64,000 nucleotides of DNA from Bradyrhizobium canariense (GTDB lineage: Bacteria > Pseudomonadota > Alphaproteobacteria > Rhizobiales > Xanthobacteraceae). Under the pieces are notes generated by a model. It was not told where the DNA came from. It searched no databases and saw nothing but the letters and a program-made list of their open reading frames with translations. The DNA lies in assembly GCF_900105125.1 (NCBI RefSeq), contig NZ_LT629750.1:4925001-4989000 (forward strand), in the 5' to 3' direction. Of this stretch, positions 1-64,000 are shown piece by piece (the first letter of the stretch is position 1; every line of letters starts with the position of its first letter). Position numbers and translations under genes: made by a program.

Positions 1-425
1 AACTGGTGGCAATGGGCCATCTTCAGTCCGACAACGAAGCCTTTGGTGCGCTGAAGCTGACCGACTCGGCGCGCGGCGTGCTGAAGGGCGAGACCGCGGT
101 ATCACTCCGAGAAGAACCCGCAAACCTGCGCAACCGCGCCAGCCGAACCAAATCGAGGCGCGGCGATATTGCTTCCGATGCGGCCCCTCCCGGTGACGCT
201 GGCGATATGGCTCTGCTCGGCAGGCTGAGGGCGTGGCGTTCCGAAGTGGCGCGCAAGCATGGCGTCCCGGCCTATGTCGTGCTGCATGATGCCACGATCG
301 ACGGCATCGCATCGTCACGTCCGAGGACACCAGATGCGCTCCGCGGCATCCCCGGTATCGGCGACAAGAAGCTCGAACGCTATGGGCGTGACCTGATCGC
401 GCTGGTGAACGCCGCGGAAGGCTGA
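1..425 (+). CDS. recQ: ATP-dependent DNA helicase RecQ, C-terminal part (5' end outside window)
   Basis: The reading frame is open from the window edge to a TGA at 423-425, so this is the end of a longer gene. The last 75 or so residues form an HRDC domain: a helical segment (LLGRLRAWRSEVARKHGVPAYVVLHD) followed by the hallmark turn GIPGIGDKKLERYG. A charged linker precedes it, as between the RQC and HRDC domains of RecQ. RecQ unwinds DNA 3' to 5' in recombination and fork repair, and HRDC helps bind DNA. Helicase motifs are not visible here, so the assignment rests on the C-terminal part. A stand-alone HRDC protein starting at the GTG at 6 is unlikely. Confidence 0.85.
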   Translation, partial: LVAMGHLQSDNEAFGALKLTDSARGVLKGETAVSLREEPANLRNRASRTKSRRGDIASDAAPPGDAGDMALLGRLRAWRSEVARKHGVPAYVVLHDATIDGIASSRPRTPDALRGIPGIGDKKLERYGRDLIALVNAAEG

Positions 426-577
426 CCGACCCGGATTGTTCGGAATTACCGGTGCATTCAAGGGCTAATTCATGGGCAACGATTGCCCTGTTCGGTCGCA
501 ATTAAGGTTTCGCTAACCGAAATTCCCAAGGGTTCCTCCATTTAAGCATTGTACGTATGTAGCCCCAGGAGGGGGCG

Positions 578-3274
578 ATGCGCGATAATATGTCCGAGGC
601 GGTGAACGGCCGCTATGACGGCCCTGCAACGGTCAACTATCGCAATCCGCTTAATTTGCTGATCCTCGGCGGGATCATGCTGATCGCGGCCATCGCGATC
701 GGCACTTCCTTCACGATCGTGAATTTTCGGCAGCGCGCCCTGCAGAAGAGCGAGCGCGAGCTTCAAAACACCGTTCTGCTGCTTTCCCGTCATTTTGACC
801 GGGAGCTAGAGAATTTCGACGCCGTCGAAAGAGATCTGACCCGGCGAATGCAGTCGACGGGCACGCCGGAAGCGTTCAAAAACCAAATGTCAGGTGAGGC
901 CGCACACGCCGCCCTGCAAACATTCGTCAGCGGGACGACGGATGTCGCCGGGATAAATGTTTACGATGCAAATGGACAACTTATCAACTCGTCCCTGTTC
1001 TGGCCGCTCCCCGCCATCAACGTTGGCGATCGGGCCTACTTCAAGGAATTGAAGGCCGATCCTTCACCTGCTGTTGTCGTCGCGCCGGTCTACAGCCGTT
1101 TCACGGGCGGATGGACCACCGTCGTCGCGCGCAACGTGGTTGGACCGAATGGCCAGTTCTTGGGTGTCGTTTCCAGAGGCTTGCGGCCAGCCAACTTCGA
1201 GAAGTTCTTCGAATCCGTGGCGCTTGGTGAAGGGGCTGCAATTTCGATGCTGCATCGCGATGGTACGCTGCTGGCGCGCTATCCCCATGTCGAAAACATG
1301 ATCGGGCAGAATTTGAACGGAGCTCCGGCCCAGAAGCTTCTGCAGAACGCGGACCATGGGACATTGCGTTTGCATAGTCCCGTCGATGGTGAAGACCGCC
1401 TCGCCTCGGCTCGTGTTTTGAGCCAGTTTCCTCTGTCGGTTCTCGCGACGATCAAGGTTTCGAGTGCACTGGCGGACTGGCAAGAACAAACACGGTTCCT
1501 GGTTGGCGCGGCCGCGCTTGCGGCTCTCGCGATTGGTCTTACCTTGTTTCTTATCGTCCGGAAACTTTCGGAGCAGCATCAGAACTCCGAACGAAGACTT
1601 GCGCTCGAAAAAGAACGCCTCGATACCGCCGTCAACAACATGACGCAGGGCCTGTTGCTGTATGATCAGGACGGACGGATTGTTCTATTCAACCAACGCT
1701 ATCTGGAAATGTATGGCCTGTCGCGAGATATCGTGAAACCAGGCCTGCATTTTCGCGACCTGATCGCCTATCGAAAAGCACTCGGCTCGTTCAAGGGCGA
1801 CGTCGACGCGTTCTGTTCGCGCACCCTGAGCAACGTGGCTGAAAAGAAAGCCACCCATACCATCATTGAAACCCCTGACGGGCGCGAGATTGAGATCGGC
1901 AACCAGCCGCTGAAAAGCGGCGGATGGGTCGCCACCCAGGAGGACATCACGGAGCGGCGGCGCGCCGAGAAGAAAATTGCGCATCTTGCGCATTACGACG
2001 CGCTGACCGATCTGCCAAACCGCGTACTGTTTCGCGAACAGCTCGAGCGCGAGCTCGAGAGAACGAAGCGAGGCGAGCAGCTCGCGATGCTCTATATCGA
2101 TATCGACGAGTTCAAAAGCGTCAACGATTCCCTTGGTCATCCCGTCGGCGACGAACTTCTCAAGGCGGTGGCATCGCGCTTGCGGAACTGCGTCAGGGAA
2201 ACGGACTTCGTTGCCCGGCTCGGCGGCGATGAGTTTGCCGTCGTCCAAACCGGGGTCGGGCAACCAAGCGACGTCATGGAGCTCGTCAAGCGAATCTATG
2301 AAACCATCCGCGAGCCCTACGAATGTCTCGGCCATCATGTCACGACGGACGCCAGCATCGGCATTGCGATGGCTCCCCACGACGGCACTGATCTCGATCA
2401 GCTGCTCAAGAGCGCCGATCTGGCCATGTATGGCGCCAAAAGCGATGGCCGCCGGACCTATCGCTTTTTCGAGGCGGAGATGGATGCCCGGGTCAAGGCG
2501 CGCCGTACGCTGGAACTGGACATGCGTCAGGCCATTGTCGACGGCGCCTTCGAGCTGCATTACCAGCCGGTCGTTAATTTGCACAGCAACGAGATCGTCG
2601 GCTGCGAGGCGTTGTTGCGCTGGCGCCATCCTGTCCGCGGGATGATCTCTCCCGCCGAATTCATTCCGATCGCGGAGGAGACCGGCCTGATCTGCGAGAT
2701 CGGCGACTGGGTGCTTGCTACTGCTTGTGCGGAGGCGGCGGGCTGGCCGTCAAACATCAGGCTTGCAGTCAACGTTTCGCCGGTCCAGTTCAGAAGTCAC
2801 GCGTTTTCGCTGAAGGTAGCCAATACGCTGGCGGCGACCGGTTTGTCGGCCAACCGGCTCGAGCTCGAAATCACCGAAGCCGTGCTGATCCGTGACGACG
2901 AAACGGCTCGGACTCTGCTGCAGCACCTCCGCTCCCTCGGTGTGCGGATCGCGCTCGATGATTTCGGCACGGGATATTCTTCATTGAGCTACCTGCGACG
3001 ATTCCCGTTCGACAAGATCAAGATCGATCGCTCTTTCGTCGACGGTATTACGGAATCCGACGGATCATCCTCGATCGTGCAGGCGGTTATCAACATCGCC
3101 AACGCGCAAAACATGACGACAACAGCCGAAGGTGTCGAGACCGAGTCGCAAAGAGAGATGCTGCGGGATCTCGGTTGCACCGAAATGCAGGGCTTCCTGT
3201 TCAGTCGCCCGCGGCCGGTTATGGAAATCAGGTCGCTGCTGTCGCCGGAAACAAATTGCGTGGCTGCGGCATAG
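578..3274 (+). CDS. Membrane-bound GGDEF/EAL protein with Cache and PAS domains
   Basis: An 898-residue bifunctional cyclic-di-GMP protein. An N-terminal membrane helix (about residues 25-45), a periplasmic Cache-type sensor region, a second helix (about 308-328) and a PAS segment lead into a GGDEF domain and an EAL domain. The cyclase motif GGDEF is intact, with the inhibitory RxxD site (RETD) five residues upstream. The EAL domain keeps EALLRW, the ELEITE segment and DDFGTG, so phosphodiesterase activity is plausible too. The start follows a strong ribosome site (aggagg, 567-572). It probably senses a small ligand outside the inner membrane and adjusts c-di-GMP, but which activity dominates cannot be told. 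It stands alone, convergent with the next gene. Confidence 0.93.
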   Translation: MRDNMSEAVNGRYDGPATVNYRNPLNLLILGGIMLIAAIAIGTSFTIVNFRQRALQKSERELQNTVLLLSRHFDRELENFDAVERDLTRRMQSTGTPEAFKNQMSGEAAHAALQTFVSGTTDVAGINVYDANGQLINSSLFWPLPAINVGDRAYFKELKADPSPAVVVAPVYSRFTGGWTTVVARNVVGPNGQFLGVVSRGLRPANFEKFFESVALGEGAAISMLHRDGTLLARYPHVENMIGQNLNGAPAQKLLQNADHGTLRLHSPVDGEDRLASARVLSQFPLSVLATIKVSSALADWQEQTRFLVGAAALAALAIGLTLFLIVRKLSEQHQNSERRLALEKERLDTAVNNMTQGLLLYDQDGRIVLFNQRYLEMYGLSRDIVKPGLHFRDLIAYRKALGSFKGDVDAFCSRTLSNVAEKKATHTIIETPDGREIEIGNQPLKSGGWVATQEDITERRRAEKKIAHLAHYDALTDLPNRVLFREQLERELERTKRGEQLAMLYIDIDEFKSVNDSLGHPVGDELLKAVASRLRNCVRETDFVARLGGDEFAVVQTGVGQPSDVMELVKRIYETIREPYECLGHHVTTDASIGIAMAPHDGTDLDQLLKSADLAMYGAKSDGRRTYRFFEAEMDARVKARRTLELDMRQAIVDGAFELHYQPVVNLHSNEIVGCEALLRWRHPVRGMISPAEFIPIAEETGLICEIGDWVLATACAEAAGWPSNIRLAVNVSPVQFRSHAFSLKVANTLAATGLSANRLELEITEAVLIRDDETARTLLQHLRSLGVRIALDDFGTGYSSLSYLRRFPFDKIKIDRSFVDGITESDGSSSIVQAVINIANAQNMTTTAEGVETESQREMLRDLGCTEMQGFLFSRPRPVMEIRSLLSPETNCVAAA

Positions 3275-3409
3275 CCGGCGCAGGAAGAATTTATAATTAA
3301 TCGAGCTCGCTCCTCGCTGGCTCGCTTTGCGAACCCGTCTCAGGCCCGAAACGATCTTCCGATCGCCCGCCTTTGCGTTCCGGCCGAGAAGCGACGCCGA
3401 GCAGCGGCG

Positions 3410-4129
3410 CTACGGATGCGGGTTCTGCGAATCTTTCCCGTTGGCGACCCAGACGTCGCTTTGCTTGATCCGCTGAATCAGAGCTTCGGGATCGAATTTT
3501 CGGAAACCCGACGGTATCTCGAACATTTGCGCAGGCTGTGGCTCGTCGCGAACGTTCTGGGCTGCAATAACGGCGCCGTCCTCGGTCTTGATTCGCAGCG
3601 GAAATTTGCGCGCGGGATCGATCCAGCCGAACAGCTCTCGGTTCGGAGCCAGGACCGCGCGGTAGGCAATTGTACCGTTGCCGTCGATCGTCTCCTCTCC
3701 GATTCGCTCGCAGCGCCAATTGCCCTGATTTGAGCCCTGATCCGCAACGCCAGCCACTTTCGCCATGGCTTCCCACTGCCGGCAGGGATCGTCCGGATCG
3801 ACCTGCACGAACATTCGGGTGAGCCGGCTCGACTGGCGGGCGTCCATGAACTGCCGTGCGGCGGGCCGCACGAAAAAAGCAGCCGGCTTTGCCCCGTCGA
3901 TTACAAAAAAACCATCCGCAAGTTCCGGCGTTTCAATGCGCACCTTGTCGCTGGAAACGCGCAGCCTACCGGCCGGCGCCAACGCACCGTCATCCTTCAG
4001 CGTAACGAGATCGGCGGAAAATTGCTGCGCCTGCGCCGAAACGCGGCCACAGAGCAAGAAGCCCACAACAGCAAGCAAGCTCAACCATGACCGGTTGGAC
4101 AGCAAAACAATCATTGGGCCTTTGGTCAT
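3410..4129 (-). CDS. Exported protein of unknown function
   Basis: A protein of about 239 residues with a signal peptide (hydrophobic run LSLLAVVGFLLCGRVSA, then AQAQ) and a mature part rich in beta-strand patterns. The layout recalls outer-membrane lipoprotein-sorting (LolA-like) or DUF4412-type beta proteins: it has paired segments of the type DKVRIE and FFVIDGAK, and a later stretch where a modified residue set is read out (GWIDPARKFPLRIKTEDGAVI). That comparison is by eye only. The ORF extends to 4225, but that part lies over the terminator at 4173-4213. I therefore prefer the ATG at 4129; 4114 is equally possible and has AAAGG just upstream. No neighbour indicates its role. Confidence 0.7.
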   Translation of the reverse strand: MTKGPMIVLLSNRSWLSLLAVVGFLLCGRVSAQAQQFSADLVTLKDDGALAPAGRLRVSSDKVRIETPELADGFFVIDGAKPAAFFVRPAARQFMDARQSSRLTRMFVQVDPDDPCRQWEAMAKVAGVADQGSNQGNWRCERIGEETIDGNGTIAYRAVLAPNRELFGWIDPARKFPLRIKTEDGAVIAAQNVRDEPQPAQMFEIPSGFRKFDPEALIQRIKQSDVWVANGKDSQNPHP

Positions 4130-4172
4130 CGTCAAGATCCGTTGGGCGTCATTCGCCATGTGGGCTGGTTGA

Positions 4173-4213
4173 CAAAAAAGCGACGCCGACCGAGCCATCA
4201 GGCTCGATCGGCG
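4173..4213 (-). terminator. Rho-independent terminator of the phosphoesterase gene
   Basis: A 13-bp stem (4184-4196 with 4201-4213, one mismatch) and a four-base loop are followed on the minus strand by six T residues. It lies 28 bases past the stop codon of the phosphoesterase gene and between it and the next minus-strand gene. Confidence 0.85.
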
Positions 4214-4240
4214 CCACCTCAGCAATGGGCTAGATTACAA

Positions 4241-6328
4241 TCACTCGGTGTAGGGCTGAGTGACCGCGTGGCTGAAGTCGAACGCATCGAACAGGTCAGC
4301 AAGCGCCGGGCTGTTGGTCGGCACGTACGGATTGCTCTTCGAGGCTGTCGGGTTCGGAAAGTTGTCGCGGCTGCGGTTCGTGAGCGGCTTCAGGTTCCAG
4401 TTACGCTCGATGAACTTCATCAACGACACGTGGTCGCCGTAGTTGTGATAGACCTTGCCGCCGGTCGAATACGGCGAGAGGATCAGAAGCGGAATGCGGG
4501 GTCCGTCGCCGAAGAAGTCCATCGACTGGATGAAGCCCGAGTCCCAGTAACCGCCAGCTTCGTCCCAAGTTACGAACACCGCGGTTTCCGCTTTCAACTG
4601 CGGATTGGCGTCGAGCGCATTGAGGACGTTGAGGACGTAGCCTTCGAACAAGTCGACCTTCGAGCTGGACGGATGACCGTCGAGCAGACCGTCCGGCTTG
4701 CCGAACGACACCGAAGGCAGGGTGTTGTTCTGGATCGCCGTGATCAGATCGGCAGTGTCCTTGACATGCGCCGTCCGGATGGCCGGGTCGGCCATGATCG
4801 AGGTCGCATATTGGAACGGATTGCAGATCTGGCAGTAGGCTACGCCAACGGCGTTCGCCGGATCGGCAACCGCCGCAGCCGACAGGTTCGGGCTGGTCGG
4901 GTTCGCCGCAACCGCTTCATTCGAGAGTGCCACGGCGGCATTATACGAGCCGCCATAATAGGCCCACGGAATGCTCTTTTCCATCAGAGCATCGCCGATG
5001 GTCTTGACCGGTGACGGCGGAAGGTTGCCAGCGCCCGACAGCGCACCGTTCGGCAGATAGCCGGGGTTGGTGTTGTCAAGCATGTAGTAGTGGTTGGGCT
5101 GGCAGTTCGGCTCTGCCGCGTAGGGCAGATTCTCGAGATAGGTCACGATCGGCTTGACACCAGGCTGGTTGATGTCGGCGCAAGCACTGAACGCGTTATC
5201 GGCCGTGTACTGGTTGACGGTGCCCGTGACCGGGTTCGGGTTCGCAATCTGGTTTGCGGGCGGCGTGATTGGGTTGCCTTTGCCGTCGCTCCAGAACGCA
5301 GCGTCGCCGGTGCCGAGCATGAAGTGGTTGGCGCCGGTGCCACCATGGAACGATTGATGGAAGTTATCGCTCAGGGTGAAGCGGTCGGCCAGTTCCTTCA
5401 GGATCGGAGCTTCTTCCTGCTCCGCATTGTAGAAGCCCATCGAGTTGGCCATGCTGTTGTTCTTGGCATAGGTCGCCATCACGAAGGGGAACAGGTCGGC
5501 CAGACAGCCCGAGCTGTTGGTCTTGGTCGCGTTGCCGACGCTGCAATCGTCTTGCTGCCAATCCTGGTAGAAGCGGTGCGTGGTGTCGCCGGTGTAGTCG
5601 TCGTCGGTGAGTATCGGCCCCTGCAGCGGGAACGGACCCGTCAGAGAGCCGGCGCCGGGAACGCGGGTATCAAGAGAGCCGGTCGGCAGGTTGGTGGCGC
5701 CGGTGGTCAGGATGTCCAGGCTCGCCGGATCGATGTCCTTCTCGACGCTCGCTTCGGCGATCGTCTTGAACGGAGCACCGGTGTCGCTCTGCGCAGACGG
5801 GGCACCATTGGTGTTGGGCTGCGGCATCGCGTTGGTCGCGCTGTAAGGCGACTTGCTGATGGCCGGAGCGCCGATGTAGTACGAAGTCTGCGCGGCGACC
5901 GAATACTGCTGCGCCTGGGCGAAGTTCGGGCCTGGCGTGCCGTCCTCGTTGACAATGCCCTTTGAGAGCAGGTTCGAGATCGTCTGACCCGCGCCCTTCG
6001 GCTTGTACACACCGAAGGTGTGGTCGAGGCCGCGATTTTCACCGATCAGGATGATGACGTGCTTGATCGGCGAAGCGGTTTTCGCGGTTTCGGCCGGGTT
6101 GGACCCGTTGCCGTTACCACCCTTGCCTTTGTTGAGCAGGTTGTTGAGATCCTGATCGATCTTGTTCTGGACTGCGTTGAGGAAGCGGTTGGGATGCGAG
6201 CGCAAATCCCAGTTGCTTCGTCCCACGTTGTTGGCAGCGAAGCCCGCGGTAGCGATAGCCATCGTCGAAACGATGCACACCGCTGTCGTGGCCTTCCATC
6301 TTCTACTCAAATTGAATGTCGGTTTCAT
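4241..6328 (-). CDS. Secreted phosphoesterase (phospholipase C / acid phosphatase family)
   Basis: About 695 residues from the ATG at 6328; the ORF runs further to 6385, but the Met at 6328 starts a clean signal peptide (basic start, then a hydrophobic core ending TAGFAANN). The body matches the bacterial phosphoesterase family (phospholipase C/AcpA-like): an early HVIILIGENRGLDHTFG metal site, a later HQSFHGGTGANHFMLG segment, and VFVTWDEAGGYWD with DHVSLMKFIERNW near the end. These are metal-dependent hydrolases of phosphate or phospholipid esters, usually exported. The substrate cannot be inferred. A Gly/Asn-rich linker lies near residues 65-75. The type II secretion cluster nearby could export it, but no sequence evidence links them. 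Confidence 0.85.
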   Translation of the reverse strand: MKPTFNLSRRWKATTAVCIVSTMAIATAGFAANNVGRSNWDLRSHPNRFLNAVQNKIDQDLNNLLNKGKGGNGNGSNPAETAKTASPIKHVIILIGENRGLDHTFGVYKPKGAGQTISNLLSKGIVNEDGTPGPNFAQAQQYSVAAQTSYYIGAPAISKSPYSATNAMPQPNTNGAPSAQSDTGAPFKTIAEASVEKDIDPASLDILTTGATNLPTGSLDTRVPGAGSLTGPFPLQGPILTDDDYTGDTTHRFYQDWQQDDCSVGNATKTNSSGCLADLFPFVMATYAKNNSMANSMGFYNAEQEEAPILKELADRFTLSDNFHQSFHGGTGANHFMLGTGDAAFWSDGKGNPITPPANQIANPNPVTGTVNQYTADNAFSACADINQPGVKPIVTYLENLPYAAEPNCQPNHYYMLDNTNPGYLPNGALSGAGNLPPSPVKTIGDALMEKSIPWAYYGGSYNAAVALSNEAVAANPTSPNLSAAAVADPANAVGVAYCQICNPFQYATSIMADPAIRTAHVKDTADLITAIQNNTLPSVSFGKPDGLLDGHPSSSKVDLFEGYVLNVLNALDANPQLKAETAVFVTWDEAGGYWDSGFIQSMDFFGDGPRIPLLILSPYSTGGKVYHNYGDHVSLMKFIERNWNLKPLTNRSRDNFPNPTASKSNPYVPTNSPALADLFDAFDFSHAVTQPYTE

Positions 6329-6689
6329 TGTCGACCCCAAGGTTAAAGTTAACGTTGCGCTAGTTAGTGGGTCAACATGACGCACGCATATCGATGATGT
6401 GAACGCGCAAAAGAAATTCAGAACGATTCAAAAAATCTTTCGCCGAAGAACTTTTCGTGCTGCTCGCGCAAGAAATTTGGAGAGAAACACGGATTTCATT
6501 AGCGCGTCGCCTGCATCGCAAAGGATGACGGCGCGCGTATCAGCATGCTTTCCGCAAACAGCCGCACGATTCCATGAAAAATCGAATCAGGTGGATTCGG
6601 TGACGCCGCGAATCACTGCAGAAATTAATCTGCTCGAGCGGAAAAATTATTTTCCGCTCTTCGAACAATAATTCGATAAAATGCGAACG
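6329..6689. other. Intergenic region with one hairpin, no gene seen
   Basis: AT-rich stretch upstream of the phosphoesterase gene and downstream of the peroxidase gene. A perfect 10-bp inverted repeat (6636-6645 with 6650-6659, loop ATTA) lies about 30 bases past the peroxidase stop codon and may act as its terminator, although no long T run follows. A 90-codon ORF on the plus strand (6399-6671) has no family features, and I take it as noise. Confidence 0.5.
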
Positions 6690-8066
6690 TCAGTGCGACA
6701 CGTGCTTCGACTGCATCACCTGCCGTAGCGCCCCGTAATGCGAATCATGCACCGCGGGATTGAACAATGACCACGGCTCCGCGCTGGCCAGCACCGCGGG
6801 AACAGCGGCTGCCATGAGAGAACGATAGTTCTTGAAGTCGGTGGCCGCATCAGAAGCCCGGCCGTCCGCGACCGCCATGTCGATTCGCCGCAAGGTAAGA
6901 ACGAGCTCCTTGAGAGCCGTGCGCGCAAGGACCCGCTGCTGTTCGCCACCCGACACGCTGGTGTTCTTCCGATCGGGATACTGTTCGGTGAGTTCACGCA
7001 ATTCATTGCCGATGGTATCGACCGCGAGCGAAACCACATCCTTGTCACCCGCCGGAATCGCAACTCCGAGAACGGTGGTGAAATCGTTGATTTCCTTCAG
7101 CGATGCGCTGGCGCCGTCGTGCTCGTAAGGCAGCGTACCGTCTCCTACCGCGGTAAGATAGGCGACGAGATCCTGCCGATCCTGTGTGGACAGGCCGAGA
7201 TCGAACACCCGATCGAAATGCCCCACCACCTGGTCGTAATTGTCGAAGCGGCCATCGTGGAAATATGGCGCGTTGAAATCAGCGTTACGCAGCGTCGGTG
7301 TCTTGAAAAGACCTCCCGAGCCGACATCGTGCTGCTGATGATCAACGAATGCGCCCGAAGGAACGTGACAGCCGGCACAGCTCAGATTAGGATCGTGCGG
7401 AAACGGCTTTGAGAACAGCGCTTCACCGCGACGCTCCGAATCGCTGGCCTTCCCGATCAATCGCCCGCCCGGACCGAGACTCGCATTGGGCAGGAAGTCG
7501 ATGTCCTGGATGTAGGCAACGAGGGCATCGAGGATGGCCGGCGACGGTTCAGGACCTGAGAACTCATTAACGATGACGTTGTGGACGAAATCGCGCAGCG
7601 ACGCCATGCGACCGTCATGGCCATAGGGCGCGAGGTACCGCGCGCCGCGCAGGCTCGGGATCGTGACCGGATCGAGCACGAAATTGTCGGCGTTCGGATT
7701 AAACAGCGGCCCGGTGGTATCGAAATTGCCGGGGCGCGTCGACATCTTCGGCATGAAGAACTTGGCGTTGCCGGCGCCATTGACATGACAGGTCTCGCAG
7801 CTCACGCTGGCCTGCCGCGCCACTCCGCCGAGGATCGACGGCGAACTGAAGGCCAGATTGCCGAGGTTGATCATATACGACTTGCCGCCGGCGATTTCGG
7901 AGTGGAATATCTCGCGCGGCTTGGTAAGCGCGTCTTCGTTCAGCTCGGTTTTCGGGGGCAACGTGGTTTGATCGCCATCGACCGGAAAGGCCATGACGCG
8001 CCCGTAAGCACCAACGAGCAGCAGGCCAAGCGCAACGGCCGGGATCCCTAAGCGGCGGATCTTCAT
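6690..8066 (-). CDS. Periplasmic di-haem cytochrome c peroxidase (MauG/CcpA family)
   Basis: 458 residues with an N-terminal signal segment. Two c-type haem motifs are visible, CETCH (about residue 88) and CAGCH (about 230), the arrangement of bacterial di-haem peroxidases and MauG-like oxidases. Repeated PSLRGARYLAPYGHDGRM and TLRNADFNAPYFHDGRF segments match the conserved regions after each haem. About 100 extra C-terminal residues without haem motifs follow the second domain. The gene overlaps the upstream imelysin-like gene by four bases (ATGA), so the two are translated together. Members reduce peroxide or oxidise a protein partner. Pairing with an iron-binding imelysin protein suggests metal handling at the cell envelope, but that is inference. 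Confidence 0.88.
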   Translation of the reverse strand: MKIRRLGIPAVALGLLLVGAYGRVMAFPVDGDQTTLPPKTELNEDALTKPREIFHSEIAGGKSYMINLGNLAFSSPSILGGVARQASVSCETCHVNGAGNAKFFMPKMSTRPGNFDTTGPLFNPNADNFVLDPVTIPSLRGARYLAPYGHDGRMASLRDFVHNVIVNEFSGPEPSPAILDALVAYIQDIDFLPNASLGPGGRLIGKASDSERRGEALFSKPFPHDPNLSCAGCHVPSGAFVDHQQHDVGSGGLFKTPTLRNADFNAPYFHDGRFDNYDQVVGHFDRVFDLGLSTQDRQDLVAYLTAVGDGTLPYEHDGASASLKEINDFTTVLGVAIPAGDKDVVSLAVDTIGNELRELTEQYPDRKNTSVSGGEQQRVLARTALKELVLTLRRIDMAVADGRASDAATDFKNYRSLMAAAVPAVLASAEPWSLFNPAVHDSHYGALRQVMQSKHVSH

Positions 8067-8842
8067 CTTGAAGCGGCCTCCAGCGTGGAACGCCGCAACC
8101 CCAGTTTGTTCGAGGCGTCCTGCAGCGTGACCACCAGTTCTTCACTGGCGCGTCGCAATGCTGGAATATCGACGTGCTGCAAATCCGGCGCGGCAACGAT
8201 CTTCTTGAGCTGCTCGATCCTTACATCCACGGAATCGGCGAGCCTGGGGTCGGCGGCCCGGAGCGCAGCTGCGAAAATCGTGTGATAAGCGAACTCGATG
8301 CCGCTGACATTGTTACGCATATCGTCGAGTGACGTTCCGCTGATTCGCGATTCGCCACCATCGGCCTTGCTCTCGCCGACCTCGTAGGCCAGCCGCACGG
8401 TCCCGTCCAACAGGCCTTGTGGCGTCAGCGGCATGTCGCGAAGCTTGCCGTGAAGACTGTCAAGATGCTCGACCAGCGCGCCGGCGTCGTTCCCGACATC
8501 GGTGCGACCGGCGCCAAACAGCGTGGCCTCGATGGCATGAAAGCCGCTATCGGCGTTGGGCCAGGCGTCGATCTGGGCGTCGAGTTCGGGAACAAAGCCC
8601 GCCGTGAACACTTCCGATCGTTCCCATCCGGCGCGGGCCGAAATCCACGCCTTCTTTGCTCCCTTCAAATCTCCGGCCGCGGCGCGCTCGCGCAAATCGC
8701 GCGCGCCCGCCAACGCCTGGCCGATGCCTTCAATCATATAGGGACGATAATTCTCGGCCCCGTCGTCGAGCGGTGCGGCGCTCGCTGCACATATGCCAAG
8801 CCCCAGCAGCGCTAGACACGCCCCTACTCTCACGTCGATCAT
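8063..8842 (-). CDS. Imelysin-family periplasmic protein (M75 / EfeO-like)
   Basis: 259 residues with a signal peptide (LALLGLGICAASAAP). The imelysin signature GxHxxE is present as GFHAIE around residue 100, after the motif WPNADS. Members (imelysin, IrpA, EfeO/EfeM C-terminal domain) bind iron or related metals in the periplasm and are not known to be active peptidases. The last four bases overlap the di-haem peroxidase start, so this is the first gene of a two-gene operon. A GC-rich hairpin (8857-8879) lies just upstream of the start codon and may affect translation. A Fur- or Irr-type control would be expected for an iron gene, but I do not see a convincing box. Confidence 0.82.
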   Translation of the reverse strand: MIDVRVGACLALLGLGICAASAAPLDDGAENYRPYMIEGIGQALAGARDLRERAAAGDLKGAKKAWISARAGWERSEVFTAGFVPELDAQIDAWPNADSGFHAIEATLFGAGRTDVGNDAGALVEHLDSLHGKLRDMPLTPQGLLDGTVRLAYEVGESKADGGESRISGTSLDDMRNNVSGIEFAYHTIFAAALRAADPRLADSVDVRIEQLKKIVAAPDLQHVDIPALRRASEELVVTLQDASNKLGLRRSTLEAASR

Positions 8843-9152
8843 CGTCTCAAGACTCCCGGTCGCGGCAAGCCCGCGACCGCCACAAAAGGTGGCAGCTACC
8901 CGCGCGCAATATTGTCAACTCAGTATGCTGTTTTGTGACGAGATCGTTTCACGGCACGATTTTTCTTCGAATAAAAAAATATTGCTGTGGGAATAACCCG
9001 ATTGAACACAAAGCTGCGCGGCAATTCGCCGTTCGCTCGCCACGAAAATAATCTTTTCAAAAAACCTGCGTATTCCCGTCATAAGATCGATATGTGGTTA
9101 TCGCTCCCGCCATCCCGCACCGAACCGTCCGTCGTTTTTCGGCAAGGCTCGC
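8843..9152. other. Divergent intergenic region with a hairpin near the imelysin start
   Basis: A perfect nine-base stem (8857-8865 with 8871-8879) precedes the imelysin start. The remainder is AT-rich and must hold promoters for the minus-strand imelysin operon and the plus-strand prepilin peptidase. No confident promoter or operator was found. Confidence 0.45.
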
Positions 9153-9644
9153 ATGCTCGTCGACACCGAGGTCCTGCAACTTCTGGGATTCTCCGCAGCG
9201 CTTGTCCTGCTTTGCGGTGCACTGGCGCTGATCGATATTCGTCGCGGCATCATTCCAGACGGGTTGAACCTGTCCATTGCCGGCCTCGGGCTGGTGAAAG
9301 CCGTCGTTACCGGCGGCGCAATGGCCGGCATCGGGGCCGCGTCTGAGGGCGCCGTCATCGGCCTGATCTTCTGGCTGTTGCGGCGGCTGTATTTCGCGTT
9401 GCGAAAAATCCAGGGGCTTGGCCTCGGAGATGTGAAATTTCTTGCCGCTGCAACACCATGGATCGGCATCGCCGGGATTCCCATGCTGTTGTTGATTGCC
9501 ACGCTGACGGCGCTCGCCGCAGCCGGCGGCCTGCAACTGGCCGGGCGCGACCTGACACGCCAGACATCGCTGCCGTTCGGACCGTTTCTGGCGATCGGCC
9601 TGCTACTGACATTTGTCTCGCAGCAATTCCTCGGCGTGATCTAG
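9153..9644 (+). CDS. Prepilin peptidase, short form (GspO/CpaA type)
   Basis: 163 residues, almost entirely membrane helices. The two aspartates expected for type IV prepilin peptidases are seen as ALIDIRRGIIPD and GLGLGDVKFLAA (GxGD). The amino-terminal methylase domain and Cys motif of classical GspO/PilD are absent, so it is a CpaA-like peptidase-only form. It cleaves the leader of pseudopilins after Gly. Its place beside the gsp operon makes the pseudopilins GspG-K encoded there the likely substrates. It converges with the far end of that operon. Confidence 0.85.
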   Translation: MLVDTEVLQLLGFSAALVLLCGALALIDIRRGIIPDGLNLSIAGLGLVKAVVTGGAMAGIGAASEGAVIGLIFWLLRRLYFALRKIQGLGLGDVKFLAAATPWIGIAGIPMLLLIATLTALAAAGGLQLAGRDLTRQTSLPFGPFLAIGLLLTFVSQQFLGVI

Positions 9645-9672
9645 GACATGATCCCTGCTGAAGTGCGCATAA

Positions 9673-10311
9673 TCATCGTCGTGTCGCCACCGGACTCTCG
9701 ATCGCATTCACCGGGAGCAGACGGACCTCGCCGCTCGACTGGGTGCCGCCCGGCTGCGGCAATGTCAACACGGCTGCGCGCTGATCCTTTTCCATCGTCA
9801 CTTCGCGGCCCTGGATCGCGCGCAATTTCCAGCCTTGATAATCCTCGCCGACTTTCAGCCGCAGCGCTGTTTTCGTTGACTGGTCGAGGAAAATCCCGAA
9901 GCCTTCGTCACCACTGGCGATGGTGCCGACCAAGGAAAGCTGGGGAGGCTCGATCTCCTTCTTTCGTGGCGGCGGCTTGATGGGCGCTGCTTCGGCAGTG
10001 GCCGCTGCCGGCGGCGGACGGCGGGAAGGCGAGAAGATCGGACGGTCGCGCGTCCCCGACAATTGATTGAGTGGCACGCCCCATAGCGGATTGGCGCTTG
10101 GGGTCCGCGCCAGCGCGGTCGGCGCCGCGACAACGCGCACGGTCGTGGCGGGCTCGGCCGGAACAGAGGATATCGCGGGCAATCCCGAGGGCCGGGTGCT
10201 GTCGTCGAGGCCTGAATCCAGCGCATCGTCAGACACCGCGGTGGCTGACGCGGTTGCGTCATGAACCAACAACGCCAGCACAGTAAGACCAATGGTGAAG
10301 CCGCGCCTCAT
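9673..10311 (-). CDS. Type II secretion GspC/GspN-like periplasmic protein
   Basis: About 212 residues, last gene of the secretion operon. A signal or anchor segment (TIGLTVLALLVHDATASA) is followed by a proline-rich linker and a small beta domain (about 130-195). That domain reads like the GspC homology region: LSLVGTIASGDEGFGIFLD, then VGEDYQGWKLRAIQGREV. That domain links the inner-membrane platform to the secretin. The position after gspM would be called gspN, and no separate gspC is present, so this gene probably does the GspC job. The ATG at 10311 overlaps the gspM stop as ATGA, which decides the start over the upstream Met at 10326. Confidence 0.7.
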   Translation of the reverse strand: MRRGFTIGLTVLALLVHDATASATAVSDDALDSGLDDSTRPSGLPAISSVPAEPATTVRVVAAPTALARTPSANPLWGVPLNQLSGTRDRPIFSPSRRPPPAAATAEAAPIKPPPRKKEIEPPQLSLVGTIASGDEGFGIFLDQSTKTALRLKVGEDYQGWKLRAIQGREVTMEKDQRAAVLTLPQPGGTQSSGEVRLLPVNAIESPVATRR

Positions 10312-10871
10312 TTGGCACCTCGCCATTGCCCGGATACTGCAAGCAGGATTCGCAACTTGCCACTTCCGGAGCCCGACGCCGTGAGCGGAGTCTGAACCTC
10401 GAGCTGGTCGATGAACAGGAAAGGCATGCCTGCTTCAAGATCGTAGAGCAGTTGCTGCAATTGGGGTTGTTCGATTTCGCAGCTCGCGATCATGCTGAGA
10501 AACCCGGTGCGCGACGGCGCGCCCTGCAGGTCGAGCTGGGTCGACAGCACATTGCCGCCGAATTTCACCACGGCTCCGGCTACCCGCTGCAGCAGGGTTG
10601 CGCCCGCGATCGTGACCGTCGCGCCCTCGAGATAGGCCGAACCCGATGGAATCGTCACGTCACTGGACGCGCCGTGGGCGGCAGCAGGTCTGCGTCCTTC
10701 GAGTTGCTCCAGCATGGCTGACGCCGACGCCACCTGGCTGCGCTGGTCGAGCACATCGACGGTCGAAGTGACGATGATGAACAACAGCGCGGCCAGGAGA
10801 CCGACATAGATCGCCGTCGACACGATGGGCGACGTGGTGATGGCTTTTCTCGCTGCAGCGTATGCGCTCAC
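10308..10871 (-). CDS. gspM: Type II secretion protein GspM
   Basis: 187 residues: a short cytoplasmic tail, one membrane helix (IYVGLLAALLFIIVTS), a coiled stretch and a periplasmic ferredoxin-like domain containing LQRVAGAVVKFGGNVLSTQ. This matches the subtype b GspM proteins of alphaproteobacteria. GspM partners GspL in the inner-membrane platform. It overlaps gspL by four bases upstream and the GspC/N-like gene downstream. The call rests on position and topology more than on sequence motifs, because GspM is poorly conserved. Confidence 0.8.
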   Translation of the reverse strand: MSAYAAARKAITTSPIVSTAIYVGLLAALLFIIVTSTVDVLDQRSQVASASAMLEQLEGRRPAAAHGASSDVTIPSGSAYLEGATVTIAGATLLQRVAGAVVKFGGNVLSTQLDLQGAPSRTGFLSMIASCEIEQPQLQQLLYDLEAGMPFLFIDQLEVQTPLTASGSGSGKLRILLAVSGQWRGAK

Positions 10872-11977
10872 GTGCCGGATCCAAAATAGGCTGTGATATG
10901 GGCTTCGATATGGAAACGCTCGCCGGTTTCGTTCGCCGCGTGCGTGGTCGGCGCGAAGAAGGTCGCGCGGGTGAACTGCGGCGACTGCTCCATCAAGCGG
11001 ATCAGGGACGGCGCATCCTGCGTCATGCCCACGACCTGGACCTTGTCACCCTCGATCCGCAGCTCCGTTACATAGGTGGTATCGGGCAGCGCGCGCGAGA
11101 TGGCTTCCAGAACCATGACGCTTGACGGCGTCGTCTGCTTGCGCTTCGCCAGCAGCCCCAGACCGGATCCGGCTGAATTCGGATCGAGGCGCAGCGCGGC
11201 GCGGCGTTGCGAAATCTGTCGCTGCAACTCATCCTGCTCCGATTGCAGATGGCCGCCAAGGTAAGTCGCCATCAACAACGAAGCCGCTGCGGTCACGCCG
11301 GCGGACAGCAGAACGGCCCGCAGCAGGCGCGGCACCCTCGCCATGGACCCGATCGCGCTACGCCATGGCTGGTCGAGCAGTTTGATCCGGGCCGGCGGGC
11401 GGGCACCAACCGAAGCTGTCGCATAGATGACGACGGAAGCCGCATCCAGCGTATGGACAAACTGGAGCAGAGGCTGGACCTTCAGCTTCGACGTCGCGGC
11501 AAAGATCACGTCGATCCGGTCGTTCGCCGCAGTCGTGGGCGGGCTCCAGCCGAACACCGCGTCATTGGCAGCCCAGGGCGTCAAACGATCGATCTGCGCC
11601 CGGACCATGCCGTCCAGAAAATCGCCGGCCTTGCTCGGAAAGTCGAGCAGACAGGTCATGACATGATCTGATTGCAATTGCAGCTCAACGCGACTGCCGC
11701 GAAAGGCCGCCTGCCAGTCCACCGGTAACGGCGGATGAGGCCTGCCATTTTCGAGACGAAACGACAGGTCTGGCAGCGCCCGAACACTTTTCGTTGGGAT
11801 CGTCTTGATCGAGATCGTCTTGGCCGGGATCGTGCTGGCTCTGAACGTGCCGTCGTCGCCTTCATCGAGCAGGATCCGGCGCGCGCTCACGAAATGACTT
11901 GCCACCTCGTCGACGGCGCCGGTTACGGCCACGATCCACTCACCGAACAGCGCTTTGAATTCGGGGATAACAGCCAT
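10868..11977 (-). CDS. gspL: Type II secretion protein GspL
   Basis: About 369 residues. A cytoplasmic actin-like domain comes first, then one membrane helix (LRAVLLSAGVTAAASLLMAT, about residues 220-240) and a periplasmic domain ending in MTQDAPSLIRLMEQSPQF. This is the GspL/PilN-like layout. GspL couples the GspE ATPase to the inner-membrane platform through GspM. GTG at 11980 and ATG at 11977 both overlap the gspK stop; the ATG (TGATG junction) is preferred. A run of near-identical words (TIPAKTISIKTIPTKS, about residues 50-65) is a small internal repeat not usual for the family. Confidence 0.85.
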   Translation of the reverse strand: MAVIPEFKALFGEWIVAVTGAVDEVASHFVSARRILLDEGDDGTFRASTIPAKTISIKTIPTKSVRALPDLSFRLENGRPHPPLPVDWQAAFRGSRVELQLQSDHVMTCLLDFPSKAGDFLDGMVRAQIDRLTPWAANDAVFGWSPPTTAANDRIDVIFAATSKLKVQPLLQFVHTLDAASVVIYATASVGARPPARIKLLDQPWRSAIGSMARVPRLLRAVLLSAGVTAAASLLMATYLGGHLQSEQDELQRQISQRRAALRLDPNSAGSGLGLLAKRKQTTPSSVMVLEAISRALPDTTYVTELRIEGDKVQVVGMTQDAPSLIRLMEQSPQFTRATFFAPTTHAANETGERFHIEAHITAYFGSGT

Positions 11978-12903
11978 CACACGCCCCTGCGTTTTCGTGC
12001 ACCGCCGCCGCGGGGCTCCAGATCATCCTGCCAGGACAGCACGCGATAGGGTTCCACCTTGTCGCCAAGCGCGATAACGACTTCGGACGCGGCGCGGCGG
12101 CCGTTGCTAAGGCGGATGGTCGCCTCTATTCGGTAGCACGTGCTTTTGGCCGTCATCGCGTCGTTATTCGCTGGAGCGGGCGTATCCGCCGTCGCGAGCG
12201 GGCCGGTCGACAGCGTTGATTGCGCGCCAAACGCGTCGCCGGGTTTGTCCGCCCCCTTTCCTGGCAGCGCGGCGATTACCTCGGGAGCCGCAATCGCGGC
12301 ATCGACGCCAGGCGATCCGTTGAACACCGTCACGAACGGCAATGCGCGGTCTACCAGTGCCGGCGGCAGGCCGACCACGAGCGCGAGTTCGTTCACATGC
12401 GTAAACAGCGACTGCCGTGGCGTATAGCCCAACCCTGCGGTGGCATAGAGCGCTTCTTCATCGTTGGCACCACCGGGCACGGGGCGGGTTCGCCATCCAA
12501 CGATCCGGTCTGCGTCTTGCGTGGCGGCCGCTTTGCTCGCGCCGAGCCCTGCGAACAGACCGGCCAGCACTTCCTTGGGTGCGAAATTGAGATCGATGCG
12601 GGCAGCCTCAGAAGTGAAGGTGACGAGAACGTCCGCGTCATCCATCCGGAAGTGAAACGATCCGCGCGGGGGCCGCGCCTTGTCGCCCGCGACCGTCAAC
12701 TGATAGGTGGTGAGTTCAAGACTGGCAGATACCAGCGCTTCGGTCTGTAGCGCGGCATCGTTGAGCGCCAGCGCCTGCGCCGAGGCCGACAGATAGACCG
12801 CGAAGATCGCCGCCAGCGCCGACAGCGCCATGAGAATCCAGAGCACCGCAACGATGATGAAGCCCTGCTCCGAAGATGACGCCTCCGCGCGATCCCGCGT
12901 CAT
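11977..12903 (-). CDS. gspK: Type II secretion minor pseudopilin GspK
   Basis: 308 residues, large for a pseudopilin, which is typical of GspK. The prepilin segment EQGFIIVAVLWILMALSALAAIF gives the cleavage glycine and hydrophobic helix near residues 13-35. The rest is a globular domain with the helix-hairpin-helix-like motif FTHVNELALVVGLPPALVDRALPFVTVF. GspK caps the pseudopilus tip with GspI and GspJ. Four-base overlaps on both sides (ATGA with gspJ; the gspL start) show tight translational coupling. Confidence 0.88.
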   Translation of the reverse strand: MTRDRAEASSSEQGFIIVAVLWILMALSALAAIFAVYLSASAQALALNDAALQTEALVSASLELTTYQLTVAGDKARPPRGSFHFRMDDADVLVTFTSEAARIDLNFAPKEVLAGLFAGLGASKAAATQDADRIVGWRTRPVPGGANDEEALYATAGLGYTPRQSLFTHVNELALVVGLPPALVDRALPFVTVFNGSPGVDAAIAAPEVIAALPGKGADKPGDAFGAQSTLSTGPLATADTPAPANNDAMTAKSTCYRIEATIRLSNGRRAASEVVIALGDKVEPYRVLSWQDDLEPRGGGARKRRGV

Positions 12904-13643
12904 AGCGTTCCTCCCTGTCCCGCAATCCCGGCTCGGGTATCTGGCGGTGCATTCGGAGGAACGTCCTGCTTGTCCTTGTCGTCACAACTGCCGTCCGACT
13001 GCAGGCAGTCGCTCGGCGCCTGGACATGAACCGGTGTTATCGTCGAGACCGACAAGACGCGTCCGGAACTCGCATCGCGGATTGTCAGCTTGATCATGGC
13101 CGGCAGCTTGGCGGCCCCGCGCCACGCGCTTTTCCAGATTCGATCCGGACCGGCATAGGCGAACGACAGCCGGAACGGCGCGCGCAGCAGCACCACTGGA
13201 TCGCCGAAGTGCATTTGCTCCGCCAGCGACGAAGTCGGCGGCAGCGGCGTGAACCGCGTCCGCGACCGTACGGTCACGAACTCACCGTGATCGCTCGTCT
13301 CGCCCACGCGCACGACATCCAGTCCCGGTCCCGCATTCGGTCCCAGCGACGTGCGCACGAAGGTTACCGACAGCTCCGATCCCTCGAACAGCGGATGGCG
13401 CGTATCGCGATTGGGTGGAACATATTCAGCCGCGGCGAGATCGGCCCCGATCCGTTGCAGCGCGATACCGATCACTTCGCTGCGCTGAATACGGCCGAGG
13501 CCGCGATTCCAGCTCGGCAGCCATTGCGCGGTGATGCTGGCGAGCGCCGAAAGCACCAGCCCCATCAAGGCCAGCGCCACAATGGTTTCGATCAGCGTGA
13601 AACCACGTTCGCCGTCGCGCTGCTGGGTCATCGCGGCGGTCAT
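12900..13643 (-). CDS. gspJ: Type II secretion minor pseudopilin GspJ
   Basis: 247 residues with the prepilin motif ERGFTLIETIVALALMGL near residue 13, then a long pseudopilin domain containing FRLSFAYAGPDRIWKSAWRG. GspJ is the largest of the classical minor pseudopilins after GspK and sits at the pseudopilus tip. The final 30 residues are low-complexity and rich in Asp/Pro. The start overlaps the end of gspI by four bases. Confidence 0.87.
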   Translation of the reverse strand: MTAAMTQQRDGERGFTLIETIVALALMGLVLSALASITAQWLPSWNRGLGRIQRSEVIGIALQRIGADLAAAEYVPPNRDTRHPLFEGSELSVTFVRTSLGPNAGPGLDVVRVGETSDHGEFVTVRSRTRFTPLPPTSSLAEQMHFGDPVVLLRAPFRLSFAYAGPDRIWKSAWRGAAKLPAMIKLTIRDASSGRVLSVSTITPVHVQAPSDCLQSDGSCDDKDKQDVPPNAPPDTRAGIAGQGGTL

Positions 13644-14053
13644 TCGGAGGGCTTCTGCATCAAGCGCACGGTGCGAATATCAGACACCGCGCCGGTAGGA
13701 GATCTGACCCGCACCCTGACAAGTTCGGGAACCCAGGGGATGTCGGCGTCCGGCACCGTCCAATCGCCACCAAGCGGCGTGACGTCAACCGTCCAGCGGT
13801 AATCCTCAATCTGTCCCGACGAAGTGCCGGGATGAAGCTCGGCGCGCGGCGGCAGCCCGACGGTCATGACCGTGCGCACCGTCTGCATCAGCGCGACATG
13901 CTGCTCCAGCGACCTCACGCCACGCACATTGGTCGCCATCAGCGAACCGATCGCGACGATGGAGACAGCAACGATCGCAAGCGCAATCAGCACTTCGATG
14001 ATCGTGAAGCCGGCATCGCGGCGATCAGTTGGCGCTGGTATCGTGGGGAACAA
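13640..14053 (-). CDS. gspI: Type II secretion minor pseudopilin GspI
   Basis: 137 residues with the prepilin segment DAGFTIIEVLIALAIVAVSI at about residue 13, followed by a short domain of GspI type (ATNVRGVRSLEQHVALMQT). It is one of the three tip pseudopilins. It overlaps the end of gspH by 29 bases, the longest overlap in this operon. Confidence 0.87.
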   Translation of the reverse strand: MFPTIPAPTDRRDAGFTIIEVLIALAIVAVSIVAIGSLMATNVRGVRSLEQHVALMQTVRTVMTVGLPPRAELHPGTSSGQIEDYRWTVDVTPLGGDWTVPDADIPWVPELVRVRVRSPTGAVSDIRTVRLMQKPSE

Positions 14054-14489
14054 TCTCGATCCTTCCGGTCAGCCAGTTGACGCGAATCTCATAGCCGGTG
14101 TCGAAGCGGGTCAGCGCGATGGTGCCGCCGCATGAGGTGCCATTGGCGAAGAAGCTGATGGTCGACAGCGCCGCCTGCTGCCGGCAGGTCTGCGGCAGCA
14201 GCGCATCGAAGCGCACGTCGTTGGGAATGCGGATCGCATCCCGCGATGCGCCGGAACGAATCGCGCGCGCTTGCGCATCGACCACGGTGGCAACGCTGGT
14301 TTGATTGCGGATCGCCGCGTTGCGATCCGCTTTCAGCAGCGTCGCTGCCTGCAGCGCATACGCTTGCAGGCGCGACCGTGACGTCTCACGCGGGATGAAG
14401 GGCAACAACACGGCGGCCAGCAGTGCGATGATGGCCAGCACGCACACCATCTCAAGCAGGGTAAAGCCGCGTTCCGTCACGTCACTCAT
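14025..14489 (-). CDS. gspH: Type II secretion minor pseudopilin GspH
   Basis: About 154 residues from the Met at 14489, which gives a short leader before ERGFTLLEMVCVLAIIALLA. The ORF extends upstream to 14615 across gspG, but the start at 14489 overlaps the gspG stop by only a few bases and is preferred. The globular part contains the paired strands of GspH (RNQTSVATVVDAQARAIRSG). GspH joins the major pilin GspG to the tip complex. Confidence 0.87.
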   Translation of the reverse strand: MSDVTERGFTLLEMVCVLAIIALLAAVLLPFIPRETSRSRLQAYALQAATLLKADRNAAIRNQTSVATVVDAQARAIRSGASRDAIRIPNDVRFDALLPQTCRQQAALSTISFFANGTSCGGTIALTRFDTGYEIRVNWLTGRIEIVPHDTSAN

Positions 14490-14991
14490 TTTTCGCGGTG
14501 GTGTTTTCGAGCGAAATGTCGGCGGCGACCCCGCTGCCACCTTCCTGACCGTCGGATCCGTAGGAAACGATGTCATACGGGCCATGCTCTCCGGGCGAAC
14601 GATAGATGTAACCATTGTTCCACGGATCGTTGGGGACGCTGCCGCCCTTCAGATACGGCCCATTCCAGGCCGCAACGCCCGGCGTCTGCCGGACCAGCGC
14701 TGTCAATCCTTCCGCGGTGGAGGGAAAGCGGCCGGCATCGAGATAGAACAGATCGAGCGCGCTGGCGAAGCTTTGCAGCTGGATCTTTGCCGTCTTGACC
14801 TTGGATTCGCTGAGATAGTTGAGAACGCGCGGACCGATCAGGCCCATGATGAGGCCGATGATCGTGATCACCACCAGCATCTCGACCAGTGTGAAGCCCT
14901 GCTGGCTGGCATCGGGCTCGAGCCTGTCCCATGCGGGCCTGTCTTCTGTGCGCGTGACGAAAATTCCACCGATGCCTTTGAGCGATATCAT
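14482..14991 (-). CDS. gspG: Type II secretion major pseudopilin GspG
   Basis: 169 residues. The prepilin cleavage region QQGFTLVEMLVVITIIGLIMGL and the C-terminal calcium-site region (NDPWNNGYIYRSPGEHGPYDIVSYGSDGQEGG) are textbook GspG, the main subunit of the pseudopilus. The leader before the cleavage glycine is about 32 residues (start at 14991), much longer than the usual 5-10. No later in-frame Met gives a shorter leader, so it seems genuine unless an alternative start codon is used. It lies between gspF and gspH. Confidence 0.92.
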   Translation of the reverse strand: MISLKGIGGIFVTRTEDRPAWDRLEPDASQQGFTLVEMLVVITIIGLIMGLIGPRVLNYLSESKVKTAKIQLQSFASALDLFYLDAGRFPSTAEGLTALVRQTPGVAAWNGPYLKGGSVPNDPWNNGYIYRSPGEHGPYDIVSYGSDGQEGGSGVAADISLENTTAKNE

Positions 14992-15026
14992 GACGAACCA
15001 ACCTTTGATTTAGCCAAGCCTTTGAT

Positions 15027-16238
15027 TTAGCCAACGAGTTGCGTGACCGACAGCAGCGCGGTCATGATCGACACGATCAGCCCGCCGACGACCGTGCTGA
15101 TGGTGACAATGGCGAGCGGCCCGACGATGCCGACGACGCGGTCGAGGCTGCGCTGCAATTTCGCTTCATAGAATTCGGCGACCCGGCCTGCCAGCGCCGG
15201 TAATTGTCCAGTTTCCTCGCCCAGTCGCAGCATCCGGACCGCCATCGGCGGCAGGCTCGTCGTTACCGACAGCGCATCGGACAGCTTGCCGCCGTGACGG
15301 ACGCGATCCGCCGCCGCGGTCCAGGTTTGCTCGCTTCCGGTCACCGACATGATGTCGACCAGGATGCGCAAGGTGGCCGTGAGGTTGACGCCGCTGCCGA
15401 GCAGGACGCCGAGATTGCGGCAGAACAGACTGGTGCGATAGAATTGAAAAATGCTCGCGATCCCGGGCACGCGCGAGATCGCGGTCATGACGGCGGCGCC
15501 CGTTCCCGGCCGGCGCAGCAGCCACCAAATTCCCGCGACCGCCACCGCGGTAGTGAGCAGCGCGACGGTGGCATTGGCCCGCAGAAAGTCCGACAGCTTG
15601 ATGAAGCTGCCGAGCGTCGTATCCTGCTTCGCGCCGAAATCCTGCAACACGGTCGAAAACTGCGGCAGCACGAACAGAATGAAGAAAAGCATGACGCCGG
15701 CGGCCGCGACCAGCACGAAGGCCGGGTATTGCATGGCGTCCGTGAGCTTGCGGCGCATCAATTCGGATCGCGCCCGCTCCGTCCCCAACATGTCGAGCAC
15801 CTGATCGAGCGTGCCGGAGACTTCGCCGACACGCACCAGCGCGCCATACATCGGGGGAAACAGCGACGGATGATCCGTCACTGCATCCGCCAGGCTCTCG
15901 CCGCTGAGAAGCGCCGCGCGAAGCTTGCCGACCACCGGGCGCATCCGCCCGACATCGGCGTCGCCGGCCAGCAATTCAAGGGCATCATCGAGACGCGCGC
16001 CCGCCTTCAGCAGCAGCGCCAGATCGCGCGTGAAGGTCGTGACCTCGGCGGCGCTCGGCCGGCCGAACAGGCCGAAACCGCCGGAGCCGGAATCGGCGCG
16101 CTTGTCCTCGACGGTTTCGATCGGCAACAGCCGCAAATATTCGATCCGGCGGGCAACCTCCGCCAATGTCGGCGCCGAGAGCGTGCCGTTCACGATCTCG
16201 CCGTTCTGCGTCAGGGCCCGGTAGCGAAAATTCGGCAC
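15027..16238 (-). CDS. gspF: Type II secretion inner-membrane platform protein GspF
   Basis: About 403 residues. Two copies of the T2SF domain are visible, each with the LLKAGARLDDALELLAG and LGSGVNLTATLRIL type of start, separated by membrane helices (VLVAAAGVMLFFILFVLPQF; LLTTAVAVAGIWWLLRR; a third near the C-terminus). GspF forms the core of the inner-membrane platform. The ORF extends to 16319 inside gspE. The GTG at 16238, four bases after the gspE stop, gives a normal start (PNFRYRALTQNGEIV) and is preferred. Confidence 0.9.
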   Translation of the reverse strand: MPNFRYRALTQNGEIVNGTLSAPTLAEVARRIEYLRLLPIETVEDKRADSGSGGFGLFGRPSAAEVTTFTRDLALLLKAGARLDDALELLAGDADVGRMRPVVGKLRAALLSGESLADAVTDHPSLFPPMYGALVRVGEVSGTLDQVLDMLGTERARSELMRRKLTDAMQYPAFVLVAAAGVMLFFILFVLPQFSTVLQDFGAKQDTTLGSFIKLSDFLRANATVALLTTAVAVAGIWWLLRRPGTGAAVMTAISRVPGIASIFQFYRTSLFCRNLGVLLGSGVNLTATLRILVDIMSVTGSEQTWTAAADRVRHGGKLSDALSVTTSLPPMAVRMLRLGEETGQLPALAGRVAEFYEAKLQRSLDRVVGIVGPLAIVTISTVVGGLIVSIMTALLSVTQLVG

Positions 16239-16242
16239 GCGT

Positions 16243-17922
16243 TCACCGCACGGTTGTGACACGGAGGATTTCGGCGGGCGAAGTGAGGCCGGCGCGGCAT
16301 TTCGCGATGCCATCGGCAAGCATCGTCGTCATTCCGGCGCGGATGGCCATCTCGTCGATCTTCAGCCCGTCGGTCTTTTCCGAGATCAGTTCGCGGATAT
16401 CGCTGGTCAGTTCCAGGAGTTCGAAGACGCCGAGCCGGCCGCGATAGCCGGTGCCGCCGCAACGTTCACAGCCGCACGGTTCCTGAATCACTTCCCCGGC
16501 CCGGAATCCGAGCGTCGCGAGCCGCGGATCCTCGGCGAAATCGGCATTGGTCAGCGCCCGCGGGGATTTGCAGCGCTCGCAGAGCTGGCGAACTAGCCGC
16601 TGCGCGATCACGGCGCGCAATACCGACCGCAGCAGATAACCTTCGACACCGAGATCGAGCAGACGGGGCACCGCCGCAGCCGCGGTTTCGGTGTGTAATG
16701 TCGTCAGCACCAGATGCCCGGTGAGCGCGGCGTGGACGGCGACATGTGCGGTCTCGGAATCGCGCACCTCGCCGATCATGATGACGTCGGGGTCCTGACG
16801 GACGAACGAGCGCAGCGCCGCAGCAAACGTCAGCCCGATCGCCGGCTTGACCTGCGATTGGTTGACCCCGGGGATTTCATATTCGACCGGATCCTCGATG
16901 GTCAGGATTTTACGGACCGGTTCATTGAGGATCGACAGGATGGTCGCGAGCGTCGTGGTCTTGCCGCTGCCGGTCGGGCCGGTGATGACGATCATGCCGT
17001 GAGGCAGCTTCATCAGCCGTCGCAGCGTGGCATCGTCGGATGACGAAAATCCGAGTTTTTCGACGACGAGCAGCCCGCGGTCCTTTGGCAGGATGCGGAT
17101 AACAGCGGATTCCCCGTGCTGGGTCGGCATGATCGCGACACGGATATCAACGTCGGCGCGCCCCGTCCGCAACCGCGCGGCGCCATCCTGCGGCAAACGG
17201 CGCTCTGCTATGTTGAGGTTGGCGACGATCTTGATGCGGGAAATCACGGCTTGCGGCAGCACGCCGGCCGGCGCCGTCACCGGCCGCAGCAGACCATCGA
17301 TACGCATACGCACCACCAGCCCGCTGGGAAATGGTTCGATGTGAATGTCGCTGGCGCGCAGCTCAACCGCTTTTTCGAGCAGATCGTTGACGGCACGCAC
17401 GACAGGTGCGCCGCTGGCGAGGTCCCGCAGGCTTTCGATGTCGTCTTCCCGCGGTTGCGATGCCGAGCCTCCGGCCGGATCGACATCGTCTTCGCCCAGG
17501 CGCTGGTTGAGAACGACCGCGAGGTCTTCTGATGTTGCGATCCTGATCACGACACCGGCGCCAAGCACGATCTGCGTTGCGCGCTGCGCCGCGACATCGG
17601 TCGGGTCCGCGACTGCGAGCGTGGCGCTGCCGTCAGAAGATCGATACGGAAAAACCATCATCTCGCGCAAGAAACGTTGCGAGAACAAAGCCGCCAGCGA
17701 CGGCGCCGATATCATGTCCTGCAGCGTGACGCGCTCGAGTGCATAGAAGCGTGCGGCTTCATCCGCGAACTCGCCGGCCGATAAATCTGTGAGCTCCCAA
17801 AGCTTGGCTCGACGGCGATCGGAGACGCCCGGCCCGACAGCATCGTCAAGTCCCTCAACCATCGTCAAATGTTTGCTTTGACGCAGATATTCCACGAACT
17901 GCAAGGACACGTCACTGGCCAT
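16243..17922 (-). CDS. gspE: Type II secretion ATPase GspE
   Basis: 559 residues. Walker A is GPTGSGKTTTL, the Asp box and Walker B read ILTIEDPVEYEI and IMIGEVRDSETA, and a tetracysteine zinc motif (CERC ... CGCERC) lies at about 460-490. The N-terminal third is the GspE N1E domain that binds GspL. It powers pseudopilus growth. It is the first gene of the operon running to the GspC/N-like gene, with its promoter in the 330-bp gap shared with gspD. Confidence 0.95.
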   Translation of the reverse strand: MASDVSLQFVEYLRQSKHLTMVEGLDDAVGPGVSDRRRAKLWELTDLSAGEFADEAARFYALERVTLQDMISAPSLAALFSQRFLREMMVFPYRSSDGSATLAVADPTDVAAQRATQIVLGAGVVIRIATSEDLAVVLNQRLGEDDVDPAGGSASQPREDDIESLRDLASGAPVVRAVNDLLEKAVELRASDIHIEPFPSGLVVRMRIDGLLRPVTAPAGVLPQAVISRIKIVANLNIAERRLPQDGAARLRTGRADVDIRVAIMPTQHGESAVIRILPKDRGLLVVEKLGFSSSDDATLRRLMKLPHGMIVITGPTGSGKTTTLATILSILNEPVRKILTIEDPVEYEIPGVNQSQVKPAIGLTFAAALRSFVRQDPDVIMIGEVRDSETAHVAVHAALTGHLVLTTLHTETAAAAVPRLLDLGVEGYLLRSVLRAVIAQRLVRQLCERCKSPRALTNADFAEDPRLATLGFRAGEVIQEPCGCERCGGTGYRGRLGVFELLELTSDIRELISEKTDGLKIDEMAIRAGMTTMLADGIAKCRAGLTSPAEILRVTTVR

Positions 17923-18252
17923 TCGTCTTTCCGTTCGCGCCGTTTTCGTGGGGTCGGTCGGCGGACCACGGATCGTCGTCCGGCCGTCGCCTCAGTTATT
18001 GATCTGAAGTGTGACACCTGTACGAAGCGCACGACTTGCGCACCGCTCAAAACAATTTTGAACGCCGGCATTCACCGAAAATTGCAGCGCGGTGTGCTCT
18101 GAAATCAACGCCGTGAAATGATTGGACCGCGACCGGCGCCAACAATTATTTCTGTCATGATCCATCGCTAAGTATGCCCGCCGGCAAGAATGGATCGTCA
18201 CGCGATCTATGAGGCCGAACATACAGTACATACAGTCGGAATGGCGGGGATT
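17923..18252. promoter_or_regulatory. Divergent gspE / gspD control region
   Basis: A non-coding gap of about 330 bases that must contain the promoters for the minus-strand gsp operon and the plus-strand gspD. AT-richer patches lie near 18040-18060 and 18130-18175. No -35/-10 pair or operator stood out. Confidence 0.5.
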
Positions 18253-20607
18253 ATGGTACGCGTCGGCAAGCTGGGCCGGTACCGAACGATCGGTCGCAGC
18301 GCTCGCGCTGTCTTTATTTTACTGTCGATGGGTCTGTTGGCCTCGTGCAATTCGGCAACTGTCGGGTCCAATGACGGATCCCAACTTGACGTTATGGACA
18401 AGGTGCGTTCGCTGGACCTGCTGCCGCATCAGCCGCAGCCGGTGAATGCGGGCACCGCGACATCCGGACAAAACGGCGGCAGCAGCCGTCCGGTGATGTA
18501 CGAAGGCACGGAAGTGACCGCCGTCTCCGACGAGCGGCCGCAACCGACTTCGAGCGGCAACGGCTTCGATCTCAATTTTGAGAACACCCCGGTCGCGACC
18601 GTCGCCAAAGTGGTGCTTGGCGACATCCTCGGTGTCGGCTACACGATCGATCCGCGCGTGCAGGGGACCGTCAGCCTGGTCTCGGTTCGGCCTGTCGCGA
18701 AATCAGACATCGTCTTCGTGCTGGAAAATGCCTTGCGGTTGAGCGGCGTTGTGCTGATCCGCGATACCGCAGGCTATCGCCTGACACCGCTCGGCGATGC
18801 CGTCGGTGCCGGGCACGTCGATGCCGCCGGCGCCAGCCCCGAACCCGGGTTCGGCGTGTCCGTGGTGCCGCTGCAATATGTGTCGGCACAAACGCTACTG
18901 AAGCTGATGGACAGCTTTGCCACCAAGGCTGGCACGGTTCGCGCCGATGTGACGCGAAACCTCCTGCTGATTCAAGGCAGCGGCGCGGAACGCCGCTCCG
19001 CCGTGGACACCGCGCTGAGCTTCGACGTCGACTGGATGCGTGGTCAATCGGTCGGCATTTTCCCGGTTTCGAGCGGACCGCCGGCTCCGATCATCACGGA
19101 ATTGGAAAAGATCGTGGATTCCGGCGAAAACGGTCTCAGCCAGAACATCATCAAGTTTCAGCCAATCGCCCGTCTCAACGCCATCATGGTCGTGAGCAAA
19201 AAACCGGAGATGCTGCGCACGGCGGCAACCTGGATCAAGCGGCTCGATCAAGCCGACACCGAACGAACCAGCGTTCACGTCTACCAGGTGAAATATGGCG
19301 ATGCGCGCCAGATCGCGCGGGTGCTGACCGACATGTTCATCGGCGGCTCGTCCACCAGCCTGCTGGACAGCCCCGACAACCAGGTCGCACCGGGATCCGG
19401 CACCTCCTCGTCATCGAGCGGCGACCGCCTGTCGATGAATGGCAATGCTTCATCGACGACGAACGGCTTCGGGGCTTCCGGCGGAACTGGAACCACGACA
19501 GGCTTTGGCCCGCAAGCCGGTGGCGCGAATAGAGGCGGGAGCGGGAATGGAGGCGGAGCCGGCGCACTCGACAGCGGCCACGGCTCGGGCTCCGGCAGCG
19601 GCCAGCCGGTGCTGCAGGGGGATGTGCGGATCACGCCCGACACCGTCAACAATTCGCTGCTGATCTACGCCGATCAAGCCAATTATCGCATTATCGAGGC
19701 CACCCTGTTGCAGGTCGACAAACCGCAGCTTCAGGTCGCGATCGATGCGACGATCGCCGAGGTGACGCTGACCAACGAGCTGAGCTATGGCGTCCAGAGC
19801 TACCTCACCAGCCAGAATATCGGACTGAAACCGAACACGGGCTCCATCCTCAATACCCAGGCGACGACGGCGCCGGCCACCACCACCGATCCGACCACGG
19901 GAGCGGTTTCGGTCGCGGGATCGGTTACCAACGCCTTCATCAATCAAGCGTTTCCCGGATTTAATTTTATGGTCGGCTCCGCAACGCAGCCGAGCGCCAT
20001 TCTCGACGCGCTGCACTCTGTCACCAGCGTCAAGGTGCTGTCCAATCCATCTCTCGTCGTTATCAACAACCAGGTGGCGACGCTGCAGGTCGGCGACTCC
20101 GTGCCGGTTTCCACCGGCAGCGCCACAGTGCTGACGACAAGCAACACCGTCGTGAACACCATCGATTATCGCAACACCGGCGTTATCCTTCGGGTGTCTC
20201 CGCGCATCAGCGTCAACGGCGATGTCCGACTCGACGTCGAGCAGGAAATCAGCAGCGTGCCGACGACCAGCTCCAACAGCCTGACGCCGACCGTGTCGGA
20301 ACGAAAGGTCAAGAGCTCGATCCTGGTAGCGACCGGCCAGACGGTGCTGCTGGCTGGATTGATCAGCGAGCAGCAGAACGGCACCCGCAGCGGGATTCCG
20401 GTACTCGATCAGATTCCCGCTCTCGGCGACGCGTTCGGGCACCAGGACAACGCGACGACCCGCACCGAATTGATCATCTTCATCCGTCCGCAAATCATCC
20501 GCAACGGCTCCGACGCGCATATTGTCGCCGAGGAACTCAGATCCAAGCTGCGCGGTGATATCGCGACGACGGCGACAAATCAGGCAAAGACCACCAGTGT
20601 CCACTGA
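18253..20607 (+). CDS. gspD: Type II secretion secretin GspD
   Basis: About 784 residues. A signal with a lipobox (LLASC) marks a lipoprotein-type secretin. N0-N3 domains follow (FDLNFENTPVATVAKVVLGDILG; VHVYQVKYGDARQIARVLTDMF), then a Gly/Ser-rich loop (about 395-460) and the secretin core (VKVLSNPSLVVINNQVATLQVGDSVPVSTG; STVVNTIDYRNTGVILRVSPRI). It forms the outer-membrane channel. The ORF opens at 18190, but the ATG at 18253, with GCGGGG just upstream, puts the basic signal region at the start. Divergent from the rest of the gsp genes. Confidence 0.93.
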   Translation: MVRVGKLGRYRTIGRSARAVFILLSMGLLASCNSATVGSNDGSQLDVMDKVRSLDLLPHQPQPVNAGTATSGQNGGSSRPVMYEGTEVTAVSDERPQPTSSGNGFDLNFENTPVATVAKVVLGDILGVGYTIDPRVQGTVSLVSVRPVAKSDIVFVLENALRLSGVVLIRDTAGYRLTPLGDAVGAGHVDAAGASPEPGFGVSVVPLQYVSAQTLLKLMDSFATKAGTVRADVTRNLLLIQGSGAERRSAVDTALSFDVDWMRGQSVGIFPVSSGPPAPIITELEKIVDSGENGLSQNIIKFQPIARLNAIMVVSKKPEMLRTAATWIKRLDQADTERTSVHVYQVKYGDARQIARVLTDMFIGGSSTSLLDSPDNQVAPGSGTSSSSSGDRLSMNGNASSTTNGFGASGGTGTTTGFGPQAGGANRGGSGNGGGAGALDSGHGSGSGSGQPVLQGDVRITPDTVNNSLLIYADQANYRIIEATLLQVDKPQLQVAIDATIAEVTLTNELSYGVQSYLTSQNIGLKPNTGSILNTQATTAPATTTDPTTGAVSVAGSVTNAFINQAFPGFNFMVGSATQPSAILDALHSVTSVKVLSNPSLVVINNQVATLQVGDSVPVSTGSATVLTTSNTVVNTIDYRNTGVILRVSPRISVNGDVRLDVEQEISSVPTTSSNSLTPTVSERKVKSSILVATGQTVLLAGLISEQQNGTRSGIPVLDQIPALGDAFGHQDNATTRTELIIFIRPQIIRNGSDAHIVAEELRSKLRGDIATTATNQAKTTSVH

Positions 20608-20614
20608 CGCACGA

Positions 20615-21220
20615 ATGCCGATTCCATTCCACGTGGTTATGCGCGTTCGCGGCGCTGTTATCGCCAAGGCCGTGCGTCGATGCCTCTCGTCCGTACCCGT
20701 CATTGTCCTGATCGCCATCGGTGCGGCGCCGATCGCGCATGCCGACGCGCTGGCGCGGGGCACCGCGGCCTATTCCCGCGGCGACTACGTTCGCGCGGCC
20801 CAGGAACTGTCACCCTTGGCGCAGCACGGAAACGCCAAGGCACTCGGCTTGCTTGGCTTCCTCTACGAGCACGGTTTTGGCGAACCGCAGGACAATGATG
20901 CCGCCGCCGATTTCTACGCCCGGGGCGCCGTTCAGGGAAATCCCTTCGCGCAGGCCATGCTCGGATTGATGTACGACAAGGGACACGGGGTGCCGGTGGA
21001 TTTCGTCCTCGCCTACAAATGGCTCAACCTCGCCGCCGCGCGAACGCAAGGCCACGAGCAGGAAACCTTTGCGCGGTTTCGCGATGCCGTCGCGTCGAAA
21101 ATGTCGAAGGATGAAATCGCCGAAGGGCAGCGGCTCGCGCTGAACTGGACTGCGATCAGCTTCGACCCGTCGCTGCGGGCGGAGCGTGGTTCGTGGAAGT
21201 CCCGCCACCATCCCGAATAG
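20615..21220 (+). CDS. Exported Sel1-repeat protein
   Basis: About 201 residues from the ATG at 20615, seven bases after gspD. A signal peptide (SVPVIVLIAIGAAPIAHA) precedes two Sel1 repeats: AKALGLLGFLYEHGFGEPQDNDAAADFYARGA and the following copy ending VLAYKWLNLAAA. Sel1 repeats are helical adaptors, often periplasmic in bacteria. The spacing suggests co-transcription with gspD, so it may be an accessory of the secretion system. A second Met at 20639 also fits. Confidence 0.8.
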   Translation: MPIPFHVVMRVRGAVIAKAVRRCLSSVPVIVLIAIGAAPIAHADALARGTAAYSRGDYVRAAQELSPLAQHGNAKALGLLGFLYEHGFGEPQDNDAAADFYARGAVQGNPFAQAMLGLMYDKGHGVPVDFVLAYKWLNLAAARTQGHEQETFARFRDAVASKMSKDEIAEGQRLALNWTAISFDPSLRAERGSWKSRHHPE

Positions 21221-21256
21221 CTTTAGCCGGCTGTTTTGGGCTGGCAAAAGGATCGA

Positions 21257-21385
21257 TTGTCGACCGCCGCATTCGGGTGGAGCGGCGAACGCTTTGTCAC
21301 GCGACTGAGCGCAGAAAAGCGGCGCGCCTATACGGTCACCCACGTCGTAAAAGACGGGCGGATGGTGCCGAAGACTGCGAAGTAA
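21257..21385 (+). CDS. Possible small protein, 42 residues, TTG start
   Basis: A TTG codon preceded at good spacing by AAAGGA opens a 42-codon frame ending TAA at 21383-21385. The product is basic and ends RAYTVTHVVKDGRMVPKTAK. It has a coding-like alternation but no family I recognise. It could equally be a fragment of a larger lost gene. Confidence 0.3.
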   Translation: MSTAAFGWSGERFVTRLSAEKRRAYTVTHVVKDGRMVPKTAK

Positions 21386-21394
21386 GACCGCCTG

Positions 21395-21423
21395 TGAAAG
21401 CCCGCCGGCTTGGACCGGCGGGC
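21395..21423 (-). terminator. Terminator of the cold-shock gene
   Basis: Nine-base perfect GC stem (21400-21408 with 21415-21423), six-base loop, followed by TTT on the minus strand. It starts about 20 bases past the cold-shock stop codon. Confidence 0.75.
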
Positions 21424-21442
21424 CAACGCAGAACTATCGCTC

Positions 21443-21646
21443 TCAGCCAACTCTTAGATTTTCCGCGGATGTTTTTCCGCGATTCTCCATCTCTTCGAAG
21501 CTCACCTTGGCACCCTCGTTAAGGCTGCTCAGGCCGGCTCTTTCCACGGCCGAGATGTGCACGAAGACATCTTTGCCGCCTTTGTCAGGTTGAATAAATC
21601 CATAACCCTTGGTCGCGTTGAACCACTTCACAGTACCTGTCGCCAC
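21443..21646 (-). CDS. Cold-shock protein (CspA family)
   Basis: 67 residues beginning with a GTG at 21646 that has GGAGGAG 7-13 bases upstream; the longer ORF to 22129 ignores this signal. The sequence carries the CSD core: [18 protein letters not shown] (RNP1) and [14 protein letters not shown] (RNP2). CspA proteins bind single-stranded nucleic acid and act as RNA chaperones. Rhizobial genomes have several copies, and this one is not tied to any neighbour. Confidence 0.92.
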
Positions 21647-21793
21647 TTCGGTATCTCCTCCAGAAAACTGATCAAGTGAACGTGATTCGTCAGACAAACT
21701 GGTGGCAACTCGGTGGCAAAAAGCCGTCGCTGTTAGGATGCAGCGACGCCTGTTTGCCCAGAAGGTTAACGAATAGTTACCGCTTCCGCCGCC

Positions 21794-21990
21794 TAGCGTG
21801 AGCCCCGGAACGCCGTCGCGACCACCGCGGCCGTGATCATCTTCTGGCCGGCCGCGTTCCTGGTCGGCGGGGACAAGCAGATGGCAGCCGAGTTGCTCAG
21901 ATGAAAGGTCAGATGGTCGCTGTCGAGCAGGCCTCGATCGCCAACAATTGCGGGATCCGGTGTCAGGGTCAGCGACCGCCGGGGACGTGA
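21794..21990 (+). pseudogene. Frameshifted 5'-truncated remnant of a small membrane/lipoprotein gene
   Basis: Frame one reads [20 protein letters not shown] then [12 protein letters not shown] and hits TGA at 21901-21903. The adjacent frame continues as [19 protein letters not shown]. Adding one base at about 21901 joins them into [18 protein letters not shown], the continuous pattern of a small rhizobial protein family with an FWPA(L/A)F helix and a downstream LKGE(M)xAxEQ segment ending in a Cys. There is no start codon in frame: a TAG lies at 21794-21796. The family recognition is from memory; the frame switch is directly visible. Confidence 0.6.
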
Positions 21991-22062
21991 AAATCCATCC
22001 TCCGTGCGAGGGGCAGGAACTTTCAGACCTGCAAAACCGTTGGCCGGCTGAAGGAGACCGCA

Positions 22063-22386
22063 ATGCTCGTATCTGCTGCCGTAATAGCCCTGCAACTTGC
22101 CGCGCCTTTACCGAGCAACACAGCCCCACTTATCCAGGTTCAGCAGTGCGGAGACGGATACGATGTCGACATTTACGGACGCTGCTTCCCAAACGGAGTA
22201 ATACCACCCCAATATCAGGCTGCGCGTCGAGGTTACTACTACGGTAGACGGCCAGTGCCGTGCGGCGATGGCGCGGACGTCGATATCCGAGATGGTCGTT
22301 GCTATCCGACTGGCACGGTGCCCCTCCGGTATCAGAACCGACCACAGAATTATTATTACGATCGCCCTCGCCGCGGCTATTACTGA
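22063..22386 (+). CDS. Small exported protein with two tandem Cys repeats
   Basis: 107 residues after a good ribosome site (AAGGAGA at 22051-22057). A signal peptide ([19 protein letters not shown]) is followed by two copies of a 30-40-residue unit, [24 protein letters not shown] and [20 protein letters not shown], each trailed by a Tyr/Arg-rich stretch ([24 protein letters not shown]). The even pairing of cysteines suggests disulfides in the periplasm or outside. No function known to me. Confidence 0.75.
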
Positions 22387-22562
22387 TACTTTTTAACATC
22401 CCCAATGAGGAGCGAGCCGGAGCTGTTCCGAACCGGAACCGGTGGAGTGATTTGCGCGGTCGTTGACCCACGCTTTGATCTCGGGATGTCCGCCCTCACC
22501 CGCCGCCGAGATCCCGATCATCAGGATTCGCCATTGATGAAATGCAACGCTGGTCGCTTCCC

Positions 22563-22763
22563 CTACGCCGACGCGGAAGCCGGGGTGTGAATGGGATAAT
22601 CGATCCAGCTTTCAAACCACCACTGAGACTCAAGGTCTTCAGGAATAAGCGCGCAATTCGGACAGGCGGTAATCATCTGAACGCCCGACCACTTGAATTT
22701 CACTGCTAGTATTACGAACGGTTGACGACAACTGGGACAATCGTCGAGGTCAGAATAGGTCAT
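22563..22763 (-). CDS. Small zinc-ribbon-like protein
   Basis: 66 residues with two CxxC pairs, CPSCRQPF near residue 9 and CPNCALIPED near 34, the spacing of a zinc ribbon. GGTGG lies upstream of the ATG. Nothing around it indicates a partner. It might be a real orphan or the surviving part of an older gene, since this 2-kb stretch is full of remnants. Confidence 0.5.
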   Translation of the reverse strand: MTYSDLDDCPSCRQPFVILAVKFKWSGVQMITACPNCALIPEDLESQWWFESWIDYPIHTPASASA

Positions 22764-22864
22764 CGCATACCACCAAGTGTCTGAAAAAGCGCTATGTGCG
22801 GCCTTCGCCCAAACGTGGCTGATTAAACTTTACTCATATCGGGAAGTTCCTGCGACACGATGAC

Positions 22865-22969
22865 ATGCGCCTCTGCGAGGACTCCGGCCGCCTCTGCGGG
22901 AACCACCTGGACCGGCCATCAAGCGGGGCACACGTCATTAGGTGGTCACGCGGCGCTCCGATCGGCTAG
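22865..22969 (+). pseudogene. Possible remnant of a small Cys-rich protein gene
   Basis: 35 codons reading LCEDSGRLCGNHLDRPSSGAH. I associate the pattern CxDCG(x)VCExHPDRPWxGxHAC with a short rhizobial protein. Here the second Cys is Ser and the downstream CGCG part is lost. The match is from memory and the piece is short, so confidence is low. No other gene was seen between 22764 and 23054. Confidence 0.3.
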
Positions 22970-23054
22970 CCGTAAGCTCCATGTAAGGAAACGGTCTTAT
23001 CGTTCGCCCGACCCAGCGCTACTCGCGTGGCGTTGCGGTTCCTCTTGTACTTTG

Positions 23055-23092
23055 CCCCGTCCGGCGTCCGTACCGGACGGGGCGTTTCTTTG
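23055..23092 (+). terminator. Strong hairpin terminator without a living upstream gene
   Basis: Ten-base perfect stem (23055-23064 with 23073-23082) and eight-base loop, followed by a T-rich run (cgtttcttt). It points rightward, downstream of the Cys-rich remnant at 22865-22969, and may be the terminator left over from a lost gene. Confidence 0.7.
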
Positions 23093-23427
23093 CTAACCCG
23101 GCCGACCTCGCAGGGCGGCATCGAGCTCAGCCTCTGTTGAAATATCGACATGAAGGGCGGGTCGCGCGAATTCGATGATCCGATCGCCCTGCCGGATCGC
23201 AGGCAACTTCGTACACTGCGCGATGCGGCGACATACGCCACTGGCCTTCCGAAGAAAGAGGCCGCGCTCCCCGAGCGGCAAGCTGCGATCGAGGCGCTGA
23301 TGCTCGTTGCGGATCGCGGTGGCCCCACCGTGTTCGCGCGGATAGGCGTGATGCGGGCGCCGAACCCACCGCGTTAAGCGGGTGTTCAATCCGGATCGCA
23401 AAGACCATCATTGGGGAAAGCGGAAGC

Positions 23428-23742
23428 TTAGCAGGCCGTTGAAGAAGTCTTTGAACGACGTGCGATGAACGGGATGTCGTCGCCATTGAGGAGGCAGATT
23501 TCACCTTCGAGTGAGCCGTCATCCCGCAGTTCGGCCCAACCGTCACCATTGGCAGGCTCCATTTCGTCGTTTCCCTGCCAGCCGAACTGGACGGCATCGC
23601 CGTCACAGGGTCCATGAATGGAGCCCGTGAGGCAATCGAAGGCGAACTCGCCGCCGTCCTCATCGAACAGGATGTAGGCGCCGGCCACGGCCATGTCGTA
23701 GCCTGGTGTCTCGACGACCCGCCATCTGCCCCGGATGCTCAT
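23428..23742 (-). CDS. Passenger protein within the insertion sequence
   Basis: 104 residues, acidic, starting by ATGA overlap with the transposase stop. The core reads RGRWRVVETPGYDMAVAGAYILFDEDGGEF and DAVQFGWQGNDEMEPANGDGWAEL, which I recognise as a small free-standing protein found in many proteobacteria, function unknown. The final residues (KTSSTAC) are read out of the left inverted repeat, and the TAA stop lies in the target duplication itself. The C-terminus therefore depends on the insertion site: the family normally seems to end near IARR. Confidence 0.75.
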   Translation of the reverse strand: MSIRGRWRVVETPGYDMAVAGAYILFDEDGGEFAFDCLTGSIHGPCDGDAVQFGWQGNDEMEPANGDGWAELRDDGSLEGEICLLNGDDIPFIARRSKTSSTAC

Positions 23743-24918
23743 GCCGGTGCCGCCAGAAGCTTGGGCAGCCGGATCAGATTATAGGCCGCAAGCGCCAGGA
23801 CGAAGACGGCATCCACCCGGTCGCGGCCTCGTAGCTTGACCTTGGCCAGACCAGCGGAACTCTTGATCCAGCCGAAGACTTCTTCGATGCGTTTGCGGCA
23901 ACGCTGGCTGATGTCATAGCCGCTGTGACGTGTGGTACGCGCGTCGATCGCCGTCTTGCGCCGCTTGCCGGTCTTACTCAGATGTCCGTCGATCGCGATA
24001 TGCGGCGTAACCGATCTATATCTCAGGTCGTGCACGAACGGCGTGACGTCATAGGCCTTATCCGCCCCCACCGTGATCCGCTTGGCGCCACCGCGCTTGT
24101 CGATCATGGCAAGCGCAATCTCCCGTTCGGCGGTGCCTGTCGCTTGGCTCACTTCACCCAAAACCGCTAAACCATTGCGGTTCTCCATCAGCGCATGGCC
24201 CATATAGCTCAGCTTGGCCGGCTGGCCGTCTCCCTTCTTGTAAAGCCGCGCTTCAGGATCGGTCGTGCTCGCATGGGTCTCGTTGGATCGCTTTTCCTTG
24301 TGGAAGCTACGCTCGGCATTGCGTCCCGGACCGTCCTGATCTTTGTCGCTGCCATCCTTCCGTCGGAAGCTCTTGATCGAAGCCCAAGCTTCAATCAGAG
24401 TACCGTCCACCGAGAAGTGATCGCTCGATAGCAGACGCTTGACCTTCGGCTGCGCCAAAAGCGCGCTCAGGAACTTGGCCGCAATCTCGCCCTCAAGCAG
24501 CCGATCGCGGTTCTTCGAGAAGGTCGAATGGTCCCAGACCGCATCGTCCACCCCAAGCCCAACGAACCAGCGGAACAGAAGATCGAACTCCATCCGCTCC
24601 ATCAGGTGCCGTTCCGAGCGAACCCCATAGAACGCCTGCAGGAGCATCGCCCGAAGCAACTTCTCCGGTGCAATCGAGGGGCGGCCGAAGTCCGTGTAGA
24701 GCTTGCCGAACTCCCCAGAAAGATCGCCCAGCGCCGCATTCGCCAAGTCCCTAATCACCCGGAGCGGGTGGTCGGCGCGAACCCGAGCCTCCAGGTCCAC
24801 ATAACTGAAAAGCGAGCCAGACCCTTCGTCACTTCCCCGCATCGCGTCACCTCAGCAAAATCCTGTCCTAGGGAATCACGATCCAAAACGCTTCGCCAGA
24901 GACTTCTTCAACAGCCTG
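23432..24918 (-). mobile_element. Insertion sequence of IS5/IS1182 type with passenger gene (1,487 bp)
   Basis: Terminal inverted repeats of 22 bp with two mismatches (left begins CAGGCCGTTGAAGAAGTC, right begins CAGGCTGTTGAAGAAGTC) are flanked by a TTAG direct repeat at 23428-23431 and 24919-24922, a YTAR-type target duplication. Inside are a DDE transposase and an overlapping downstream ORF, both on the minus strand. The intact duplication and near-identical ends indicate a fairly recent insertion, into a gene already frameshifted. Confidence 0.9.
23739..24842 (-). CDS. IS5/IS1182-type transposase
   Basis: 367 residues. An N-terminal DUF772-type region (FGRPSIAPEKLLRAMLLQAFYG) is followed by the DDE catalytic domain: SVDGTLIEAW (first Asp), VGADKAYD (second Asp), and RIEEVFGWIK (Glu). 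The length is full and there is no frameshift, so it is probably active. The neighbouring subfamilies (IS5 proper versus IS1182) cannot be separated by eye. Confidence 0.9.
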   Translation of the reverse strand: MRGSDEGSGSLFSYVDLEARVRADHPLRVIRDLANAALGDLSGEFGKLYTDFGRPSIAPEKLLRAMLLQAFYGVRSERHLMERMEFDLLFRWFVGLGVDDAVWDHSTFSKNRDRLLEGEIAAKFLSALLAQPKVKRLLSSDHFSVDGTLIEAWASIKSFRRKDGSDKDQDGPGRNAERSFHKEKRSNETHASTTDPEARLYKKGDGQPAKLSYMGHALMENRNGLAVLGEVSQATGTAEREIALAMIDKRGGAKRITVGADKAYDVTPFVHDLRYRSVTPHIAIDGHLSKTGKRRKTAIDARTTRHSGYDISQRCRKRIEEVFGWIKSSAGLAKVKLRGRDRVDAVFVLALAAYNLIRLPKLLAAPA

Positions 24919-24950
24919 TTAGAGGGACGCGTGAACACGCCGTGAGATGA

Positions 24951-25537
24951 ACCCGGTTCCAGAATTAACCTGCGACAGCGACATCAAGCTTAATACGCGA
25001 TCGCGATTGCGGCGGCTCGTTGCGGTTCTATCCTCAACGCAGGTCGCGCGAGGCCACCCCAGGCCATCCCACAACCCAGAACGCGCGATTAGGGGGTGCA
25101 GCTCGGTTTGTGAGCCGCATCCCCGCCCCATTGTCCACAAATCCCCGAATCCTCAACGAGGGCAGTCCTGCTGATCGAGCGAACCGGGAAAGTGAAAGCT
25201 GGCGCGCGATCGGTGACGATCGAACAGTGGCGAACAAGGGAGAACATCCTACTGGCGGAGAGAGTGTCCAAAGCAGTATATATCACCGTCGGTTGCACAC
25301 GTTCGCCGATGTTCAAGAAACACTTATACCAAAGGCACGAACTGTGCGCCGGACCTCTCGCGCGTTCGCTCCAATTCGCGAGCAATCTTCACGCAAATAT
25401 GGGCTGGAGTATGGGCGCAAACGTTCGACGGAAGGTTGGGGATGGTTGGAAATATTCCTAGCGCACAAGCACCATTATTCTTTCGACCTGTCGCTCCAAA
25501 TACCAAATCATCATTCGCGATAGTTCTTCGAAGGCAG
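24951..25537. other. Gene-free stretch at the left boundary of the island
   Basis: About 590 bases without a convincing gene; ORFs here lack start signals and family features. It contains the candidate left attachment repeat (25253-25266). Left of that repeat lies the decayed chromosomal segment, right of it the island genes. Confidence 0.55.
25253..25266. repeat. Candidate left attachment site (copy of the tRNA-Ser 3' end)
   Basis: The 14 bases TGGCGGAGAGAGTG are identical, in the same orientation, to 51013-51026. There they form the CCA end, discriminator, acceptor 3' strand and first T-arm bases of tRNA-Ser. A chance 14-base match to that very position in 64 kb is unlikely. No further identity extends on either side. 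Confidence 0.65.
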
Positions 25538-26848
25538 TCAAAGGGACCTAACACCCTTGTCTAGGAGATTGTTCAGAACCACGGCGCGGGTACCGACAGG
25601 CTGCACCGCCATATTCACCAAAGCACGTGCGACGTCACTCGCGAGGCTGCGCGCGCTCACGCGCGAGGGTGTCGACACCCTCTGCAAACCCGCGCGGCCA
25701 TGAACGAAGCCGCTTCGCAGCTCGAACAGGTCTATATAGCACCGCGCCCTGGCGGTATCGTTCAGCAAAGCAGCTATCCGCGCGGCAACTCGATCTCTCG
25801 GCGACACCTTTCTATGCGGGTCGGGCTTCTGTCTCATCCACTTCTTATGGTCCATCTCTAACCCGAGCGCAGCTTCGATGGCAGTCATGTGCGCCATTAC
25901 CTCATCCATGCCGTCTGCGAGAAAGGCACGGACGAGGAAGTGTACGATTGGAGTTTCAAAAAGAGTAGTAGCCTGAGCCGCTTGTAGCTCGTTCCAGGCG
26001 ATGTCCGTAAAACGCACCAGCCCCACCTCAGCCGCACCGCCGAGCGGTAGCGTCGTCGGGCGCTCCAGCTCGATCTCCTGACCAGATCCATCTTCAACGA
26101 TCCACGGCTCAAGCGTGAGGCTATCCACGCTCGGCGTGGGATCAGGACGGACCAAGAGGTCATCATCCACCGTGTAAATCCATGGCACCCTGAACCCTCG
26201 CCAATCGACCTCCGGCATAGTCGACCACTGCTCCCATGGCGCCAGCAGCAGAAAAAATAGAGCCGCCTCGACGGCCGGCGGAAACCGGCCGAGGTGCGGC
26301 TCGATCTCGCCGATATCTCGGCTCATGTCCATGAAGAGCGCCGGTATCGAGCGAGCCTCCGGTCGCGGGTCAACATTGACCTCCTCTTCGACGACCAACC
26401 ATTGAAACTGTGCGAAGCGCCTCGTCTCCAGCGGCTTGTCCGGAAAGTTGCGTGCCAACCTCGGCGCATCGAACATCGCTTCAAGTTCCGCCGCGCTGAA
26501 TGAGCCTACACGTGCACGACCGAACATTAACTGCGGCAACTTATCTGCAAGGTCGAGCGGACACATATGCCGACGCAAAGTAGTTCTCCGCGCAAACGCA
26601 CGATCAATCGCTTCCGCTGCTATCCTCGGTTCAACCGCCTGTCCGAGCATTTCGGCCGGAAACAAGCAAGGAAGTCCCAAAGACCGCAACGCTGTGCTCA
26701 GCGCGAACTTTGCCTTCCCGCTACCGTACCGGGCCTCACATATATCAGCCAACGAAACGAACCCCGGTGCGGAGAACAGATTTTCCGGCCCGGGAGGCGG
26801 GACACGCCACAGAGTCTCAAGTACGCTTATCAGCTCCGCGTCCACCAT
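25538..26848 (-). CDS. HEPN-domain protein (ApeA-like C-terminus)
   Basis: About 436 residues. The last 130 residues look like an Apea-like HEPN domain: a helical run with MAHMTAIEAALGLEMD, then the HEPN signature Rx4-6H as ELRSGFVHGR (R and H four residues apart) around residue 385. HEPN proteins are often RNases in anti-phage or toxin systems. The N-terminal two thirds has no motif I recognise, and could be the sensor part. The TTG at 26854 is an alternative start. It lies just inside the left island boundary, with another minus-strand gene 113 bases upstream that may share its operon. Confidence 0.65.
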   Translation of the reverse strand: MVDAELISVLETLWRVPPPGPENLFSAPGFVSLADICEARYGSGKAKFALSTALRSLGLPCLFPAEMLGQAVEPRIAAEAIDRAFARRTTLRRHMCPLDLADKLPQLMFGRARVGSFSAAELEAMFDAPRLARNFPDKPLETRRFAQFQWLVVEEEVNVDPRPEARSIPALFMDMSRDIGEIEPHLGRFPPAVEAALFFLLLAPWEQWSTMPEVDWRGFRVPWIYTVDDDLLVRPDPTPSVDSLTLEPWIVEDGSGQEIELERPTTLPLGGAAEVGLVRFTDIAWNELQAAQATTLFETPIVHFLVRAFLADGMDEVMAHMTAIEAALGLEMDHKKWMRQKPDPHRKVSPRDRVAARIAALLNDTARARCYIDLFELRSGFVHGRAGLQRVSTPSRVSARSLASDVARALVNMAVQPVGTRAVVLNNLLDKGVRSL

Positions 26849-26967
26849 CTTCAACCGCCGATCCCAAGCACTTGTAGCAATCAGATCCGCCTAGCCCGCT
26901 CGCGGTCGGGGCGAACCTGATGAACACCCCTTGTGTCGACGCCCGTCAGCAGACACTGCGCGCTGAC

Positions 26968-27804
26968 TCACGCCCAGCCATCCAGGCAATGGCGCAGGCG
27001 CTTCAACGTCAGCTCTTCAAGCTCTCCGACTAAAACGAAGCTCTTGTCGTTCAAGCCGTTCATCGACGGCCCAAACAAGCCAGAGACAGAACCATCCCGA
27101 TGGCGTGCCAGATAGAACCGATCATGAAAACGCGTCTCTGTAATCGTCCGAAAAAATCCAAAGCGCACGCCATAGCCTTGCGTCTTGCCGTGCTGCTCGA
27201 CGGCCCTTCGCCACAAAGCGCCTGACGTCCCCTTTTTGCCCTTGGCGTATGGCGGTTGGTAGATCGCGATCTCCGATTGCGAAATGTCGAGACAGTCGAG
27301 GTACTGCAGAAAGTTGTCGATACCGCCGGTCGTGTTTTCCTCGCTCTTGTCGCTATAGATGTAGGGATCTGTCACGAGCAGATTCTTAACTGGCCCCTTC
27401 CCACCGTGAACCTTGCGAGCCATGTCGAAGAATGTCTTCGCTTTGGCGCTCCAACCGCCCGCTACGGTCATGAGTTCAAGGACGACCTCGCCGCCGGGAT
27501 GAGCGTCGTCCCCGGAAGTTTGGCCACCCATAATCTGCCCGGACCTTCTCCCAAGTCTCAAAGGGCAGTCATATTGCGGGCATGCCCCCTCATGGACGGT
27601 GACGGTCGGTCGATCGTCCAACGTCCCCAGCCACAGCCTGATCTCCCTCTGAAATGGCCTTCCCCAAATCGGATGCTGATCGCTGGTTGGCTCTACAGTG
27701 ATTTCCCAATCCCGGCCAAATAGCTCCGGTGCGATGCGGCGCAATGCCTCGCGATCTTCCGAGCGTGGAGGAAACCCCATTCGCATGCGCCAGTACCAGT
27801 CCAT
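26968..27804 (-). CDS. Phospholipase-D-like domain protein, probable effector
   Basis: About 278 residues from the ATG at 27804, which has GGGAGG at good distance. The C-terminal half has the shape of PLD-like sensor/nuclease domains: VTDPYIYSD, later FHDRFYLARHRDGSVSGLFGPSMNGLNDKSFVLVGEL. The H-D-R-F motif and the G-(S/T)-x-NG-L pattern replace HxK. It could be a nuclease, a degenerate lipid-binding domain (MITD1-like) or a binding domain. It diverges from the next gene by 134 bases and lies just upstream of the HEPN gene on the same strand. Confidence 0.5.
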   Translation of the reverse strand: MDWYWRMRMGFPPRSEDREALRRIAPELFGRDWEITVEPTSDQHPIWGRPFQREIRLWLGTLDDRPTVTVHEGACPQYDCPLRLGRRSGQIMGGQTSGDDAHPGGEVVLELMTVAGGWSAKAKTFFDMARKVHGGKGPVKNLLVTDPYIYSDKSEENTTGGIDNFLQYLDCLDISQSEIAIYQPPYAKGKKGTSGALWRRAVEQHGKTQGYGVRFGFFRTITETRFHDRFYLARHRDGSVSGLFGPSMNGLNDKSFVLVGELEELTLKRLRHCLDGWA

Positions 27805-27938
27805 CGAAAGGCCTCCCACCGCGTCACGCGCAGGTCCGGTTCAACCGCCTTCGCACCCGCATCGAATCGATTTTCTCTCGTGGCGCAGCGGCTCGTGCCC
27901 CGTATAGTGAATCGTCTCAGTTAGCGCGAGGGGTATGC

Positions 27939-28769
27939 ATGCCGGACGATGGATCGGTGGGACGGCTCGAAGCTAGCCTCCCCGATGATTTTTCTAGATA
28001 TCTCCTGCGGGGCGCGCTTGCGGCGCTGACTCAGGAGAACATAGCCACACGGGTTCAGCATTTCTCGGTGAGCATGCGCGAGCTAAGCCAGTACTTGCTG
28101 GAGCGACTAGCGCCGGATAACGAGGCGATCAAGAGATGCGCCTGGTACAAGCAAAACCCGGACGTGGACGGTCCCACCCGGCGCCAACGGGCGCTTTACG
28201 CGAGCCGGGGCGGCCTGACGGATTCCTTCTTGAAGAGCGAACTGAACCTCGATCCGAAGGAATTCCACGCGGACATCGGTCCGGCGTTCAAGGCATTGAA
28301 CAAACGCACCCATTTACGTCCCGACACGGTTATTATCGATCCGGCTGAGATCGAGAGCTTCGCGAACGAAACGATCGACGCCCTGCTCGAGATTTTCGAT
28401 GTGACACAGGATGTCCGATCTGAGATCATCAGCCGCATCGAGACGCATCTACACGACGAAGCGATCGGCGCATTCATCAATGAAACCATCGACAGCCTCG
28501 ATTTGATTGCGGGACGCTACGAGACTGGCGGCGTTTTGACCGACGAAATGCACGTGTTAGGTATCGACGCCGAAGCGATTCGCTATGAGATCACGGGAAG
28601 CGTCGATGTGACGCTCCACTATGGGTCGAGGTCGGACGCGGCCGCCATTGACGAGAACTTCCCCTTCACTTGCACGGCAGAGGCTTCCGTCTCGGCCCCG
28701 CTGAAGCTCCTCCAGGACGAAACCCAAATGAAGGTGGATACCAGCGCTTGGCACGGTGAGGAAGGATAG
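27939..28769 (+). CDS. Candidate pPIWI-associated nuclease-family protein
   Basis: 276 residues from the ATG at 27939, which has GAGGGG upstream; the longer ORF to 27729 overlaps the divergent gene. The middle reads RLAPDNEAIKRCAWYKQNP, then PTRRQRALYASRGGLTDSF, then LNKRTHLRPDTVII. The spacing recalls the family annotated as predicted pPIWI-associating nuclease. I do not see a Piwi protein nearby. Without an alignment the call is tentative; the alternative is an unclassified defence-island protein. It has no membrane segment or signal. Confidence 0.45.
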   Translation: MPDDGSVGRLEASLPDDFSRYLLRGALAALTQENIATRVQHFSVSMRELSQYLLERLAPDNEAIKRCAWYKQNPDVDGPTRRQRALYASRGGLTDSFLKSELNLDPKEFHADIGPAFKALNKRTHLRPDTVIIDPAEIESFANETIDALLEIFDVTQDVRSEIISRIETHLHDEAIGAFINETIDSLDLIAGRYETGGVLTDEMHVLGIDAEAIRYEITGSVDVTLHYGSRSDAAAIDENFPFTCTAEASVSAPLKLLQDETQMKVDTSAWHGEEG

Positions 28770-29272
28770 TCGCGCTGCCCTTTGCGTCGATCAACCGAAG
28801 GCGGGGGTCGACAGGGGAGCTTGGAACGGGCCGATCTGGTAGCGGCTCGTTGCCAGACGGCTCGAACGGCCAAGGCTATCTCGTCTTTGATCTTGGTAAG
28901 TCTGCGGGCGATCTCGTTGGCTGCCTGCCCCCCATATGATCAAGGTCGTCGTGAGGTTTTGGCGGGATTTTTTTCCGCCGATACCAGCCTAGGGAGGATT
29001 TGCCGGTCAGTCGCCATCATGTCGATTGATTTCTTGGGGAACGCTGCTTCTAACAATAGAAATCACTTGAGAAATCAATGCGGTGGCGGCACTATGAATT
29101 CACTTTCCCGCCGGTCGCCGAAGTGTCGATTCAGGGGGTAGCGTTACGTTAGCCTGAAGCAGGCGGCCTTAGTGTCGAAGCGCCGCAGGATCATCGTATC
29201 GATGCCCTTGAAGCAGCCACTGTCAACTTTTCAGGTTCGCACGCGGCAATAATCGACACGAAGGCTTCATCC
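28770..29272. other. Non-coding gap between two island genes
   Basis: About 500 bases. A pair of nine-base inverted arms (29026-29034 and 29070-29078) may mark a regulatory element or a remnant of a mobile element. The 119-codon ORF at 28782-29141 has no family character. Confidence 0.4.
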
Positions 29273-32200
29273 TTGATCGCCGGCAACCTCTTCACACGCG
29301 ATTACCTCGTCGAAGGCATCACGCGTTGCCAGGAATGGCTGGCGCTTCCTGACGCCGCCGTCACCGACTTGAAGGAGAAGCTGCTCAAAAGCGTGCAAAA
29401 CTTGCTGGCGATTCACCGCCCGAACGAGGCACAAACTGAAAAGACGTTGATCTATCCCGTCCTTGAGCTTCTTGGCTGGAATGATATCGAGGTTCAACAG
29501 ATCCTTTCATCTAAAGGCCGCAAGCAGGTCCCGGACGCTCTGCTGTTTGCAAACCAGCAAGCCCGGAATGGCGCGGTTGCGGAGAAAGATCATTGGAAAC
29601 GATATCAGCATGGATTGGCCGTTGTAGAGGCAAAGCGCTGGGCGCGTGCTCTTGACCGATCCGACAAAAGCGAAGCGCACGAAGAAGGCGTGCCTTCCAA
29701 CCAAATGCTGCAATACCTGAGCCGAGTAGATATTCAGACCTCCGGCAAGGTGCGTCTCGGAATTCTGACCAACGGCGTCAAATGGCGTCTCTATTTTCAA
29801 GGAGCGCTTTCGGTCTCCGAGGATTTTTTCGAGATCGATCTAGGCAAAGCGCTCGAGCTACCCGGCCACGAGCTTGACCTCGTCGAACGCGCTAATCCGC
29901 TCCTGACACCTCTTCATTGTCTGCGGCTGTTTGCGTTGATGTTTCGCAAGCAAGCATTTCTCCCGGTTGACGGCGCGCGCACCTTCCATGACCTGGCGCG
30001 GGACGAAGGCAAGAATTGGGAAGCCAGAGTCACTCGTGATCTTTCCCATCTCGTCTTTCACGACCTGTATCCGGGCCTCGTCGCTGCCATCCATCGTCAC
30101 GACCCTAATCGCCCGGCGGAAGTCGACGCGCCCTATCTTGAAAGCGTACGCCAGAGTTCTCTCATACTTCTCTATCGGCTTCTTTTCGTCGTGTACGCGG
30201 AAGACCGTGAACTTCTCCCGGACAGGCAAGAACCTTATAAGTCCTATTCGCTTACGACCATGCGCGGGGAGATTGCCGACCGCTTGGCCAAGGGGCTGGT
30301 CTTTTCTTCCACCATTGCCACGTTCTGGCCTAAACTGACAGCCGTATTCAGGGCAATCTCGGAAGGCGACGATGCACTAGGTATACCGCCCTATAACGGC
30401 GGACTGTTTGCCCGCGACAGTGCTTCGCTCCTTGCCCAGATTGAACTTCCTGACGCCGTTATCGCGCATCTGATCTTCAAGCTTTCGCACCGGGAAGAAG
30501 CGCCCGGAGTATTTCGCTATATCAACTACCGTGATCTCGGTGTTCAGCAGCTCGGCACAATCTACGAACGCACCCTCGAATACGGGCTTCGATACGATCC
30601 GACCAGTAACACCGTCGTCGTTGACGCTGACGACACGGCCCGCCATGAATCCGGCAGCTACTACACGCCCGATAGCCTCGTTTCACTAATCATCGAAAAA
30701 ACAGTCGGCCCGTTTGTTGAGGAGCGTCTCGCGACGTTTAGGGTGGAGGCGGCCAAGCTTGCAAAGGACAAACGGCCCGTCGATAGCCGACTTGCACTTC
30801 TCCAGGGCTTTGATCCCGCCCTTCAAATTCTTGAACTGCGTATTTGCGATCCCGCGATGGGTTCGGGCCACTTCCTCGTCAACCTCGTGGACTACCTCGC
30901 CGACAAGGCTCTCGCTGCCATTGCAGAAGCCGAATTAATTGTTGATTGGAGCGACAAGCCTTATCGGTCACCGGTCGTCGCGAGCATCGAACAGACACGC
31001 GTCGATATCATCCGTCAAGCAACTCTTCATAAGTGGCCCTTCGTGGTTGAGCATCTCGACGACCGGCACATTGTGAGGCGAACGATCCTCAAGCGCTGCA
31101 TTTATGGTGTCGATAAGAATCCGATGGCCGTAGAGTTGGCGAAAGTTGCTCTGTGGCTTCATACCTTCACAGTAGGCGCACCGCTTTCATTTCTGGACCA
31201 TCATCTTCGTTGCGGCAACTCCTTGTTCGGTTTTTGGATAAGGGAGGCGATGGATCACCTTACGGGTTGGGGTGGTCAGCTTCTGATAAATGAGCCCATC
31301 CAAAAGGCCATGGCTCAAGCGCTCGCGATGCAGAAGCTGGAGCGCGTGAACGACATTGATATTGCGGAAGTGCATCAATCCAAGACGCTGTTTGATGGCA
31401 TCGAAAGCGAGACGCGCCCGTTCAACAGCTTCGTGAAGCTGCTTTATGCGCTCGACTGGCTGAAGCTCGACAAGGCCGACGAAACATCCGTAAAGAGCTG
31501 GCTTGATGGCCAGTATGGAGACCCCTTCGACATTGCGCGCGGGCGTCTCACGCTTGGTCCGCCGCTGGAAAATGGCGGAACTGCTCAATCAAGAGACGTG
31601 CTTGATCAGATTCCCGGCTCGGGGAAGGCCAATGCAAGCCGGTTTGCGGGCATTTTGTTGCGCGCGCGGGCCCTGGTGCTCAAGGAAGCCTTTCACAACT
31701 GGCAAGTCGCGTTTCCTGGTGTCTGGACACAATGGGAGAGCCTGGATCTCCGGGGTGGCTTTCACGCGGTGATCGGCAACCCACCGTATGTAAGGCAAGA
31801 GCTAATCCGCCCATATAAGGCCGCTCTCGAAAAATTTTACGAGACCTTTGCCGGCCAAGCTGACCTGTACGTTTACTTCTACGAACAAGGCCTGAAGCTT
31901 CTTAAGCCCGGCGGGCGGCTGTCGTATGTCGTGACGAACAAATGGATGCGTGCCGATTATGCGGAACGGCTGCGCACAATGTTTGAAACAAAGGCTTGGG
32001 TCGAATTCGTTGCAGATTTTGGCCACGCCAAGAAATTCTTTCCCGATGCCGACGTATTCCCTTCGGTACTCGTCCTCCAAAAGCCGACTGAAGCCTTGCC
32101 ACCGGAGAACACCGTGGTGTGTTCGATGCCGCGTGACGACGTCCCGGACAAAAACCTTGAGCAAGCCGTCGCAAACCCTGCGTACAATTTCCTTCTGCCG

Positions 32201-33400
32201 CGGCTTCACTTCACGCGCGACACGTGGGTCCTCGACCGGCCCGAAGGCATTGCGCTGCTGAACAAAGTCCGGGAGCGCGGGCAGCCACTGAAGGCAGTCA
32301 TAGGCGCCGATCCTCTCTACGGTATCAAGACCGGTTACAACGAAGCCTTTATCGTTGATGCGCCCACGCGTGACCGACTTATCAGCGCAGCCCCAGAGTC
32401 CGCCAGCCTGTTCCGGCCGTACTTACGCGGCCAAGACATCTCGCGTTGGTCTTGCCCGGATACCGGTCTCTTCATGATCGTGATGAAATCGAGCAGCGAT
32501 CATCCCTGGCCCTGGGCGAGCGCGCCCGACGAACCATCAGCGGAACGGATTTTTGAGGCGACATATCCCGCGCTGTACCGCCATTTCAAGGTTTTCGAAG
32601 AGATTCCCGACCCCCGAGGCGGTCGCCCAAAAGGGCTGCGCCACCGTGAAGATCAAGGCCGGTATTGGTGGGAATTGCGGCCCTGTGCCTACTACGCGTT
32701 GTTTGATGCTCCGAAGACGCTATACGTTGATATAGCGTGGACGCCGTCGTTCCTCGTAGACACACGTGGACGCTTTACGAACAACACCTGCTATTTTCTG
32801 CCATCCGCTGCACCCGATGTCGCAGCATCGCTCAATGCGCCGATCGGCTGGTGGTACGCTTGGAGGAAAGCCCAGCATGGCAAAGACGAAGCCTTGCGGT
32901 TCTTTACGTCCTTCATGGAATCCTATCCTGTCGCGCCACTGGATGAAGCTGCGCGGGAAGAGGTCGGCACCCTTGTCGCACGTTCATCCACTCTGGTGGA
33001 GCAGTACCAGGTCGCGGACCACAATTTGGCTGAGTGGCTCAGGCTCGAGTTTGAGCTGAAAGGATTGAAGCCAGCGCTGCTGTCGGCTTCGTTGCTCGAT
33101 GCGGATCGCTTTTTAAGCGCCGTTCGGGACTTCATACCGAAAAAGCGGAAGCTGTCTGTTGCTCAGCTTGCGGAACTGAAGCGCGAATATGCCACTACGG
33201 TTGAACCGGCGAGAAACATGCGTTTGAAGGTGCTCGCTTCGGAGCGCCGCTTGTCCGATTTGGTAAATCAGGCCTATGGCCTGACTGCCGATGAAGTTGA
33301 GCTGATGTGGCGTACGGCACCACCGCGCATGCCATTTACGCCGCAGGGTTACAGTGCGCCAGATACCGGCCTCGCTAAAGGCATTGAACTTGGCGAATAA
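29273..33400 (+). CDS. Eco57I-type restriction-modification enzyme (type IIG-like)
   Basis: 1,375 residues in one chain. The N-terminus has a PD-(D/E)xK nuclease pattern (KQVPDALLF, then LAVVEAKRWARALD). The centre is an N6-adenine methyltransferase: motif I DPAMGSGHFLVN near 520 and NPPYVRQE near 830. The C-terminal part resembles TaqI/Eco57I specificity domains (LLNKVRERGQPL, SLFRPYLRGQDISRW). Such enzymes cut and methylate the same site with no separate subunits. The only start with an acceptable signal is TTG at 29273. It is alone on the plus strand, converging with the protease gene, and may act as an independent defence gene in the island. A BREX PglX role is unlikely because no other BREX gene is present. 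Confidence 0.85.
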   Translation: MIAGNLFTRDYLVEGITRCQEWLALPDAAVTDLKEKLLKSVQNLLAIHRPNEAQTEKTLIYPVLELLGWNDIEVQQILSSKGRKQVPDALLFANQQARNGAVAEKDHWKRYQHGLAVVEAKRWARALDRSDKSEAHEEGVPSNQMLQYLSRVDIQTSGKVRLGILTNGVKWRLYFQGALSVSEDFFEIDLGKALELPGHELDLVERANPLLTPLHCLRLFALMFRKQAFLPVDGARTFHDLARDEGKNWEARVTRDLSHLVFHDLYPGLVAAIHRHDPNRPAEVDAPYLESVRQSSLILLYRLLFVVYAEDRELLPDRQEPYKSYSLTTMRGEIADRLAKGLVFSSTIATFWPKLTAVFRAISEGDDALGIPPYNGGLFARDSASLLAQIELPDAVIAHLIFKLSHREEAPGVFRYINYRDLGVQQLGTIYERTLEYGLRYDPTSNTVVVDADDTARHESGSYYTPDSLVSLIIEKTVGPFVEERLATFRVEAAKLAKDKRPVDSRLALLQGFDPALQILELRICDPAMGSGHFLVNLVDYLADKALAAIAEAELIVDWSDKPYRSPVVASIEQTRVDIIRQATLHKWPFVVEHLDDRHIVRRTILKRCIYGVDKNPMAVELAKVALWLHTFTVGAPLSFLDHHLRCGNSLFGFWIREAMDHLTGWGGQLLINEPIQKAMAQALAMQKLERVNDIDIAEVHQSKTLFDGIESETRPFNSFVKLLYALDWLKLDKADETSVKSWLDGQYGDPFDIARGRLTLGPPLENGGTAQSRDVLDQIPGSGKANASRFAGILLRARALVLKEAFHNWQVAFPGVWTQWESLDLRGGFHAVIGNPPYVRQELIRPYKAALEKFYETFAGQADLYVYFYEQGLKLLKPGGRLSYVVTNKWMRADYAERLRTMFETKAWVEFVADFGHAKKFFPDADVFPSVLVLQKPTEALPPENTVVCSMPRDDVPDKNLEQAVANPAYNFLLPRLHFTRDTWVLDRPEGIALLNKVRERGQPLKAVIGADPLYGIKTGYNEAFIVDAPTRDRLISAAPESASLFRPYLRGQDISRWSCPDTGLFMIVMKSSSDHPWPWASAPDEPSAERIFEATYPALYRHFKVFEEIPDPRGGRPKGLRHREDQGRYWWELRPCAYYALFDAPKTLYVDIAWTPSFLVDTRGRFTNNTCYFLPSAAPDVAASLNAPIGWWYAWRKAQHGKDEALRFFTSFMESYPVAPLDEAAREEVGTLVARSSTLVEQYQVADHNLAEWLRLEFELKGLKPALLSASLLDADRFLSAVRDFIPKKRKLSVAQLAELKREYATTVEPARNMRLKVLASERRLSDLVNQAYGLTADEVELMWRTAPPRMPFTPQGYSAPDTGLAKGIELGE

Positions 33401-33415
33401 GGGATCACACACGGC

Positions 33416-35641
33416 CTACACATCAATCGGAATCTCAACAACAGGACGCAGGGCTTCGAGTTGCCGAGCGTATTTCCGCACCACCTTGTCGTAGAGATCG
33501 CCAAGATGCTTCGCGTGGACACTGATAACAAGGGCGTAAGGCAACTCTTCTTTCGGCGCAAAATTACGGCCGTCCTGGCGCGCGTTGTAGTGAATATCGA
33601 GTACGGGATTACGAAGGGTCTTTCCGAGAAATGAAACGCGCGTGTGTAGGCAGTTTTCCCATTTCCACGCGTCACGGCGTAGTTCGTCTTCCATCAAGCC
33701 GCTTTGTGTCTTGCCAAAGAAACTCTTGCTATCAGCATGCACCTGTTTGGGGTCTTTGCGCTTCTGATCATGCGGCCTAAAAGTTGGCTCAAGGCCGGCG
33801 CGCGTATAGTTGCCGGGGTGGTGCGGATCAACGCCGGTCGGATAGCACAGCGTTGCGGTGATGGTGACCTTGCCGGGAATGGTGCCCGACGGAATCGGAA
33901 TGGGCGCTCGAATATAGCGCGTCGGTGCGATGGTGCCTTGGTAGACAACCCGCACGGTGTCATCGTCGCAAAGAACAATGTCCTGCACCGAACGGGCGAC
34001 GCGACCACGCCCTATTTCTTCGCAGGGAAAGGCAGACGCTTCTGTCGTGTGGATTAGGAGCGACCTTATCGCCAGTATGCTTAACGTGTCACCGAAATGC
34101 GCGCGCAGCCCAGCGCCGAGGCGCAGCACGGACGGCGCGGAGAAAGAGGTCCCTTCGGTCGCTTCGAGCCCAAACGCTTTTCCTTCGTTGAGAACGATGA
34201 AAGGCCGCTGGAGACAGCCGCCGAACTCAACAAAGTCCGGTTTGACGACGCCGGGACTGCGACCGGGCCCAACCGAGCTATACGTGCACCGCTGCCAGGG
34301 TGTCTCGTGGCTATCGCAGGCTCCCACCGCTAGGGCGTTCACGCAGTCGGCTGGCACCTGGATGCGGTTCAAGCCATCCTTGGCAGATCCGTCGCCCCCA
34401 TTGCCGACGGCGATAGTCGCAAGTGTCGTACCGCGCGAAAGACGATCATCGATAACGGCCGTCCACGCATGCACATCATCATCCTCCACCGGGAGAAGCG
34501 GGCCGATACTTAAATTGACAAACTGATAATCCTTCTCGACCAAAACCTGATCGATACGGCCAAGCACTTCGTAAAGTTCGTGAGGATTTTGGCCCAACGC
34601 TGCCCTGTCGAGAACCCGGTAATGATCGGCCGATGCATAGGGGCGCTGGAGCGGCTTGGTCGGATCGATGTGGCCGAACAGGAAGGCGGATGACACGCCA
34701 ACACCGTGCTTCTGAAAGTCATCCAGGGGGCTTCCGATGCCCGGTGGTTCGATAGCTCTTACCCACTTGCTGATCGGATGCCCTTTCGGAAATCCCCCGT
34801 CAAAAATCGCTACGCGAATCTTGGGATCAATCGGGCCGGTATCGGGTAATTGGATAGCTTCCATGGGTACGCGTGAGGATCGGAAGCTTGGACGCAAGAT
34901 TCGCAGGGTTGGCATTTGCCGCAAGGCCCGCACGGGTGTGAATGTCGCGATGCGGTCGGCAAGTTCGACAGGAGCTTCCAGTTCCACGAAGCAAAGTCCG
35001 CCTGCGGCAAAGCGGCGGTCCAGCGGTTGATCAATCCCGATTTCACCAAGGTAGTGTTTGAATTGCGTAACGACGCTATTCGCACCGCTTCCGCCATCGC
35101 TGTGAAGAACAGCTTCAAGGACGACATTTCCTTTTTTCGGAAGCCGGCCTTTGATCTTGTCCCGGGCCGTCGGTGCCGCGACCTCCTCAATCGTGGGCAG
35201 GTCGCTGGCGGCGGCAGTGTCCTCGCGCAAATTTGGCAGCGAAGAGCGCCAGGCGCGGAAAGCTGACCGCGGACCCATTACGAACAACTCTGTTGTGATT
35301 GTTTCTTCGGGTTCGCGGCCTTTGGAGCGCTTTTCCGGTGTGATCCGGCGCGGGCGGCTGCCGACCGGTTCCAAGCCAACCGATTCAAACAGCTTTTCAG
35401 GGAAATACGACTTGGCAATATACTCGGGATTGAGCGTGATCGTCGCAACGGCACGGTCGTTTGGGCAGGCGGCATCCGGCAACTGGTCGATACCCCTCAC
35501 AACGCGCGCGAGCATCGGCGCGATGCGCTCTCTTGCTTCCCTGAACGTATAAGGGTGGCTTTTCGGGCCGCCGCCACGCACGCCGGCAACATCTTCAACA
35601 AGCCGTTCGCCTTTGCCTAAAAGGAAATTGCGTTTCGTCAT
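33416..35641 (-). CDS. ietS: Subtilisin-like serine protease of an IetAS-type pair
   Basis: 741 residues. The S8 triad is visible: Asp in IRVAIFDGGFP, His in KHGVGVSSAFL, and Ser in EGTSFSAPSVLRLGAGLRA. About 270 N-terminal residues precede the catalytic domain and could be inhibitory or substrate-binding. There is no signal peptide, so it acts in the cytoplasm. It follows an AAA ATPase with an ATGA overlap; this arrangement is the IetAS defence/plasmid-retention pair, first noted on a tumour-inducing plasmid. Here it also follows a ubiquitin-like operon on the same strand, so it may act on tagged or untagged proteins. The symbol is used by analogy. Confidence 0.8.
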   Translation of the reverse strand: MTKRNFLLGKGERLVEDVAGVRGGGPKSHPYTFREARERIAPMLARVVRGIDQLPDAACPNDRAVATITLNPEYIAKSYFPEKLFESVGLEPVGSRPRRITPEKRSKGREPEETITTELFVMGPRSAFRAWRSSLPNLREDTAAASDLPTIEEVAAPTARDKIKGRLPKKGNVVLEAVLHSDGGSGANSVVTQFKHYLGEIGIDQPLDRRFAAGGLCFVELEAPVELADRIATFTPVRALRQMPTLRILRPSFRSSRVPMEAIQLPDTGPIDPKIRVAIFDGGFPKGHPISKWVRAIEPPGIGSPLDDFQKHGVGVSSAFLFGHIDPTKPLQRPYASADHYRVLDRAALGQNPHELYEVLGRIDQVLVEKDYQFVNLSIGPLLPVEDDDVHAWTAVIDDRLSRGTTLATIAVGNGGDGSAKDGLNRIQVPADCVNALAVGACDSHETPWQRCTYSSVGPGRSPGVVKPDFVEFGGCLQRPFIVLNEGKAFGLEATEGTSFSAPSVLRLGAGLRAHFGDTLSILAIRSLLIHTTEASAFPCEEIGRGRVARSVQDIVLCDDDTVRVVYQGTIAPTRYIRAPIPIPSGTIPGKVTITATLCYPTGVDPHHPGNYTRAGLEPTFRPHDQKRKDPKQVHADSKSFFGKTQSGLMEDELRRDAWKWENCLHTRVSFLGKTLRNPVLDIHYNARQDGRNFAPKEELPYALVISVHAKHLGDLYDKVVRKYARQLEALRPVVEIPIDV

Positions 35642-36783
35642 GACGAATCTCTCTTTTCAGAGCGCGTCGGCACGCGCTTCCGCGCGGCGCGAACACGGAT
35701 GGTGTCGCGGGCAATACCTGTCAGCTCACGGGCTTTACGTTGTGACAACAGCCCTTGGTTCACAATGGCCGCCGCAAGATGAATGCGCCTCGTCTTCGGA
35801 AGCGATTTGTTCGTCAACAGACCGGCGAGATGTTCCTCAAGCGGCGTATGGCCTAAAGCTGCCCCGCGACGTGCAGTCGACAAATCACGTTCGATGTCGC
35901 TGAAGGACCGCCCGGTGAATGCGAGGGCGAGCAGTCCGCTCCACTCCTTGGTCGCAGGAAAATACGGCCCGAGGCGTCCTTCGATAAAGCTGTGAATGGC
36001 ATCCTGATCGGGAAGCGGAAATTCAATGTGCAGTTCAAACCGGCGCCATATCGCGGGGTCAAGAAGGTCGGGGTGGTTAGTAGCTGCAAGCAGAACGCCG
36101 GAAGATGGCCAGTCATCAATTTGCTGGATGAGCACGGTTACAAGCCGTTTCAGTTCGCCGATCTCGCCGTAATCGTCGCGGCGCTTGGCGATGGCGTCGA
36201 GTTCGTCCAGCAACAAGATGCAATCAATGGTCTTGGCATATTCAAGGACATGACGGAGGTTGCTGCCGGTTCGGCCAAGCAAGCTGCTCATGACGGCGGC
36301 AAGGTCGAGAATGAGGAGTGGACGTTTCAGCTCCCTTGCTAACCATCGCGCGGCCATCGTTTTGCCAACGCCGGGAGGGCCGACAAAGAGCGCGGCCCGC
36401 ATGGGATCAAGCCCGGCACGGACAAGCGCCTGCGGATTCCGGCGTTCCTGGACAATTTGCTGCAATGAAGTTGCAAGGGCCGGCGCGAACACCGGCTCAT
36501 GTTCGAGGAACGGCTCTGCCTCGACGCGCATAAGATGTAGCCGCGAGTCGATATCGACGGGGAGTGGCACTTCGGCTTGCTGCCGCAGGGGCGATGCGTG
36601 CGAAGGCAGTTCATGCAAGAGCGCGGTCAAGGCATCCGCGAATTGCGGTACGACGGCGTGATAACGCTTGGCAGCGCGGCGTAAGATAACCTGCACGTCT
36701 TGAGGACGGCCGGACAACGCGATGCGCGCGAGTTGGAGAAAATCGGCTTCGATGTCAGTCTTTTTGTTGTTCTCTGGGGTCAT
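35638..36783 (-). CDS. ietA: AAA ATPase of an IetAS-type pair
   Basis: 381 residues from the Met at 36783; upstream codons to 36963 run across the intergenic part. Walker A is GPPGVGKT (about 135-142), Walker B ILLLDELDAIAKRRDDYG (about 189-206), then a second-region motif LAATNHPDLLDPAIWRRFELHIEFPLP with the sensor and arginine-finger region. It is a classic AAA domain like those that remodel or unfold proteins. A C-terminal basic segment (RKARELTGIARDTIRVRAARKR) resembles a DNA-binding helix-turn-helix. Four-base overlap with the protease gene. It probably controls or feeds the protease. Confidence 0.83.
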   Translation of the reverse strand: MTPENNKKTDIEADFLQLARIALSGRPQDVQVILRRAAKRYHAVVPQFADALTALLHELPSHASPLRQQAEVPLPVDIDSRLHLMRVEAEPFLEHEPVFAPALATSLQQIVQERRNPQALVRAGLDPMRAALFVGPPGVGKTMAARWLARELKRPLLILDLAAVMSSLLGRTGSNLRHVLEYAKTIDCILLLDELDAIAKRRDDYGEIGELKRLVTVLIQQIDDWPSSGVLLAATNHPDLLDPAIWRRFELHIEFPLPDQDAIHSFIEGRLGPYFPATKEWSGLLALAFTGRSFSDIERDLSTARRGAALGHTPLEEHLAGLLTNKSLPKTRRIHLAAAIVNQGLLSQRKARELTGIARDTIRVRAARKRVPTRSEKRDSS

Positions 36784-36959
36784 GTGACTCGCGTGGCAGA
36801 AGAAAATACCGGGCGAGCCACCGTAAGGGTGGGCGGACGATTTTACAAAGGCCGATTTCGAAGTCGTCCACAGATGTGAATTGTAACGTATATTCATACG
36901 TTTAGATATGGACGAGATTGGCCACTTAAACTGAAACTGTTCTTTCTCCTGCCCCGTGG
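36784..36959 (-). promoter_or_regulatory. Gap before ietA with an inverted repeat
   Basis: 176 bases between the E1-like gene and the AAA gene. A perfect inverted repeat with seven-base arms AACGTAT/ATACGTT lies at 36885-36902, in AT-rich sequence. It could be an operator or promoter for ietAS alone, or a spacer inside one long transcript. No clear terminator separates the two parts. Confidence 0.45.
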
Positions 36960-37856
36960 TCAATTGGGCCTCTTACGGAGGCGATTCCACATACGGCGGT
37001 ACCACGGCGCAATCCGAGGCGGCAGGATTGTGGGCCTTGGAGCAAAATTCTGGGTGCGGATGTCGAAGAGCGGGTCGCCGGTCTCGTCGGGCGGGTGATG
37101 CGGGCACACATGGTTCTTCAGCAGTTCCATACGCTGATTGCGGGTGACGGTTCCCTTGTTGCCGTCATAGTCGAGGAAGACAAAGGTCGGCGGATTAGGA
37201 TACCAGGGCGTTAATACCTGCGTGAGCAGGCCAACCGCCGTGGATGCAAGCACGCCGTTAGACCATACCACTTGCGGGCGCGAGCCTGCTGCGCCGTACC
37301 GTTTGGCTTCCTGCTCTAGTCTTTCATCGGTAATGAATCCGCTGCAGCGCATGCAGGGTGCGCCCGGGATGGACAGGATTACCTGACCGCTGACCAGAAA
37401 GCCCTTTTTGCCGAGATCATGGACATCCATGCCGATGTCGATGTAGGGGATCAGGTGCTTGCGGGCGAAGCGTTCAAGTTGCTCGCGCTCCTTGAAGCCA
37501 TCGACCGCTCCCAAGATGACATCGCACAGCTTGAGATCGTCGACCGCAGCGTGCCAATCCTTCTGAATCGAGAGGATGCGGGCGTGTGGCTGAAGGCCGC
37601 GGATTAGCCGCTCGGCAATGGTGACCTTTGTAAGGCTCACAGCGACGTCTGCCAGTGTACCGCCGATCAATCGGTTGGTATTGGTATCTTCGATAACGTC
37701 CGGATCAGCATTCACATAACCGCCAACGCCCATATGGGCGGTCTGTTGCGCGATGTGCGAGCCGCCGCCGCCGAGCCCGACGATCCCGATCACGGCGGCA
37801 TCCAGAACGGCGTCGCTTTGGGGACCAAGGAAGCTTTGGCGGTCAAGACGGCTCAT
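36960..37856 (-). CDS. E1-like ThiF-family adenylyltransferase
   Basis: 298 residues from the Met at 37856 (ATGA overlap with the JAMM gene; the TTG at 37868 is less likely). The nucleotide site is complete: GLGGGGSH, DPDVIEDTNTNR, a lysine in LTKV, and GAVDG. CxxC (CMRC, about 168-171) and CPHH (about 251) could hold zinc. At the place where E1 enzymes have the transfer cysteine I see YGAAGSRPQVVW with no Cys, so thioester transfer by the usual residue seems impossible. The protein probably activates the multi-ubiquitin protein encoded upstream in the same operon. A serine nearby is a candidate substitute, which is inference. Confidence 0.85.
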   Translation of the reverse strand: MSRLDRQSFLGPQSDAVLDAAVIGIVGLGGGGSHIAQQTAHMGVGGYVNADPDVIEDTNTNRLIGGTLADVAVSLTKVTIAERLIRGLQPHARILSIQKDWHAAVDDLKLCDVILGAVDGFKEREQLERFARKHLIPYIDIGMDVHDLGKKGFLVSGQVILSIPGAPCMRCSGFITDERLEQEAKRYGAAGSRPQVVWSNGVLASTAVGLLTQVLTPWYPNPPTFVFLDYDGNKGTVTRNQRMELLKNHVCPHHPPDETGDPLFDIRTQNFAPRPTILPPRIAPWYRRMWNRLRKRPN

Positions 37857-38356
37857 ATCGTGCTCCAACTGCGAAGTGGCATGCCAACCTCACTGAATTT
37901 GGCGATAAAGGGCTGGGGAGACGTACGGTCGATCCACACTTGGCCGAACGCAGACTTGTCGCTGAGTACGATGGCGCCGTGCACGCTATGCGGGGCAACC
38001 GAAACGAAATTCGGCACGAACTTGCCGTTTTCACGAATATCGATGCCGCTGAAGCCCGGGATGCCCTGGCCGCCATGCGTGTGCACGTGGAAGATGGCGA
38101 CGCGGTCATCCATTCCCCATTGGCGTGCGCGGCGAATAGCTCCCGCGCTCATCATCGCGCCGACGCTTGGATCCGGAAGGTATTCGTCTTCACGTACGGG
38201 ACGGTATTCCCGGGCCAAGATGAGAAGTTCGTCGTGCGCGGCGGCCAATCCTGCGGCAATAAAGCCAACGCGCTCATGTGCGAACGGGTGCGGGCGCCGC
38301 AAATCAATGCGGATCGTGGTGAGCAGGGCACTCGTGACTTTGAAGCGAATTTTCAT
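37853..38356 (-). CDS. JAMM/MPN metalloprotease (Mov34-like deubiquitinase)
   Basis: About 167 residues from the Met at 38356, which overlaps the E2-like gene by ATGA. The JAMM motif is intact: Glu in HERVGFIAAG, then HVHTHGGQGIPGFSGID (HxH, eight residues, SxxD). JAB-type proteases trim ubiquitin-like precursors or release them from targets. The multi-ubiquitin protein ends CGGSS, so removing two residues would expose Gly-Gly. Order in the operon is Ubl, E2, JAB, E1, the same order as the Bil (bacterial ISG15-like) operons. Confidence 0.83.
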   Translation of the reverse strand: MKIRFKVTSALLTTIRIDLRRPHPFAHERVGFIAAGLAAAHDELLILAREYRPVREDEYLPDPSVGAMMSAGAIRRARQWGMDDRVAIFHVHTHGGQGIPGFSGIDIRENGKFVPNFVSVAPHSVHGAIVLSDKSAFGQVWIDRTSPQPFIAKFSEVGMPLRSWSTI

Positions 38357-38688
38357 GCGACGGCTCGCAGGTGAGCGGATAGCATTTGGGTCCAGCGCAT
38401 CGAGGCCGGCACGTGGTTCCATGACGGCGCCCACCAATTGCGCTCGACCACGCGGTGCTGATTCCAGTTGCCCGCGCGGCCTTGAATTTGGCGCTCGAAG
38501 AAAAGGCGCGTGACGTAGCCGGAATGCGCGAAGGGCACCAGTAACAGGTCCATCTTGAACGGCTTATCGCCAGCGGTGAACCCGAAGCCCGGCAGCAAGG
38601 CCACGGGCTGGCCGCCCTCCTTGAGGAGGACGGCGTCAGCGTGCATGACTTTGAGATTGGCGAACTCTTTGCTGGCGACGTCGCTCAC
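38353..38688 (-). CDS. E2/UBC-like protein (prokaryotic E2 family E type), no cysteine
   Basis: 111 residues starting GTG in a GTGA overlap with the upstream gene. The strand-turn-strand core reads VALLPGFGFTAGDKPFKMDLLLVPF, then FFERQI and the conserved WNQHRVVERNWWAPSWNHVPASMRWTQMLSAHL, the pattern of the E2/UBC family associated with multi-ubiquitin. There is no cysteine anywhere in the chain, so the usual thioester cannot form. It may use another residue or act as a binding platform. Alternatives such as a plain adaptor protein cannot be excluded. Confidence 0.72.
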   Translation of the reverse strand: MSDVASKEFANLKVMHADAVLLKEGGQPVALLPGFGFTAGDKPFKMDLLLVPFAHSGYVTRLFFERQIQGRAGNWNQHRVVERNWWAPSWNHVPASMRWTQMLSAHLRAVA

Positions 38689-39395
38689 GAAGAGCCTCCG
38701 CAGGGAACCTGTTCAAAGAACTTCATTCCCTCCTTTACCTTGAGCTTGGCGCCGGGCTTGAGCGGCGTGAGCTGCCCCTCGTCGTTAATGAATTCGAGGA
38801 CGTAGCCCTCCTGCACGCCGAACTTCTGCTTGAGCTGCTCGGTCGTGTAGGTGCCGCGCGCGATTTCGCGCGGCTCATTCTCGTAGAAGACCGTGATCAG
38901 CCGCTTCTCGGTGTGCAAGTGCTCGGTTCCGGCCTGACCCAGGTCGAGAACGTCATTCAGCTTCAGATCGATGTCGTTACCATCGCGCTCTAGGACCAGA
39001 ACCTCGTCCTCGCGGACCTGGCAGATGACGCGCAGTTCAGGCTCGGGGATCTTCTCCACGCCCCACTCGAAGCCGTGTCCGTTATTAGTGAAGCGGAAGA
39101 TACGGTCGCTCTTGAAGGCGCGAAACACTTCGGTTCCTTCGGCCCGCAAGTCCACCGTCTCGTCGAGGCCCACCGAGCGGCTGCTGTGGGTCAGAAGCTG
39201 GATCAGCACATAGTCGCTGGCCGGCTCCAAATCCGCCTTGTCGAGAACGTGTTCCCCCTTCGGCATGGCTTCCGAGAACTTCACGGTCACGCCGTTGACC
39301 GTGGTGGAGAAATGCCCCTGCGCGTCGGGACCGCGCCCGCGTTGGCCTTTGACACCGTCATCGCGGCCTTGGCCGCCTGTAACCACATTTTCCAT
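38685..39395 (-). CDS. Multi-ubiquitin protein (about three ubiquitin-like domains)
   Basis: 236 residues from the Met at 39395 (Met at 39401 also possible, with AAAAGG upstream). After a Gly-rich tail come about three beta-grasp repeats, starting near residues 30, 105 and 168. The last has VFYENEPREIARGTYTTEQLKQKF and ends KFFEQVPCGGSS. The terminal GGSS would need trimming to a diglycine end, which the JAMM protease may do. It is the first gene of the E1/E2/JAMM operon, and the natural modifier for it. Members of this multi-ubiquitin family occur with these enzymes in several bacteria, mainly of unknown role. Confidence 0.82.
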   Translation of the reverse strand: MENVVTGGQGRDDGVKGQRGRGPDAQGHFSTTVNGVTVKFSEAMPKGEHVLDKADLEPASDYVLIQLLTHSSRSVGLDETVDLRAEGTEVFRAFKSDRIFRFTNNGHGFEWGVEKIPEPELRVICQVREDEVLVLERDGNDIDLKLNDVLDLGQAGTEHLHTEKRLITVFYENEPREIARGTYTTEQLKQKFGVQEGYVLEFINDEGQLTPLKPGAKLKVKEGMKFFEQVPCGGSS

Positions 39396-39448
39396 CTTCA
39401 TTACCTTTTCGTCTGCCCCCCGGCCCCATGCCGAAGTGATGGTGATAA

Positions 39449-39520
39449 GATATAGTGGCATGCTAGGTTTGTCAAGCATCTACTGGGCACGCTTGACATT
39501 CTTATCAAATGAGCTAAATA
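39449..39520. promoter_or_regulatory. Back-to-back promoters sharing a symmetrical operator
   Basis: TTGACA at 39493-39498 with TAAATA at 39515-39520 (16-bp spacing) faces right toward the XRE gene. On the other strand TTGACA at 39475-39470 with TATATC at 39454-39449 (15-bp spacing) faces left toward the ubiquitin-like operon. The two -35 boxes lie inside an inverted repeat with arms TGTCAAGC (39470-39477) and GCTTGACA (39491-39498). A repressor bound there would block both. Confidence 0.65.
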
Positions 39521-39556
39521 TATGAGGTGAATCAATGACTTTGGAGGAGTAATGTC

Positions 39557-39940
39557 ATGGCCAAGAAGAGCGTGGGGGCGGAGATCAAGCTCACGCTTGG
39601 ACAATTTCTCGCCTCAATCCGTGAAGATCGCCAGCTCTCTCAGCGCGATGTCGAGAAAGCGACCAACAAAATTGTTTCGAACGCTTACCTAAGCCAGATC
39701 GAAAACGATCAAATCAAAAGACCAAGTCCCAATATCCTGCACGCACTCGCCGAGCTATACGCCGTTAGCTACGAGAACTTAATGGAACGCGCAGGCTTTG
39801 TTGCGCCTACACGATCCCGCAGCACCGCCGAACAGCGGCATGGGCGCGTTGCAACATTCGCCGAGCATAATTTGACGGGTGAGGAAGAGGCCGAGCTTGT
39901 AAAGTTTCTAGGTTATCTACGCAGCAGGAAAAAGCCCTAG
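39557..39940 (+). CDS. XRE-family helix-turn-helix regulator
   Basis: 127 residues with a strong ribosome site (GGAGGAG). The HTH is clear: LGQFLASIREDRQLSQRDVEKAT and SNAYLSQIENDQIKRPSPNILHALAELY. A linker and a C-terminal helix (LTGEEEAELVKFLGYLRSRKK) follow. It overlaps the metalloprotease gene by one base (TAGTG). This pair resembles the ImmR/ImmA and DdrO/IrrE arrangement: the regulator represses and the metalloprotease cleaves it on a signal. The shared divergent promoter suggests it governs the ubiquitin-like operon as well as itself. Confidence 0.88.
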   Translation: MAKKSVGAEIKLTLGQFLASIREDRQLSQRDVEKATNKIVSNAYLSQIENDQIKRPSPNILHALAELYAVSYENLMERAGFVAPTRSRSTAEQRHGRVATFAEHNLTGEEEAELVKFLGYLRSRKKP

Positions 39941-40854
39941 TGGCCAAAGCCGACGACAGCAGTCTCGACCCCGAGCAGTTAGGCGCCGTGCAGTTGGCTG
40001 CACGGCGCGCTTTAGACCGAGCCACTGGATGGGGCGTCTTTCCTACGCCTATCCCGGATATCCTTGAAGCAGCGAAACTGAAAATTGCGCCCGCGAGCGC
40101 GTTCGACCCGCGGCGGATCGTCGAATACCTGATGGGCAAAGCAGAGCATGCGGCAGAGGTATTGAAGTCCGCGATCTCCAAGGTGTTTGGTATTTATGAC
40201 GCCGACGAAAGCCTCATCCACATCGATCACACGGTGCATGCATCGAAGCAGAACTTTCTCAAGTTACACGAAGCCGGCCACCACGAGCTTCCTACGCACC
40301 GCAAGCTATTCCGCATTTTCCAGGATTGTGAAAAGAACCTCGCTCCGGATATCGCCGACCTTTTCGAGCGCGAGGCCAATAACTTTGCTCGCTTCGTTCT
40401 CTTTCAAGGCGACGGCTACCGCGATATGGCTGCCGACCATAAATTCGAAATCAAGACGCCGATGAAGCTCGCCAGCAAATTCGGTGCGTCGGTCTACGCG
40501 TCGTGCCGTGAGTTTGCTCGGACCCATCACCGGGCCTGCGCCGTGTATGTACTTGAGCCGATTAAGTACTGCGAACGCACAGGCGCGCGCGCTGATGTCC
40601 GCAGGATCGAAACCTCAGAATCGTTTCGACATCAGTTCGGACAACCTGCGGAGCAGGTAATTACACTTGATCATTCACTCGGACGTGTGTTGCCAGTGGG
40701 CCGACGGATGACCCGACCGACCACCATCTCAATCACGGACCGAAACGGTCAAGCCCATGAGTGTGTCGCGGAAGCCTTCGACACTACTTACAATGTTTTG
40801 ATCTTGGTTTATCCCGTTAAAGCGCTTACCGCGTCTCGTTTCATACTCAACTAA
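39940..40854 (+). CDS. ImmA/IrrE-family metallopeptidase
   Basis: 304 residues starting at the GTG that overlaps the XRE stop. The zinc site is HEAGHHELPTH (about residue 111) with a downstream glutamate in DLFEREANNFARFVLFQG. This is the COG2856 core that cleaves XRE repressors. The remaining 140 residues contain VYVLEPIKYCERTGARADVRR, likely a signal-sensing region as in IrrE. It most likely inactivates the partner repressor and switches on the divergent operon when infection or DNA damage is sensed; the signal is unknown. Confidence 0.85.
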   Translation: MAKADDSSLDPEQLGAVQLAARRALDRATGWGVFPTPIPDILEAAKLKIAPASAFDPRRIVEYLMGKAEHAAEVLKSAISKVFGIYDADESLIHIDHTVHASKQNFLKLHEAGHHELPTHRKLFRIFQDCEKNLAPDIADLFEREANNFARFVLFQGDGYRDMAADHKFEIKTPMKLASKFGASVYASCREFARTHHRACAVYVLEPIKYCERTGARADVRRIETSESFRHQFGQPAEQVITLDHSLGRVLPVGRRMTRPTTISITDRNGQAHECVAEAFDTTYNVLILVYPVKALTASRFILN

Positions 40855-40938
40855 GCACACGCTATGCTCAATGGTGCGTTATCTCATCGGCCGGAAACGT
40901 CGGGTGCACGCGGTCTCGGTTAACCGGCGAGTGGATTC

Positions 40939-41151
40939 TTGTCCAATACGGACTATCGAAACATCTACCTTACCCTGGCCGGACATCGTGAGACGAACGA
41001 AGCGGTATTTTACCGCTGCTCACTGGCTCCGAAAGAGTTTCCGGAATTTGCATCGTTGGGACCCTTCGTTGTCCCTCGGGGTGAGACCGCTTTGAGCCAG
41101 CTGCTGAGCCTGCAACGATCGACTGAAGTTGAGCGCAAGGCTCTCCCCTAG
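40939..41151 (+). CDS. Possible small protein between the metalloprotease and integrase
   Basis: 70 codons starting TTG. The product has a regular, low-complexity-free sequence (IYLTLAGHRETNEAVFYRC; PEFASLGPFVVPRGETALSQ), which looks coding, but I recognise no family. GAGTGG precedes the start at acceptable spacing. Confidence 0.4.
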   Translation: MSNTDYRNIYLTLAGHRETNEAVFYRCSLAPKEFPEFASLGPFVVPRGETALSQLLSLQRSTEVERKALP

Positions 41152-41227
41152 CACGTCCGCAACTCCTGCGCCCGTCAACTGAACCCCTCCCTCTATATGG
41201 GCTCGGACACGACGCGGAAGTTTTGGA

Positions 41228-42433
41228 ATGGCTCGCATACGGGTGCTCACCGCGCTCAAGATCAAACGGAATCTCAAACCGGGAATGTATGCCGATGGGC
41301 TTGGGCTTTACCTGAAGGTCCGCCCCGGCAATTCCAAGAGCTGGATTTTCCGGTATCGCACTGGCGGCAAGCTGCGGGATATGGGTCTTGGCCCGTTTCA
41401 TACCGTGTCGCTCGCCGAGGCCCGCGAGAAGGCGGAGGTCTGCCGGGTCATGCGCCTCAAGGGCCTCGATCCGCTGAATGAGCGCCTCAAGGAGCAGCAA
41501 GCCAAGACAATCGAAGCGATTGAGACCATCACCTTCGAGAAGTGCGCCGAGGGCTACATCGCCGCCCACAAGGCCGGCTGGAAGAACGGCAAACATGCCG
41601 ACCAATGGACGGCGACGCTTCAGACCTATGTTTATCCCGTCTTCAAGGACAAGCCGGTTGCCGCCATCGACGACACACTGGTCCTGAAGGTGTTGCAGCC
41701 GATCTGGAGGGACAAGACCGAGACGGCGTCACGGCTTCGTGGCAGGATCGAACGCATTCTCGATTGGGCTCGTGTCATGAAATACCGCGCGGGCGAAAAC
41801 CCGGCACGGTGGAAGGGGCACCTCGATCATCTTCTGCCGAAGCGTTCGAAAGTCGCGGCCATCGTCCATCACCCCGCCCTGCCGATCGACGAGACGCCGG
41901 GCTTCTTCCAGATTTTGCGACAGGAAGCGACGGTCGTTGCGCGTGCGTTCGAGTTCTGCATTCTCAACGCCACGCGCACCAACGAAGCTATGGGCATGCG
42001 CTGGGACGAGTATGACGAACAGGCTCAGCTCTGGACGGTGCCCGGCGTCCGCATGAAGGCTGGTCGCGATCACCGCGTTCCGCTGGCCCAGCGATCTCAG
42101 CGCATTCTTGCCCAGATGCAGGAAATCCGCACGGGTCAATTCGTCTTTCCCGGAGGCGTCCAGGAGCGGCCGCTCAGCTCTATGGCCTTCCTGATGCTGT
42201 TGCGCCGCCTTGAGCGCAAAGACATCACCGCCCACGGCTTCCGCTCGACCTTCCGCGACTGGGCGGCTGAACGAACCGACTTCTCGAACGAAGTCGTCGA
42301 AATGGCGCTAGCTCACACCATCAGCAACAAGGTCGAGGCCGCCTATCGGCGTGGCGACCTGTTCGACAAACGCCGGCAGCTCGCCGAGGCATGGGCCGCG
42401 TTCTGCGCCGGGACGGCTCCTTCGAAGCCCTGA
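41228..42433 (+). CDS. Tyrosine-type integrase (P4-like, DUF4102 arm domain)
   Basis: 401 residues. The N-terminus is the arm-binding DUF4102 domain (GLGLYLKVRPGNSKSWIFRYR). The catalytic domain holds Arg in NATRTNEAMGMRW, HGFRSTFRDW, the third His in LAHTISNKVEAAYRRGDL, and the nucleophile Tyr in AYRRG. It catalyses integration and, with a recombination directionality factor, excision. Integrases of this type usually sit beside a tRNA 3' end. Here the nearest such end (tRNA-Ser, 51013) is 8.6 kb to the right, so the island may be composite or rearranged. Confidence 0.9.
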   Translation: MARIRVLTALKIKRNLKPGMYADGLGLYLKVRPGNSKSWIFRYRTGGKLRDMGLGPFHTVSLAEAREKAEVCRVMRLKGLDPLNERLKEQQAKTIEAIETITFEKCAEGYIAAHKAGWKNGKHADQWTATLQTYVYPVFKDKPVAAIDDTLVLKVLQPIWRDKTETASRLRGRIERILDWARVMKYRAGENPARWKGHLDHLLPKRSKVAAIVHHPALPIDETPGFFQILRQEATVVARAFEFCILNATRTNEAMGMRWDEYDEQAQLWTVPGVRMKAGRDHRVPLAQRSQRILAQMQEIRTGQFVFPGGVQERPLSSMAFLMLLRRLERKDITAHGFRSTFRDWAAERTDFSNEVVEMALAHTISNKVEAAYRRGDLFDKRRQLAEAWAAFCAGTAPSKP

Positions 42434-42554
42434 TCGCCTGCTGCCCAAACGCTCGCCCTTTGGCAGTTCAAGACAGTGCGCAGGCGTCCGCTGCTATCCG
42501 CATCAAATCTATATCCAACCGGAAGTGAAGATGCTTCCGAATTTGGAGAAACAC

Positions 42555-42767
42555 ATGTCATCACAACTCGAAAAACCCAAAGGCGCGATGTCGGTCAACG
42601 ACTTCGCAATCTGGGCCGGTATCGGACGCACCACCGCATGGAAGGAAATCCGCGAGGGTCATCTCCGCGCGGTCAAAGTCAGCGCCCGAACCATCATTCG
42701 TTTCGCAGACGCCGAGAACTGGCTTGCCACACGGCCCCAGCTTTCCGTGCCAAGCGCGCAGCTATAA
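42555..42767 (+). CDS. AlpA/excisionase-like helix-turn-helix protein
   Basis: 70 residues with GGAG upstream. The sequence MSVNDFAIWAGIGRTTAWKEIREGHLRAVKVSARTIIRFADAENWLAT is the winged-helix layout of AlpA-type regulators and excisionases. Its position after the integrase supports a role as directionality factor or regulator of the integrase. The longer ORF upstream in the same frame lacks a signal. Confidence 0.8.
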   Translation: MSSQLEKPKGAMSVNDFAIWAGIGRTTAWKEIREGHLRAVKVSARTIIRFADAENWLATRPQLSVPSAQL

Positions 42768-42793
42768 CTCACGACCGAATAGGATCAACTATC

Positions 42794-43216
42794 ATGACCA
42801 AAATTTCTGACAACACTCGATCGAAATTCGATCGCTGTGGAGACAAGCCGCTCTTCTACCCAGATGACGATGGCTACGTTCGCGAGCTAATTAGCGAGCT
42901 CATTGAACGACGACGTTATGTCCGACGTGAGTCGAAATTTCATCTCAAACACCGTGAAGTGAACTACTTTTACACGACCCGGGTCATAACCATCGACGGT
43001 AAGGGGCGCCATCCCGAAACAGGCGAAGATGCATTTTTGGAATTGCTGGAGCAGTTGTACCCTCGGCGAGGGCGTAAGCCTGATCCACTATCTCAACGGG
43101 ATCAGGACGCACCACCATCATCGCTAGTATTGGATATCAGTCTGGACAGCGAGGGCGTCTTCAATGCCTGCGCCGGTCGTCACGGCGAGGATAGTGAAGA
43201 CGATCTTGCACCATGA
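42794..43216 (+). CDS. Hypothetical island protein
   Basis: 140 residues from the ATG at 42794 (AGGA upstream). It has a basic N-terminal half (ELIERRRYVRRESKFHLKHREVNYFYTTRVITIDGKGRHPETG) and an acidic, disordered C-terminus. Nothing in it matches a family I know. Spacing of 26 bases after the AlpA-like gene suggests the same transcript as the integrase module. Confidence 0.6.
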   Translation: MTKISDNTRSKFDRCGDKPLFYPDDDGYVRELISELIERRRYVRRESKFHLKHREVNYFYTTRVITIDGKGRHPETGEDAFLELLEQLYPRRGRKPDPLSQRDQDAPPSSLVLDISLDSEGVFNACAGRHGEDSEDDLAP

Positions 43217-43696
43217 TGCAGCCCGAAAAGTCACGCGCATCGCTGGGAGCCTGGCTGCTTGATGGAATTGCAGAGGCCTTGACACGGGTTTATACAAACC
43301 TCAGCCCTCCCCGCCTCACAAAGAACCCGTCATACATTTCCCCGCGGCTTTCCGGCTGAGGCCTTTGAAGGTGCCGAATGTTTTGAAGGTCACCCGGAAA
43401 CGGGTGACCTTTCATTTTCCGGGATCGTCATTTGCCGTTGCCATGTCGTCGTTCTTATCGGTCTTGTCGATTGGCCGGTTAGGTGAACGGGATTTGGTCT
43501 TCATTCCCCGAAAAGCCCCAGTACCCCGCAAGCCCGCTCAAGCACGGCTGATTGCTTGAACAGGCGAACATTTTTTCTGAATTCATCAACGGTCGGCACC
43601 GCTCATCTTCCAAGCCTCCCCCCGCATTCGCCCAGCCGCTCTAACTTGGAAGAATAGAAGGAGGGACGAACTGGACTCGCCCCTCCTTCTGCATGG
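43217..43696. terminator. Gene-free gap with a strong terminator
   Basis: An 11-bp perfect stem (43386-43396 with 43401-43411, loop GAAA) followed by TTCATTTT ends the integrase-module transcript. The rest of the 480 bases holds nothing I can support; the ORF at 43365-43559 runs through the hairpin and is rejected. Confidence 0.75.
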
Positions 43697-44668
43697 TTAG
43701 ATCTTCACCCGGTCAAAGATCGCCGCGAGCTCTGTGTCTCGCTCATGTTGCTGCACGTGTTGCCGATATTCATCGAGTTCCGAGCCCGAATACAGCTTAG
43801 TCCAATCGCCGCTGTCGAACTTTGACACAAACCCATCCTTGGTTTGAGCGCCGATACCAATGTTTTGAGAGCACCCGAACAAATCTGAGCACGTTACCGG
43901 CTGCGGCGGAAGGAAGACCCGATGAATTCGGAAGATATTTCGCTGCAACTCGCACTGATCGCCAATGTGCTTGAATTCATGCGGGCTCAAGTTTTTTGCC
44001 AAGTACCGGAACCAAATCCAGCACCGCTTTACTTCATTTTGCCTGAAACGAGGCAGGTAGGGCGCAAATCCGTCACGCACCGTGCCCGGTGTAAAGACCA
44101 CCGCAGAAGTCGGAGCCTTCGTCACTCCCGTTAAGCGCTCGAGGACCCGCACTGCCCGTTCCGCATATGCACGTGCTTTACCATCTGTGACACCGATCAA
44201 TTGATGGGTATGAAAACCATGATCTAAGGCGTGTTCATGAATGAACGTGTAGAAATACTTCTCGCCCACGCCGTACGTCGACAATGAAACGCCTTTACGC
44301 TTGCGGCCCGTCCCATCAACGCTCAGCCACTTCCCCATGCGTGCATTGAACTCTGTCAATACTTTCGTAGCCTGCTCGTGGTCCCGAATCCGAAACTCCT
44401 GCCACGCGATCGTCATGTGCCCGTTCATGACCACGCCGTATGCCTGCATGGTATAGGCGATACACCGGTAAAGCCGGGCGGCCTCATCGGTCAGCACGGC
44501 GGAGCGCAGCCGAGGCTGCTTCATAGGCGAAGCGGACCATGCGACGGCCTTGGGCCGCATAAACGGATTGGCCCGCATCTGCTGGCGTCGATTTACCGGC
44601 GAAGGCAGGCGCTCTTGGCCTGGCAATATCGGGGCAGGGACGCAGGAGAGAGACGAAGATAGGTTCAT
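43697..44668 (-). CDS. Possible HUH-type replication initiator
   Basis: About 323 residues from the Met at 44668 (GGAG upstream; a later Met at 44524 also fits). GFHTHQLIGV resembles the metal-binding HUH motif, and CWIWFRYLAKNLSPHE supplies a YxxK candidate active-site tyrosine. The first 60 residues are basic and proline-rich. It could be a rolling-circle Rep of a small element or satellite integrated here. The HxH with Thr between is not ideal, so the assignment is tentative. Confidence 0.45.
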   Translation of the reverse strand: MNLSSSLSCVPAPILPGQERLPSPVNRRQQMRANPFMRPKAVAWSASPMKQPRLRSAVLTDEAARLYRCIAYTMQAYGVVMNGHMTIAWQEFRIRDHEQATKVLTEFNARMGKWLSVDGTGRKRKGVSLSTYGVGEKYFYTFIHEHALDHGFHTHQLIGVTDGKARAYAERAVRVLERLTGVTKAPTSAVVFTPGTVRDGFAPYLPRFRQNEVKRCWIWFRYLAKNLSPHEFKHIGDQCELQRNIFRIHRVFLPPQPVTCSDLFGCSQNIGIGAQTKDGFVSKFDSGDWTKLYSGSELDEYRQHVQQHERDTELAAIFDRVKI

Positions 44669-44692
44669 AGATGTGGCTCCATGGGGAACCAC

Positions 44693-45312
44693 CGCGGCTC
44701 CCCTTCAGTGTGGGAAGCCTGCCGCTATGCGGACGAGAGCACTCTCACCTATCTATATATTGGGGAGAGCTCTCATCATAATGCATTGGCCGCATGCGTT
44801 TACGGCGCCGCCTAAAGGGAGTGTCCTTCGTGGATAGACTCGCTAAATATAGAATGGTCTCGAAACTAAAATTGGCCATGTGGCTCTTCAGCCACGTCAT
44901 CAACTTGAAACTACTGACGGGCGAAAGCCTTCATCCAGCCCAGCGGAAAGCGATCGGCATGAAAGCACGCAGCATGCCCTTTCGGTAACCGCCGATACCC
45001 GTGCGCCACCCCTGGAAGCTGACTTGAGACTGACGGTTTCCTACATCAGACCGGCCGAGGTAAAGGCCAGTACCTGAAGGGTACATCGGCAGGGGCTCAA
45101 GTCCTTGAGTTCAAACAACAACCATTTTGCCGATCTGAGCAATCGTCCAATCAAGGTCTCAAATTCTTCCAGGTTAAACTTCCAAAATGGGTGACTCGAC
45201 ACCACCGCTGACCGTCCAGACATGGGCGCGAACAAAGTTCAACGCAACAGTCGCCCGCAACATCGCTCACCCGTCCCTGAATCTTCCGTGCTTCATCAAC
45301 ACGGAAGTTCAA
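44693..45312. other. Gap without a supported gene
   Basis: About 620 bases. A perfect six-base inverted pair around 44730-44775 (GAGAGC ... GCTCTC) with an AT-rich core near 44750 sits upstream of the Rep-like gene and may be an origin or operator. ORFs here (for example 44794-44988) look random. Confidence 0.4.
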
Positions 45313-46563
45313 ATGACAACGCACTCGACCACCGTTCACTCCGGCACGGACGACGCCGCCCTCGCCCGAGAAACGTCGCCCACCTTTCCAACTGCGCCTG
45401 CCTTCAGGCAACTGACCCGGACACCCCTCGTCCCTGAAGCGGTCCTGAAACGTCACGGTGCTTACTGCGCGATCGACACGCGGTTCCGCAGTGCCGCACG
45501 GTTATTGCAATGCCTGTGGTTGAAGGATCACGACATTCCCACCGCCTCATCGGCCCGACGCGGCGGCATCAATACCGGCTCGTCTTTCGGTTCGATCCTC
45601 GAAGCCGGGGCCGCCCGCGCCGGCCGAAACTTCCTCAGCCCGGCCATTCATCGCCTCGCCCTTCAGGAGTTGCTCCTGCGCGAGGACGACGCCGCCATTG
45701 ACGAGGAGCGGCTGTTCGGCAACGCGCTCTCCTCGATGCCGCTGACCTTCTCCCTGTTCGGGCCGCTCGCGGTCGATTGCGATCTTGCCACCGCCGTATT
45801 CCGCCGCCTGCTGCCGGACTTCGTCCACACCGTTGAACAGATCATTTTCGAACACAGCCCTGGCCGACGCGAAGACCGCTTCCTCAAAGACCGCACCGCC
45901 TTCGACCTCGCCGTCCGCGTCATCACACCGGACGGTGAGCCCGCCACCGTGTTCATCGAAGTCAAATATTCGGAGAGCATGGAAGGCCCCGCAGCTCGAA
46001 TGCGCGACCGCTACAACGAAGCCTCCCGGCAGGTTCGTCTCTACCGCGACCCGGACAGCGCAATCCTTCGATCCCTGGCGTTGGAGCAAATCTGGCGCGA
46101 GCATATGACGGCCCAGCTTGCCGTCGATCACGGCGTCACGCCCCGCGCCGTCTTCATGGCCATCGGCCCGCACCTCAATCGCCGTGTCCAAGCGGCCTTC
46201 CGGGTCTATGAAGCCGAGTTGCTCGATGCCGATCAACGTGAACCCGGTCGAGTCGCATTTGCGCCCCTGACGCTGGAGACCGTGATCGAGGCGGTCGCGA
46301 CCGCGGGAGCCTCGGAACTGGCTCATGCGCTCTGGGGACGCTATTGCGATCTCGACCGGGTTTATCGCCTGTCGATGCAGGAGATTGCCGGTACCGAAGT
46401 CCCACCGGACGCACCACCGCACGCGGACAGTTCGGCATCGATCAAACGAGCCCTGCCGCCAGTCCGCCGCCGGTCCCCATCCTCGAACCGGCACCGCACG
46501 AAGGCAAGTTCATCGGCCTGTAAGGTCGCGGCCAAGGCAACCTCTACACAGGAGGCGATCTGA
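45313..46563 (+). CDS. PGN_0703-like putative restriction endonuclease
   Basis: 416 residues from the ATG at 45313 with GGAAG upstream. The middle carries a PD-(D/E)xK-type core: RTAFDLAVRVITPDGEPATVFIEVKYSESM, with Asp then ExK. The N-terminus has LLQCLWLKDHDIP, recurrent in this family, and the C-terminus is basic. It probably cuts DNA, yet no methyltransferase accompanies it. The stop overlaps the next gene (TGATG), so it is coupled to DUF2958. Confidence 0.7.
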   Translation: MTTHSTTVHSGTDDAALARETSPTFPTAPAFRQLTRTPLVPEAVLKRHGAYCAIDTRFRSAARLLQCLWLKDHDIPTASSARRGGINTGSSFGSILEAGAARAGRNFLSPAIHRLALQELLLREDDAAIDEERLFGNALSSMPLTFSLFGPLAVDCDLATAVFRRLLPDFVHTVEQIIFEHSPGRREDRFLKDRTAFDLAVRVITPDGEPATVFIEVKYSESMEGPAARMRDRYNEASRQVRLYRDPDSAILRSLALEQIWREHMTAQLAVDHGVTPRAVFMAIGPHLNRRVQAAFRVYEAELLDADQREPGRVAFAPLTLETVIEAVATAGASELAHALWGRYCDLDRVYRLSMQEIAGTEVPPDAPPHADSSASIKRALPPVRRRSPSSNRHRTKASSSACKVAAKATSTQEAI

Positions 46564-46904
46564 TGGCCGAGAATGACCTTCTGACCGACGAACATCGTAT
46601 TCGTCTCTTCGCCAATGCGCTGGCTGACGACTGCGATCATTTCCCGGTGCTCAAGCTGTTCACACCGGACGCCGGAGCTACTTGGCTGATCTCAGAAGCC
46701 GATCCGAATGATCCGGATCGGTTGTTCGGATTGTGCGACCTCGGCTTGGGTTTCGCCGAACTCGGCTATGTCAGCCTCGCCGAGATCGCTTCCGTGAAGG
46801 GGCGGCTCGGCCTGCCGGTCGAACGCGATCTCCACTTCGTCGCGAACAAGCCGCTATCGGCCTATGCCGAGGAGGCTCGCACAAAAGGGCGCATCGTCGC
46901 CTGA
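46563..46904 (+). CDS. DUF2958 protein
   Basis: 113 residues with the family core DRLFGLCDLGLGFAELGYVSLAEIASVKGRLGLPVERDLHF. DUF2958 is a small domain common on plasmids and integrative elements, function unknown. It is translationally coupled to the nuclease gene and followed 30 bases on by a strong terminator. Confidence 0.85.
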   Translation: MAENDLLTDEHRIRLFANALADDCDHFPVLKLFTPDAGATWLISEADPNDPDRLFGLCDLGLGFAELGYVSLAEIASVKGRLGLPVERDLHFVANKPLSAYAEEARTKGRIVA

Positions 46905-46933
46905 CGAGCAACAAGGAAAAGCTTTCGAAAGCC

Positions 46934-46964
46934 AAAGAGCCCCTAAGTCGGGGCTCTTTTTCCC
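46934..46964 (+). terminator. Terminator after DUF2958
   Basis: Ten-base perfect stem (46934-46943 with 46950-46959), loop TAAGTC, followed by T residues. Confidence 0.85.
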
Positions 46965-47050
46965 TATTACTCCAGCATTTTCTATTACTCCTACACCAAG
47001 CTGCGCCGTGCAGCGGCGGGTGGAAAGCCCAGACCGAAGCCGCAAGCTGC

Positions 47051-47278
47051 CTAATCCTGCAACAACTTTGTCAACGCGACCGATAGCGCGTCGGCAATCC
47101 TGGCCATCACCACTAGGCTCGGATTGCGTTTTCCGCGCTCAATTCCGCCAACGTATGTGAGGTCAATTTCGGCCTCAAAAGCGAGCTGTTCCTGCGTCAG
47201 TCCTCGCTGCTGACGAAATTTCCGGACATTTTTACCGAAGACAACAGGCCAATCCCGCATTGCAGGATTGAGCGTCAC
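47051..47278 (-). CDS. Small XRE regulator resembling controller (C) proteins
   Basis: 75 residues (start GTG at 47278, or ATG at 47260). FRQQRGLTQEQLAFEAEIDLTYVGGIERGKRNPSLVVMARIADALSV is the HTH of restriction-system controller proteins. A 20-bp inverted repeat (47285-47304, arms TATAGTC/GACTATA) directly upstream resembles C-boxes. No linked methyltransferase is present, but a restriction-nuclease-like gene lies 0.5 kb to the left. It probably represses itself and the divergent gene. Confidence 0.8.
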   Translation of the reverse strand: MTLNPAMRDWPVVFGKNVRKFRQQRGLTQEQLAFEAEIDLTYVGGIERGKRNPSLVVMARIADALSVALTKLLQD

Positions 47279-47284
47279 AAGGCA

Positions 47285-47306
47285 TATAGTCTCTAGGGAC
47301 TATAAT
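47285..47306. promoter_or_regulatory. Palindromic operator overlapping a -10 box
   Basis: TATAGTC-TCTAGG-GACTATA, a 7+6+7 inverted repeat, contains at its right end the perfect -10 TATAAT (47301-47306) reading rightward. It lies six bases from the GTG start of the XRE gene on the other strand, so the regulator can control both directions. Confidence 0.65.
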
Positions 47307-47345
47307 CCCTATTTCAAAATTAAGGTCATGAGCTGGGAAAGCAAA

Positions 47346-47522
47346 ATGAACGGGTCGGGGGATAAATGGTGGCCGTTCGGCCTGCTGATCGGAGGCGCTG
47401 TCCTGCTCTGGGGGCCGGGTTACAGTTGGAGGGACTCGGGTTCGATTACCTTCATGGCGCTCTTCAGTGCCAGCGACTACGTCGTCGCGATTGAGCGACA
47501 GAAGTGCCGGCAGAAATATTAA
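47346..47522 (+). CDS. Small single-pass membrane protein
   Basis: 58 residues with GGAAAG before the ATG. One membrane helix (WWPFGLLIGGAVLLWGPGYSW) and a basic tail (IERQKCRQKY). It follows the palindromic operator. The upstream in-frame Met at 47328 is an alternative. No family known to me. Confidence 0.5.
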   Translation: MNGSGDKWWPFGLLIGGAVLLWGPGYSWRDSGSITFMALFSASDYVVAIERQKCRQKY

Positions 47523-47576
47523 GAATGCCCGGCTGAATCCAAGCCGCACAACACAGCATCAAGACTGGGGGACAAT

Positions 47577-48140
47577 TTGACCGACTCGACGACGAGCGAC
47601 GAAGCATGGTTTTATGCGCAAGGCGGCCAACGTAAAGGACCTATACCTAGCGACAAGTTACGCGAACTCTTAGCAGCCCAGACGATCGACGGTGACACTC
47701 CGATCTGGCGTAAAGGCTTGGCAGACTGGCAGCCGCTGCACACCACAGAAATCGGCGCGGAGCTCAAGGACACCCCGCCAGCCATTGCGGCCAACCAAGT
47801 GAACAACGGTTTAGTGTGGACGCTCGCCGTCGCACCAATTGCATATGTGCTCGTCGATATCGCAATCCTCGGCTACCAGTTTAACCACCCGTACGAAGAC
47901 TACGCATTCTTGTCCTCGCTCTCGTGGCTCATTCCCCTTCTGGTAAATGGCGGGCTGTGCCTTCTTGACGAACAGCAACTCAAGCGCGCCGGCTACAGCT
48001 CCGGATGGATGACGTTCTTTGCTCTGCTGTTAGCTCCCGTTTACCTCTTCGTGCGCGCGCAACGCCTGCGGCAGACGCCGACCTATGGCTTCGTCTGGAT
48101 CGGATCGTTCATCGCTTCGATAATTCTGCGAGCAATGTGA
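47577..48140 (+). CDS. GYF_2-domain membrane protein
   Basis: 187 residues from a TTG start with GGGGGA upstream. The N-terminus is a GYF_2 domain (AWFYAQGGQRKGPIPSDKLRELL, then TPIWRKGLADWQPL). About four membrane helices follow, from residue 80 on. GYF_2 domains bind peptides. It heads a plus-strand run with the next four genes, ending two bases before the next start codon. Confidence 0.8.
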   Translation: MTDSTTSDEAWFYAQGGQRKGPIPSDKLRELLAAQTIDGDTPIWRKGLADWQPLHTTEIGAELKDTPPAIAANQVNNGLVWTLAVAPIAYVLVDIAILGYQFNHPYEDYAFLSSLSWLIPLLVNGGLCLLDEQQLKRAGYSSGWMTFFALLLAPVYLFVRAQRLRQTPTYGFVWIGSFIASIILRAM

Positions 48141-48141
48141 C

Positions 48142-48576
48142 ATGCATCCGGGTTCTCAACCTCCTGCGGACGACACCGCTTTCATCATCTTCCTAGGCAT
48201 CGGCTTCCTCATTGTCGGCATCATCTACATCATGCCGAGCATCGTCGCATTCCGGCGCGACCACCCGAACCGTTGGATCATCCTCGTCATCAACGTTGCC
48301 TTCGGCGGCACGATCATCGGCTGGGGGATCGCACTGGTCTGGGCGATGCGGGCGGCTCACCGGGTTGGCTCTACCGGTAGCGGCGGAGAATCCGGCCTCA
48401 ATCTCTTCATCAACGATGTGAAGAAGATTCAGGTCATCGAACCTCCGCCTCTACCTCAAACATCCCTTTCGCATGAATTGGAGCGCCTTCACGACCTCCT
48501 TGTCAGAGGCGCGATATCCCAGATCGAGTTCGATGGCTTGAAAGCCAAGTTACTCGGCACCGCCCCCTTACGTTGA
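48142..48576 (+). CDS. Superinfection-immunity domain protein with SHOCT tail
   Basis: 144 residues. The first half is the two-helix superinfection-immunity domain (IIYIMPSIVAFRRDHPNRWIILVINVAFGGTIIGWGIALVWAMRAA), and the end is a SHOCT domain (LERLHDLLVRGAISQIEFDGLKAKLLG). T4 Imm-like members block phage DNA entry; in bacteria this domain is widespread and its role is mostly unknown. It sits in the plus-strand run with GYF_2 and PP2C genes. Confidence 0.82.
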   Translation: MHPGSQPPADDTAFIIFLGIGFLIVGIIYIMPSIVAFRRDHPNRWIILVINVAFGGTIIGWGIALVWAMRAAHRVGSTGSGGESGLNLFINDVKKIQVIEPPPLPQTSLSHELERLHDLLVRGAISQIEFDGLKAKLLGTAPLR

Positions 48577-48585
48577 GACAGAACA

Positions 48586-49173
48586 ATGAAAATGCGACTG
48601 GTTATTGCGCTTCTACTCTCGGCCTTTTGTATCGGGGACCTCAACGCAGAGGAACTCTCCTTCTACGAAAAGGAGACGGATAATTGGTGGACGGTTTTCG
48701 GCGGAGCTGACACGGAGACTGGGCAAGCCACCTGCTACGGTCGCGCGAACAAGAAGGATGGATCATTTATTCAAATCCATCGCTCCCTAGTTAATGGAGA
48801 GGTGTGGGCCATCGTCCACGACACCGAATGGGAAATTCAGGGACCCGACCGAGGGTCGCTTCGCTGGAACTTCTTCAACGGCGTCAAAAGCGGGCTCATC
48901 GCCGGTGCAACTTTCGATTACGACATCAAGGATAAGAACACGATCTTGATCCTGCAAATCGAACCTAAGCAGTTTTCAGAAGCACTATGGAATGCACGTT
49001 ACTTTACGCTTGTGATGCCGGGGAACGTGCCCAATCTATCGCTTAGCTTTGAGAGCAAGGGAGGCTCGATGCTTACCTCGCTGGCAGAGTGCGTCAAACA
49101 GAACGAGAAGAAATATAAGAACTTCAAGCCTTCCCTGGAGAAAGTCCCGGACGCGGTGAAGGAACAGCTCTAA
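48586..49173 (+). CDS. Exported hypothetical protein
   Basis: 195 residues with a signal peptide (LVIALLLSAFCIGDLNAEE). The mature part is a beta-rich domain (ATCYGRANKKDGSFIQIHRS; TILILQIEPKQF). It has no family I recognise. Nine bases separate it from the preceding stop, so it is in the same transcript. Confidence 0.65.
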   Translation: MKMRLVIALLLSAFCIGDLNAEELSFYEKETDNWWTVFGGADTETGQATCYGRANKKDGSFIQIHRSLVNGEVWAIVHDTEWEIQGPDRGSLRWNFFNGVKSGLIAGATFDYDIKDKNTILILQIEPKQFSEALWNARYFTLVMPGNVPNLSLSFESKGGSMLTSLAECVKQNEKKYKNFKPSLEKVPDAVKEQL

Positions 49174-49213
49174 ACCGCATGCGCGGCTATGCCTGGAAGC
49201 GGATCAATCTGTA

Positions 49214-50023
49214 ATGGCGCGTCCGAGCGACTTACGTAGATCAAATGATTATATGAGCATGATGGGCTGGACCATAGCCACCTTCACCCATCGCGGTCGC
49301 GTACGTCCGGCGAATGAGGACACCATCGCCATCGACACCCGTATCCTGACCGGCGACATGAGCACGCCCGTCGTCATGACAACACCGGGCAATGGCTGCC
49401 TCCTGATGGTCGCGGACGGCATGGGCGGCCACGCGCAAGGCGCGATGGCCAGTCGTGCGGTGCTCGACTATCTGGTTGCAGCCGCCGACCGGATCTCAAA
49501 TCCGGAATCGTGCGCGGCGGCGATTGAGGAGGCCAATCAACATCTGTATGCGCTGATGCAGCAGCACGAAGCTGCCCTTGGCATGGGGAGCACATTGGTC
49601 GGGGCGTTCTTGAGCCCTACCGCGCTGCTCACATTTAACGTCGGCGACAGCCGCTGCTACCTCTTCAGTGCAGGCCGGCTTATCCAACTGAGTCACGACG
49701 ACGTTGCCGACGAGGGGAGCAACCGCTCAGGCCATCGCAGGTCGCATGCCATCACCCAGGCACTGGGCGGCTCTTCGTTTCCCATTGCCATCGAGCCGCA
49801 CATCAACGTCGATGCGCCTCTAAAGCCCGAAGAGACCCTGTTGCTGTGCACCGACGGGCTCACCGACATGGTCGCCGACGACAGCATCGCGCACGCTCTG
49901 AACGCCGCCAACGATCCAATCCGAGCGGTGCGCCACCTCGCTGGCAAAGCCTTTGCCGCCGGGGCACGAGACAACGTCTCCTTAGTAGTCGCACGCCATT
50001 GCAACGCGCGCGGTTCCTCATAA
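49214..50023 (+). CDS. PP2C-type protein serine/threonine phosphatase
   Basis: 269 residues. The metal-binding motifs are complete: VRPANEDTI, MVADGMGGHAQG, VGDSRCYLF, LCTDGLTDMVADD and GARDNVSLVVAR. These enzymes reverse Ser/Thr phosphorylation. No kinase lies beside it in the window. The start may be any of the Mets at 49214, 49253 or 49262. It belongs to the plus-strand run from 47577 to 50898. Confidence 0.88.
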   Translation: MARPSDLRRSNDYMSMMGWTIATFTHRGRVRPANEDTIAIDTRILTGDMSTPVVMTTPGNGCLLMVADGMGGHAQGAMASRAVLDYLVAAADRISNPESCAAAIEEANQHLYALMQQHEAALGMGSTLVGAFLSPTALLTFNVGDSRCYLFSAGRLIQLSHDDVADEGSNRSGHRRSHAITQALGGSSFPIAIEPHINVDAPLKPEETLLLCTDGLTDMVADDSIAHALNAANDPIRAVRHLAGKAFAAGARDNVSLVVARHCNARGSS

Positions 50024-50067
50024 AGGCAGATGACAAGAGCCCATCAACATCAAATTGGACAGTAGAA

Positions 50068-50898
50068 ATGAACCTTAAGGGATTTCAGCCAGCCATTCTC
50101 GGACTCTTGATAGCCTTTGGCTTTCCTCCCGTAGCTGGAGGGATCGAGGCGGTCGCGGGCGACGCTCGACTAACGACCCTTACCTGCGCAGGTGAACTTT
50201 GGAACGTCCAGACCGATCCAACCAGCATTTCATGGCTCGAAATTGGGCATGGGATTCATCAGTGCTCGATCAGAAATGCGTCGAGTGAGAACGCAAAGAG
50301 GATACTGTCGGTCTGCAATTTGAACGCCGACTGCTCGTTGAAAGTCGATGTCGATGCTCAGCGCCTTCGGAAATCGGCCGCAGCGGGTGAATGTGATGAT
50401 TTGTGCATCTTCGAAGGCGACAAGATCGTCTGGGTCAAGAAGGGGAAGGCGCAGGTTGCCAGCGCTGGAGAGAAGCTGCCTTATGGATCGCAGGGTGGAA
50501 CGGATCTGACGATTCTCTCAAAGGCTGGCTTGGATACCGAACACGCCGTCGTTAGAGGGGCTATCACTCGGGACGACGCGCGCGGGTACTGTGACGCCCA
50601 CGACGGCAAGGCAACGAAGGGCTGCTTGTCAGAGATGGCTCGATATTCGCGGACCCTGAAATCTGAGATACAAGCAAATTGCACGACTAAAGAATTCACC
50701 GACTTTTTTGGCAACCGATACGCATTTCTTGGCGCTAACCCTGAGCGAGAAAAAGACGATGGAGAATCACACGCCCGCTATCTTCTGAAAGATTTGGGAT
50801 CTGGAGATATTTCTACCGGGGACAATTCGACTGGCTATTTTACGAATAGTGCGCTCTTTTCAGCATTGTGCCCACGAACGGCACCCACAGATTGGTAA
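50068..50898 (+). CDS. Exported Cys-rich hypothetical protein
   Basis: 276 residues with an amino-terminal signal segment (PAILGLLIAFGFPPVAGGI). Many cysteines are paired in the mature part (CSIRNASS, CNLNADCSL, CDDLCIFEG, CDAHDGKATKGC), suggesting disulfides in the periplasm. No family seen. It is the last gene before the tRNA that marks the island boundary. Confidence 0.6.
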   Translation: MNLKGFQPAILGLLIAFGFPPVAGGIEAVAGDARLTTLTCAGELWNVQTDPTSISWLEIGHGIHQCSIRNASSENAKRILSVCNLNADCSLKVDVDAQRLRKSAAAGECDDLCIFEGDKIVWVKKGKAQVASAGEKLPYGSQGGTDLTILSKAGLDTEHAVVRGAITRDDARGYCDAHDGKATKGCLSEMARYSRTLKSEIQANCTTKEFTDFFGNRYAFLGANPEREKDDGESHARYLLKDLGSGDISTGDNSTGYFTNSALFSALCPRTAPTDW

Positions 50899-51012
50899 GG
50901 AAAGCGCTGTCAGAAGGTTCGTTTCCGTCCAATCGGAAGTATGGGCCGGGATATGGGCCGCAGAACAGCCAATTTCAGATAACCCTGAATAATAAGGACT
51001 TTTCGGTGAGTA

Positions 51013-51026
51013 TGGCGGAGAGAGTG
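51013..51026. repeat. Candidate right attachment site in the tRNA 3' end
   Basis: Direct repeat of 25253-25266 (14 bases identical). It covers CCA, discriminator, the 3' acceptor strand and the first T-arm bases, a typical crossover position for tyrosine integrases. Confidence 0.65.
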
Positions 51027-51102
51027 GGATTCGAACCCACGGTACGGTTTCCCGCACACACGCTTTCCAAGCGTGCGCCTTAAGCCACTCGGCCATCTCT
51101 CC
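51013..51102 (-). tRNA. tRNA-Ser (GGA)
   Basis: 90 bases with encoded CCA. The acceptor stem GGAGAGA/TCTCTCC, D-arm GCCGAGTGGC, anticodon stem CACGC/GCGTG with loop TTGGAAA (anticodon GGA), a long variable arm and TTCGAATCC T-loop are all visible. Its 3' end is the inferred integration site of the island. Confidence 0.97.
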
Positions 51103-51300
51103 GGATGCCTTCTCTTGAAGGGGCGGGAGAACTTTTGCAAGTGACTGCGACGGGGTTCGTCGCTATTTCCCCAACCAATTGAATATTATAGATAATTTGG
51201 CAATTCCGCCGGCGTGCCGCAAGCGCGGTCAAAAGGCCCTGAACCGAAAACCGGTCAGCGGAGACGATTGAATGGAGCGGCAACAACGCGTGGAGACGGC

Positions 51301-51636
51301 ATGACCATCGATCGGACGCTGGCGATTGGCGTGGCTGCGATCACCCTGGGCTGCGCCGGGCCAGCGATGGCGCAAGCCTGTACCCATGACGGCCCGGTCG
51401 TCACCTGCGATGACGGCCGCCGGGGTGTGCTGTCGGGCGATGCGATCATCTGGCCCGACGGCACACGATCCAGCTTATCGCCGCACCCGAGCGTGATCAT
51501 CGGCAACAGATCTTCTGTCGTGGTGGGACAGGGCGTGTTCGTCGGCCAAGGCAAAGGCGTTGTGCCGCTGGATAATCCGAACGCGCCGAACAAGTCGCGC
51601 TGCGCCATTCTTGATGGCGCATCCTATTGCTACTAG
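51301..51636 (+). CDS. Small exported protein
   Basis: 111 residues; GGAG lies upstream of the ATG at 51301. A signal peptide (LAIGVAAITLGCAGPAMAQA) precedes a short mature domain with Cys (TCDDGRRG) and Gly/Val-rich repeats. Not recognised. A palindromic repeat follows 8 bases after the stop. Confidence 0.65.
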   Translation: MTIDRTLAIGVAAITLGCAGPAMAQACTHDGPVVTCDDGRRGVLSGDAIIWPDGTRSSLSPHPSVIIGNRSSVVVGQGVFVGQGKGVVPLDNPNAPNKSRCAILDGASYCY

Positions 51637-51643
51637 CTGCATA

Positions 51644-51690
51644 GCGTTTTCGAGCGAACCGGGTACCGGTTCGCTCAAGGAAAACACGTC
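51644..51690. repeat. Palindromic intergenic repeat
   Basis: Inverted arms around GAACCGGGTACCGGTTC form a long hairpin (GCGTTTTC...GAAAACAC). I associate this type of repeat with Bradyrhizobium/Rhodopseudomonas genomes. Between convergent genes it can end transcription from both sides. Confidence 0.6.
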
Positions 51691-51737
51691 AAACCAGAGA
51701 TCCAAAGTCCCAGCTCTGGCTCAGCCGCAACCGGGAT

Positions 51738-53198
51738 CTAGTGATACCGTGCGCCGGAACCGGCCGAGCGCAGCGGCCACACGGTCGGTGTTTCGACGAT
51801 CACGGGTTCTGGCGGCGCCTTGTCGGCCTGGGTCTCCTGCAGCGCATCGACGAAGTCAGCGAACCACTGCTGGATGGTGCCGGCCCGAAGCTTCTCCATC
51901 ATCGCTTCCCAGCGCATGCGCCGCTCGGTCAACGGCATCGAAACCGCGGTCGCGATCGTCCGCGCCATGCCATCGATATCGTTCGGATTGACCAGGAGCG
52001 CCGTATCCAGCTCATTCGCCGCACCTGCGAATTTCGACAGCACCAGTACGCCAGGATCAGCCGGGTTTTGGGCCGCGACATATTCCTTGGCGACCAGATT
52101 CATCCCGTCATGCAGCGGCGTCACCACGCCGACCTGCGCGGTACGATAGAGCCCCGCCAGCACCGTCTGGCTAAAGCCCTTGTTGAGATAGCGGATCGGA
52201 GTCCAGTCCACCTCGCCATGCTGGCCATTGACGTCGCTGACCAGCTTGGCGAGTTCGCTCTGGAGATTGCCATAGGCTTCGATCGCGCCCCGCGACGGCG
52301 TCGCGATCTGCAACAACGACACCGTTCGCGCCAGCGCCGGCTGCAAGGTCCACATGCGGTCGAAGGCCTTGATGCGGTTGATCAGCCCCTTGGAATAATC
52401 CAGCCGGTCGACTCCGATCGCGAGCTTCTCGCCGTGCAGGCTTCGACGCAGCCGCGACACATCGGGGTGGGAAACCGCCTTGGCGGACTGCTCGGCAAAT
52501 TTCTGCGGGTCGATGCCGATCGGAAATACCTGGACATGCGATTTGCCGTAGCGCGACGTCACGACATGATTCTCGATCGCCAAGCCAAGATCTGCTGCGA
52601 GGTAGCCGAGGAAATTATCGCAATCGTCCTGGGTCTGGAACCCAATCAGATCGTAGGCCAGCATGGCCTCGACCAGCTCACGATGATGGGGGACGCCGCC
52701 GATAACAGCCCGATCGGGCCACGGGGTATGCAGGAAGAAACCGATCGGCTGCGTCACACCGAGGTCACGGAGTTCCGCGCCGAGCGCCAGGAAGTGATAA
52801 TCCTGGATCCAGAAGGCGGTATCCGGTTTTTGAAATCGCAGAAGCGCCTTCGCCATGAAGCTGTTCACTTCGCGGTACGAAAAATAATCTTCATGGGATG
52901 CGCGGATCAGGTCGCTGCGGGAGTGCAGCGCCGGCCATAACGCCGAATTCGCGAAACCTTCATAGTAACCGCCGTAATGCGCCGCCGGCAGATCGAGCAT
53001 CGCGAGCGCTCCGGCGCCGAGCGCTTCGATCTCGGCAAAAGGTTCTTTTTGGGCGCCATCGCGAACACGACCACTGGAACCCACCCAAATCGCACCGGAT
53101 TTTTCCACCACCGGCAATAAAGCGGCTGCAAGACCCCCCGTCATGGGTTCATGGGTCTTACCGCGCGCGACGCGATTGGAAACAACGACGAGGTTCAC
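51738..53198 (-). CDS. otsA: Trehalose-6-phosphate synthase
   Basis: 486 residues from the GTG at 53198, preceded by AGGAGGGG; the ORF to 53240 lacks that. Glycosyltransferase family 20 motifs: VVVSNRVARG at the start, FWIQDYHFLALGAELRDLG, IGFFLHTPWP, and PLHDGMNLVAKEY with VLSKFAGAANEL near the end. It makes trehalose 6-phosphate from UDP-glucose and glucose 6-phosphate. The third gene of the MFS-otsB-otsA transcript. It protects against osmotic and drying stress. Confidence 0.96.
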   Translation of the reverse strand: MNLVVVSNRVARGKTHEPMTGGLAAALLPVVEKSGAIWVGSSGRVRDGAQKEPFAEIEALGAGALAMLDLPAAHYGGYYEGFANSALWPALHSRSDLIRASHEDYFSYREVNSFMAKALLRFQKPDTAFWIQDYHFLALGAELRDLGVTQPIGFFLHTPWPDRAVIGGVPHHRELVEAMLAYDLIGFQTQDDCDNFLGYLAADLGLAIENHVVTSRYGKSHVQVFPIGIDPQKFAEQSAKAVSHPDVSRLRRSLHGEKLAIGVDRLDYSKGLINRIKAFDRMWTLQPALARTVSLLQIATPSRGAIEAYGNLQSELAKLVSDVNGQHGEVDWTPIRYLNKGFSQTVLAGLYRTAQVGVVTPLHDGMNLVAKEYVAAQNPADPGVLVLSKFAGAANELDTALLVNPNDIDGMARTIATAVSMPLTERRMRWEAMMEKLRAGTIQQWFADFVDALQETQADKAPPEPVIVETPTVWPLRSAGSGARYH

Positions 53199-53349
53199 AG
53201 GGTCCCCTCCTGACAAATTCACTCGCGTATTAACAACCATTCATCAATATGGTTCCTGGTCACCCTTTCAACGAAATGAAACCAAATTCGGGCGCGGCGG
53301 AGGGAACTTAATCATTTCACTAAAAAAGCGAAATGTTGCCTGAAAGCGA

Positions 53350-54174
53350 TTACCGTCCTTGCTCGTCATCGAGCAAATGCGCGAGCCAGGAGCGCACGTC
53401 GCGCGGTTCATCGAAATGACCGGCGACGCCTTGCGCACGCCTGCCGACGGAAAAGGCAAGTCCATTGAGATCTGGCATGATGGCGAACACTGTTTCGTCG
53501 GTGACGTCGTCGCCGATGAAAAACGGACGACGGCCTTTGAAAGGCTCGTGCTTCATCAGTTCGAGAACGCCCGACGCCTTGTTGAATCCGGCGTGCTTGA
53601 TCTCGCAAACGCATTTCCCCGGCAGCACCTCGATCGGTGCATTCGGCAGATCAGCCCGGATCAGCGAGACCGCCTCGTAGATCGCCTTTTCCGCATGCGG
53701 CGCCAGCCGGTAGTGCAGTGCCAGCGAATAACCCTTGTCTTCCAGTAGAATTCCCGGACTGAGCTTGGCGATGGCCGCCAGCCGCCGCTTCAACTCCTTG
53801 TCCATCGGCGGTGCATGACTGGCGACGGCCTCGCTATCGATCGAAAGCCGCATTTCCGCGCCGTGCCCCCCCACCGCCGGAAACTGCTCGGGCGCAAAGA
53901 TCAGATCGATGTCGTTCAACGAGCGACCGCTGACGAGTGCAAGCGCGCCCGAGGTCCGCATCAGCAGGCCTTTGAGCGTTTCGGCGAGACCCGGCGGCAC
54001 CCACACTTCGCGCGGCGTCGGCGCCAAATCCAGCAGCGTGCCGTCAATGTCGAGCAGGATCGCCGTCTCGCTCAAATGCGGCAGCATCGAACGCGGCACC
54101 GGAACCGCGTCCGGCAACGGCTCGCCCGATGATCCATCTTCTCGCAACGTCATCTCCGCCAATTCCTGATTCAT
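53350..54174 (-). CDS. otsB: Trehalose-6-phosphate phosphatase
   Basis: 274 residues. HAD-family motifs: ILLDIDGTLLDLAP, ALVSGRS, and FIGDDVTDETVF. It removes phosphate from trehalose 6-phosphate, the second step after OtsA. A six-base gap from the upstream MFS stop and 150 bases to otsA indicate one operon. The first 30 residues are low-complexity. Confidence 0.95.
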   Translation of the reverse strand: MNQELAEMTLREDGSSGEPLPDAVPVPRSMLPHLSETAILLDIDGTLLDLAPTPREVWVPPGLAETLKGLLMRTSGALALVSGRSLNDIDLIFAPEQFPAVGGHGAEMRLSIDSEAVASHAPPMDKELKRRLAAIAKLSPGILLEDKGYSLALHYRLAPHAEKAIYEAVSLIRADLPNAPIEVLPGKCVCEIKHAGFNKASGVLELMKHEPFKGRRPFFIGDDVTDETVFAIMPDLNGLAFSVGRRAQGVAGHFDEPRDVRSWLAHLLDDEQGR

Positions 54175-54180
54175 CTCATG

Positions 54181-55683
54181 CTACTCCACAAAGGCCAGCG
54201 GGCGTGCGACAGATTCCAGCGACTTCCGCTCGGCTGCGATGCAGTACCGCCACGCGATCGCGGCCGCCGCGAGCATCAAGGCCGCCCCGAACAGATAGCC
54301 GGCAAAAACACTGCCACGGGATCCCGTATCGATCAGCGCGCCGAACAGAGCGGGACCTGCGACGCCGCCAATGCCGGTTCCCACCGCATAGAACAGTGCA
54401 ATCGCCAGCGCGCGAACTTCCAGCGGGAAAGTCTCGCTGACCGTAAGATAGGCAGCGCTTGCGGCCGGCGAGGCAAAAAAGAAGATCACCATCCAGGCGA
54501 TGGTCTGGCTTTGCGCGCTCAACAGGCCCTGTGCGAACAGATAGCCGGAAAGCGCCAGCAGGACGCCGGAAACGCCGTAAGTGAACGTGATCATCACCCG
54601 GCGTCCCAGCGTATCGAACAGACGGCCGAGCAGCAGCGGTCCGAGGAAATTGCCCGCGGCGAACGGCAGAATGTACCATCCGATCTGGTCCGGCGCGATG
54701 CCGTAGAACTCGCTCAGCACCAGGGCAAAGGTGAAGAAGATGGCGTTGTAGAAAAATGCCTGCGCGATCATCAACGCCAGCCCCACCAGCGAACGCTGCC
54801 GATAGACCGAGAACAGCGTATGGGCCACCTCGCGCAGCGGCGTGTGGTCGCGCATCCTGAGCTTGATTTTGGGCCAGTTGTGCTGACGCGAATCCTGCAC
54901 CTCTCCGGTTGCGGATCGTTCGATATCACTGACGATTTCAGCGGCGCGTTTGGGATGACCATGGATAATCAGCCAGCGCGGGCTTTCCGGAATCCACATC
55001 CGCATGGCGAATACCAGGAGTCCGAGACAGGCGCCGGTGAGATAGGCAAGCCGCCAGCCGAGGTCGGGACCGATCAAATGCGGATCGAGCAGAACGATGG
55101 CGCTGACCGCGCCCATCGCGGCGCCGATCCAGAAGCTCCCGTTGATCACAAGGTCGGTCCATCCGCGATACCGCGCGGGCACCAATTCCTGAATCGTCGA
55201 ATTGATCGCGGTATATTCGCCGCCGATCCCGGCGCCGGTGAGAAACCGGAACAATGCGTAACTGGTGAGTCCCCAGGATAACGCGGTCGCAGCGGTCGCG
55301 GTGAGATAGAGCGCCAGCGTGATGAAAAATAGCTTTTTTCGGCCAATTCGATCGGTGAGCCAGCCAAACCCCAGCGCGCCGAGCACGGCGCCGGCGAGAT
55401 AGGCGCTATTGGAAAATCCGACCTCGAAGTTGGTGAACTGAAGCGACGGACTTGCTTTCAACGCGCCTGAAAGCGCGCCCGCCAGCGTCACCTCCAGCCC
55501 ATCCAGAATCCAGGTGATGCCGAGCGCGAACACAACGCGGGTATGGAAGCCGCTCCAGCGCAGGCTATCGAGGCGGGAAGCAATGTCGGTCTCGACAACG
55601 CGGTCGCGGTTCGCCGGCGCCGGCTTGGCGACGGACGCGCCCGCTTTTGAGGCTGAATGGAGCTGTATCAGCTGGAAATCCAT
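54181..55683 (-). CDS. MFS transporter (sugar-porter-like)
   Basis: 500 residues from the Met at 55683; codons further upstream to 55893 are not translated in a plausible way. Twelve helices, with MFS signature FGWLTDRIGRKKLFF between helices 2 and 3 and FRFLTGAGIGGEYTAINS. The pattern matches inner-membrane sugar/organic acid porters. Position before otsB and otsA suggests uptake of a substrate for trehalose synthesis or of trehalose itself, but the substrate is not known. Confidence 0.87.
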   Translation of the reverse strand: MDFQLIQLHSASKAGASVAKPAPANRDRVVETDIASRLDSLRWSGFHTRVVFALGITWILDGLEVTLAGALSGALKASPSLQFTNFEVGFSNSAYLAGAVLGALGFGWLTDRIGRKKLFFITLALYLTATAATALSWGLTSYALFRFLTGAGIGGEYTAINSTIQELVPARYRGWTDLVINGSFWIGAAMGAVSAIVLLDPHLIGPDLGWRLAYLTGACLGLLVFAMRMWIPESPRWLIIHGHPKRAAEIVSDIERSATGEVQDSRQHNWPKIKLRMRDHTPLREVAHTLFSVYRQRSLVGLALMIAQAFFYNAIFFTFALVLSEFYGIAPDQIGWYILPFAAGNFLGPLLLGRLFDTLGRRVMITFTYGVSGVLLALSGYLFAQGLLSAQSQTIAWMVIFFFASPAASAAYLTVSETFPLEVRALAIALFYAVGTGIGGVAGPALFGALIDTGSRGSVFAGYLFGAALMLAAAAIAWRYCIAAERKSLESVARPLAFVE

Positions 55684-55854
55684 CGGATATAAGGCCAATG
55701 ACAAAAACCCTGGAACGCTGGATTCCAAGGTTCTACCCGCATCGCGACAGCCATATGCCTGCCACCCGAAATAACGCTCTGGCGGCAACACAGTTCCCAC
55801 ATCGGCGACTTTAGGAACCAATCCGGTTAGCCATCGTTTTTTTGCTGTTACTGC

Positions 55855-56220
55855 ATGGAGTTGACGATGACTGAACGCCGCAAACCTGCGCAAAAGACGA
55901 CAGCCCGCAAAACAGGCTCAGTACGGCGGAAAACTTCCGCGAAAGCGTCACCAAAACGCTGGTCGCAGCAGGTGACGCGCGAAAGCGACGCGCTCGATCT
56001 GAAACACGGCGTCTTCACGCTCACTGATCCGAAGAAGATCGCGGCATCGCTGAAGCGTTCAGCCGAGCGCAGTTCGCGCCGCAAGGCCGGTGCGTATCGC
56101 TCCGCGCTTTCAATGCTGACGTTCTATATCAATCGTGCCGGCAAGACCTTGCCGAAGACGCAACGTGATCGGCTACAGCGGGCCAAGACCGAGCTGAAGC
56201 ATCAGTTCGGAAGAGATTGA
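55855..56220 (+). CDS. DUF3175 protein
   Basis: 121 residues, very basic (Lys/Arg repeats in the first 35). The DUF3175 core reads KRWSQQVTRESDALDLKHGVF, RKAGAYRSALSMLTFYINRAGKTLPK and RDRLQRAKTELKHQF. The function is unknown. The Met at 55867 is an alternative start. It lies in a divergent position to the MFS gene. Confidence 0.9.
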   Translation: MELTMTERRKPAQKTTARKTGSVRRKTSAKASPKRWSQQVTRESDALDLKHGVFTLTDPKKIAASLKRSAERSSRRKAGAYRSALSMLTFYINRAGKTLPKTQRDRLQRAKTELKHQFGRD

Positions 56221-56273
56221 CGGTGTCGTCGTCCCGGCTTTGCGTCGCAACCCATCAAGCAGAACGGAAATCT

Positions 56274-58313
56274 CTAGGCCGCGCGGATATTGGCCATGAA
56301 GCGATCGAGTTCCGCACGCAGCCGCGTGCTTTCGCTCGACAGCGTTCGCGCCGAATTCAGCACATCTTCTGACGCCGATCCGGTTTCGGTCGCGCCGCGA
56401 TTGACTTCCATGACATCGGCGGCAGCCTCGTCGGTGCCCTTCGCGACGTTCTGAACGCTGCGCGCGATTTCCTGCGTGGCCGAGCTTTGTTGTTCCACGG
56501 CGGTTGAGATCGACGATGCGATATCCGAAATCCGGGAAATGGTGCCGCCGATCTCCTTGATCGCCGCGACTGACTCCTGCGTTGCCCCTTGCATGCCGGC
56601 GATATGCGACGAGATCTCATCGGTCGCCTTCGCGGTCTGGCTGGCCAGCGACTTGACCTCGGAGGCGACGACGGCAAAACCCCGGCCGGCCTCGCCGGCG
56701 CGGGCGGCTTCGATGGTGGCATTCAGCGCCAGCAAATTGGTTTGCTCGGCGATTGCCGTGATCAGTTTGACGACGTCGCCAATCTGCTGCGCGGCACGCG
56801 ACAATTTGCCGATCCGTTCATCGGTTTGCTGCGCCTGAAGGACGGCCGCCTCCGCAATCCGGTTGGATTCGCGCACCCGCTTTCCGATTTCGTCGACCGA
56901 CGCCGAAAGCTCCTCCGTTGCCGAAGCCACCGATTGCATGTTGCTGGATGCTTCTCCGGATGAGCCCGCGACCTTGCTGGACAGGCTCTGCGTGGTTTCC
57001 GCGGTTCGCGTCAACGTTCCGGCGGCCGACTCGAGCTGAACGGCCGACGCTGAGACATTGGAGACGATCGCGCCTACCGCCGTCTCGAATTCGTCAGCGA
57101 AGCGAATGAGCTCGGTGCGGCGTGCGGCGCTGCTTGCCTTGTTCTGGGCATCCTGCGCGGCGGCATCGCGTTCGGCTTTGGTGATCGCCTGCAGCTTGAA
57201 TTCCTCCACCGCGCCGGCCATCTCGCCAAGCTCGTCCTTGCGGCCGAGGCCCGGCAGCACGACATCGAAATTGCCGCCGGCGAGCTCGCGCATGGCCTTG
57301 CACATCACGATCATCGGCCGGGAAATTCCTCTGCCCAGCAACATCGCCAGCAGTCCGCCCAGCAGGAAGCCGCCGGCCGCGAGCATCAGGATCAGGCGCT
57401 CGGTCTCTCCGATGGCTGCATCGGACTCGGCCTCAAGCCTTTGCTGATCGGAGATCAGGTCCGCCTTCATCGCGCTCGATCCCTGCATGATCGCGGTCGC
57501 CGACTCCTTCATTTCGTCCGTCAGCTCCTCGATCGATTTCGCATTTTCGATGAGCTTGCTCAGGGCTTGCCGGTATTCGTCCAGCAGCGCAGACGCCTCC
57601 TTGAGGCCTTGCACGATCTTCTCATCGGTGGTCGATATCGCATGCATCGAGTTCTCGACGAACTTCAGCCGCGCCAGCGCGCTGGTGGCAACGGTCTGAT
57701 CCGAATTGACGACGAACATGTTGGCGAGCGCCGTCATCGCCTGGTATTGCGCGGTCACTTGCTTGACGCCGAGCTCAACGGCCGGAAGCTCGGCTTCGCC
57801 GGCGTCGCCGGAGAGTTCATCGAGCTTGTAACGCAGCATGTTGCCGCCGCGGGCGAGCTGATTTTGCGCCACAAGGGCGCTGTCACCCTTGACCTTCAAG
57901 ATATCGGCAAAAATCTTGGTGAAGGCGCGAAATTCCCTGGCGAGGCGGGTGACTTGATCGAGTCCGGCCGGATTGGTGGTGCCCTTCATCGCCTGATCGA
58001 TGGCGTCTTTCAAACTCGCCTCGGCCGCCAACGCCGCCTTGCTGTCGTCTTCCCTGCCGGTGACCACGTAATATTGGGCCAATCCCCGGTACAGGATCAC
58101 GCCGTGGTCGATATTTCGGGCCAGATTAACTTCCGAGACGCTGTTCCGGTAGGATGCCACGCCGGCAGAAACACGCTCAAATCCGAGATAGGCGATGCCC
58201 ATGCTGACCGCCGAGATCGCAAGCACGACGGCAAAGCCGAGCATGATCTTGCCGCGAAATCGCAAGGTCGGAAGCTTCATGGATAGCGACTGGAGCCCGA
58301 TACGCTTCGACAT
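56274..58313 (-). CDS. Methyl-accepting chemotaxis protein
   Basis: 679 residues from the Met at 58313 (GGGGTGGG upstream; the ORF to 58517 is unsupported). One N-terminal helix ([21 protein letters not shown]), a helical sensor of the HBM type, a second helix ([20 protein letters not shown]), HAMP and the long coiled signalling domain with the hairpin tip [37 protein letters not shown]. No CheR-docking pentapeptide at the C-terminus. It is a solitary receptor; the ligand is unknown. Confidence 0.95.
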
Positions 58314-58622
58314 TCCCACCCCTGAGCTCCCCTGTTTTCCAGCAGGAATCGGGACGCCAAGGCGCCCGATCCATTGCCGTAAATTACGCCAAAAATGATA
58401 AAAGGCCGTAAATGCCCGGGGAGGTTGAACTCTCTGTCTGGAAGGCTGGTCAAGGGCGCGGCCCTCGAATGGCACCTTTCCCTCTCCCGCGCGCGCGAGC
58501 AGGGAGAGAAATGACACCTCTAATGCCTCACCTCCGCGGCCTCCGCGACGAAAATCCTAGTTGCAAAGTCCCCTCCCGCTGTCTCTAATTGGACTAATTA
58601 AAAAGTATCGGGAGGAATCGAC
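58314..58622. other. Divergent gap between MCP and molybdenum hydroxylase genes
   Basis: About 300 bases with a short direct repeat CTAATTGGACTAATT at about 58585-58600 that may be part of a promoter of the coxSLM-like operon. Nothing else is clear. Confidence 0.4.
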
Positions 58623-59108
<486 letters not shown>

Positions 59109-59191
59109 CCGAACGCAGGCGAACAGCTACAAGACCGCCGAATTTCGATGGAAATGGCGGACATCAAAAACTCCGGCAGGGAGGATAGATC

Positions 59192-61537
59192 ATGGGCGTT
59201 GAAGGCATTGGCGCAAGCGTCGTGCGCAAGGAAGACCGAAGGTTCATCACCGGCAAGGGCCGCTACGTCGACGACATCAAATTGCTGGGCATGACCCACG
59301 CACATTTCATCCGCAGCCCGCACGCTCACGCCAAGGTAACAAGCATCGACTCGTCCGCGGCCATGAAAATGCCCGGCGTGGTCGACGTCTTGACCGGACA
59401 GCAGATCGTCGATGACAAGGTCGGCAATCTGATTTGCGGCTGGGCCATCACCTCCAAGGACGGTTCGGCGATGAAGATGGGCGCATGGCCGGCGATGGCG
59501 CCGGAAACCGTGCGCTTCGTCGGACAGGCGGTCGCGGTCGTGATCGCCGAGACCAAGAACCAGGCCAAGGACGCGGCGGAAGCTGTCGTCGTCAATTACG
59601 AGGAGCTTCCAGCGGTGCCGGATATCCGTGCGGCGATCAAGCCAGGCGCGGCGCAACTACACCCGGAAGCCCCTGGCAATGTCGTCTATGACTGGGAGCT
59701 CGGCGATGCCGCCGCCGTGAAGGATGCCTTCAGCAAGGCAGCCAACGTCGTGACGCTCGAACTCACCAACAATCGTCTGGTCCCGAATGCCATGGAGCCG
59801 CGCGCGGCAGTCGCGGAATATGACGAGGCTGAAGAGCATTTCACGCTCTATACGACCTCGCAGAATCCGCACGTCGCCCGCCTTGTGTTGTCGGCGTTCT
59901 ACAACATCGCGCCGGAGCACAAGCTGCGCGTGGTCGCACCGGATGTCGGCGGCGGTTTCGGCTCCAAGATCTTCATCTATCCGGAAGAGATGGTCGCACT
60001 GTGGGCCTCCAAGAAGGTCGGACGCCCGGTAAAGTGGACCGGCGATCGTTCCGAGGCCTTCCTCACCGACGCGCACGGCCGCGATCATATCTCCAAGGCA
60101 GAGATGGCGTTCGACAAGGACAACAAGATCCTGGGACTGCGGGTCAAAACCCACGCCAATTTCGGCGCCTACATGTCGCTGTTCTCGTCGTCGGTGCCGA
60201 CCTATCTCTATGCGACGCTGCTGTCGGGCCAGTACAATATCCCCGCGATCTATGCCGAGGTGATGGGCGTCTACACCAACACCACGCCGGTCGATGCCTA
60301 TCGCGGCGCGGGCCGTCCAGAAGCCAGCTATCTGCTCGAACGACTGATGGAGACCGCGGCGCGGCAGCTCAAGGTCGATCCAGCGGAGTTGCGCCGCAAG
60401 AACTTCATCACGCAATTCCCGCATCAGACGCCTGTGATCATGGCCTATGATATCGGCGATTTCGGCGCCTCGCTCGACGCTGCGCTGAAGGCGATCGACT
60501 ATGCCGACTTCCCGGCGCGCAAGGAGAAGGCCAAAAAGGAAGGCAAGCTCCGCGGCATCGGCTTCTCCTGCTACATCGAAGCCTGCGGCATCGCGCCCTC
60601 GAAGGCGGTCGGCAGCTTGGGCGCCGGCGTCGGCCTATGGGAATCCGCTGAAGTCCGCGTCAATCCAGTCGGCACCATCGAGATCCTGACGGGGTCGCAC
60701 AGCCACGGCCAGGGCCACGAAACGACGTTTGCGCAACTGGTCGCCGGGCGATTGGGAATTCCGATCAGCCAGGTCCAGATCGTCCACGGCGACACCGACA
60801 AGGTGCAGTTCGGCATGGGCACCTACGGTTCGCGCTCGGCGGCTGTCGGCATGTCCGCGATCTTCAAGGCGATGGAGAAGGTCGAGGCCAAGGCCAAGAA
60901 GATCGCGGCCCACCAGCTTGAAGCTTCCGAGGACGACATCGTCATCGAGAACGGCGAGTTCAAAGTCACCGGCACCGACAAGTCGATCGCGCTGCCGATG
61001 GTGGCGCTCGCCGCCTACACCGCGCACAATCTGCCCGACGGCATGGAGCCCGGCTTGAAAGAAGGTGCATTCTACGATCCGACCAACTTCACCTTCCCGG
61101 CCGGCGCCTATGTCTGCGAACTCGAAGTGGATTCCGGCACCGGCAAGACCTCCTTCGTCAATTTCGTCGCGGCCGATGATTTCGGCCGGCTGATCAACCC
61201 GATGATCGTCGAGGGCCAGGTTCATGGCGGTCTCGCCCAGGGCATCGGTCAGGCGCTGCTGGAAGGTGCCGTCTATGACGACAACGGCCAGCCCGTGACC
61301 GCCTCGTTCATGGACTACGCCATGCCGCGCGCCGACGATCTGCCGTCGTTCAAGCTGTCGCACACCACGACGCTGTGCCCGGGTAATCCGCTTGGCGTCA
61401 AAGGCTGCGGCGAAGCCGGCGCGATCGGCTCGTCCGCCGCCGTCATCAATGCGATCACGGATGCAATCGGCAATAACAAGCTCGAGATGCCGGCGACGCC
61501 CGACCGGGTGTGGCACGCCATCCACGGCAACGCGTAA
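59192..61537 (+). CDS. Molybdenum hydroxylase large subunit, form II (CoxL-like)
   Basis: 781 residues. Molybdopterin/catalytic segments include [18 protein letters not shown] and GCGEAGAIG. The active-site loop reads [10 protein letters not shown], the form II signature, rather than AYRCSFR of true CO dehydrogenase. Form II enzymes act on other aldehydes or heterocycles, so CO oxidation should not be assumed. GGGAGG precedes the ATG; spacing to CoxS is 83 bases and to CoxM 15 bases. Confidence 0.93.
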
Positions 61538-61552
61538 GAGGGAGGACGTATC

Positions 61553-62353
61553 ATGTACGAGACAACCTATCATCGCCCCTCTTCCATCGACGAAGCCGCC
61601 GCGCTTTTCGCTGAGGGTGCGGAGTCGAAATACCTCGCCGGCGGCCACACGCTGATTCCAGTCATGAAGCAGCGGCTGGCCGGGCCGTCCGACGTGATCG
61701 ATCTCGCGCGGATCAGGGAACTGGTGGGCATTGAAGTGTCCGGCGACACGCTGACGATCAAGGCCGCGACGACCTATTACGACATCCTGCAAAGTGCGGA
61801 TGCCAAGAAAGCGATCCCCGCGATCGTGTACCTGACCTCGGTGCTCGGCGATCCCGCGGTGCGTCATCGCGGTACCATTGGTGGCTCGATCGCCAACAAT
61901 GATCCGGCAGCCGATTATCCCGCCGCCCTGCTCGCGCTCGGCGCAACCGTGAAGACCAACAAGCGCAGCATTGCGGCTGACGACTTCTTCAAGGGCCTGT
62001 TCTCAACCGCGCTTGAGGATGGTGAAATCATCACGCAGATCGCCTTCCCGATCCCGGCCAAGGCGGCCTACGCCAAGATGCGCCATCCTGCCTCGCGCTT
62101 CGCGCTGACCGGCGTATTCGTCGCCAAGACCAAAGCGGGTGACGTTCGCGTCGCCGCGACCGGTGCTTCGCAAAGCGGCGTCATCCGGGTACCGGCGATC
62201 GAGACGGCGCTGAAGGCGAATTGGTCGGCAGGCGCACTCGATAGCGTCAAGATTGCCGCGGACGGAATGCTGAGCGATATCCATGGCTCTTCGGACTATC
62301 GCGCCAATCTTATCAAGGTGATGGCGCAGCGTGCGGTGACCGCTGCCGGCTGA
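61553..62353 (+). CDS. Molybdenum hydroxylase FAD subunit (CoxM-like)
   Basis: 266 residues, with the FAD-binding motifs [14 protein letters not shown] and [28 protein letters not shown]. It passes electrons onward from the iron-sulfur subunit. Third and last gene of the operon; GGGAGGA lies before the ATG. Confidence 0.94.
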
Positions 62354-62474
62354 TCTTTATCTTCTCCAATCCATGCGAGCGGCGCGCAGTGATGCGCGCC
62401 GCTTTGCTTTTGGTCATATTCTCGTCAAAAGACGCTTGCCACGGCTGGCGCAAGGCGAGACAATTTCTCCGAGC

Positions 62475-62516
62475 GCATGATCCCAAAAGCGCAACCGGTT
62501 TTGGCAAAGATCATGC
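62475..62516. repeat. Palindromic dispersed repeat
   Basis: Starts GCATGATC and ends GATCATGC, with inner arms CCAAAA/GGTTTTGG. The type is common in Bradyrhizobiaceae intergenic regions. It follows the CoxM-like gene. Confidence 0.65.
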
Positions 62517-62583
62517 CCAAATAAATAAGCAATGAGTCTGATTCAGCGGATCGGACTCGAGGAACGCGCCATGGAAAAACAAC

Positions 62584-63690
62584 GTGCTCGATAAACCAGC
62601 GTCTCAATCCGCCACCCGCACCTCCGGCCCGCTCGCCGGATATCGCATCGTCGAATTCGCCGGCATCGGGCCCGGTCCCTTCGCCTGCATGATGCTGGCC
62701 GACATGGGCGCGGAAGTGGTCACGCTCGATCGCGTCGGCGCCAAAAAGAACCTCAAATCCGTCGCAGGGCGCGGGCGCAAGGTCGTCGAGCTCGATTTGA
62801 AAGACGATGCCGCGGTCGCACAGGTGCTTGATCTCCTGGCCAACGCCGACGCGCTGATCGAAGGTTTTCGTCCGGGGGTGATGGAACGTCTCGGTTTCGG
62901 GCCTGACGCGGTGCTGGCGCGCAATCCGCGCATGGTCTATGGCCGCATGACCGGCTGGGGCCAGGAAGGTCCCTTGGCGCAGGCGGCCGGCCACGACATC
63001 AACTACATCTCGGTGACCGGCGCGCTCGCTGCGATTGGCGGCAAGGACAAGCCGGTGCCGCCGCTCAATCTGGTCGGCGATTTCGGCGGCGGCGCGCTCT
63101 ATCTCGTGGTCGGCGTGCTCGCCGCGCTGCTGGAAGCGAAAAAATCCGGCAAGGGGCAGGTGGTCGACGCCGCGATGTGCGATGGCGCCGCATCGCTGAT
63201 GTCGATGTTCTTCGACATGGCGGCCGCGGGACGCTGGACCGAAGAGCGCGAAAGCAATTTCCTCGACGGTGGCGCGCATTTCTATGGTGTCTATGAATGT
63301 TCGTGCGGCCACTTCGTCTCGATCGGCTCGATCGAGCCGCAATTCTACGCGCTGCTGCGTGAGCGTGCCGGCCTTTCGGAGGCCGACTTCGATGCCCAGA
63401 TGGACCGCAACGCCTGGCCGGCACTGAAGCAAAAGCTGGTCGAGGTGTTCAAGACCAAGAGCCGCGACGAGTGGTGCTCCATCATGGAAGGCACCGACAT
63501 CTGCTTCGCGCCGGTCCTGACCATGAACGAGGCGCCCAACCATCCGCACATGGCGGCACGCGAGATTTTCGTCACCCGCCACGGCGTGACACAGCCCGCT
63601 CCGGCGCCACGCTTTTCACGCACGCCATCGGTGATAAGAGATGCGGCAAAGGCGGATATTGGCGAACTGACGAGCGAGTGGAAGCGGTGA
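62584..63690 (+). CDS. CaiB/BaiF CoA-transferase family, alpha-methylacyl-CoA racemase-like
   Basis: 368 residues starting [29 protein letters not shown] is the CoA-binding start, and [14 protein letters not shown] and [14 protein letters not shown] hold the His/Asp pair of racemases rather than the Asp of formyl-CoA transferases. It probably epimerises branched-chain fatty acyl-CoA in beta-oxidation of methyl-branched substrates. Alternative: a related CoA transferase. Not coupled to the cox-like operon. Confidence 0.87.
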
Positions 63691-63704
63691 GATAGCACCT
63701 CGCT

Positions 63705-63792
63705 GTCATGACCGGGCCTGTCCCGGCCATCTACGTCTTCCTTTGCTCAGCGCTCAAAAACGTGGATGCCCGGCACAAGGCCGGGCATAACG
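63705..63792. repeat. Paired inverted REP-like elements
   Basis: Two inverted copies, the left with CCGGGCCTGTCCCGG and the right with GCCCGGCACAAGGCCGGGC, flank a short centre. They lie between the racemase-like and the dioxygenase genes, which converge, so they may end transcription from both sides. Confidence 0.6.
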
Positions 63793-63824
63793 TTGAAATC
63801 TTACAATTGTATTTGGGATTGCGG

Positions 63825-64000
63825 CTACGCCGCGCCCTTCAACGTCAGCACCCCACGGCGAATCTGATCCTCCTCGATCGATTCGAACAGCGCCTTGAAA
63901 TTACCTTCGCCGAACCCATCGTCACCCTTGCGCTGGATGAATTCGAAGAAAATCGGCCCGATGGCGTTGGCGGAAAAAATCTGCAGCAGCACCTTGGTGT
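63825..64000 (-). CDS. hpd: 4-hydroxyphenylpyruvate dioxygenase, 3' end
   Basis: The frame is open to the window edge on the minus strand; stop TAG at 63825-63827. The visible 58 residues include [35 protein letters not shown], which is the conserved C-terminal metal-ligand region of HPPD (Glu in FFEFIQR is an iron ligand). The enzyme makes homogentisate from 4-hydroxyphenylpyruvate in tyrosine breakdown. Only the C-terminus is seen. Confidence 0.9.

Follow-up and report, generated by a model that had tools for sequence, protein, structure and literature searches.

The window, a 64,000-nucleotide stretch of the Bradyrhizobium canariense genome, contains an eight-gene cassette that brings together four Bub-type (type 6e) genes, an IetAS pair and a divergent XRE/ImmA pair. 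Six of these genes lie on the minus strand in the order multi-ubiquitin, E2-like, JAMM, E1, AAA ATPase and S8 protease. In 5' to 3' gene order, neighbours overlap by 4, 4 and 4 nt, a 176-nt gap precedes the AAA gene, and the final pair again overlaps by 4 nt; a sequence-only reading had described this order, the 4-base overlaps and the gap, and all of them, like the coordinates, proved exact when checked against the sequence. The span proposed then, 33416..39395, does hold the six genes, but its limits were too narrow, as the conserved unit also includes the divergent XRE and ImmA-like genes. Next to the cassette lie two further genes, one resembling type IIG restriction enzymes and one integrase-like.

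Judging from sequence, the first four genes are a Bub-type (type 6e) ubiquitin-like operon and encode a putative conjugation system. The bubA-like gene (38685..39395, minus strand) encodes a 236-aa multi-ubiquitin protein that matches Pfam Multi_ubiq (PF14452; 9.3e-20, 71 bits against a cut-off of 24.5). The strand-helix order in its predicted model gives three beta-grasp units (Ubl), its PDB matches include the multi-Ubl entries 8u38 and 9d5b, and it terminates in ...PCGGSS, a G-x-S-S ending present in 17/17 aligned rows. In Bub systems the E2 proteins work through a serine oxyester. The bubB-like product (38353..38688, minus strand, 111 aa) found no Pfam family in the Pfam search, and from its predicted structure it is a cysteine-less BubB relative with an E2/UEV-type (E2/RWD) fold, in which W75, W85, S89 and H106 are invariant. 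The JAMM/JAB metallopeptidase-like protein (37853..38356, minus strand, 167 aa) likewise had no Pfam family match in that search and is identified by motif only, namely HTH-x8-S-x2-D plus the E in HERVGF, conserved across 18 rows. The bubC-like E1 (36960..37856, minus strand, 298 aa) is a ThiF adenylyltransferase (Pfam ThiF, 7.4e-23, 81.4 bits) whose best PDB match is Citrobacter BubCD (9ea4, 1.1e-10); it is thus an E1 with an adjacent JAB gene, the latter known by its motif only. A search of phages returned no match to the window E1. The type 6e operon of Iyer 2006, in the part of that paper available to us, likewise comprises a multi-Ubl protein, a Cys-less E2/RWD-like protein, a JAB and an E1 (PMC1779556). 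The window shares with Bub operons this gene set together with a CapH/CapP-like pair, and its proteins find their best structural or sequence counterparts in the solved BubB and BubCD. It differs in that JAB and E1 are separate genes and in that no DUF6527 gene follows E1, the position being taken by IetAS.

Divergent from the operon lie a capH-like XRE-family repressor gene (39557..39940, plus strand), with an HTH_31 domain (1.1e-11) and a weak PADLOC capH match (3.6e-4), and a capP-like ImmA/IrrE (M78) metallopeptidase gene (39940..40854, plus strand) with a HEAGH motif (Peptidase_M78, 2.3e-5; PADLOC capP, 3.7e-13). The operon has beside it an HTH repressor and an HExxH ImmA-like protease, the CapH+CapP arrangement of a small repressor and protease divergent from an operon; the window differs in its weak capH match, and its regulation by the pair is a prediction. 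According to the available portion of PMC13373217, Bub operons are often accompanied by CapW or CapH+CapP, which control 219 of 544 of them. A putative Bub promoter region (39447..39498, minus strand) carries TTGACA-N17-TATCTT overlapped by the inverted repeat TGTCAAGC-N13-GCTTGACA, and a perfect repeat of at least 8 nt occurs in 6/9 loci of the closely related group A (below) that have the region. In the Bub upstream stretch, promoter-like sites were no commoner than in shuffled sequence (2 found against a mean of 2.8).

Behind the E1 gene, the AAA/S8 pair had been likened to IetAS, and the PADLOC matches bear this out. The ietA-like gene (35638..36783, minus strand, 381 aa) matches PADLOC IetA at 8e-76 (253.9 bits) and Pfam AAA at 1.3e-30; Walker A and B are intact, with their residues conserved in 16/16 rows, and a C-terminal HTH-like motif is weak in the window copy and reaches 4.7e-6 in L056. 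The best solved relatives of this protein are mostly Cdc48/p97-type unfoldases. The ietS-like gene (33416..35641, minus strand, 741 aa) encodes a subtilisin-like protease (PADLOC IetS, 8e-38, 128.2 bits; Pfam Peptidase_S8, 1e-14) with the triad D281/H312/S499 and N414, the triad being conserved in 16/16 rows. Like IetAS of pTiC58 and sgiAT of SGI1, both toxin-antitoxin (TA) and maintenance pairs, the window pair consists of an IetA-type AAA gene followed by an IetS-type S8 gene, and its own catalytic residues are intact; it differs in being diverged and in sitting behind a Bub operon. Since its scores lie below the NCBIfam IteA and IteS equivalog cut-offs (230.8 bits where 510 are required, and 99.2 where 900 are), it is a diverged relative rather than a defined equivalog. 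In the part of PMC10286901 that we could consult, ietAS is named in a table among listed anti-phage systems and ubiquitin-like defence appears elsewhere in the text; a literature search of limited reach found no paper tying IetAS to Bub operons.

The 176-nt gap (36784..36959, minus strand) holds, by motif comparison, a conserved candidate operator, GTGGACGA-N23-TCGTCCGC at 36871-36833, overlapped by a promoter-like TTGTAA (36848-36843) N17 TACGGT (36825-36820). Of the 17 window-subfamily loci examined, 16 have the operator arms upstream of IetA at a spacing of 23 or 24 nt, and L158 is without them; motif likeness was scored in 15 loci, and L150 and L158 were examined separately and added without motif scoring. 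The half-site GTGGACGA by itself is no evidence, because the window has 8 copies against 2.4 expected. A different element, the palindrome AACGTAT-GAAT-ATACGTT at 36885-36902, had been put forward as a candidate promoter/operator, and we reject it as the key operator because even the closest relative, L071, does not keep it. The gap is also spanned by a TTG open frame (36963-36784), which we discarded as coding sequence because the IetA frame stops short of E1 in L073, L075, L077 and L114. The candidate operator-promoter is common to joined and standalone IetAS of the window subfamily, and IetAS is therefore an autonomous module. From these predicted elements, Bub and IetAS are likely to be on independent transcripts.

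IetA/IetS relatives were drawn from genome, plasmid and contig searches. Group A comprises the window and nine relatives that share the cassette while most of their flanks differ: all 45 cassette pairs align, with summed lengths of at least 5,498 nt, whereas blastn of the 4-kb flanks (nine loci; L076 has no flank to compare) found kinship only between the window and L071 on one side and between L077 and L114 on both, other matches being at most 236 nt. Comparison by tblastx added two weak hits on the upstream side, each scoring around 50 bits. The XRE gene is present in 9/10 group-A loci, the sequence of L076 ending before its position, and the ImmA-like gene of L075 is split over two frames; throughout the group, the S8, Walker and JAMM residues are preserved. 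Where E1 identity is at least 79%, 7/7 genome loci and both plasmids carry IetAS. Group B is a second, diverged cassette with the same gene order (E1 34-36% and IetA 35% identity) that likewise forms a unit between mostly unrelated flanks. In groups A and B, IetAS immediately follows the E1 block and shares its strand; it is convergent in group C and on the opposite strand in group D, and it also occurs without Bub neighbours.

On both the IetA tree and the E1 tree, joined or unjoined status requires four changes, gains and losses not being separable, and the changes forced by starred branches number at least three and at least four, respectively. The IetA tree took one match from each locus, the best that scored 140 bits or more, with L128 dropped as the same locus as L056; L097 and L109 fall outside as a distant outgroup, and the 'no Bub' label of L125-L154 derives from match coordinates, not neighbourhood sequences. 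An IetA-like match in L058 was left out of the IetA set, given its end branch of 5.45, and no such place appears among the matches listed in the order search with PDLC02196. For the E1 tree, E1 matches of at most 180 residues were left out, and 15 loci were dropped as near-copies, fragments or far outgroups (L128, L162, L097, L107, L109-L112, L090, L091, L099, L101, L103, L105, L108). Bub and IetAS appear to have been joined on at least two occasions. By the co-occurrence check proposed earlier, the pairing is real and recurrent, but it is rare and not general to Bub operons and concerns a minority: besides the window, IetAS was found in 1/44 sampled Bub neighbourhoods (1/34 within the order, 0/10 within the phylum). 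Crude gene calling at 90 loci showed that the genes recurring after E1, besides IetAS, are DUF6527 (a cluster of 46), APH-like genes (4) and one pair of long genes related to each other. Behind E1, L079 has one gene without a Pfam match and a helicase-like one, L033 an MFS-like and L065 a HipA-like gene, and L083 a weak M41-like match.

From the observed gene identities, the fixed cassette with its spread amid flanks that are largely unrelated, at least two independent pairings and a separate, conserved IetAS control region, we propose a model, to which we give an even chance, of a mobile composite defence cassette in which Bub under CapH/CapP-like control and a self-promoted IetAS cooperate. 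The Bub-type conjugation operon would be governed by the divergent CapH/CapP-like repressor and protease; if that pair controls Bub, DNA damage therefore probably switches Bub on. IetAS would have its own promoter and operator, with IetA (AAA) either restraining or driving IetS. Bub conjugation, or infection inducing Bub, would then shift the IetA-IetS balance, and IetS would act as an executioner protease in infected cells. The Bub tag does not have to mark proteins for degradation. Cooperation of the two halves is plausible; the rarity of the join, the pair's own promoter and its occurrence without Bub, the lack of any gained tag-reading segment and the broken IetS in 2/5 group-B loci (L087, L162) count against this model. 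The co-transfer may also stem from island life, because both halves are mobile-element genes.

Possible, though less probable than the cooperative model, is that IetAS is a TA-like stabiliser or an independent defence system that travels with Bub, makes no biochemical contact with it and prevents loss of the cassette from the population. Its relative sgiAT is a functional TA that promotes genomic island maintenance, according to the available part of PMC5006074, and both the likeness of the predicted operator-promoter in joined and unjoined loci and the varying orientation across groups A to D fit such stacking. However, in two separate lineages (A and B) IetAS comes next after the E1 block in the same orientation, a position with few other recurrent families by the crude gene calling.

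We consider it unlikely that BubA is conjugated to proteins that IetA recognises by their tag and unfolds for degradation by IetS. Pup-proteasome and ubiquitin-proteasome systems likewise combine tagging enzymes with an AAA ATPase and a protease, but the window protease is subtilisin-like rather than a proteasome, and no tag receptor was identified. The p97-type relatives of an AAA protein co-inherited with a protease beside a conjugation system favour such a parallel; against it, the AAA similarity is generic and IetAS is absent from most sampled Bub loci. Neither IetA nor IetS has an added segment: no segment of at least three residues was specific to the joined proteins relative to six others (three of them group C, also Bub-adjacent), and an alignment with three standalone pairs showed not one added column, a comparison that sees added sequence only. 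The AAA protein is, moreover, treated as the antitoxin of a toxic protease, rather than as an unfoldase that feeds it, in published TA data on a relative, in the part of PMC5006074 consulted. No result supports the earlier suggestion that the tag feeds IetAS, and the pair has its own predicted promoter. That IetA reads BubA conjugates and makes IetS a tag-dependent protease, a proteasome-free union of tagging and proteolysis assembled more than once, is unlikely. Chance neighbourhood in a defence island is strongly disfavoured and very improbable: both families occur on mobile elements, and restriction and integrase-like genes adjoin, but the cassette limits are conserved amid largely unrelated flanks and the pairing recurs in several lineages, which upholds the claim of a co-inherited unit adjacent beyond chance.

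The two modules travel together and seem to have joined repeatedly, which makes a possible functional coupling of tagging to proteolysis a worthwhile subject for experiments. In a Bub subtype that recurrently pairs with a protease module, that module is a concrete candidate for the downstream partner. If the halves are coupled, tagging and proteolysis would be joinable from ready-made parts, which bears on the origin of ubiquitin-protease coupling; if they are not, the locus would show clearly how a defence cassette can bring its stabiliser along.

The cassette in the window comprises a Bub operon for ubiquitin-like conjugation, the IetAS pair and a divergent XRE/ImmA pair resembling CapH/CapP, and lies in a genome assembled as a single contig of 7.84 Mb. 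Rechecked coordinates agree exactly with the sequence-only reading: six minus-strand genes (33416..39395) run in the order multi-ubiquitin (mUb), E2-like, JAMM, E1, AAA ATPase and S8 protease, with 4-nt overlaps except for a 176-nt gap before the AAA gene. The mUb ORF could also start upstream, at ATG 39479; we prefer 39395, because the extension would enclose a promoter-like site (TTGACA-N17-TATCTT, 39475-39447) and the annotated homologue on the L113 plasmid measures 705 nt. The likeness of the last two proteins to IetA and IetS, also proposed from the sequence, was upheld by matches to PADLOC IetA and IetS, although scores under the NCBIfam equivalog cut-offs mark them as diverged relatives; the Walker motifs and Asp-His-Ser triad are kept in all 16 aligned rows. 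A type IIG-like restriction-methyltransferase gene (29273-33400, plus strand) ends 15 nt from ietS, within a flank common only to the window and its closest relative, the cassette of a Bradyrhizobium MAG (L071; E1 95% identity), and therefore falls outside the cassette. The same genome carries a second Bub operon without IetAS (L046, G000:C1:4425446-4425619; XRE, short mUb, E2-like, JAB, E1) and an unlinked second IetAS of the other IetA subfamily (L126, G000:C1:5859286-5860452). The 3' end (51013-51026) of a tRNA-Ser(gga) gene (51013-51102) has an exact 14-nt repeat at 25253-25266; the two form a candidate attachment-site pair that would flank an island of ~26 kb containing the cassette and an integrase-like gene (41228-42433).

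Bub, IetAS and CapH/CapP are all already known singly; their recurrent union was not found in the literature searched, which did not reach the two main Bub papers. Multi_ubiq matched 33 of the 397 genomes sampled from the order and 15 of the 398 drawn from the phylum. Besides the window, IetA and IetS occurred in one of 34 order neighbourhoods fetched (L056), a set including one locus without a Bub gene by the models used (L045) and two contigs under 5 kb (L032, L059), and IetAS in none of ten new phylum neighbourhoods, of which L170 spans just 3.4 kb. Among the matches listed for the order sample, 44 were to IetA at 200 bits or more, and seven genomes held both Multi_ubiq and such an IetA: adjacent in two (the window's and G245), apart in three, and in the remaining two (G224, G380) on a Bub contig too short for judging adjacency. 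Were IetA placed uniformly, the calculated expectation would be about 0.0005 within 10 kb of each Bub locus. The join is therefore a minority arrangement, yet far above random placement. A targeted E1 search, biased in that its query alignment was built from two joined loci, found IetA and IetS nearby at 11 of 42 E1 loci on genome contigs (L071-L077, L082, L087, L094, L095). Both halves were present in five of 20 plasmid regions (L113, L114, L121, L155, L156), and a partial E1 adjoined IetAS in one (L162); of the rest, eight lacked IetAS but had Bub genes or a lone E1, and six had IetAS but no Bub.

The pairing recurs and is co-inherited. In group A (window, L071-L077, L113, L114), IetAS lies on the same strand immediately 3' of E1. 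All 45 cassette pairs align, with summed lengths of at least 5,498 nt. Among the 4-kb flanks, L076 having none to compare, matches longer than 236 nt occur for two pairs alone: the window with L071, on the downstream side, and L077 with L114. With tblastx, the upstream flanks of L077/L113 and L113/L114 also match, at ~50 bits. Group B (L056, L087, L094, L095 and the fragment L162) keeps this order; in L056 and L095, DUF6527 separates E1 from IetA. Its cassettes align over ~8 kb (L162 over its fragment). In the flanks, L087 and L095 have 718 nt in common and no other match exceeds ~150 nt; L056 and L095 have fewer than 300 nt of downstream flank. BLASTP identity between the window and L056 is 34% for E1, 35% for IetA, 23% for IetS and 27% for mUb, and their E2 (Prok-E2_E in L056) and JAMM proteins show no significant BLASTP similarity. 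Two group B ietS genes are in several frames or shortened (L087:6289-8832, L162:7998-8864), which may be what can befall a toxic gene. In group C (L121, L155, L156), IetAS is convergent with a JAB-E1 Bub operon, and part of the flanking sequence is common to members, so this group tells less about inheritance as a unit; in group D (L082), IetAS is on the opposite strand. On unrooted trees of IetA (57 rows, 38 unjoined) and E1 (76 rows, 58 unjoined; quick method), joined versus unjoined state requires four changes each; starred branches force all four for E1 and three or more for IetA. On the IetA tree, groups A, B and C each form one clade amid unjoined IetA. Each change could be either a gain or a loss, and the long branches of L082, L158 and L058 make the placement of group D unsure. 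The differing arrangements and the two IetA subfamilies nevertheless speak for separate joinings. An APH-like gene 3' of E1, TCAD9-like in L082, recurs in other Bub operons (L082:6777-8393, L122:7833-9317, L038:6446-7951, L044:10140-11630) and is a candidate further add-on module; a small gene 3' of another Bub E1 (L083:11019-11504) encodes HEAGH and weakly matches FtsH-type M41.

The 176-nt gap holds a repeat, GTGGACGA-N23-TCGTCCGC (36871-36833), whose arm centres lie 31 nt apart, ~three helical turns, and whose right arm falls in the spacer of TTGTAA-N17-TACGGT. A motif-likeness search recovered it ahead of IetA in all 15 loci searched; the spacing between its arms is 23 nt, or 24 nt in group C, and the arms are complementary at 8/8 positions in five loci, seven in seven and six in three. 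Without motif scoring, it was the best repeat of that spacing within 180 nt in 12 of 15 loci, and again in L150 (CCGGACGA/TCGTCCGC), and not in L073, L074, L121 or L158. Overall, with a shuffle control, the element was counted in 16 of 17 loci. For 12 of 13 loci, 0 to 25 of 100 shuffles equalled its complementarity (77 for the exception, L155), so individual loci are little proof of the predicted operator; the proof lies in the recurring letters, spacing and place. Positions are changed on both arms in L114 and L120, and in the latter, a standalone window-type IetAS (L120:6854-10351), this is a sign that the repeat may be under selection. A further standalone IetAS, L157, has an actinobacterial host. 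Upstream of group B IetA, which is of a different subfamily from that of the window, the element is absent. Since the element recurs before IetA, standalone loci included, IetAS has a conserved control region of its own, separate from Bub; the Bub promoter repeat differs from it. IetA is a candidate autorepressor, given its C-terminal HTH-like motif, which is weak in the window's protein and clear in that of L056.

Simple addiction, or stacking of the two systems, is a strong rival to any cooperation between them. The sequence-only reading had raised a possible tag-and-degrade module that parallels ubiquitin-proteasome logic, or a tag that regulates the protease. We rank tagging for degradation lower, since joined IetA and IetS have gained no segment relative to six comparison proteins (three from group C, hence themselves beside Bub) or to standalone proteins only, and since the published IetAS relative sgiAT is a toxin-antitoxin system whose toxin is an S8-like protease and whose antitoxin is an AAA protein (PMC5006074). 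A role for IetS as trigger or executioner is rated above tagging for degradation. Bub expression would be damage-induced through CapH/CapP, IetA would restrain IetS, and the Bub and IetAS halves would cooperate.
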